A stretch of DNA of 25,731 nt from a virus, in the IMG/VR virus record IMGVR_UViG_3300021354_000033, positions 1-25,731 of that record; one strand, given 5' to 3'. The notes beneath the pieces were generated by a model. The model was not told the DNA's origin and did no database searches. It was given only the letters and a program-made list of their open reading frames with translations. The translations under genes were made by a program, and so were the position numbers. Below are positions 1 through 25,731 of the stretch, piece by piece (position 1 is the stretch's first letter; every line of letters begins with the position of its first letter).

Positions 1-757
1 CAACAATTACAGGTTTTGTGCAATCAGCAAAATTTAAAATATTTGTAAAATAAGTAAATCCAACACCAGCAGTAAAATATTGCAATCCAACAATATATGT
101 TCCAGCAGGAATAATTAGTTTTCCACCGCCAGCAGCGTTAATAGCGGCGGCGGCAGCTTGAAAAGCTATAGTGTCGTTAGTTGATCCGTCACCTGTTGCA
201 CCAAAATCTTTTACAGAAATAGCTTCTTGAAGCTTGTTTTCAACGGTTCTTGATAATTTAGCCGTACCCGTTCCACTGCCTACACCAGTCGCCGTAAAAT
301 GAATACCAACGGTATTAGTTAAAGCACCGATAGCAACAAAGTCAGTAGTGCCTGTGGAAACAATTAAATAGATATCGCCAACTACAAAAGATCCTGCGGT
401 TAGGGTATACCCTTCCTCATACGCTATGGATGACGCGTCATTAACAATAACTACAGGTGGAGGCGCTTGAGTAGGAATGTTATCGTAAGACCCAATTTGA
501 ACATCATTAGCGTCTTTTAATAAAAATTTATACCCGTATCCATTATCTAACCAAACTTCACCGCCTGGTATACGCCCTGCCGCATCTAAAATAATAGGGT
601 TTGTATGGGCAGTTAAACCTGATACAGAAGTGTAGACAACAGCGGGCGTTGTTGTGCCGCTAGCATAAGTATATAACTTACCGCCTGTTAGTACATTGCC
701 ACTATTGTCAAAAAATTGCCAGCCAGCGCCAGCAAGGGGAGAAAGATTAACGGCCAT
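1..757 (-). CDS. Tailspike protein with pectate-lyase-like beta-helix (3' end outside window)
   Basis: The gene begins with ATG at 757 and reads leftwards off the window edge, so about 252 N-terminal residues are seen. The first ~95 residues (start MAVNLSPLAGAGWQFFDNSG, later a segment around LDAAGRIPGGEVWLD) look like the virion-anchoring domain found at the N-terminus of many podovirus tailspikes. At about residues 175-195 the motif VKDFGATGDGSTNDT appears, which is the typical entry into a right-handed parallel beta-helix of the pectate-lyase-3 type. Known spikes of this kind bind and often cleave surface polysaccharide; whether this one is an enzyme cannot be judged because the helix core lies outside. 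It is the last gene of the leftward virion operon, preceded by a GGAG-containing ribosome site. Identification as a spike is firm; the substrate is unknown. Confidence 0.8.
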   Translation of the reverse strand, partial: MAVNLSPLAGAGWQFFDNSGNVLTGGKLYTYASGTTTPAVVYTSVSGLTAHTNPIILDAAGRIPGGEVWLDNGYGYKFLLKDANDVQIGSYDNIPTQAPPPVVIVNDASSIAYEEGYTLTAGSFVVGDIYLIVSTGTTDFVAIGALTNTVGIHFTATGVGSGTGTAKLSRTVENKLQEAISVKDFGATGDGSTNDTIAFQAAAAAINAAGGGKLIIPAGTYIVGLQYFTAGVGFTYFTNILNFADCTKPVIV

Positions 758-780
758 AGATAGCTCCGGTGAAGGGTTTG

Positions 781-799
781 TTAAGCATTTTATGCTTAA
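781..799. other. Perfect 8-bp hairpin between the 66-aa gene and the tailspike
   Basis: TTAAGCAT and its reverse complement ATGCTTAA flank a 3-nt loop, within the 88-bp gap upstream of the tailspike. On the coding (minus) strand no T-run follows, so it is not an intrinsic terminator. It may be an mRNA processing or stability element; this is inference only. Confidence 0.4.
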
Positions 800-845
800 A
801 AAGAATAAGTGTCATCATTTGGTTAAAATTTTGTAATTAAACATA

Positions 846-1046
846 TTATTTCCAAGCTGCGGCACAAATGTCTTGTACTTGTTGTGGTTGCCCGCTTACA
901 TCAGCATCTTTTTCAAATGAAGTGCGATGATACTGCTTAGAAATCTCTACACCATCTTCCATGATGCGAGTAACTTCACGCACAAGGATTGTAAGGTTTT
1001 CGGTTACGGTAATTTGGTCTACTACTACTTCTTTAGTTAATGCCAT
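846..1046 (-). CDS. 66-aa conserved phage protein next to tail fibre
   Basis: A short protein starting MALTKEVVVDQITVTENL and ending CAAAWK. The pattern of an N-terminal beta-rich half followed by a YHRTSF..DADVSGQ segment and a short C-terminal helix is one I recall from small proteins encoded beside tail fibres in many phages; the function of that group is not known to me. The start at 1046 has AAAGGA about seven bases upstream on the coding strand. It sits between the long fibre and the tailspike in the same leftward operon, so a role in tail or adhesin assembly, or a minor virion part, is plausible by position only. No membrane segment or signal peptide is visible. Confidence 0.75.
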   Translation of the reverse strand: MALTKEVVVDQITVTENLTILVREVTRIMEDGVEISKQYHRTSFEKDADVSGQPQQVQDICAAAWK

Positions 1047-1080
1047 TGTAAATCCTTTCTGAATAGCGAATCCACGCTAA

Positions 1081-4000
1081 TTAAACAAAATAAGTAACGC
1101 CAAACGAAATTGCAGCAGTCGCTGTTATTGCTGAACTTCCGTAAATATTTGTGCCTGACACAAAACAAACAATTCCTTGATTAAAATTATTATCTACCGC
1201 ATTTCCAACAACAGGGCCGCCAGCAGCCGAAAATGGTAGCGAACCAGCTAATATTGCGGGTGCGCCGCCTGTAAAAGCTACGCTTGTACTTCCTAATACT
1301 TGTCCTCTTGCTACTACCATTCTTCCAATTTTTGTATATGTGCCGCTAGAGCTAAATGTTCCAACAACCGTAAGATTACCGCCTTGTGTCGGTGTCCAAG
1401 TACCTTCTTCATAATCGTCTAATGTATTTGCATCAGTAGAAGCAGATTGGGTTGCTGGGAAAGCTATGCCAGTACCAGCACTTAATGTTCCACCTTGTAA
1501 TGCAAAGGTTTGCGCTGTTTTAGTAGAAGCAACAATATTTCCTTGACCATCGCTTAAAACTACAAAGTTAGAGCCTGTAGCAGATATAGGAGCGGCTGAA
1601 CCTTGATAACTACCTAAAATTACATTGTATGTACCTGTAGTTACGCCATACCCTGATTGATAACCATAATAAGAATTTCCTGTACTTGCGCCTGATTGTG
1701 TATAACCAGCTTGGTATCCTACAGCGGTATTGTAAGATGCTGTGGTGTTGGAGTAAAGGGCTGTAGCACCTAATGCTGTATTGTAAGCACCTGAAGTAGT
1801 TAATCTACCAGCGTAAGCACCTATAAAAGCGTTGTCAGAACCAGTAGTATTTTGACCGCTACCAGCACCAAAGAAAGCATTTTCAGCACCAGTTTGATTG
1901 CTTAATCCAGCTTGATAGCCCATGCCCGTGTTAGAACTAGCAGTCGTATTTCCTTGTAATGCTTGGACACCAACGGCTGAATTATTAGTACCGCTTGTGT
2001 TGTACCGCAAAGCATAAGTGCCAATAGCTACTAAATTAGCCCCTATTGAATTAGTATAACCAGCCTGATAACCTAAAGCATCTATACCACCGCTAGTTGT
2101 GCTATACCCAGCTTGATAACCTACGGCTGTGCTGTTAGATGCGGTATTTGCTTGAAGTGCTTGAACTCCAACAGCCACATTGTAACTACCAGTTAAATTG
2201 GTAATTAAAGCATTGACCCCCAAAGCCGAATTGTAAGAACCTGAAGTCACATTCCGAATTGCTTGTGCGCCTACGCCAGTATTGTAAGTATTTGCGCCTG
2301 ACCCATAAACTGCTTGGTATCCAACAGCCGTATTTAAGTCACTTGTGCCACCACTATATGCTTGATAACCAATAGCAGTATTGTAAGCACCCGTTGAATT
2401 TGAGTTTATTGCTTGTAGCCCCAAAGCCGTATTTGTGCTGACAGAGCCACTACCTTTACCTACTTTTAAACCTGAAATAGAAGCATCATTAGCTGTAGTA
2501 AGTGTTGTGCCGTTAAAGGTTAGGTTGGCAGAATCAGTTAATAAACCACCAGTAGTAGCATAAGTTACACGGCCTGTAGTAAGCCCCGAATTGGTCAATG
2601 ATGTAAATGTTCCAGCAGCAGGAGTTGTTGCACCTACCGTACCGTTAATATTAATGCTTGCAGTACCAGTAAGGTTGGTAACTGTTCCGCTAGACGGCGT
2701 ACCCAAAGCACCACCATTGACGACAAATGCGCCAGCACTACCCGTATTAACGCCGAGAGCTGTTACAACCCCTGTTCCTGTGGTAATCGTGCTTGGTGCT
2801 ACTCCTGCACCACCGCCAATTACTAAAGAATTAGCCGCCAAAACCGCAGAAGTTGCCCAAGTTGTAGCACTAGAAAAATAAGGAATACCACCTGAAGTAC
2901 CAGCTACAGTTAAAGCTAAAGTGCCTGAAGTTGTAATTGGTGAGCCGCTTACAGAAATAATACCGCCCGTAAATGATTGGGCTACGCTAGTAACAGTTCC
3001 AGTAGTAGGAGTAGACCATTGTGGGGCAGTAGCACCAGCATTGACTGTTAATACTTGACCCGCTGTACCAATAGCTAGTCTTGTACCAGCACCGCTTGTA
3101 CCACCATAAAGGACATCACCAGCCGTAGTTAATGGGCTTAATGCGTTAAATGCTGCACTTGCGGTAGTTTGTCCTGTACCGCCATTAAGTATCGGTAAAG
3201 CTGTTCCTGAATAACTAATTGCTAAAGTACCGCTAGTAGTTATTGGGCTACCTGATACGCTTAAAAAGCTAGGTACAGTTGCAGCTACGCTAGTAACCGT
3301 TCCCTGTGGGTTTGCGGCAGTTGTAATACTTGTTACACGACCATAAGTATCAACCGTGATTACAGGTATTAATGTAGCCGAACCAGTAGTACCAGCAGTA
3401 ACAATCCCCGAAGTCAAATTAATTGTTGGTATTGCAGATGTACCGCCTACAGTCAATGTAGTAGAGGTAATAGAAGTTACGGTTCCACTACCTTTACCAT
3501 TAAATGTATTCCAGTCGGTAGATGTCAAATAACCGCTAACAGAAGTAGTTGCGGCTGCCATGCTAATTGCTGGCGTAGTGCCACCGCTTGAAACAACGGG
3601 CGCTGTGCCTGTAACTGAAGTTACAGTGCCACCGCTAGATGGGCTAGTATTGGTAATGGTGAAGTTAGGGTAAGTTCCGCTAGTGCTGATACCTGTGCCA
3701 GCCGTTAAAGATACGGTTTGGTCAGGAGCAGTATTGGTAATAGTTAGAGTACCGCTAGTAGTAATAGGACTTCCTGATACGCTAATGCCTGTTCCTGCTG
3801 TAGCTGCTACTGAAGTCACCGTACCTGTATTACCTGTTAGCAAGACTCCATTAGCCGTTACTGTGTTTGCAAAAGTAGCCTTTGCGTCTTGGTCAATTGT
3901 AAGAGCAACAGTTTGAGTAATAGTAGTGTTAGGCGTAACATAAAATAAAGCTTTTGTACCCCTAGCTATAGCGCTCCAATTTTCTGTAGCTACACCTTCA

Positions 4001-5274
4001 TAAGAAGCTTGTGGGTATCCGCTTGAAGAAGTTGTGCCATAGCCAGCTAATTCAAATTTACCTAAACTATCTCCGCTAAGCGGTGCTTGCGGTGCAGCAA
4101 AAGTGCCACGAAACTTGGCAACACGCATAGAAGAACTGCTTGCATTGCTTGAATAACCACGAATACCTATGCGAGAAGTAGAATTGTTATCACCATAAGC
4201 TCGCAACAAAATATCAGGTACGGCAGTTGAATTAAGGCCTAAATGGGCAATATTAGTAACTGTTTGTGCGTTTAAATCTATTGCGCTACTAGCACCTGTA
4301 TACGGAATATAAGTGCTAGATAATGAAGGAATATCTGCCGCAACAATAGCTCTAAAAATTGGAACGCCCGCAGATCCATTAGGCGCGGCTAAGAAATAAT
4401 TAGCAGTTTTGCTTGCATAAGGGTTGAGCGTATCGCCGTAAGCCGTAGCCAAACTGATTGCAGGGGTTGTACCACCGCTAGATACAACAGGGCTTGTGCC
4501 AGTAACGCTTGTGACAGTACCGCCGGATGATGGGGCGGTATTGGTAATAGTAAAGCTAGGGTAAGTACCAGTAACGCTAATACCTGTTCCGTTAGACAGA
4601 ACAACCGTTTGGTCAGGCAAAGTATTAGTAATCGTAATAGCACCCGCGCCATTAGTGATGCCAATAGCCGTACCAGCAGTTAAAGTAGCTTTAGTAAGGG
4701 TATTGCCTGTAGTATTGCCAATCAGCAATTGACCATTAGTAAAACTAGTTTGACCTGTACCACCATAGCCTGTACCGATGGTAGTTGCGTTCCAAGTACC
4801 TACAGTTAGCGTTCCAACGCCTGTAATACCTGTGTAAGAACCTGAAATACGAGCCGTATCAATCGTACCGCTGATAATCTGACTAGCGTCAATAGCAATG
4901 TTGACATCTTGGGCAAACACCAAAGTGCCATGTACATCAACGGTGAACTGACCTACTTTGCTTGCAGAACCATAAGTGCCAGGCGTTACGCCTGAATTGC
5001 CAATGGCTAAGGTAACTGTACCTGTACCATAAGTAATCGTGATTCCATTACCGACTAGCGTAGTAGGCTCAAATACATTATTAGCGTTGCCAATGATTAA
5101 CTGATGGTTGCCAATCGTATCTAAACCTGTACCACCCTTATTAACGGGGACTACACCAGTGCCAGTAAAACCATAGATATTCCAAAAGAACCGATACCAT
5201 TCAGTCGTCATCCCGTTAGTGTCGGGATAAATCAGCGGTACTTTAGCTGACGGAAGAAGGGTAATATTAGACAT
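1081..5274 (-). CDS. Long tail fibre with YadA-head-like repeats (1397 aa)
   Basis: A 1397-residue Gly/Ser/Thr/Ala/Asn-rich fibre. The N-terminal ~50 residues (MSNITLLPSAKVPLIYP, then TEWYRFFWNIYG and a GGTG motif) resemble the virion-attachment start of phage fibres. Residues ~50-900 are low-complexity beta repeats with six GTVTSV/I motifs and several GGTGQT or VVSSGGTTPAIS units. Residues ~936-1221 hold about 17 short repeats of the type NTAVGYQA, the pattern of YadA/trimeric-autotransporter head (left-handed beta-roll). The last ~110 residues start DDYEEGTWTPTQGG, a segment seen at the C-terminal tip of other phage fibres, and are probably the receptor-binding end. It is very likely a homotrimer. 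Its start codon overlaps the stop of the gp10-like gene (TAATG), so it is translationally coupled to tail genes. Receptor unknown. Confidence 0.88.
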   Translation of the reverse strand: MSNITLLPSAKVPLIYPDTNGMTTEWYRFFWNIYGFTGTGVVPVNKGGTGLDTIGNHQLIIGNANNVFEPTTLVGNGITITYGTGTVTLAIGNSGVTPGTYGSASKVGQFTVDVHGTLVFAQDVNIAIDASQIISGTIDTARISGSYTGITGVGTLTVGTWNATTIGTGYGGTGQTSFTNGQLLIGNTTGNTLTKATLTAGTAIGITNGAGAITITNTLPDQTVVLSNGTGISVTGTYPSFTITNTAPSSGGTVTSVTGTSPVVSSGGTTPAISLATAYGDTLNPYASKTANYFLAAPNGSAGVPIFRAIVAADIPSLSSTYIPYTGASSAIDLNAQTVTNIAHLGLNSTAVPDILLRAYGDNNSTSRIGIRGYSSNASSSSMRVAKFRGTFAAPQAPLSGDSLGKFELAGYGTTSSSGYPQASYEGVATENWSAIARGTKALFYVTPNTTITQTVALTIDQDAKATFANTVTANGVLLTGNTGTVTSVAATAGTGISVSGSPITTSGTLTITNTAPDQTVSLTAGTGISTSGTYPNFTITNTSPSSGGTVTSVTGTAPVVSSGGTTPAISMAAATTSVSGYLTSTDWNTFNGKGSGTVTSITSTTLTVGGTSAIPTINLTSGIVTAGTTGSATLIPVITVDTYGRVTSITTAANPQGTVTSVAATVPSFLSVSGSPITTSGTLAISYSGTALPILNGGTGQTTASAAFNALSPLTTAGDVLYGGTSGAGTRLAIGTAGQVLTVNAGATAPQWSTPTTGTVTSVAQSFTGGIISVSGSPITTSGTLALTVAGTSGGIPYFSSATTWATSAVLAANSLVIGGGAGVAPSTITTGTGVVTALGVNTGSAGAFVVNGGALGTPSSGTVTNLTGTASININGTVGATTPAAGTFTSLTNSGLTTGRVTYATTGGLLTDSANLTFNGTTLTTANDASISGLKVGKGSGSVSTNTALGLQAINSNSTGAYNTAIGYQAYSGGTSDLNTAVGYQAVYGSGANTYNTGVGAQAIRNVTSGSYNSALGVNALITNLTGSYNVAVGVQALQANTASNSTAVGYQAGYSTTSGGIDALGYQAGYTNSIGANLVAIGTYALRYNTSGTNNSAVGVQALQGNTTASSNTGMGYQAGLSNQTGAENAFFGAGSGQNTTGSDNAFIGAYAGRLTTSGAYNTALGATALYSNTTASYNTAVGYQAGYTQSGASTGNSYYGYQSGYGVTTGTYNVILGSYQGSAAPISATGSNFVVLSDGQGNIVASTKTAQTFALQGGTLSAGTGIAFPATQSASTDANTLDDYEEGTWTPTQGGNLTVVGTFSSSGTYTKIGRMVVARGQVLGSTSVAFTGGAPAILAGSLPFSAAGGPVVGNAVDNNFNQGIVCFVSGTNIYGSSAITATAAISFGVTYFV
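1610..2470 (-). repeat. YadA-head-like repeat block inside the tail fibre gene
   Basis: About 17 imperfect coding repeats of roughly 13-20 codons, each centred on N-x-A-hydrophobic-G-hydrophobic-Q-A (for example NTAIGYQA, NTAVGYQA, NSAVGVQA). On the DNA level the repeats share the stretch tgataacc/ttggtatcc with nearby tgtattgtaagc, so unequal recombination could change their number. Confidence 0.75.
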
Positions 5275-6713
5275 TAGCTATTTGTACCGTTTAGGAATAG
5301 CTCTGCGCCTACGATTACTGTTTTGGTAGGGTCTGTACCCGACACTTCATAAATGCGGTCACGGAGCTTTGTAGTCATTCCTAGACGCCTCCAAATAGCA
5401 CGATAGCCGTACTCACCGATCTTACCCATTGAAATCCAATGTTCATTAGACCATGTATGACCACCATCATCAGACCAACGAAGCATTACCTGTGGGTCTT
5501 GCCCTTGGCCTAAATTCAATCCCACGCCTGATTCACAAGTCAACTGAAGGGTGTGCTGGGCGGTACGTTTAAGATTGTTTTGATTAGCAGGTAATGGGCG
5601 CCATGAACGAAGCCACTTTTGAATTGCACCATTGTCAGCATAAACATCAAGGTCAAAAGCGTATAAATTGCCGTTTTCGTAATCGCCGATAACCGTTTCG
5701 CTATTAAAGTTCATTTGGCATTGACCACGATTGCGCTTAAATGAACCATTGAGCCAACTTGCCCGTTCATGCCAAGCACCGGTAGCTACGTCATAAACCC
5801 AAGTCTTATCGGCGGTAGGAAAGTTCAATACATAGAAAGCATGGCCTTCTTGTTGGTAGGTATACGCTATTGCATCGCTAATATCGCCATATTGTTGAAT
5901 GGCATACTCTACGGCATGGGTAGATACACGTTTGCCTGTATAACCTTGATTACGATACACAATACCGTAGCCACGAGGATCAGCGCCGAGCCAAAATATG
6001 CTGTTATCGAGTTTAGCAATAGAAAACGGAGCCAAGCAACCAATTTCATTGTATGCGCCTTGAATGGGGGCTAAAGGAAAAGGAATTACAGCCGCATCGT
6101 ACCAAACCTCAGTTGTACCCTGTCCAAATACCCAAACTTCACGGTTATTGGATACAACGGCTATAACTTGGTCGGGAGAGCTTTCAGCAGCGCCAAAAGC
6201 CAAAGGATTGATAGACGTAGCATTAAAAATGTCTGTTACCCAAATAATCTGCGTATTGGGTTGATTAAAGGCAAAGTAACCATCAATGTAACAAACGGTA
6301 GCGGCGCCAGCAAAGTCAGGATCAGTAATTTTTTCAAATGTATTGGTTGACTCGGTGTAAACGTAAGCATCAGGATTACACGCTAAAAATATTTGCGTAC
6401 CGCTATCAGCAATAGACACTGGGCCAGTACCGCTGACAGTGCCTAGAAGCGTGTAAGTATAGTCAGTCTGAATCTTATAGAATTTATTGCCTGATACGAC
6501 ATAAGCATCGGTACCGCCTGTCGAATGAGTCCAAAGTCCACGGATGGGGCCTGTGCCAATCGTAGCTAAAAGACGTAAGCCTGGGGCGCGGTTAAGAAAA
6601 CCCCCGGTTTGACCACCTTCGGGAATGGCTTCAGGAAAGAGGTTTATGCACCTATTGTCAGCGGCATTTACGCTACGGGCAACATAAGCTTGGCCTAAAA
6701 TCGGCGTCTGCAT
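5274..6713 (-). CDS. P22 gp10-like packaged-DNA stabilisation protein (tail hub)
   Basis: A 479-aa protein whose N-terminus (MQTPILGQAYVARSVNAADN, then CINLFPEAIP, GFLNRAPGLRLL, GPIRGLW) has the layout of the P22 gp10 family, known as packaged DNA stabilisation protein or tail hub/nozzle. P22 gp10 is about 472 aa, so the length fits. In P22, gp10 hexamers close the portal channel below gp4 and carry the tailspikes. Repeated short beta segments with aromatic residues run through the middle, consistent with a beta-propeller body. The C-terminal part has WRRLGMTTKLRDRIYEVSGTD, seen in related phage proteins. The start overlaps the stop of the gp4-like gene by one base (TAATG), and the fibre gene is coupled in the same way downstream. 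Confidence 0.88.
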   Translation of the reverse strand: MQTPILGQAYVARSVNAADNRCINLFPEAIPEGGQTGGFLNRAPGLRLLATIGTGPIRGLWTHSTGGTDAYVVSGNKFYKIQTDYTYTLLGTVSGTGPVSIADSGTQIFLACNPDAYVYTESTNTFEKITDPDFAGAATVCYIDGYFAFNQPNTQIIWVTDIFNATSINPLAFGAAESSPDQVIAVVSNNREVWVFGQGTTEVWYDAAVIPFPLAPIQGAYNEIGCLAPFSIAKLDNSIFWLGADPRGYGIVYRNQGYTGKRVSTHAVEYAIQQYGDISDAIAYTYQQEGHAFYVLNFPTADKTWVYDVATGAWHERASWLNGSFKRNRGQCQMNFNSETVIGDYENGNLYAFDLDVYADNGAIQKWLRSWRPLPANQNNLKRTAQHTLQLTCESGVGLNLGQGQDPQVMLRWSDDGGHTWSNEHWISMGKIGEYGYRAIWRRLGMTTKLRDRIYEVSGTDPTKTVIVGAELFLNGTNS

Positions 6714-7426
6714 TAGTAGTTACCGGCAAAGATGTTAAAGCGTTGACGAGTAGCCACAATGCTGTAAGGCAAGGACATGATATCGTCAGGATTATTAATT
6801 CTTTTAAGATTGCGTTTAGAAGTCATTGCAATACGAGCCACATTAGGCGGTGGCTCAACACCAAATTCGTTAGCAATTTCACAAGCCAAATTGTATTTAA
6901 ACGCTCTTAAATAGCCTGGTGGAAAAGTTAATGAAGTTGAAAGACTAGCAGGTTTATCTAATTCAGTAACTGAAATAAAGTGCCATTCCAATGCTTTTGT
7001 AGGCACTGGGTACACATACATATCAATATTAGGGTAATCCATGTTGATCCACATGACTTGTGGATAAGTGGAAGTTACCGTTTTAACCGCAATACCATCG
7101 TATTGTTGTTGGTTAATGATCTTAATACCAAACGAAATGCCGTTGGTCGGGTCTTTAAAATAAGTTGCATCGTCCACTAAAATAGGACGATTACCGACAA
7201 AATCACCTGTTGGGCCAAGTGTTCTATGAATTAGATTAGGTAGCCAAGTAAAGACTTGATCTTGGGTAGAAAAGACAGATAAACGCTCAGTATTCCATGA
7301 ATCAATCATTTGATTCAAAGCGTTAAGGGAATCTTGGGCAGTAGCAGCAGAAGGCGTTTCAGCCTCGGCGAGCATCCCGATTAAGCGTAATGCTCCGTTA
7401 ATTTGGTCGGCGGCTGTGGTTGCCAT
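6713..7426 (-). CDS. P22 gp4-like tail accessory factor (head completion protein)
   Basis: A 237-aa protein of mostly helical character. The N-terminus (ATTAADQINGALRLIGMLA, then ETPSAATAQDSLNALNQMID and SWNTE) is the standard start of the P22 tail accessory factor gp4 family, which forms a ring of 12 under the portal and begins tail assembly. P22 gp4 is about 166 aa; this longer form of roughly 200-240 aa is usual for distant relatives. A second recognisable block is PPGYLRAFKYNLACEIANEF. P22 gp4 also has a reported peptidoglycan-hydrolase activity; I see no catalytic motif that would show it here. GGAG lies seven bases before the ATG at 7426, and the gp10-like gene is translationally coupled downstream. 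Confidence 0.85.
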   Translation of the reverse strand: MATTAADQINGALRLIGMLAEAETPSAATAQDSLNALNQMIDSWNTERLSVFSTQDQVFTWLPNLIHRTLGPTGDFVGNRPILVDDATYFKDPTNGISFGIKIINQQQYDGIAVKTVTSTYPQVMWINMDYPNIDMYVYPVPTKALEWHFISVTELDKPASLSTSLTFPPGYLRAFKYNLACEIANEFGVEPPPNVARIAMTSKRNLKRINNPDDIMSLPYSIVATRQRFNIFAGNY

Positions 7427-7435
7427 AACAACTCC

Positions 7436-7639
7436 TTACTCTGCGGTTTTACGACGTCTTTTTACTTCCAGTGTATTAACAGGAGCCGCAATCACTTCTT
7501 CTACTACTTCAGCTACAGGTTCTGGTTGCGTATCCAGTTCGTAGCGTTTCCAACCATGCGTTTCATCGTGTTCTGCTTCTTGATCCATTGTAGCCACTTT
7601 AGTACCGTGAATGGGATGTTTCAAATAGATAACAGGCAT
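7436..7639 (-). CDS. 67-aa hypothetical protein, coupled to the 56-aa gene
   Basis: Starts MPVIYLKHPIHGTKVATMD and ends in a basic RRRKTAE tail after an acidic, valine-rich stretch (residues ~38-57). The N-terminal LKHPIHGTKVA..DQEAEHDE..GW segment resembles a motif I recall from small phage proteins located between head and tail genes, of unknown function. The ribosome site is weak, and the ATG lies three bases after the stop of the upstream 56-aa gene, so translation is probably coupled. By position (between coat-associated genes and the head completion protein) it may be a minor head-tail joining component. I cannot name a function. Confidence 0.65.
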   Translation of the reverse strand: MPVIYLKHPIHGTKVATMDQEAEHDETHGWKRYELDTQPEPVAEVVEEVIAAPVNTLEVKRRRKTAE

Positions 7640-7642
7640 ATT

Positions 7643-7813
7643 TTACTCAGGTTGTATAACTTCGGGTTCTAATTCGGGTTGATCTAAACGATCAATTAAC
7701 ATTTTATACGAAGAAATGGTGGCCTGAGCCTGAATCAAGAAGGTTTGCGCCTTCTTAGATTCATTCTCAAGGTCAGAGATTTCAGACAGCAAAAACTCTT
7801 TACTAATTTGCAT
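7643..7813 (-). CDS. 56-aa coiled-coil hypothetical protein
   Basis: A short ORF translated by hand: it starts MQISKEFLLSEISDLENESK and ends ELEPEVIQPE. The ATG at 7813 overlaps the stop of the 195-aa gene in a TAATG arrangement, and the TAA at 7645-7643 is three bases before the next start, so it fills the gap between neighbours exactly, which is good support for its being real. Residues ~4-43 show a heptad-like pattern of Leu/Ile (F7, L8, I12, L15, then L26, I27, I33, M38, L39, I40) and would form a helical coiled coil; the last 12 residues are Pro/Glu-rich and disordered. Small coiled-coil proteins occur in phage head operons as assembly factors or chaperones. The function is unknown. Confidence 0.7.
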   Translation of the reverse strand: MQISKEFLLSEISDLENESKKAQTFLIQAQATISSYKMLIDRLDQPELEPEVIQPE

Positions 7814-8400
7814 TACGCATCAGAAACCATAATGTAGTAAGCCGTACCAGCGCTATCTACAATTTTGATTTTATGACTTAACGCTGCGCTGCCTTTAACT
7901 GTTACCAAAGCTGCTGGTACGTTAAACAAGTTAGCAACAGTACCAGTACCGCTATTGGTAAAACGGATAAACGAAGCGTTTGTCCATGTACCGCCAGAAG
8001 CAAAGTTACTATCAGCTTGAATTGCCGCTAAAGTACCGCCTGGGTTAGTTGATGTACCACCCAAAGTAGCACGGAGAGCATTACCTGCTCCAGATACAGT
8101 TGATGTGCCATCAATTTCAAGTGAAATATGTGCGCCGTTTACGGTACCAGCAGGAGCAACAGCACCCGAACCAGTAGCAATAGAAGTGAAAGCGCGCAAA
8201 GTTTCGCCTGAACCTGTGGAGGTAAAGATTAGCTTGTTGTAAGAAAGACGGGTATCGCCATTGGTAGCTGAAGTCGTTGCATAAGCGCTAGTTACATTAG
8301 ATGAAGTGGTTACAGCGATTGGCTGAGCACTTGTACCTACTGCATAGCTCTCTAGCAAAGGATCAGAATACGCAACACCGATGGGCTTGGTATTAGGCAT
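7813..8400 (-). CDS. 195-aa probable virion (decoration-type) protein
   Basis: The protein is Gly/Ala/Ser/Thr-rich with almost no charged residues, typical of an all-beta surface protein. It starts MPNTKPIGVAYSDPLLESYA and has strand-like segments such as LSYNKLIFTST, AHISLEIDG and FIRFTNSG, ending KIKIVDSAGTAYYIMVSDA. It lies between coat and the head completion protein, has AAAGGAAT upstream of the ATG, and is preceded by a GC-rich hairpin (8413-8438) that may lower its expression relative to the 131-aa protein. A capsid decoration protein or head fibre is the most likely role. No family is recognised with confidence. Confidence 0.7.
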   Translation of the reverse strand: MPNTKPIGVAYSDPLLESYAVGTSAQPIAVTTSSNVTSAYATTSATNGDTRLSYNKLIFTSTGSGETLRAFTSIATGSGAVAPAGTVNGAHISLEIDGTSTVSGAGNALRATLGGTSTNPGGTLAAIQADSNFASGGTWTNASFIRFTNSGTGTVANLFNVPAALVTVKGSAALSHKIKIVDSAGTAYYIMVSDA

Positions 8401-8412
8401 AATTTATTCCTT

Positions 8413-8438
8413 TAAAAGTCCCGCCCCGAAGGGCGGGG
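8413..8438 (-). terminator. GC-rich TTCG hairpin, probable weak terminator or attenuator
   Basis: On the minus strand a 7-bp stem CCCGCCC / GGGCGGG closes a TTCG tetraloop and is followed by ACTTTTAAAGG. The U-tract is short (4 T), and the tract runs into the ribosome site of the 195-aa gene. It would be a partial terminator or an mRNA 3'-end protector for the transcript of the 131-aa gene. Confidence 0.6.
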
Positions 8439-8445
8439 AATTACA

Positions 8446-8841
8446 TTAACCAGCGATGCGATAGAACACATAGGTAGCGTCGCCTGTTTTGCGAGCGCGC
8501 CATGTGCATGACGTTACCGCTAAAACAGCCGCAACACCAACTAAAGTACAACCAGTGCTAGCTGTAACAGTAGCCGCATCTGTATCGTCGGTATTGATAA
8601 TTACAAAGTCAAAACAACTATCAACTTTCATACTAGAAAAAGCAGCATCTAGCAAAACACCAGTAGGTACGGTTAAAGCACCTGCGGTACCGTTAAAAGT
8701 GATAATGCCTGTAGCCAATTCAGCAGGCGTCAATACGGCTGCCGCTGTTTTAGCTGTTGGGGTTGCTTGAGTTACGATGTTTACTTCGGTTAGGTTACCG
8801 TCACCTAATTGGTAACCGCCTGCGCCATTTGGAAGTGCCAT
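8446..8841 (-). CDS. 131-aa probable capsid decoration protein
   Basis: Starts MALPNGAGGYQLGDGNLTEV and is rich in Ala, Thr, Val and Gly with only a few charged residues. The repeated motif of Thr/Val-rich strands (EVNIVTQATPTA, GIITFNGTAG, FDFVIINTDD, VTASTGCTLVG, YVFYRIAG) suggests a single beta-sandwich domain. Small proteins with this start and composition are common directly after coat in phages and are often found in virions, where they act as decoration or cement. It has its own good ribosome site (AAGGAAT) and sits between a strong terminator after coat and a hairpin after its own stop, so its level could be set separately from the coat protein. The decoration role is inferred. Confidence 0.72.
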   Translation of the reverse strand: MALPNGAGGYQLGDGNLTEVNIVTQATPTAKTAAAVLTPAELATGIITFNGTAGALTVPTGVLLDAAFSSMKVDSCFDFVIINTDDTDAATVTASTGCTLVGVAAVLAVTSCTWRARKTGDATYVFYRIAG

Positions 8842-8868
8842 GATATTAATTCCTTAAAAAATTGATTT

Positions 8869-8893
8869 AAAAAGCCCCCGCTTGCGCGGGAGC
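8869..8893 (-). terminator. Strong intrinsic terminator after the coat gene
   Basis: On the minus strand an 8-bp stem GCTCCCGC / GCGGGGGC with a GCAA tetraloop (one G-T wobble) is followed directly by TTTTT. It begins eight bases after the coat stop codon. Because the operon continues beyond it, it probably ends a major share of transcripts so that coat is made in excess over downstream tail proteins, or it protects the coat mRNA 3' end. Confidence 0.85.
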
Positions 8894-8900
8894 AATTTGA

Positions 8901-10109
8901 TTAACCCCAGATACGGCAAGCCATTTGTGGGCGAATCGTGCTAAAGCCATACAGAACGTCAATACGGCAAGGTAAACGGTCATTGTTGATGTCGTACTGA
9001 CGTACAACGCGCAATGAAATACCGTTATGAACTTGGCGGGAAGCCATGTCAACACCTTGTGGTAACAACAAGTCGGCGGTCGCAAAAGTGATCGCATCTT
9101 TGTGGTAAACCAAGTTTTGAGCGTACTGAGTGGAAGCAGATCCAACCATAGTAACCACAGCGCCAGCAACAGGGAATGAGTTAACAGTAGCTAACGCATT
9201 TGTTGGTGTGTAAATAGCTGGAGAGATATTTACAGTAGCTGTAGTAGTACCAGTGTTAGTAGCTGTACCAGAAGTTACAACGAACTGTTGCAAACTACCT
9301 GTAGACTCACGGGTTTGTGGGTTAACTGCGTATACGTTAGCGATTGTAAATACGTCGCCTACGTTCCATGTACCTGCACCTGTAAAGGTAAGACCCAAAG
9401 TAGCTTGACCTTGTGTAGTAACTGTAGCGGTATTGGTAATAGTCGTACCCCAAGCACCATTGGTATGTTGCTTGATAGATTGGCTCATGTTAACTTCTTC
9501 GTAGCCCAATACGCCCATACCCATCATGCCATTCTTGAATTGACGGCTGATTGTGTCTGTAGGATTAAACAGACCTTTCATACCTTCAACCAAACCTGCG
9601 TTGGCTGCTGGGTTAACAGTAGCGTAACGTGGGGACATAACAGCAGCATTTTCATTCAACTTTTGTTGAGCTTGTAACAGCACCAAAGAAGTAGAAGGAG
9701 TCTGACCAGGTGTACCAACAGTGCTATAGATAGCTTTGTAAGCATTAGCTACGTCAGCATCAATAGAAGATGCCAATTGGCTAATACGAGGCTTCAATAC
9801 GCGTTCTGCGAAGTCATCTAATTGCATTGTCAATTCAGCAGAAGTGAAGTTAACACCAATGTGCTTTTGTGACGCTACAGTTAAAGTTGTGAACTGTTCG
9901 TTGTCGTCTTGAACTTGCAAGGCGGCACCGTCAGTTACCAAAGCGCGGTCTGGTAGGCGGATACGGAGAGTAGAACCAATTTTGGCACCTTCAACAGCGA
10001 AAGAGTCATCATATTGGCGGTTTACGTTGCGTGTGAGTACAAGGTTGTTCTCGAGAATCTCGAGAGCTTTTCTTGTAATCATGTCGATGGTTAAGATCGA
10101 ATTTGACAT
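8901..10109 (-). CDS. P22-type major capsid (coat) protein
   Basis: A 402-aa coat protein. P22 coat is 430 aa. The N-terminus MSNSILTIDMITRKALEILE, followed by LVLTRNVNRQYDDSFA, KIGSTLRIRLP and a later HIGVNFTSAELTMQLDDF, has the order seen in the P22 coat family, a HK97-fold shell protein. Residues ~220-330 form a beta-rich, Thr/Val/Gly-rich insertion (GTWNVGDVFTIANVYAVN, TRESTGSLQQFVVTSG) in the position of the P22 insertion (I) domain. The C-terminal part has DLLLPQGVDMASR and ISLRVVRQYDINND before RIDVLYGFSTIRP, which fits the end of that family. It directly follows the scaffold gene and is followed by a strong terminator, as expected for the most abundant virion protein. Confidence 0.92.
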   Translation of the reverse strand: MSNSILTIDMITRKALEILENNLVLTRNVNRQYDDSFAVEGAKIGSTLRIRLPDRALVTDGAALQVQDDNEQFTTLTVASQKHIGVNFTSAELTMQLDDFAERVLKPRISQLASSIDADVANAYKAIYSTVGTPGQTPSTSLVLLQAQQKLNENAAVMSPRYATVNPAANAGLVEGMKGLFNPTDTISRQFKNGMMGMGVLGYEEVNMSQSIKQHTNGAWGTTITNTATVTTQGQATLGLTFTGAGTWNVGDVFTIANVYAVNPQTRESTGSLQQFVVTSGTATNTGTTTATVNISPAIYTPTNALATVNSFPVAGAVVTMVGSASTQYAQNLVYHKDAITFATADLLLPQGVDMASRQVHNGISLRVVRQYDINNDRLPCRIDVLYGFSTIRPQMACRIWG

Positions 10110-10133
10110 AATAAAGTCCTAATTAAAAAATAG

Positions 10134-10919
10134 TTAGCGGTTTCTCTGCGCTTCCCACTTTTTGGTCTGACGTTGGCGTTCAGCTTCGATCCACTCTGAT
10201 GTACTCAGACTCTTGATAGAGCGAGGATCAGTTGTATCTAAACTAGGCGATCCAGAGGATCGTGCCGTAATCGGAGCAATTGGTGCTGGGGCGCTCGAAG
10301 TCTTTTTTACTACTGGGTTATCAGCTAATTTAGCCTCAATTTTCCCTAATTCTTTTGCCTGCTGGAGGGGCGATAAACGAGAAATACGATCAGCTTCTTT
10401 CGGATTAGACCCTAGGTAATAAGCCATATCGGGGCCAACATCGGAAGATTGAATCGTTTGAGCCATCGCATCAGTAATCGGAAGCTTGGGGTTATACGCA
10501 ACTTGTTCAAAGTCATCGTACTTATTCCGCGCATCTTCTTCTTTGTCGTGATAGGACTCAATGATCTCAGACTGCGCTCTAGCTTGTTCACGCCTAGCAA
10601 GCAATTCTTCTGCCTTACGCTCTGCCAAAACTTCGGCATATTCGTCAGGCGAATTAAACTGCTCAATCGGCGGGATTTCTACTGGGGCTTTTCGAGCTTG
10701 TGCTTCTGTCGCTCTAGCTGCCTGTTCTCTTTCCCACTTACGTTGTTCTCTAGCTAGACGTTTCCCGATCAGCGCATCCACATCCTCTTGAGAGAAGGTT
10801 TTAGCCGCTTCTGCGGTATTTTCTGCTTCCGGCGCAACTACTTCAGCTTCAGGTACAGCCGTTGCTACCTGTTCTGGCGCGGATACTTCCGCTGGTACTA
10901 CTTCTTGACTTTCGTCCAT
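10134..10919 (-). CDS. Capsid scaffolding protein (P22 gp8-like)
   Basis: A 261-aa highly charged protein located directly before coat. The first ~45 residues are acidic and Ala/Pro/Val-rich (MDESQEVVPAEVSAPEQVAT), followed by FSQEDVDALIGKRLAREQRK, a segment typical of phage scaffolds, and a long Arg/Glu/Ala helix (residues ~50-125) likely to be coiled coil. The C-terminal ~20 residues are strongly basic with Trp (WIEAERQRQTKKWEAQRNR), matching the basic coat-binding helix-turn-helix end of P22 gp8 in character. Known scaffolds direct coat assembly and then leave the procapsid. Length is somewhat shorter than P22 gp8 (303 aa). A ribosome site AAGGAA precedes the ATG. Confidence 0.87.
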   Translation of the reverse strand: MDESQEVVPAEVSAPEQVATAVPEAEVVAPEAENTAEAAKTFSQEDVDALIGKRLAREQRKWEREQAARATEAQARKAPVEIPPIEQFNSPDEYAEVLAERKAEELLARREQARAQSEIIESYHDKEEDARNKYDDFEQVAYNPKLPITDAMAQTIQSSDVGPDMAYYLGSNPKEADRISRLSPLQQAKELGKIEAKLADNPVVKKTSSAPAPIAPITARSSGSPSLDTTDPRSIKSLSTSEWIEAERQRQTKKWEAQRNR

Positions 10920-10940
10920 TTCGATGTTTCCTTAGAAACC

Positions 10941-10957
10941 CTGGTGTATCGCACCAG
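10941..10957. other. Hairpin upstream of the scaffold gene
   Basis: A 6-bp stem CTGGTG / CACCAG with a 5-nt loop sits in the 55-bp gap between the 89-aa gene and the scaffold gene. On the minus strand it is followed by GGTTTC, too poor in T for an efficient terminator. It may be a partial terminator or RNA-processing site. Confidence 0.4.
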
Positions 10958-10974
10958 TACGATTTAATTTTGTA

Positions 10975-11244
10975 TTATTCGTAGACTACTGTAAATGCGG
11001 CAGTATTAGCAAGCACAATATACAAGCCTTTACTAAAAAAGATTCCGTTTGGAAAGCTTAGGTATTGAGTGGCTGCGGCTACCGCAAAAGTATTAGCAAT
11101 TTTTGGGTCATCTGTACTTGCAGTAGCGCTATCATAAACAGCAAGCGTAGGGCTACTACTACCGCTGCTTACAAAAATACCGAAAATTTTGCCCCCACCA
11201 ATTTTTACTTGGTCGGTAGCTGCTATTTGTTTAAAGTTTGCCAT
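10975..11244 (-). CDS. 89-aa probable small virion protein
   Basis: Starts MANFKQIAATDQVKIGGGKI and is made of short hydrophobic strands (FGIFVSSGS, PTLAVYDSA, YLSFPNGIFFSKGLYIVLAN, AFTVVYE) with turns rich in Ser, Gly and Asp. It looks like a small beta-sandwich or jelly-roll protein of the type often found as a capsid decoration or minor head protein. It sits between a Dps-like gene and the scaffold gene in the head operon, with AAGGA before the ATG. No family is recognised with certainty, and no membrane or signal segment is seen. Confidence 0.68.
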   Translation of the reverse strand: MANFKQIAATDQVKIGGGKIFGIFVSSGSSSPTLAVYDSATASTDDPKIANTFAVAAATQYLSFPNGIFFSKGLYIVLANTAAFTVVYE

Positions 11245-11254
11245 GATTAAGTCC

Positions 11255-11617
11255 TTACGCTAAAAAGCGGAGTTTGTAGAGGGTAGAAAGGTATAGCTCA
11301 ATAATGCCGTCAATTAAGTTCTGTAATGGTGTGTCATCTTTATCGCAAACATCGTATCGCATTGCTTCAATCTCAGCAAGTTGCGATTCTAAGAATTCAA
11401 CGACATTACTTGTTTTTTTAGCGGACATTAAGCTAATTGGGCCAATCAAACCGTGACGACCTTGGTATGCTTCAGCAAATGAGTCAGCCAAATCAATAAT
11501 ACCCTCGTAAAACTTTTGCAAAGCCTTATGCTTTGCGTAGCTACGGGTATTCAAATGAACCGAATGGGTTACATCACGGGCTAAAAAAAACATTCCTACA
11601 AAATCAGAGCATTTCAT
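11255..11617 (-). CDS. Dps/ferritin-like small helical protein (DUF5856-type)
   Basis: A 120-aa helical protein starting MKCSDFVGMFFLARDVTHSV. Residues 18-56 read like the first helices of Dps: H18 and H21 (in HLN, compare HWN of Dps), H30, D45, E49, then YQGRHG. The spacings H30 to D45 (15) and D45 to E49 (4) equal those of the E. coli Dps ferroxidase ligands H63, D78 and E82 as I remember them; the residue matching Dps D67 is Q34, so one ligand is missing. The C-terminus (DDTPLQNLIDGIIELYLSTL) recalls the last Dps helix. I also recall a phage group called DUF5856 with this pattern. Its start overlaps the end of the portal gene by four bases (ATGA type), placing it in the head operon. Whether it binds iron or is a virion part is open. 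Confidence 0.68.
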   Translation of the reverse strand: MKCSDFVGMFFLARDVTHSVHLNTRSYAKHKALQKFYEGIIDLADSFAEAYQGRHGLIGPISLMSAKKTSNVVEFLESQLAEIEAMRYDVCDKDDTPLQNLIDGIIELYLSTLYKLRFLA

Positions 11618-13881
11618 TGTGGTGGCATCCCTTGTGGTGGCATTTGTTCAGGCATAGCGCCTTGCGGTGGCATTGGTTGACCTTGAGGCTGCATTGGTTG
11701 TTCCATCTGCGCTTCTCTTTGATCTTCTTCTTGCATATCCATGCTTGTATCACGTTGCATCTCAGTTACAAGATCGCCATTCACCATCATGCCATGCACA
11801 GTTCCCATGACAATATCTTGGATCTGTTCAGGCGACATAGAAGCTTGAACCGCAGATAAACGCTTGGTTTCAGCATCAAATAGCTTGATTTGGGCTTCAA
11901 AGTCTTTACGTTCCAAGTCTTGCATCTCAATCGAATGACCGACATTCTGAAGCATAGAGTGCATACCTTCCATCTCTTTGCCCATCGCTTCAATCTGCTG
12001 TTGAGCAGCTTGCAAGGCAGGATCTTCGTCTGTACTAGACATCAGCTTAGGATCAATCGTCTTTTCTAGGCGTTTAGCCATCTCTTGAGCGCCAGGCCAA
12101 TCCATATTCTTAACAAATAGATCGCCAGCAACCGCCCACAACTGAGGATTGCCTTGAAGAATCTGAGCCATAGCTTCCATCGCTTCTTGGCGCTTGGTCA
12201 TGTAGCCTGGACCTGTAGTAGCCACGACATCATAGATACCAACGCTAGGGTTATAGACTTTTTCAATCACAATGCCTTGCTGATCCACGATTTTTTTAAC
12301 CGGCTCAGGTTGCTCAGGGTTTAACTTGACCATCGACACTTCGCCATCCACGCCTACGATACGAGCAATACGCTCGGTGTCGTAAATTTTAGGGATAAGG
12401 TCAATTAATTGACGAGTTGCAAAGCGAATTGCTTTAGTCAGGTTGTCGCCGTAGTGGAAAGTACCCACATCGCCTTGACGCTCACGCGCAAGGATTGCTT
12501 TACCTGAACGCTCGTTAGAAGTTTGTCCAAGACTAGAGTCATATTGACCGGTAGTGGACTTAATATCGTCACTTGCACCCATTTTGGCTTGAATAAGTCC
12601 AGTTTGTGCCAAAGGAGGTGGGGCGCGTTGTGGAAGTGGCAATGTTGCGCCCATTCCATCGGTAACATCAGGATTAACTTCCAAATACGGCCAATTGGTC
12701 GTGTTTGCAGTTTTCCATTGGGTCTCATAACCCTCAAATTGACCGCCGTAACCAATAAACGGTGCTTTTGGAGCCAATGCAAGCATCTCAGCTTCTTGAG
12801 ATACCCAGTAGTTGTACATACGCTGTGCATCTTTGGCATTACGAACTAAACCAGACACATAAATGCGACCATCTACCTCAAATTCGTTACCAATTACGCG
12901 TACTACAGGAATCCATTTACCCGCCCATTCTTGTTCTTCAAGAACTTCGTAGCCATTGGTTTTCATCCACATGACTTTTTTAACATCAACGGTGCGGGTT
13001 TTAATGGGTTTTAAGCCCATTTCTTTCATTTGCTTATCTTCAGAACTGTTATCGTAAAACGATTGATTGCCTGGGTACAAGTTAAGCTTAGTTGGGGTAT
13101 GTGTGTAGTAAAAATACTCAACAATACGAATTGTGTTTTCGTTTAGCCATTGGGATAGGGAATCATCACCTACGCCTTGGGACATAATCGAAGTAATCGG
13201 CGCTGCGTTTGGGAATTGACGTTCATACTCGTCTTTTTCCATGTCTTGACTAATAAAACACCATTCAGCATCGCAACCAGCAGGGTCTTGGATCATCGGA
13301 TCCATATAAACGCTAAATGCGTTGCGAATACGACCTAGACGAATGTCTTGGTCAAAACTATTGTCGTAGCAAAACTCGGTCAAGATACGGAAGTACCCTT
13401 CGCCATACGTTACTTGGTTTTCACACGCAGTGTCATAGACCACATCGGCGTCAGACATATACTCGATATGGCGAACCATACCTTCAAACACTTCCGCTAC
13501 TTCAATGTCGCCTTTATCGTCCGCAGGGATTACTTTCCCAGAGGGTCGATTCTGACGTTGCTCGTTTGTTACTTGTTTGACGTGTTGTGGCAGCTTGTTA
13601 ATAGTAAGGCAAGGTCTTGCGTTGATGGTCTGCCCTTGAACAGATCCGCGAGTTGCCAATACGTCAGCAGGCCATTGCCATTGATTATCTGGAGAACCAG
13701 CCATAAATCGAAGGTCATCTAGCTCGTCCTCACGACTTTCGGAATACGCAGACATTGCCATTTGAAAGCGATGGCGCATTGTAGCAAGCGTATCAGACTG
13801 CTCATTTGGAGTAGTGGTGGGATTACTACCTACGTTGGCTACTTTGCCAACGATATTCATTGAAGTTTGGTCATACGCCAT
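11614..13881 (-). CDS. P22-type portal protein
   Basis: A 755-aa portal protein (P22 gp1 is 725 aa) forming the dodecameric DNA channel at the capsid vertex. The order of segments fits the P22 family: an N-terminal region with RHRFQMAMSAYSESREDELD and FMAGSPDNQWQWP, then RPCLTINKLPQHVKQVTNEQ, QNRPSGKVIP, a YDTACENQVTYGEGYFRILT block and MDPMIQDPAGCDAEWCFIS. A helical stretch with QIEAMGKEMEGMHSMLQNVG (about residues 630-690) probably forms the long barrel-like coiled coil. The final ~35 residues are a Met/Gln/Pro-rich tail with repeated QPMPPQG-like units. The start lies 11 bases inside the end of the GroES-like gene, so the two are co-translated. Identification is strong. Confidence 0.92.
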   Translation of the reverse strand: MAYDQTSMNIVGKVANVGSNPTTTPNEQSDTLATMRHRFQMAMSAYSESREDELDDLRFMAGSPDNQWQWPADVLATRGSVQGQTINARPCLTINKLPQHVKQVTNEQRQNRPSGKVIPADDKGDIEVAEVFEGMVRHIEYMSDADVVYDTACENQVTYGEGYFRILTEFCYDNSFDQDIRLGRIRNAFSVYMDPMIQDPAGCDAEWCFISQDMEKDEYERQFPNAAPITSIMSQGVGDDSLSQWLNENTIRIVEYFYYTHTPTKLNLYPGNQSFYDNSSEDKQMKEMGLKPIKTRTVDVKKVMWMKTNGYEVLEEQEWAGKWIPVVRVIGNEFEVDGRIYVSGLVRNAKDAQRMYNYWVSQEAEMLALAPKAPFIGYGGQFEGYETQWKTANTTNWPYLEVNPDVTDGMGATLPLPQRAPPPLAQTGLIQAKMGASDDIKSTTGQYDSSLGQTSNERSGKAILARERQGDVGTFHYGDNLTKAIRFATRQLIDLIPKIYDTERIARIVGVDGEVSMVKLNPEQPEPVKKIVDQQGIVIEKVYNPSVGIYDVVATTGPGYMTKRQEAMEAMAQILQGNPQLWAVAGDLFVKNMDWPGAQEMAKRLEKTIDPKLMSSTDEDPALQAAQQQIEAMGKEMEGMHSMLQNVGHSIEMQDLERKDFEAQIKLFDAETKRLSAVQASMSPEQIQDIVMGTVHGMMVNGDLVTEMQRDTSMDMQEEDQREAQMEQPMQPQGQPMPPQGAMPEQMPPQGMPPQ

Positions 13882-14149
13882 TTAGTATTCCGATCACATC
13901 AGGCTCACGCATCATAAGCAATTCCTCGCCATCAATAGTGACCTTTTGCCCCGAATGTTCTCCGAATAGCACATGGTCGCCATCTTTAACGCTCATAGGT
14001 TCAAGGAATCCCTTTGGATTCTTTTTACCTTCACCAATTGCCACAATGATACCGCTAAATAATTTGTTTTGGGGTAAAACTATTAGCTCAGATAATTTTT
14101 CTGTGTCTTGACGAATTAAAACACAATTACTTAGAGGTTTTAGACTCAT
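13871..14149 (-). CDS. GroES-like co-chaperonin
   Basis: A 92-aa protein with the full length and layout of a bacterial GroES (about 95 aa). It starts MSLKPLSNCVLIRQDTEKLS, carries the I-V-L tripeptide at residues 23-25 in the place of the GroES mobile loop that binds GroEL, then GIIVAIGEG (33-41), MSVKDGDHVLFGEHSG (52-67), KVTIDGEELLMM (69-80) and EPDVIGIL (82-89), each matching a conserved GroES block. In phages such as T4 (gp31) a phage GroES replaces the host one for folding the capsid protein; the same is inferred here. It lies between a 47-aa gene (ATGA overlap) and portal (11-bp overlap) in the head operon. No GroEL is present in the window, so it should work with host GroEL. Confidence 0.88.
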   Translation of the reverse strand: MSLKPLSNCVLIRQDTEKLSELIVLPQNKLFSGIIVAIGEGKKNPKGFLEPMSVKDGDHVLFGEHSGQKVTIDGEELLMMREPDVIGILNGV

Positions 14150-14289
14150 TTTTTAGCTTTGCCTTTGTTGGCTTCACGCTTGACACTGTACGCAATGGCA
14201 ACGGCTTGCTTGACCGGACGACCGCTTTTGACTTCGGCTGCGACGTTTTTACGGAAGGCTTCTTTGCTGGTGCTTTTTTTGAGAGGCAT
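14146..14289 (-). CDS. 47-aa basic conserved phage protein
   Basis: Translated by hand: it starts MPLKKSTSKEAFRKNVAAEV and continues KSGRPVKQAVAIAYSVKREA before a Lys-rich end. Small basic proteins with the MPLKKG/STSK..F..N...E...G.P..QAVAIA pattern are, from memory, widespread in phages near terminase and portal genes, with no known function. An AAAAAGGAG ribosome site lies about seven bases before the ATG at 14289, and the TGA overlaps the GroES-like start (ATGA). These facts favour this frame over a second ORF (14127-14351) that covers the same DNA in another frame. It is likely a helical nucleic-acid-binding protein, judged by charge only. Confidence 0.75.
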   Translation of the reverse strand: MPLKKSTSKEAFRKNVAAEVKSGRPVKQAVAIAYSVKREANKGKAKK

Positions 14290-14352
14290 GGTTGCTCCTT
14301 TTTAGGCTTTTTACGCCCGAAGTTAAAAATTGCTAAAACCGTTTTCCACATA

Positions 14353-15882
14353 TTAGCTCCCCATCCATGAGTTAAGGGCTGCGCTTTGCGACTGATACGT
14401 TTGTTTGCGAAGTATACCTTTAGATTCCCGATGTGCAACAGGAAATGCAAACGTCAGGGCGATGGCATCAGCCGAGTCAGGTGACGCCAAGCCTCTAGCT
14501 TTCATGTCTTTTTTGGACTCCAAGTAAATGGCGCCCTTAGAGTCAGGCTTCATCAATGGTGAGATCAGGTCAGTCTTAAGTGTTTTTTCCTTGGGGATGG
14601 ACGCGTTCTTAAGCCAATCCTTCATCTGCCCCCAAATCTGCGCTCTCATGTTGCCATACATCATAGGGTTGCGGCTCTTGTTCGCAAAGTTCACACCGCG
14701 TATCTTGTAGCGTTGTTCTTTGAGTCGGTCAACCACACCCGCGCCTAAGCCACCTTCGTCAATGGCTACGACTGCTGGGCTGTACTGCTCGATGGCTTCG
14801 ATGACATGACCGACCACTACCATCGTATCGTCACCCTTGAACTTACGGATCTCTACGATGTCCCTGCCCTGGCGCACCGCAATGACGGTCGAGTCCGAGC
14901 CAAACCGGGCAGGATCAACACCCATTACGATGGGCGCGGAGTCATCTTGCCATTTGTCCCGTTTCATTGCTTCGTCCACCAAGGTGGAGGAGATGAACTG
15001 ATCGTCGCCTTCCGATGGGAACGAACCATATACTTCAACGTGCGCCTGGTACGAATCAGGGCCGTATTCTTCAATGATCTGGTTATACACGTTCTTATCG
15101 GTACCTTCTACATCCCTAGCGTCCACTTGCCTAGATTGCCAAAAGTCACGCTTGCTACCCTCGATGGCTTCATAGAAGTAGCCTGTATTGCGACGCGGGT
15201 TAGAGAAACAACACCAAAAGCGGTTGGGCGTGTTCTCTGTAAAGAACCCGCTTGTCACCGCCCAGATGGAGTCGTCAATACCTGACGCCTCATCAAACAC
15301 GACCATTACCCCATCGTAGTTGTGAACACCGGCGAACGAATCAGGATTCTCAGCCGACCAAAGCCGCCCTTCTAAGTTCCAATAACGTGTGCCTTTCTTG
15401 AGGTCACGCTCGACTAGCTCAGTCAGCCATTTGGCAGGCATTACCCTTGTGGCGCTAATCTCCCACCAGTGGGTATTGATCGACATGGACGACCACTTAG
15501 TGATCTCAGCCCAAGTTACTGAGCGTAGTTGCGATTCGCTGTTGGCTGACACGATGACGGTCGACCCGATGCGGGTAGTCATCATCCACAGGACTAGCCA
15601 GGACACTAGGGCTGACTTACCAATACCACGCCCAGAGGCGATGGCTAATCTTAAGACGTCAAAGTCAACCTTGCCATTGTTTGTTTTGATGTGATCTGCC
15701 AAGTCTTGTAACACCTGGCGCTGCCACTTGCGTGGGCCAGTGAAGTGTTCAAGTGGCGTACCCGCTTGTCCCCAAGGAAACGCAAACATCACGAACGCTA
15801 GCGGGTTGTCCTTGATGCTTGGACTCCATAGCCGCGCCATAAGTTCCATTTCATCTTCGGCAGAATACCGTGGTTCTTGCAT
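14353..15882 (-). CDS. terL: Terminase large subunit (ATPase-nuclease)
   Basis: A 509-aa DNA-packaging motor protein. The ATPase domain shows a Walker A at residues 83-90 (SGRGIGKS), a coupling-like segment, and a Walker B at 192-198 (VMVVFDE). The nuclease domain follows with acidic residues at D323 (GVDPARFGSD), D375 (VVAIDEGG) and the SPDSADA segment (D469/D472), the usual three RNase H-like metal positions that cut concatemeric DNA. Length and order are close to P22 gp2 (499 aa). The start overlaps the terS stop by one base (TAATG), so the two subunits are translationally coupled. Headful (pac) packaging is likely by analogy with P22; the sequence itself does not prove it. Confidence 0.93.
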   Translation of the reverse strand: MQEPRYSAEDEMELMARLWSPSIKDNPLAFVMFAFPWGQAGTPLEHFTGPRKWQRQVLQDLADHIKTNNGKVDFDVLRLAIASGRGIGKSALVSWLVLWMMTTRIGSTVIVSANSESQLRSVTWAEITKWSSMSINTHWWEISATRVMPAKWLTELVERDLKKGTRYWNLEGRLWSAENPDSFAGVHNYDGVMVVFDEASGIDDSIWAVTSGFFTENTPNRFWCCFSNPRRNTGYFYEAIEGSKRDFWQSRQVDARDVEGTDKNVYNQIIEEYGPDSYQAHVEVYGSFPSEGDDQFISSTLVDEAMKRDKWQDDSAPIVMGVDPARFGSDSTVIAVRQGRDIVEIRKFKGDDTMVVVGHVIEAIEQYSPAVVAIDEGGLGAGVVDRLKEQRYKIRGVNFANKSRNPMMYGNMRAQIWGQMKDWLKNASIPKEKTLKTDLISPLMKPDSKGAIYLESKKDMKARGLASPDSADAIALTFAFPVAHRESKGILRKQTYQSQSAALNSWMGS

Positions 15883-16331
15883 TAGGCGGCTTTAAGTTTT
15901 TTAGTTGGTAGTTCTTTAAATTCTACGCTTTGAGGTTCACTAGCTGTGAGGGCGTCGATGACGCGAGATTGCGCTTGCTCGAGAGCAGCGGTGATTGAGA
16001 TGCGTTGTTCAACGTCGATGGATAGTTGCTGTTTGGCAACCCATCCGTGGACATTTTGCAAGATGGCAAGCGCTGCTTTGGCGTCGCCTTCTTTTGCAGC
16101 AAGATGCAATAGTTCGCTAGCTTCATATTCACCCTCGGCTCTGCCTGTTAATTCTGCCCATTCAGCGATGGGATCAAATTGCACTAACTGACGATATTCG
16201 GTGGGGAGCATACCGGCTGCTAACGCCAACGAATCTCCCTTAAGGCCGAGTTTGGCGGCTTTCTTGATTGCTTCAAGCCGTGACTCTGTAGCTTGCAGCT
16301 TACGAGGTTCATAAGGAAAGGATACAAACAT
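15882..16331 (-). CDS. terS: Terminase small subunit (probable)
   Basis: A 149-aa mainly helical protein directly before terL and coupled to it. The first half (residues ~14-60) has a helix-turn-helix-like order (ESRLEAIKKAAKLGLKGDSL, then ALAAGMLPTEYRQLV), fitting a DNA-binding domain that recognises the packaging site. The middle (EASELLHLAAKEGDAKAALA, then ILQNVHGW) and the QRISITAALEQAQSRVIDAL segment resemble other small terminase subunits, where they mediate ring formation. The ATG at 16331 has no good ribosome site (CTTCCCTC upstream), so it may be poorly translated or the true start may differ slightly. Assignment rests on position plus helical pattern. Confidence 0.82.
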   Translation of the reverse strand: MFVSFPYEPRKLQATESRLEAIKKAAKLGLKGDSLALAAGMLPTEYRQLVQFDPIAEWAELTGRAEGEYEASELLHLAAKEGDAKAALAILQNVHGWVAKQQLSIDVEQRISITAALEQAQSRVIDALTASEPQSVEFKELPTKKLKAA

Positions 16332-16647
16332 GAGGGAAGTGTAACAAAAAAATTTAAAAATAAAAAGGGAATGGGCGTTTGGCTACTAATAAAAAAATTG
16401 TTCGTGATACCTCCCCAGCCACAACAGTTTTGCGCAAGGCCCTAGGGGGGTGGGTAAACCCTAGGTAGCCCCTAGCTATAAGGCTTAGCGGGCGATAAAA
16501 AGCATAGAGCTATATAGAATAAGGGCTAGCGGGCGGGCGCGTATAGGGCGCGGCGGGCGTTTTCCCTTTTGCTTTTTTGGCTGGGCGCGTGGCTGCCAGG
16601 CGCCAGGGCGCGGCCATTGTTGCCGGTCAATTGTGGCAGCCGGGCGC

Positions 16648-16661
16648 GTGACCTAGGTCAC
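16648..16661. promoter_or_regulatory. Perfect 14-bp palindrome GTGACCTAGGTCAC
   Basis: A perfect inverted repeat whose half-site (GGTCA / TGACC) is also the first part of the neighbouring GGTCAAATTGTCA elements. This suggests one dimeric protein that binds both, such as a repressor or replication initiator. No matching regulator is identified in the window. Confidence 0.55.
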
Positions 16662-16678
16662 ATTGTCAAATTGTCATC
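16656..16678 (+). repeat. Iteron-like copy pair (degenerate plus overlapping copy)
   Basis: GGTCACATTGTC is followed by an overlapping GTCAAATTGTCATC, giving two phased copies of the TTGTC half separated by 9 bp. It joins the right side of the 14-bp palindrome. Confidence 0.6.
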
Positions 16679-16713
16679 AATATTTAACCGGCGGGCGCGT
16701 GGCCTTAAACATA

Positions 16714-16785
16714 GGTCAAATTGTCATCTAATAAAAGTAGGGTCAAATTGTCGTCTAATAAAAGTAGGGTCAAATTGTCATCTGT
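16714..16785 (+). repeat. 27-bp tandem iterons, about 2.6 copies
   Basis: The unit begins GGTCAAATTGTCATCTAATA and ends AAAGTAG. Copy 1 is 16714-16740, copy 2 is 16741-16767 with a single A-to-G change (TCGTC), and a partial third copy runs from 16768 (GGTCAAATTGTCATCTG). The exact tandem spacing of nearly identical units points to protein binding on one helix face (27 bp is about 2.5 turns) rather than coding. Confidence 0.85.
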
Positions 16786-16847
16786 ATTTTGTTGACGGCT
16801 TTTTCCTTTTTGCGTGGGAATTCCCGCAGCGGGCGCGGCAAAATCTA

Positions 16848-16869
16848 GGTCAAATTGTCAAATTGTCAT
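16848..16869 (+). repeat. Iteron-like copy pair
   Basis: GGTCAAATTGTC followed by an overlapping GTCAAATTGTCAT, the same 9-bp-phased double arrangement as at 16656-16678. Confidence 0.65.
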
Positions 16870-16950
16870 ATCGTTTTAGGTCGCTGCCTTATAACATTGG
16901 CCGCTATAGATATATAAATATGTGATTAACATCTCATAGGTATAAAAAAA

Positions 16951-16964
16951 TGACAATTTGACCC
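16951..16964 (-). repeat. Inverted copy of the GGTCAAATTGTCA element
   Basis: Reads TGACAATTTGACCC on the plus strand, the exact reverse complement of GGGTCAAATTGTCA. Flanking bases (CTACT to its right) also match the AGTAG flank of the tandem units in inverted sense. Confidence 0.65.
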
Positions 16965-17025
16965 TACTAAGCTTTAAACCCTTATTTTATAAGCCCCTAA
17001 TATAGGTCATTTAGACCCTAAACAA

Positions 17026-17059
17026 TGACCTAGGTTTTGACAATTTGACCTAGGTTTTG
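17026..17059. repeat. 20-bp-spaced direct repeat TGACCTAGGTTTTG with inverted iteron core between
   Basis: TGACCTAGGTTTTG occurs at 17026-17039 and again at 17046-17059, and TGACAATTTGACC (17038-17050, inverted iteron) bridges them. The 20-bp period is about two helical turns, suggesting cooperative binding just upstream of the rightward promoter. Confidence 0.65.
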
Positions 17060-17074
17060 CCGTTTTGTTGTTTT

Positions 17075-17097
17075 AATGTAAACAATTGTTTTACATT
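17075..17097. promoter_or_regulatory. Inverted repeat overlapping the rightward promoter (candidate operator)
   Basis: AATGTAAA and TTTACATT flank a CAATTGT centre, giving an almost perfect dyad (one extra T). It covers the proposed -35 box at 17090-17095, the classical place for a repressor operator. Confidence 0.55.
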
Positions 17098-17118
17098 CCT
17101 ATATTTTTGTGATAACCT
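17090..17118 (+). promoter_or_regulatory. Candidate sigma70 promoter for the plus-strand island
   Basis: TTTACA (17090-17095) is followed after 17 bp by TAACCT (17113-17118). The -35 box is good and the -10 box is weak. It lies about 55 bp before the first ATG of the island. Confidence 0.45.
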
Positions 17119-17171
17119 GGACGTCCCTTAGGGGAAAACAGAAAACTAAACTAAAGTAAAGGTAAAAAACC

Positions 17172-17435
17172 ATGCATATCAAATTAATTAAAGCTTTAAT
17201 TCAGCGCTTGCAAGATGTCGAAGGCGACAATCTCGAAGTGTCTTTATGCTGCTTATTGGATCAAGATTCTACAATTGACGCGCAGCTGCTAAACGAAATG
17301 TATTTATCTAATCAATTGCCCGGCGCTGGATCAATGCGCGACGTGGCCGATATTCGCGCCGTTCGATTAGGTTATGAAGGTATCGACGATTTACTAGCGT
17401 ATAGCCGCCGCGATTCAGTTATTTTTGAAGGTTAA
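17172..17435 (+). CDS. 87-aa acidic hypothetical protein, first gene of the island
   Basis: Starts MHIKLIKALIQRLQDVEGDN and ends RDSVIFEG. It has an N-terminal amphipathic helix followed by an acidic, Leu-rich body (LEVSLCCLLDQDST, DIRAVRLGYEGIDDLLA). There is no clear helix-turn-helix and no membrane segment. The leader CTAAAGTAAAGGTAAAAAAC gives an AAAGG ribosome site 10 bases before the ATG, and a close copy of this leader precedes the 74-aa gene at 19083. As the first gene behind the repeat-rich control region it is likely to be expressed early; an anti-host or regulatory role would be speculation. Confidence 0.68.
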   Translation: MHIKLIKALIQRLQDVEGDNLEVSLCCLLDQDSTIDAQLLNEMYLSNQLPGAGSMRDVADIRAVRLGYEGIDDLLAYSRRDSVIFEG

Positions 17436-17449
17436 ACGAAGCGCCCAGG

Positions 17450-17467
17450 CGCGGCAAACCCGCCGCG
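17450..17467. other. GC hairpin between island genes 1 and 2
   Basis: CGCGGC / GCCGCG with a 6-nt loop, 15 bp after the first island gene's stop. No T-run follows on either side, so it is not an intrinsic terminator; it may stabilise the upstream mRNA. It is preceded by GCGCCCAGGCGC, a near-palindrome that recurs in the island. Confidence 0.4.
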
Positions 17468-17497
17468 ACCTGTTAATAAACTAAAGGAAACTAAACG

Positions 17498-17608
17498 ATG
17501 TCTACTCTCACAAAAAAACCCGGTTTACTTGATTACCTGGGCGCCGCGATCATGGGCGCAATTCTAGGCGCCTTTTTGGCCTGGGGCCTTCTGAATGGGG
17601 GGTTTTAA
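17498..17608 (+). CDS. 36-aa single-pass membrane microprotein
   Basis: Translated by hand: MSTLTKKPGLLDYLG followed by a hydrophobic segment (residues ~14-33: GAAIMGAILGAFLAWGLL). Two lysines before the segment predict N-in orientation, and the Gly/Ala pattern (GxxxG-like) suggests helix packing or oligomer formation. A good ribosome site CTAAAGGAAACTAAACG precedes the ATG, and the next gene starts one base after the stop. It could be a small holin-like or superinfection-type membrane protein, but nothing in the sequence decides this. Confidence 0.62.
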   Translation: MSTLTKKPGLLDYLGAAIMGAILGAFLAWGLLNGGF

Positions 17609-17609
17609 A

Positions 17610-17858
17610 ATGAGCCAATTATCACAAATATTTGATATTGATTTTCCAGGCCGCCGCCCTTCTAAGGCGCAAATCTTAAGCAAGATTAAGGCCGCGATTC
17701 AATCCGGCGCCGCTGCAATATCTGTAAGCTGGGGCGAAAACCGGATAGACCTAGATTATTCATTTAATGCTAGATCCTGGAATGGCTGCGGCTGGATCCG
17801 CGCTATAGGCGGCGACGATATCGCCCAGGAATTAAACAACCAACAAAAAAGGGGTTAA
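17610..17858 (+). CDS. 82-aa hypothetical protein
   Basis: Starts MSQLSQIFDIDFPGRRPSKA and contains ILSKIKAAIQSGAAAISVSW and a later WNGCGWIRAIGGDDIAQELN. I chose the ATG at 17610 because a GGGGGG purine run lies seven bases upstream; an in-frame ATG at 17595 would add five residues but overlaps the microprotein gene. The KAAIQSGAAAISVSWGEN.I.L and GCGWIRAIGG.DIA.EL layout looks conserved and I vaguely recall similar phage proteins, without a function. It is a small alpha/beta protein with no membrane part. Confidence 0.7.
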   Translation: MSQLSQIFDIDFPGRRPSKAQILSKIKAAIQSGAAAISVSWGENRIDLDYSFNARSWNGCGWIRAIGGDDIAQELNNQQKRG

Positions 17859-17860
17859 TC

Positions 17861-18382
17861 ATGGCTTATATGAATCAGGAAAAGAAAAGCATTATCAAGG
17901 CCGCAATGGATAAGGCCCTAAAGGCCCGCGGGTTTAAGTATTCCCTGCGCGTTGATAATCATATGGCGATCGCCTGCACGATAAGCGCTGGCCCCGTTGA
18001 TCTAATCGCTAATTTTAGGGATAAGACCGGGAAAACTTTTGAGCTGCCGGGCCATGATAAGGGCCATATGCAGGTTAATCTCTACTGGCTAGAGGATCAC
18101 TATAGCGGCGAAGCGCTGCAGGTGCTGCAGGAATGCGCCCAGGCGCTTAAGGCCGCCGGATATTATGATCGCAGCGACGCAATGACGGATTATTTTGATA
18201 CGGCCTACTATATGCACCTAAATATTGGCGCCTGGGATAAGCCTTACAAAATCACGCCGCGCACAATGCGCCAGGCGGCCGCGGCCATGACAGAAGATGC
18301 CATCAAGGCCAAAATTCTAGAGCAGGGCTGCAGCGTTGATTTTCTTAATAATCGCGTCATTGTGAAGGTGATCAATTTATGA
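17861..18382 (+). CDS. 173-aa hypothetical protein
   Basis: Starts MAYMNQEKKSIIKAAMDKAL, two bases after the previous stop, with GGGG upstream. The order is an N-terminal helix, a beta strand pair (YSLRVDNHMAIACTISAGPV, DLIANF), a His-rich turn (LPGHDKGHMQVNLYWLEDHY), a helix, then DYFDTAYYMHLNIGAWDKPY (residues ~108-127), which is aromatic and Asp-rich. Histidines and acidic residues could bind metal, but no known active-site signature is seen. The stop overlaps the start of the Gp88-like gene (ATGA), so the two are translationally coupled and may act together. I do not recognise the family. Confidence 0.75.
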   Translation: MAYMNQEKKSIIKAAMDKALKARGFKYSLRVDNHMAIACTISAGPVDLIANFRDKTGKTFELPGHDKGHMQVNLYWLEDHYSGEALQVLQECAQALKAAGYYDRSDAMTDYFDTAYYMHLNIGAWDKPYKITPRTMRQAAAAMTEDAIKAKILEQGCSVDFLNNRVIVKVINL

Positions 18383-19068
18383 TTAATTACCATTTAACCC
18401 CAAAATCTAGCAATGTAAAAACCGGGCCAATACCAGTAAGCACAACCAGCGCAGCGACCTGCCCGCCTGACTGCCCATTCAATAATTCGCAGGGCTGCTA
18501 TGCTGGATCCGGCCCGCTGGCGTTGCACTGGGCCGCCGTAACCCGCGGCGATCGTGGCGACTGCTTCGCGGATTTTTGCGACAAAATCGCAGCGCTGCCG
18601 GATGATCAATTATGGCGCCATAATCAGGCGGGCGATCTGCCAGGCAATGGCCTAGAGATTGACGGCGCAGCCCTGGGCGATCTAGTGAAGGCAAATAAAG
18701 GCCGCCGCGGCTTTACTTATACGCACTACAACCCGGCAAACGGCAGGAATAGCGCCTATATCAAGGGCGCGAATGACTGGGGGTTTACGATCAATTTAAG
18801 CGCGAACACGCCAGCCCATGCGGATCAATTGGCAGCCCTTAACCTGGGGCCGGTCGTTACGGTTTTACCTATTGATCAAAAAGAAAACACGACGACGCCA
18901 GGCGGCCGGAAAATTGTAGTATGCCCGGCAACCATTCGCGACGGGATCAGCTGCGCGAGCTGCAAATTATGCGCGATTAGTAACCGGGACGCTATTATCG
19001 GATTCCCGGCGCATGGTACCCAGGCCAAGAAAGCGGCGCGGGTTTTTAATATTCAATCGATAAATTAA
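18379..19068 (+). CDS. 229-aa Cys-rich protein resembling phage Gp88 / DUF7227 group
   Basis: The N-terminus has KTGPIPVSTTS followed by a cysteine cluster CPPDCPFNNSQGCYA (C28, C32, C40) and LALHWAAVTRGDRGDCFADF (C62, C67). The C-terminus has a second cluster: VCPATIRDGISCASCKLCA (C182, C192, C195, C198) and then GFPAHGT with a KKA helix. The two-cluster layout and the final F-x-x-HG-x-x-KK resemble, from memory, mycobacteriophage Gp88-type proteins and a group catalogued as DUF7227, found in phages and plasmids; the biochemical role is unknown to me. The spacing suggests zinc or an iron-sulfur cluster. It is the largest gene of the plus-strand island and is coupled to the 173-aa gene. Confidence 0.75.
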   Translation: MINYHLTPKSSNVKTGPIPVSTTSAATCPPDCPFNNSQGCYAGSGPLALHWAAVTRGDRGDCFADFCDKIAALPDDQLWRHNQAGDLPGNGLEIDGAALGDLVKANKGRRGFTYTHYNPANGRNSAYIKGANDWGFTINLSANTPAHADQLAALNLGPVVTVLPIDQKENTTTPGGRKIVVCPATIRDGISCASCKLCAISNRDAIIGFPAHGTQAKKAARVFNIQSIN

Positions 19069-19082
19069 AGTAAAGGCAAAAA

Positions 19083-19307
19083 ATGAACTATTCTACAAGT
19101 GATTTACAAGTATTGGCCCAGGTGCTGGACGATAACCGCGCATTTAATCAGGGCCTAATAAGGCAAACCCTGGAAACCCGCTTAACTACCGCGGATATGT
19201 ACTTGCATAATGCTGCGCTTAATGCGCGGGACAATGACGGGCGCAGCGCCTGGCATGATATCAACCAGGCGCGCAACGTAATTAATCAAATATTAGGGGG
19301 CCTGTAA
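19083..19307 (+). CDS. 74-aa helical hypothetical protein
   Basis: Starts MNYSTSDLQVLAQVLDDNRA and is entirely helical by pattern (LIRQTLETRLTTADMYLHNA, WHDINQARNVINQILGGL), probably two or three short helices. The leader TAAAGTAAAGGCAAAAA is almost the same as that of the first island gene. Its TAA overlaps the next ATG (TAATG). No family recognised. Confidence 0.68.
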   Translation: MNYSTSDLQVLAQVLDDNRAFNQGLIRQTLETRLTTADMYLHNAALNARDNDGRSAWHDINQARNVINQILGGL

Positions 19308-19441
19308 TGTATCGCGTAACCTATACAACCTATTTAAGCGGCATAGAATCGCAGGCCTGCCGCCGCTTTAATACGCGGGCGGCTGCCGTTACTTTTGCCC
19401 GCTTAGTACGCGGCGAAATAGAGAAGGGGCCGCGCTTATGA
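19307..19441 (+). CDS. 44-aa basic hypothetical protein
   Basis: Translated by hand: it starts MYRVTYTTYLSGIESQACRR, then FNTRAAAVTFARLVRGEIEK and ends GPRL. It has one beta hairpin-like start followed by a helix with several arginines (net positive). The start is coupled to the 74-aa gene by a TAATG overlap and the stop overlaps the next start by ATGA, which supports its being a real gene. The strand-strand-helix order resembles small single-domain phage proteins, with no function evident. Confidence 0.6.
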   Translation: MYRVTYTTYLSGIESQACRRFNTRAAAVTFARLVRGEIEKGPRL

Positions 19442-19500
19442 TCCCTATAATATGCGGCCTGCTGCTGGCCCTACTAATAGCGGAAATATTTGATTTATAA
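19438..19500 (+). CDS. 20-aa hydrophobic membrane microprotein (candidate)
   Basis: MIPIICGLLLALLIAEIFDL is a single hydrophobic helix of about 15 residues with an acidic end. It is coupled by an ATGA overlap to the preceding gene and ends 19 bp before a strong terminator, so it closes the operon neatly. The length alone gives little proof of translation. Confidence 0.45.
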   Translation: MIPIICGLLLALLIAEIFDL

Positions 19501-19519
19501 ACCCGCTACAATTAACGCG

Positions 19520-19542
19520 CCCGGCTATATGCCGGGTTTTTT
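19520..19542 (+). terminator. Strong intrinsic terminator of the plus-strand island
   Basis: A 6-bp all-GC stem CCCGGC / GCCGGG with loop TATAT is followed by TTTTTTATT. No T-run follows on the minus strand, so it acts for rightward transcription only. Confidence 0.88.
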
Positions 19543-19767
19543 ATTGCCCGCGCCCAGAGGGCCATAAAAGCGCCCAGGCGCTGCGATTGTTTGCCCTGCT
19601 GGCTTAGTATTACCCGCGCCGCAATCGCGCGCCCTGGGCTATTCTGGCCGCCGTAAAGCGCGCGCGCCCGCTGCCGCCCTGGCTTACGCGCGCGCCTGCG
19701 CGCCCATGCGCCCGCCCGCGTACGCGCCCGCGCGTATGACTCGCCGATTATGATTTTGTTTTAATTC
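19543..19767. other. GC-rich intergenic spacer with alternating CG tracts
   Basis: 225 bp between two convergent transcription units. No coding sequence longer than about 15 codons with a plausible start was found. It is packed with GCGCGCGCC, ACGCGCGCGCC, TGCGCGCCC and similar alternating purine-pyrimidine runs, mostly between 19660 and 19735, plus a copy of GCGCCCAGGCGC at 19570-19581. Such tracts can form Z-DNA or stable RNA hairpins. No terminator for the leftward replication operon could be identified in it. Confidence 0.6.
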
Positions 19768-19831
19768 TTGCAGGCAAACGATCCCGTTTTTTGCAGGGCA
19801 ACGATCCCGATTTTTGCAGGACAACGCTCTC
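19768..19831. repeat. 23-bp tandem repeat, about 2.8 copies, abutting the primase-helicase stop
   Basis: Units TTGCAGG-x-x-AACGATCCCG-x-TTT at 19768-19790 and 19791-19813, and a partial, diverged unit at 19814-19831 (TTGCAGGACAACGCTCTC). The third unit ends at the base before the stop codon of the primase-helicase gene on the minus strand. Spacing is exact at 23 bp. Confidence 0.8.
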
Positions 19832-22132
19832 TTATTTCACACGCACAAGATGTGGCGATGGATTTTCTTCTACTGCACGTCGAAGCTCTGATTTTTTAAA
19901 AGTTTCATGCACATCAGGCGCAGCGAAGATATGCTTCTTACTTGGGTAATCGTGCGACGCTAAGCGGCCACAATCAATCCATCCGGCTTCCTTCAGTGCA
20001 TGAAGTAGCGCAGCCTGTGGCACCTTAACACCCGATGGTGCCAATCCAGCCAAGCGATCACATAGGCTATGAAATGGTGAACCAATTACACCTTTAATAA
20101 ACTCACCCTTACGCTCACGCAGCATATCCACTAAATAGCTCTCAGCCATACTCATGCCATGCTCGATTAGATTTTGCTTAAACTCGGTCATTATTGGAGG
20201 CGCGCTAGGGTTAAATTTAGATACATCACGAGCCATAAGCCATTTTGCTATGCAGGCAAACCCTCCCGATCTATACCAATCCCAAATCTTTTTAGCTTGA
20301 TCACTGTTCATTCTTGGTGCGGTAGACCACACACAGAACCAACGGCGATCTTGTGATGCCAGGCTAATAGGCACAGGATCATTACTAAATGCCAGCACAA
20401 ACAGGCGGTTTGCCATCATATAAGGATGCAGGCCTTTACGATTAATAGGCAACATCTCAGGCGGCGCAGCAATAATAGGTTTGAGTTGGTTAGCTAATTG
20501 TCTGCGCGTTGCAGCGTCAGGCTCTTTTAATTCGTTGATGATCAACACTTCTGACTCTAATTGATAACCCCACTGGCTATTCACAGAATTGTTATCCATG
20601 ATGCCGCGGTTTTTTAAATGATCGCCGCAGACGGCCCAGATGAACGGCGCCCAAAAAGTATCCTTGCCTGAACCTTCATCCCCTGCATGAAGGATCGCAT
20701 GATTAACTTTGATTTTAGGGTTTTGTACTTTGAACGCCATCACATCAAAGATATGATCTAGTTCTGCTTGCTCAGGCACAAGCTCCTGGCAATGCTTCAT
20801 CCACATAGCGATGTCATTACTTGCACCTGATAGCTCAGGTCTTGCGTCACGCCAGCGGTTACCGAACAGGTCGCCATCACGCATGACAATAACATCTTCA
20901 CCGGCAGCGTAGGTCACACCAACAAGCGCTTTGGCGCCCATCACTTGACGATTCTCATCAAAGCAAATAGATGCCTCGACTTTGCGTCCTGTGTGAATCG
21001 ACTTACAAGGGATGTGACGGAACAAAGCGTTGAACGTCTGGCGACTCACCTCACGTCGGTCTTGCATATCAAAGTAAGACTCATCGTCTTGTATATACGC
21101 AAAACGGGAATACCACTCAGCTTTCTCGATGCGCCCTAGTTCTTTGCGCTCAACTTCAGCAATTAGCTCGGACGCCGTATCGCGGTAAATATCATTAGGC
21201 GTTAGCTTAGACAAGGTATCTTTCATTTTCTCCGCTAGCAACTCATCACGCAAGCCATGCGATACAGTCGGGCCACCATTATCCGCTACCCAAGCTAAAA
21301 ACATCTGCGAACTAAAATCCACGCAATGACCATGCAAGCAACAAAACGAACGATCTAAGGGTTTATACCGACCTTCAATGTTGCCATCGGTATGCTCTGC
21401 GTTGTTAGGGCAAACGATACTCATCCAACCCTCACCATTGGCAGCAGACATGATTAGCCCTTGCTCGTTAAGCCAAGTAACGACTGAATCCTTGCCGGTG
21501 TCAGCAAGGCGAATGGCGACATTCTGCGCTGTATCAGCAGGGTCAGGCACCACATCAAGGGCAGTGCAGATTTCTTCTAATAGATACTCACGCTCAGGGT
21601 GAAACTCTACCAAGACCGACGCAAAGTTGCCGCGCCCTGGCTTAAGATTAATTGAACCAGGCAGACGGAAGTTACGCACTGCGTTAGTAGCGCCAGGGTC
21701 GGTGTAGCCTGCCGTAGCAATCGCTTTGATGGCTGCGGTAAAGTCGCCCTTAGTTGGTTGCTCTTTAAATGCGTAGCCCCATTGAAAGGAACCTTCGGAC
21801 GTTTCCATAATCCAAGTAGGCACAAGCGGTGGCTCTTTAGACTTAGTGCCGATGTCATCTAACATCATCACAAGGACGTATTCGCAGTTGGCGCTGGACG
21901 CTGATACTTTGCCATCAGCAAAGCGATCAAGAATAAATGAGCCTGTATTGCCGTAGATTGCCCAATCCTTCTTGACCTTAGCAGTTGGCAAGAACGCAGG
22001 CCAAGTGCATTTAATCGTGCCATCGGCATGGGCTTGCATTTGCCCGTTACCATCTAACTGTGGTTTTTGACGCACAACGAGGGCTGTTTCACCTACAGGT
22101 GCTAGGTTCGTGATATATTCTACAAAGTTCAT
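19832..22132 (-). CDS. Primase-helicase (RepB/PrimPol-like plus NrS-1-type helicase)
   Basis: A 766-aa replication protein. Residues ~80-180 look like a PrimPol/RepB-type primase core: VMMLDDIGTK with D92/D93 as probable metal ligands, then WIMETSEGSFQWGY and AVRNFRLPGSINLKPG. Residues 241-270 form a zinc-binding candidate (C241, H247, C264, C265, H267, C270). The C-terminal helicase part has Walker A GDEGSGKD (484-491), Walker B-like EVLIINEL (528-535) and a SQDRRWF arginine segment (593-599), as in the NrS-1 polymerase-like (DUF5906) superfamily 3 helicases. It should unwind DNA and make primers for the polymerase encoded upstream in the same operon. AAAGG precedes the ATG. Confidence 0.85.
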   Translation of the reverse strand: MNFVEYITNLAPVGETALVVRQKPQLDGNGQMQAHADGTIKCTWPAFLPTAKVKKDWAIYGNTGSFILDRFADGKVSASSANCEYVLVMMLDDIGTKSKEPPLVPTWIMETSEGSFQWGYAFKEQPTKGDFTAAIKAIATAGYTDPGATNAVRNFRLPGSINLKPGRGNFASVLVEFHPEREYLLEEICTALDVVPDPADTAQNVAIRLADTGKDSVVTWLNEQGLIMSAANGEGWMSIVCPNNAEHTDGNIEGRYKPLDRSFCCLHGHCVDFSSQMFLAWVADNGGPTVSHGLRDELLAEKMKDTLSKLTPNDIYRDTASELIAEVERKELGRIEKAEWYSRFAYIQDDESYFDMQDRREVSRQTFNALFRHIPCKSIHTGRKVEASICFDENRQVMGAKALVGVTYAAGEDVIVMRDGDLFGNRWRDARPELSGASNDIAMWMKHCQELVPEQAELDHIFDVMAFKVQNPKIKVNHAILHAGDEGSGKDTFWAPFIWAVCGDHLKNRGIMDNNSVNSQWGYQLESEVLIINELKEPDAATRRQLANQLKPIIAAPPEMLPINRKGLHPYMMANRLFVLAFSNDPVPISLASQDRRWFCVWSTAPRMNSDQAKKIWDWYRSGGFACIAKWLMARDVSKFNPSAPPIMTEFKQNLIEHGMSMAESYLVDMLRERKGEFIKGVIGSPFHSLCDRLAGLAPSGVKVPQAALLHALKEAGWIDCGRLASHDYPSKKHIFAAPDVHETFKKSELRRAVEENPSPHLVRVK

Positions 22133-22154
22133 CTGGACTACCTTTCGTGAGGTT

Positions 22155-22186
22155 AGCCCCCTAGATTAAAACCTAGGGGGCTTTTT
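22155..22186 (+). terminator. Antisense-facing intrinsic terminator between replication genes
   Basis: A perfect 10-bp stem AGCCCCCTAG / CTAGGGGGCT with an 8-nt loop is followed on the plus strand by TTTTTCTTTTT. Both flanking genes are on the minus strand, where the hairpin is followed by AACCTCAC and would not terminate. It would stop rightward (antisense) transcripts. Confidence 0.8.
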
Positions 22187-22190
22187 CTTT

Positions 22191-24161
22191 TTATTTTCCG
22201 TAACGCTGCATGGCATGGATTTCTACACCTAGCGGTATGCCCTTAGCCCAATCGGGCGCGGTACACATCACTTCTTCCATTCTTTTTATCATCGCTTCGG
22301 GCTGGGTTGTTTCTACAACAATTTCATCGTGGATATGAAGAATAACATCGTCTAATTGGCGTAGCGAATAACGCAATAGATCATTGGCAACTGCTTGAGT
22401 AATGTTCTCACACGCTAAACCTTTCCATAGTCTTGCTCTAGGCCATTCCTTTGCATCAACGGCGGGTTTCCATGCTGCTTTAGCGTAAGTAACGCCATCA
22501 GCTTCTAACTTAGCGAATGGATAGCAAAGAACTCTGTCCGAAGGTAAAGCATACCAAAGATGTTGCCCGTCGTACATATAGGTTACCCTACCTGCACTAA
22601 ATTCATGGTTAGGATTACGCATCGCCCTTGTGTACGCTTCTTCAAGGTCTTGCCAATACGGAGTAGCCCAAGGATTCGCTAAACGCCACGCTGTGACCAT
22701 TCGCTTGGCTTGAGGCTCAGGTAACAAAATGCCGTAGGCGCGTCCCATCGCCGCGAACGCTCCTATGCCCCCTGCAAAGCCACAGGCTAACTCTTGGACT
22801 TTGCCAATTTGCCGTTGCTCATTGTTAACGTCAGCGACAGGGACGTGGAAGGTTGCTGCTGCGTTAACCTTATAGACGTCCTCTCCCCGTGCAAAGAGCG
22901 ATAGCTTCGCAATACCGGCGTCGCAATTGGAGAGCCAAGGGTTAACTCGGGCTTCAATCCCTGACCAATCCGCCACAACGAGAGTTTTCCCTTGGGCTGG
23001 GATGAGAGCTGGTCGAAGCATACCTTTGAGAACGTCGGTGACTCTGCGTCCAAAGGTAGGGACAATTGCGTGGCCTCTAACCATAGCTTGTCTAACGGCA
23101 TCAGGATCCTTAGCGCACTTGCGGGTGAAGTTGTGGACTTGGGCGCCGTAGGACGAAGCGCGTCCCGTAGCGCTTCCACCTGCAAAGACAAAAGCCCCAC
23201 GAACTCGGTGATCTTCTTCATCAGCTAACTCCCTTAATCGGTTGAATTTCGCAACACTAGACGCCCATAGGTCGTCCGCACATTGGATAACATCTGCAAC
23301 TTCCGCCGGTATTTCATCGGGGTTTTCTTCAGCAAGAATAAGTAAGTTAGCTCGAACTGACTTGTCGATCGAATATTTCTTGTCGCCATCTTTATAGACT
23401 TCCATTAGTTTTTTAGCTTCATCGCCGACACGCGCTAAGACCCACTCACGCATCTTAGGGCTGCGTACCGAAGTGATCTCACCTTCAGTCACTTCGGCAA
23501 CGATCTGCTCAATCTCTTGTAATTCCTCACTAGCATAGCGCACTGCGGCTTCGCACAGGGGCTTATCTAATAGCACACCACGGTCATTGATGCGCTCATT
23601 GACATGGTAATCAAGCAACTCATCAAGGGACAACTGGCGCATGGCCATAGAGATAGAGCGCATGGTTCTGACATCTTGCATGGCGTAGTTACCCATTTCT
23701 GCTAACAAGGTAGGGTCTGTACTAAATGTACCATCTGCCTTGGGGACACACAACAGGCGAATCAATTGATTGCCTCTATGGTCTTTACGCATAGACGAAC
23801 TAGCAAAGCGTCCGACATCCTCAAGTGAGCCTGGAGCGCAGTTAGCCCGTGCTTGTGCGGCGGTGCAATACCACTGCATTAGTAACGGCGTAGGCACTAG
23901 AAAGTCATGGCATAGGACGAACTCAGTAATGAGGCGGTCAAAGCCTGCGTTGTGCGCCCTAATCTGACCATCGTCAAAAAAATGTTGCGCTACACGCTTA
24001 GGAAATTTTTGGTCAGGCGTCCACAGAGCAACGTCCTCATCATCAAAGGCATACGCCATGCAGATGATTTGGGTGCTAGGATCCTGAGCATAGTTATATG
24101 ACCCACGACTGCGTAGATCGCATCGTGAGCGTGTTTCGTAATCGAGCCAAAGGATGCTCAT
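22191..24161 (-). CDS. DNA polymerase, family A, with 3'-5' exonuclease
   Basis: A 656-aa replicative polymerase without the N-terminal 5'-nuclease, like T7 polymerase in layout. The DEDDy proofreading domain shows D7/E9 (LDYET), N71-D75 (HNAGFD) and Y159-D163 (YAMQD). The polymerase domain has motif A VADWSGIEAR (D398, E403), the fingers helix RQIGKVQELACGFAGG (R450, K454, L458, F462) and motif C HDEIVVE (D612). By alignment of R/K spacing, L458 stands where E. coli Pol I has Phe762. The TGA-ATG overlap (ATGA) with the 75-aa gene upstream places it in the replication operon before the primase-helicase. Confidence 0.92.
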   Translation of the reverse strand: MSILWLDYETRSRCDLRSRGSYNYAQDPSTQIICMAYAFDDEDVALWTPDQKFPKRVAQHFFDDGQIRAHNAGFDRLITEFVLCHDFLVPTPLLMQWYCTAAQARANCAPGSLEDVGRFASSSMRKDHRGNQLIRLLCVPKADGTFSTDPTLLAEMGNYAMQDVRTMRSISMAMRQLSLDELLDYHVNERINDRGVLLDKPLCEAAVRYASEELQEIEQIVAEVTEGEITSVRSPKMREWVLARVGDEAKKLMEVYKDGDKKYSIDKSVRANLLILAEENPDEIPAEVADVIQCADDLWASSVAKFNRLRELADEEDHRVRGAFVFAGGSATGRASSYGAQVHNFTRKCAKDPDAVRQAMVRGHAIVPTFGRRVTDVLKGMLRPALIPAQGKTLVVADWSGIEARVNPWLSNCDAGIAKLSLFARGEDVYKVNAAATFHVPVADVNNEQRQIGKVQELACGFAGGIGAFAAMGRAYGILLPEPQAKRMVTAWRLANPWATPYWQDLEEAYTRAMRNPNHEFSAGRVTYMYDGQHLWYALPSDRVLCYPFAKLEADGVTYAKAAWKPAVDAKEWPRARLWKGLACENITQAVANDLLRYSLRQLDDVILHIHDEIVVETTQPEAMIKRMEEVMCTAPDWAKGIPLGVEIHAMQRYGK

Positions 24162-24385
24162 TCTTGCAATGCCTTTACTGTCCTATAAAACGATTCAAGC
24201 TCTTTATTTCTTTTCTCTAACTCTGCTATGTATTTAAGTGCTTTATCATTAATGTTTAGTTGTATCTTATGATTTGCTTCTAATACACCTATGCGGTTTG
24301 CTTGCTGGCGTAGCATGGCTCCAGCTTCTTTTTGATAAGCACAACAAGCACATTCAATCAAGTCGGCTAATTCATTTGCGTTCAT
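24158..24385 (-). CDS. 75-aa coiled-coil hypothetical protein
   Basis: Starts MNANELADLIECACCAYQKE and is helical throughout, with a heptad-like C-terminal half (IQLNINDKALKYIAELEKRN, then KELESFYRTV). A cysteine triplet CACC (residues 12-15) is unusual for such a small protein. Both ends overlap neighbours in ATGA arrangements, so it is translated with the polymerase. A polymerase accessory role is possible by position only. Confidence 0.7.
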   Translation of the reverse strand: MNANELADLIECACCAYQKEAGAMLRQQANRIGVLEANHKIQLNINDKALKYIAELEKRNKELESFYRTVKALQE

Positions 24386-24567
24386 TTACGAGCCTCCATC
24401 ATTGCATCGGCAAATTTGTACGCTAATCTTGCGGCGACAATAGGAGTGCTAGCTGTAATGTCTTGAACTGGAGATAACATACTCATCAATGCTTTAGCGG
24501 CAAAGTAATCGCGTAAGGTCATGCTTAATGCGTGCTCACTCGTAAAATAAGTTGGAAATTCTTTCAT
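24382..24567 (-). CDS. 61-aa hypothetical protein
   Basis: Starts MKEFPTYFTSEHALSMTLRD, continues YFAAKALMSMLS and ends RLAYKFADAMMEARK. The SMTLRDYFAAKAL...A..AY..AD.M...R pattern is one I recall from small proteins encoded in many phage and prophage early regions, of unknown function. The ATG at 24567 has AAAGGA about nine bases upstream and its stop overlaps the next start (ATGA). Mostly helical; no membrane segment. Confidence 0.75.
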   Translation of the reverse strand: MKEFPTYFTSEHALSMTLRDYFAAKALMSMLSPVQDITASTPIVAARLAYKFADAMMEARK

Positions 24568-24627
24568 TTTTATTGTCCTTTACTGTACTTTAGGGGTGGG
24601 GCAGTATCCTTCTTAGTCCTGAAATCT

Positions 24628-24656
24628 CTAAGAGCCATAGAACTGAATAATGTCAA
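24628..24656 (-). promoter_or_regulatory. Candidate leftward promoter inside the replication operon
   Basis: On the minus strand TTGACA (24656-24651) is followed after 17 bp by TCTTAG (24633-24628). The -35 box is perfect, the -10 box poor. It lies in the only sizeable gap (24568-24670) of the right-hand operon, about 60 bp before the 61-aa gene. Confidence 0.4.
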
Positions 24657-24670
24657 CCGCCCCTATTCTT

Positions 24671-24838
24671 TTACTGCTCTACTACTTCAGCTTCCGCAGG
24701 TGCAACGGGTTGCACTTGTGGGATGGCTTGTGACTTGATCTTATCAATGATTGGTTGAGCCATTTCATAAGGCGCTTTGCCCAATGCAACGAGAACACCA
24801 TTCACTTCTTCAATCGTAAGGTCTAGTTTGATAGACAT
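24671..24838 (-). CDS. 55-aa hypothetical protein
   Basis: Translated by hand: it starts MSIKLDLTIEEVNGVLVALG and continues KAPYEMAQPIIDKIKSQAIP before a short acidic Ala/Val-rich tail. The LDLT.EEVN.VL.AL...PY....I..KI..QA pattern is familiar from small phage proteins encoded close to replication genes; the role is unknown to me. AGGAG lies seven bases before the ATG, which starts one base after the stop of the 219-aa gene. Confidence 0.75.
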   Translation of the reverse strand: MSIKLDLTIEEVNGVLVALGKAPYEMAQPIIDKIKSQAIPQVQPVAPAEAEVVEQ

Positions 24839-24839
24839 A

Positions 24840-25499
24840 TTAAGCTCCTGAACGACGGCGACGTGCTGGCGCTGCTTCAGCTTCTACAGGCGCTTCAATC
24901 TCTTTAGGCGCTTCTTCTGCTGCAACTTCACCATCCATACCTGCCCATTCAAGAACCTTGAAAATAGGGGTATAGATACGGCCATACGATTTATGGGTGT
25001 AATGCTCTTTACCAAGCTCAACTACTGGAACTGGCTTAGATTGATCCTTCTCTACTTGCGTAGCGATGGCAACTGCTAAGGCTTGAACCGCTTTCTTACC
25101 GCCAACGGATGTTGTGGTGTAACGCGCTTCCATACCTTTATCTTCGCCATCAAGACACTTGATAGACATACCGACTTGAGTTTCCCAACCCTTTTTAGCA
25201 CCAGGAGGCGCTACTTCTAGTTCGGGTAATGGCTGGCTTACGCTAACCATCTTCTCAGCCAATACTTCGCCATCACCCCATGCGATATAGCCATGAACAA
25301 ATGAGAAAGGATTAACTGCCCAAGTGGAGTCACTTTCGATTTCGGTCTGCTCTGCACCGAATACCCAATGACCTGTTTTGTCCATCTTGATAATAACGGT
25401 ACCTGCACCGCCAACATCGGTTTCAATGGTACGCAACGCTGTTGCTAATGACTTTACTGAAGGAAGGTTTGCACCTGAGAATGTAGTGATATTTGACAT
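24840..25499 (-). CDS. 219-aa probable replication accessory (possible ssDNA-binding) protein
   Basis: Starts MSNITTFSGANLPSVKSLAT. The body alternates beta strands (GTVIIKMDKTGHWVFGAEQ, FSFVHGYIAWGDGEVLAEKM) and helices (KKAVQALAVAIATQVEKDQ), followed by a GKEHYTHKSYGRIYTPIFKV block. The last ~35 residues are a disordered Glu/Ala/Pro stretch ending in RRRR. In many phages the gene between a DUF2800 nuclease and a family A polymerase encodes a ssDNA-binding protein (DUF2815 type); this sequence fills that place but I cannot match it to that family by eye. AAGGAAT precedes the ATG. Confidence 0.65.
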   Translation of the reverse strand: MSNITTFSGANLPSVKSLATALRTIETDVGGAGTVIIKMDKTGHWVFGAEQTEIESDSTWAVNPFSFVHGYIAWGDGEVLAEKMVSVSQPLPELEVAPPGAKKGWETQVGMSIKCLDGEDKGMEARYTTTSVGGKKAVQALAVAIATQVEKDQSKPVPVVELGKEHYTHKSYGRIYTPIFKVLEWAGMDGEVAAEEAPKEIEAPVEAEAAPARRRRSGA

Positions 25500-25510
25500 G
25501 ATTTAATTCC

Positions 25511-25731
25511 TTATTGAAGTTTAGAGAGGGCTGCGGTAAGTTGCTGCCCGATTTGTAAAACCGCAGGCCTTGGATCTGATTCCTCAGCTAGCGTACTGCC
25601 ACTACTTACTGCTACTACTTGATTGGCAGGCAATTGCTTGCCATGCTTTTTCAATACTTTTTCTGCCTGAGCAGGAGATATTACCTTAACTGTAGTCAGT
25701 TCTTCTTCAGGAATACCCTCATTAAGCATCG
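25511..25731 (-). CDS. C-terminal end of a probable DUF2800 (RecB/Cas4-like) nuclease, 5' end outside window
   Basis: About 73 C-terminal residues are present and the frame stays open to the window edge; an in-frame ATG at 25729 is probably internal. The segment AEKVLKKHGKQLPA followed by SSGSTLAEESDPRPAV matches, from memory, the typical end of DUF2800 proteins, which are PD-(D/E)XK exonucleases related to Cas4/RecB used in phage recombination and replication. The catalytic domain lies outside the window, so this rests on the C-terminal signature and the following polymerase and primase-helicase genes. Confidence 0.7.
   Translation of the reverse strand, partial: MLNEGIPEEELTTVKVISPAQAEKVLKKHGKQLPANQVVAVSSGSTLAEESDPRPAVLQIGQQLTAALSKLQ

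Follow-up and report, generated by a model that had tools for sequence, protein, structure and literature searches.

The opposite-strand gene cluster and its products

The window, i.e. the complete 25,731 bp stretch of viral DNA that was analysed (IMG/VR record IMGVR_UViG_3300021354_000033, positions 1 to 25,731), is from a P22-like podovirus with a P22-type portal protein (PF16510, E 1.4e-170) and coat protein (PF11651, E 1.8e-41). Eight small plus-strand genes (17172-19500), referred to here as the island, are located between the terminase and primase genes (Table 1), and all other annotatable genes in the window were found on the minus strand. The initial annotation had described the island as the sole plus-strand genes, tightly coupled and preceded by a control region, and each of these features was borne out, as ATGA and TAATG overlaps are seen in the sequence and the region before the island is present and filled with iterons. 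The strong terminator noted after the island was also seen, as a hairpin followed by a T-run, although terminator-like sites were no more common in the window than in shuffled sequence (5 observed versus 5.9 expected).

Table 1. Features of the island and its surroundings in the window
Feature	Coordinates	Strand	Remarks
Putative terminase small subunit (TerS)	15882..16331	-	adjoins array; no co-variation with iterons
Control region, most likely replication origin plus the island's rightward promoter region	16332..17171	.	noncoding, TerS to gene 1
Left iterons, seven forward copies of GGTCAAATTGTCA	16656..16868	+	0-1 mismatch
AT-rich core, candidate DNA-unwinding element	16902..16961	.	GC 0.23; between forward and reversed iterons
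Right iterons, two exact reversed copies TGACAATTTGACC	16951..17050	-	16951-16963, 17038-17050
Island gene 1, 87 aa	17172..17435	+	without family match
Island gene 2, 36 aa, hydrophobic microprotein	17498..17608	+	56-97% identity in several relatives
Island gene 3, 82 aa	17610..17858	+	without family match; relatives in viral contigs (n=13)
Island gene 4, 173 aa	17861..18382	+	phrog_10415 (function unknown), residues 1-132, plus additional C-terminal portion
Island gene 5, 229 aa	18379..19068	+	DUF7227 (PF23872); seven invariant cysteines; Gp88-like predicted fold
Island gene 6, 74 aa	19083..19307	+	retained among close relatives
Island gene 7, 44 aa	19307..19441	+	present also in islands without DUF7227
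Island gene 8, 20-aa hydrophobic microprotein MIPIICGLLLALLIAEIFDL	19438..19500	+	read from sequence
Likely island terminator, hairpin GCCCGGCTATATGCCGGG (19519-19537) then T-run	19519..19543	+	hairpin search
Primase-helicase, 766 aa, proposed initiator	19832..22132	-	RepB_primase-like N-terminus, DUF5906 helicase middle, C-terminal domain
Patch codons, residues 724-733 (LASHDYPSKK)	19934..19963	-	co-varying with iteron sequence

The 173-aa product of gene 4 was assigned to phrog_10415 by a profile match (E 2.3e-33 over residues 1-132), and its structure model, of moderate quality (pLDDT 82), had no match in the PDB at E below 1. A counterpart of the 20-aa gene follows the 44-aa gene in six relatives (L001, L003, L004, L005, L099 and L104). 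Searches for RNA families and tRNAs found none, and no match was obtained to the PADLOC models, a library of defence rather than anti-defence systems. A role in host takeover or anti-defence had also been suggested, and a literature search found no expression data for this reading and no usable paper on expression timing in PAK_P1.

The 229-aa protein had been called Gp88-like, a description that suits its predicted fold and not its sequence. It matches DUF7227 over residues 3-223 with 307.4 bits against a cut-off of 27 (E 7.5e-92), and this was the only Pfam family found at E up to 1, the Gene product 88 model (PF17338) failing to recognise it. PF17338 was likewise without a match in four phage records; DUF7227 is present in at least two of them (CRP-345, L084, and P26059A, L086). 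However, the AlphaFold2 model (pLDDT 95) resembles Gp88 and Gp37/Gp68-like proteins, the best match to a Gp88-family model having an E value of 5.6e-5 and a TM score of 0.64. Comparison with the PDB gave weak TIM-barrel-like matches only (TM about 0.2-0.35). A radical-SAM-like Fe-S enzyme would fit both cysteine groups of DUF7227, and a literature search on this family found nothing. In PAK_P1, DUF7227 also has tiny genes around it, and CRP-345 carries it close to its start.

Gene turnover and base composition of the slot

An opposite-strand slot with small plus-strand genes between TerS (or TerL) and the primase gene was found in all 72 distinct relatives. The gene content of the island varies even within 18 relatives with TerL at least 91% identical, slot genes have been swapped even between phages whose terminases are 95% identical, and among near-identical phages DUF7227 is replaced by other genes in the same slot. 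Judged from these comparisons, the eight small genes form an accessory cluster prone to gene swaps in a family of lake and sea phages.

The initial annotation had proposed a transferred accessory module, which stands as a location, with its fixed slot, gene turnover and lack of palindrome avoidance (below), but not as a unit. A fixed unit moved as a block for takeover or counter-defence would comprise the 82-, 173- and 229-aa genes and two membrane microproteins, and the check put forward was whether the 82-, 173- and 229-aa genes occur together in unrelated genomes. In close relatives (L003, L004, L005, L169 and L171) the 173-aa gene does lie directly before DUF7227, and the setting of DUF7227 in PAK_P1 and CRP-345 is also consistent with such a unit. 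However, the genes are separate outside the phage family: at none of 72 loci carrying the 173-aa gene outside the phage backbone was DUF7227 present within the flanks examined, and the 82-aa gene adjoins DUF7227 in only 2 of 11 such loci (L059 and L256). On these counts a fixed three-gene unit was rejected, being already largely refuted by the annotation's own check, and with other genes in place of DUF7227 in near-identical phages, movement of the island as one block is very unlikely.

The island had further been described as GC-rich between AT-richer blocks, and this was rejected. Its GC content is 0.500, compared with 0.512 in the terminase genes on the left and about 0.48-0.50 in the primase and polymerase genes on the right, and the third-position GC of TerL (0.60) equals the highest in the island. 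Among the 72 distinct relatives, island GC was on average 0.049 below that of the flanks; it was lower in 68 and exceeded the flanks in only 4. Base use does differ from the flanks as claimed, as an absence of 4-bp palindrome avoidance rather than as GC enrichment. The ratio of observed to expected palindromes was 0.67-0.90 in eight island-sized blocks of the window core and 1.11 in the island, and the island ratio exceeded that of size-matched flank in 60 of 65 relatives. Island codon usage correlated with the core at r 0.67; core blocks matched for size had a median r of 0.85, and an r as low as that of the island was reached in 6 of 93 such blocks, which overlap one another. The island is a gene-exchange slot that escapes the avoidance of palindromes seen in the remaining genome, and it adjoins what is most likely the origin.

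The iteron array and the primase-helicase patch

The left iterons start at positions 16656, 16664, 16714, 16741, 16768, 16848 and 16856, and the first reversed iteron takes in the final 11 bases of the AT-rich core. With up to 2 mismatches allowed, nine 13-bp iterons were found in the control region and none elsewhere in the window. The array keeps this position and layout in the relatives; in 67 of them, class-matched iterons left of the AT-rich core numbered 281 forward versus 52 reversed, and those on the right 115 reversed versus 35 forward. The iteron sequence itself changes among relatives, and about a dozen classes occur in this phage family. On these features, the repeat array before the island most likely serves as the origin of phage replication and not just as a promoter.

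In the primase-helicase, the profile match to RepB_primase is just under the cut-off and that to DUF5906 above it, and the helicase region matches the phage primase 6k9c/6k9e (E 3e-4). The C-terminal domain had no match to solved structures or Pfam families, hence the term winged helix would rest on a sequence pattern only. With TerL identity removed, iteron similarity correlated with primase residues 721-760 at r 0.56, versus 0.05-0.22 for residues 1-400 and 0.02-0.04 for the array-adjoining TerS. In the training set, the patch given the rest of the C-terminal domain had a partial r of 0.55 (0/999 permutations) and the reverse was 0.07; in independent loci the patch partial r was 0.44 (0/999 permutations), and the remaining C-terminal domain still correlated there (0.37). 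Island gene content gave a partial r of only 0.08 with iteron similarity, indicating that linkage through the island does not explain the coupling.

Class rules fixed on the training set, with iteron cores picked after looking at that set, were then applied to the independent loci. Of 57 rule-based predictions, 16 were left unscored because no class reached a count of three iteron cores, and 39 of the 41 callable predictions were right (chance mean 24.1; 0/9999 permutations; failures in L292 and L386), though 30 of the 39 concern one class, TGTGGACA, and permutation counts here and above overstate independence because the loci share ancestry. The patch-iteron coupling has out-of-sample predictive power.

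A swap set was also identified, in which L046 and L048 carry the patch INTREHAT and an iteron with TGACGTGCA, and L033, L035 and L047 carry the patch LKSREYDA/V and the iteron TGTGGACA. Among those of the primases that are available at full length, identity outside the patch is 98-99%. Across ~2.3 kb, 47 nucleotide differences are fixed between L047/L035 and L048/L348, and 10 of these are packed into a single 23-base segment spanning the patch. Statistically, iteron sequence follows about nine primase residues (~724-732), and these residues may bind the iterons. We lean towards the view that the patch is a swappable address code and that phages change the patch and the whole array together, in place, at a distance of 3 kb; as the two switch together, the array type would be predictable from the protein.

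Overall, it is judged likely, with considerable confidence, that the island is a resident accessory operon of this P22-like podovirus family and that the region in front of it is a replication origin. Small genes are exchanged frequently in a short opposite-strand slot between packaging and replication genes. The C-terminal tip of the primase-helicase would read the iterons via residues ~724-732, with one protein set assembling at the forward iterons and a second at the reversed ones, flanking the AT-rich core, which would melt and allow two forks to start. The island, with the origin on one side and the 3' end of the initiator gene on the other, would be transcribed away from the origin, presumably early in infection.

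Alternative readings and known origin systems

The array is upstream of TerS, whose gene begins right beside it, and the binding sites of small terminase subunits in P22 and other phages lie within or close to the genes encoding them, so that the repeats could be a packaging (pac/cos) site. However, TerS shows no co-variation with iteron type (partial r 0.02-0.04) and was rejected as the iteron binder. The L004 TerS is 89% identical to that of the window while the iterons are different, and L001, L099 and L105 share the iterons of the window with the last third of TerS down to about 40%, making a packaging site most unlikely. An operator role for the repeats, with a regulator acting on the promoter of the island in the manner of phage immunity regions, is highly improbable, even though the array is just upstream of the island and a 'repressor protein C' is annotated in the same slot of DSL-LC05. 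No island gene family tracks iteron type (partial r 0.08), and an island gene product was thus rejected as the iteron binder; six loci of the window's iteron class have no common regulator-like gene, and the forward/reverse layout around the AT-rich core and the coupling to the primase are features of origins and count against operators. The primase may have a dual role, as origin binder and repressor.

The patch-iteron correlation could also be mere linkage, with origin, island and primase 3' end inherited as blocks, given that about 3 kb separate this 3' end from the array and that the correlation climbs towards the 3' end. However, TerS adjoins the array and is not correlated, the island genes between array and primase are freely shuffled, and it is about nine residues, not their neighbours, that carry the signal (0.07 for the near residues given the patch, in the training set). 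In addition, members of the swap set differ at the patch within otherwise near-identical primases, and linkage is accordingly given little probability.

Initiators and origins must match, and how origin specificity can change without the replicon dying is therefore an old puzzle. About a dozen matched patch-iteron pairs occur naturally in this family, some of them in near-identical backgrounds, and about nine residues and 8-13 bp are small enough for a direct binding test. The pairs also suggest that phages are selected for a changed origin identity, perhaps, as a speculation, for avoiding cross-replication, satellites or origin-directed nucleases, the last of which have been described for PLE (PMC8263062).

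In staphylococcal pathogenicity islands (SaPI) and in SCCmec, the C-terminal domains of SaPI Rep and of Cch2 are reported to bind the cognate origin, and SaPI Rep appears to bind as two hexamers (PMC7581432). The window resembles these systems in its primase/helicase-type initiator, with primase and helicase domains in one protein, and in its short iterons on both sides of an AT-rich region; recognition of the iterons by the C-terminal domain is proposed here from co-variation. However, the initiator gene is not directly followed by the probable origin, an opposite-strand island of ~2.3 kb intervening, and a dozen or so iteron classes in one phage family track about nine residues.

The alpha protein of phage P4 is a primase-helicase that binds ori through its C-terminal domain. 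As in the window, the 8-bp type 1 repeats of P4 are in both orientations, in ori and crr (record annotation), but P4 needs both ori and crr, whereas one array was seen here. The window primase had no detectable similarity to P4 alpha by BLASTP (E 1.1) or hhalign (probability 0.7%), and no homology of the primase to solved DNA-binding domains was found.

In PLE, a Vibrio cholerae satellite, the DNA-binding part of RepA changes together with the origin, the remainder of the protein being conserved, and initiator and origin must form a cognate pair (PMC8263062). The likeness is in the co-variation of the DNA-binding part of the initiator, but in PLE a whole RepA_N domain is swapped and the iterons are semi-palindromic and ~30 bp, whereas here, in a phage, about nine residues and iterons of 8-13 bp are involved. 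A short variable amino-acid stretch, the iteron-related domain, also correlates with iterons in geminivirus Rep (review, PMC10653810). However, geminivirus Rep is an unrelated rolling-circle protein in which this stretch is N-terminal, whereas the patch described here is C-terminal.

Gene content and composition of the island

The eight plus-strand genes reported in the initial annotation were present as described, the eighth included, and all other recognisable genes in the window, a 25.7 kb virus record encoding P22-type portal and coat proteins, lie on the minus strand. Relatives were gathered from viral contigs using DUF7227, TerL, and the 173-aa and 82-aa proteins as queries, and nearly all are metagenomic contigs with common ancestry. 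Small plus-strand genes were found to fill the same slot in 72 distinct loci in which the terminase side and the primase were both present. Its content turns over: the 18 relatives whose TerL is 91% or more identical have in it DUF7227, a protein resembling a sliding clamp (DNA_pol3_beta_2, E 5e-8), an amidoligase-like and class II glutamine amidotransferase-like pair, or unrelated genes, and a cytosine-methylase-like gene occupies it in more distant relatives. DUF7227 is common in these slots, at a frequency inflated here because it served as a query. Outside this phage family, the 173-aa gene and DUF7227 occurred together in 0 of 72 loci within the fetched flanks, contrary to the fixed unit that had been proposed. 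Given this and the turnover of content, the island is a hotspot, not a cassette. The slot was also kept in DSL-LC05 despite replication genes of another type.

Features and loci (window positions unless a locus is named)
Feature	Position	Strand	Description
TerS (putative)	15882-16331	-	
Control region	16332-17171		noncoding; holds iterons
GGCCCTA-CC/GG-rich element	about 16430-16460		just upstream of TerS
Island	17172-19500	+	eight small genes
Island gene 8	19438-19500	+	20-aa hydrophobic microprotein
Spacer, island terminator to primase	19540-19740		very GC-rich, low-complexity, full of GCGC and CGCG
Three tandem 23-bp repeats	19765-19833		TTTTTGCAGGACAACGATCCCGA-like; overlap primase gene 3' end
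Primase-helicase	19832-22132	-	766 aa
L097, L111 slot	about 2.9-5.3 kb and 9.4-11.8 kb	island orientation	amidoligase-like and class II glutamine amidotransferase-like pair replaces DUF7227
L091, L095, L099, L102, L112, L115, L037 slot			protein of ~215 aa matching central domain of DNA polymerase III sliding clamp; adjoins putative origin
L082 (MW202483), L083 (OR003940) slot	30041-31018; 36014-36325		annotated relatives; slot filled by a cytosine methyltransferase or by DUF7227 with a gene annotated as repressor protein C

The island had also been considered GC-rich, but its GC content is 0.500, compared with 0.512 for the terminase genes and 0.497 for the polymerase, and lies below that of the flanks in 68 of 72 distinct relatives. 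The reported difference in word use is real, though it lies in 4-bp palindromes. The core avoids them (observed/expected 0.67-0.90 across eight blocks of equal size) and the island does not (1.11), and the island ratio exceeded that of size-matched flanks in 60 of 65 relatives (Wilcoxon p about 1e-10, uncorrected for shared ancestry), a pattern which suggests that the genes of the island arrived too recently, or move too often, for restriction-type sites to have been purged.

Many other phages also carry DUF7227 (186 records, most of them from Pseudomonas phages), and an alignment of 41 sequences revealed seven invariant cysteines (28, 32, 40, 182, 192, 195 and 198) together with invariant H81, N82, D86, H116 and H212. 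An AlphaFold2 model (pLDDT 95) matched the Gp88 and Gp37/Gp68-like families among viral models, and only weak TIM-barrel-like matches were found in the PDB. The description of this protein as Gp88-like holds for the predicted fold but not for sequence membership; a metal- or Fe-S-binding enzyme would be our guess. The 173-aa protein is a member of phrog_10415, which occurs in large unrelated phages. Its relatives in Sinorhizobium phages phiN3, phiM7 and phiM19 are annotated as molecular chaperone DnaJ, an annotation that may be wrong, as no DnaJ match was found for the window's 173-aa protein.

Iterons of the control region

The control region holds nine copies of GGTCAAATTGTCA, each with no more than one mismatch; seven run forward, followed by two reversed, and none were found elsewhere in the window. 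Between the forward and reversed iterons lies a 60-bp stretch with a GC content of 0.23. Relatives share this layout with a different repeat (TGTGGACAA, TTGGGTCATT, TGTTAGTCATG, TGTGGGTCA, TGACGTGCA and others), iteron classes being defined via counts of chosen 7-9-mers. With the left side setting the counting orientation for each class, orientation is kept across relatives (281 forward versus 52 reversed on the left; 35 forward versus 115 reversed on the right). Opposed iterons flanking an AT-rich core are the arrangement typical of origins used by self-loading helicase initiators. The GGCCCTA-CC/GG-rich element is kept in most relatives' control regions while the iterons change, and is a possible packaging site.

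Primase patch and iteron class

For windows along the primase, TerS and TerL, the correlation of protein identity with iteron similarity among phages was computed with TerL identity removed. Primase residues 721-760 stood out (r 0.56, versus 0.02-0.04 for TerS), and residues 724, 725 and 727-730 were among the strongest in a single-residue scan. In this patch near the C-terminus (residues ~724-732), LASHDYP accompanies GGTCAAATTGTCA (6 of 6 loci of that class), [LIV]KSRE[FY]D TGTGGACAA, VASGDFQ TTGGGTCA, LM[SA]R[DN]Y AGTCATG, and INTREHAT TGACGTGCA. KSREFDTK pairs with TGTGGACAA and KSREFDTR, from a single clade, with TGTGGGCAA. The patch retained an r of 0.55 with the rest of the C-terminal domain held constant (0 of 999 permutations), and the rest of the domain fell to 0.07 in the first set once the patch was held constant; the value for island gene content was 0.08.

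Two further primase scans supplied 104 loci with control regions absent from the first set, on which the prediction rules had been fixed. Arrays were callable only with at least three cores; of the 57 predictions, 39 were right, 2 were wrong and 16 concerned loci with no callable array. By chance, 24.1 of the 41 callable predictions would agree, and 39 was reached in 0 of 9999 permutations; outside the commonest class, 9 of 9 callable predictions were right. The partial correlation in the independent set was 0.44 (0 of 999), with the rest of the C-terminal domain still at 0.37, indicating that the patch is not the sole part that follows the iterons.

Natural swaps were also found. The primases of L046 and L048 are 98-99% identical to those of L033, L035 and L047 outside the patch (where full length was available) and 33% identical within it, and the iteron classes differ. 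Ten of the 47 fixed nucleotide differences between L047/L035 and L048/L348, over about 2.3 kb, fall within one 23-base stretch over the patch. The framework of the two types of control region can be aligned (e.g. segments ATAACTTTTT and AGCCAAAA), with the iterons replaced in place.

A second repeat type (CACTAAC/AAGTTAGTG) lies beside the variable iterons in the L035 clade (L035, L351-L395) and in L049/L051/L055. It is constant whatever the patch, perhaps as a binding site for a second factor or one from the host.

Comparison with known initiators

The best explanation, with binding argued from the correlation, is that the control region is a replication origin and the tip of the primase-helicase its reader. 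No sequence similarity of the window primase to P4 alpha was found, nor did a sequence search find a solved-structure match for the tip. A description of patch-iteron coupling was not found in the openly accessible literature. The tip would read iterons in the manner of SaPI Rep and Cch2, where C-terminal domains recognise the origin iterons (PMC7581432), a likeness proposed for the window primase from co-variation. In PLE RepA (PMC8263062), and likewise in geminivirus Rep (PMC10653810), initiator and origin are already known to co-vary. Relative to those systems, the new features are a small C-terminal patch, numerous classes, swaps made in place, and predictive power within a family of tailed phages.
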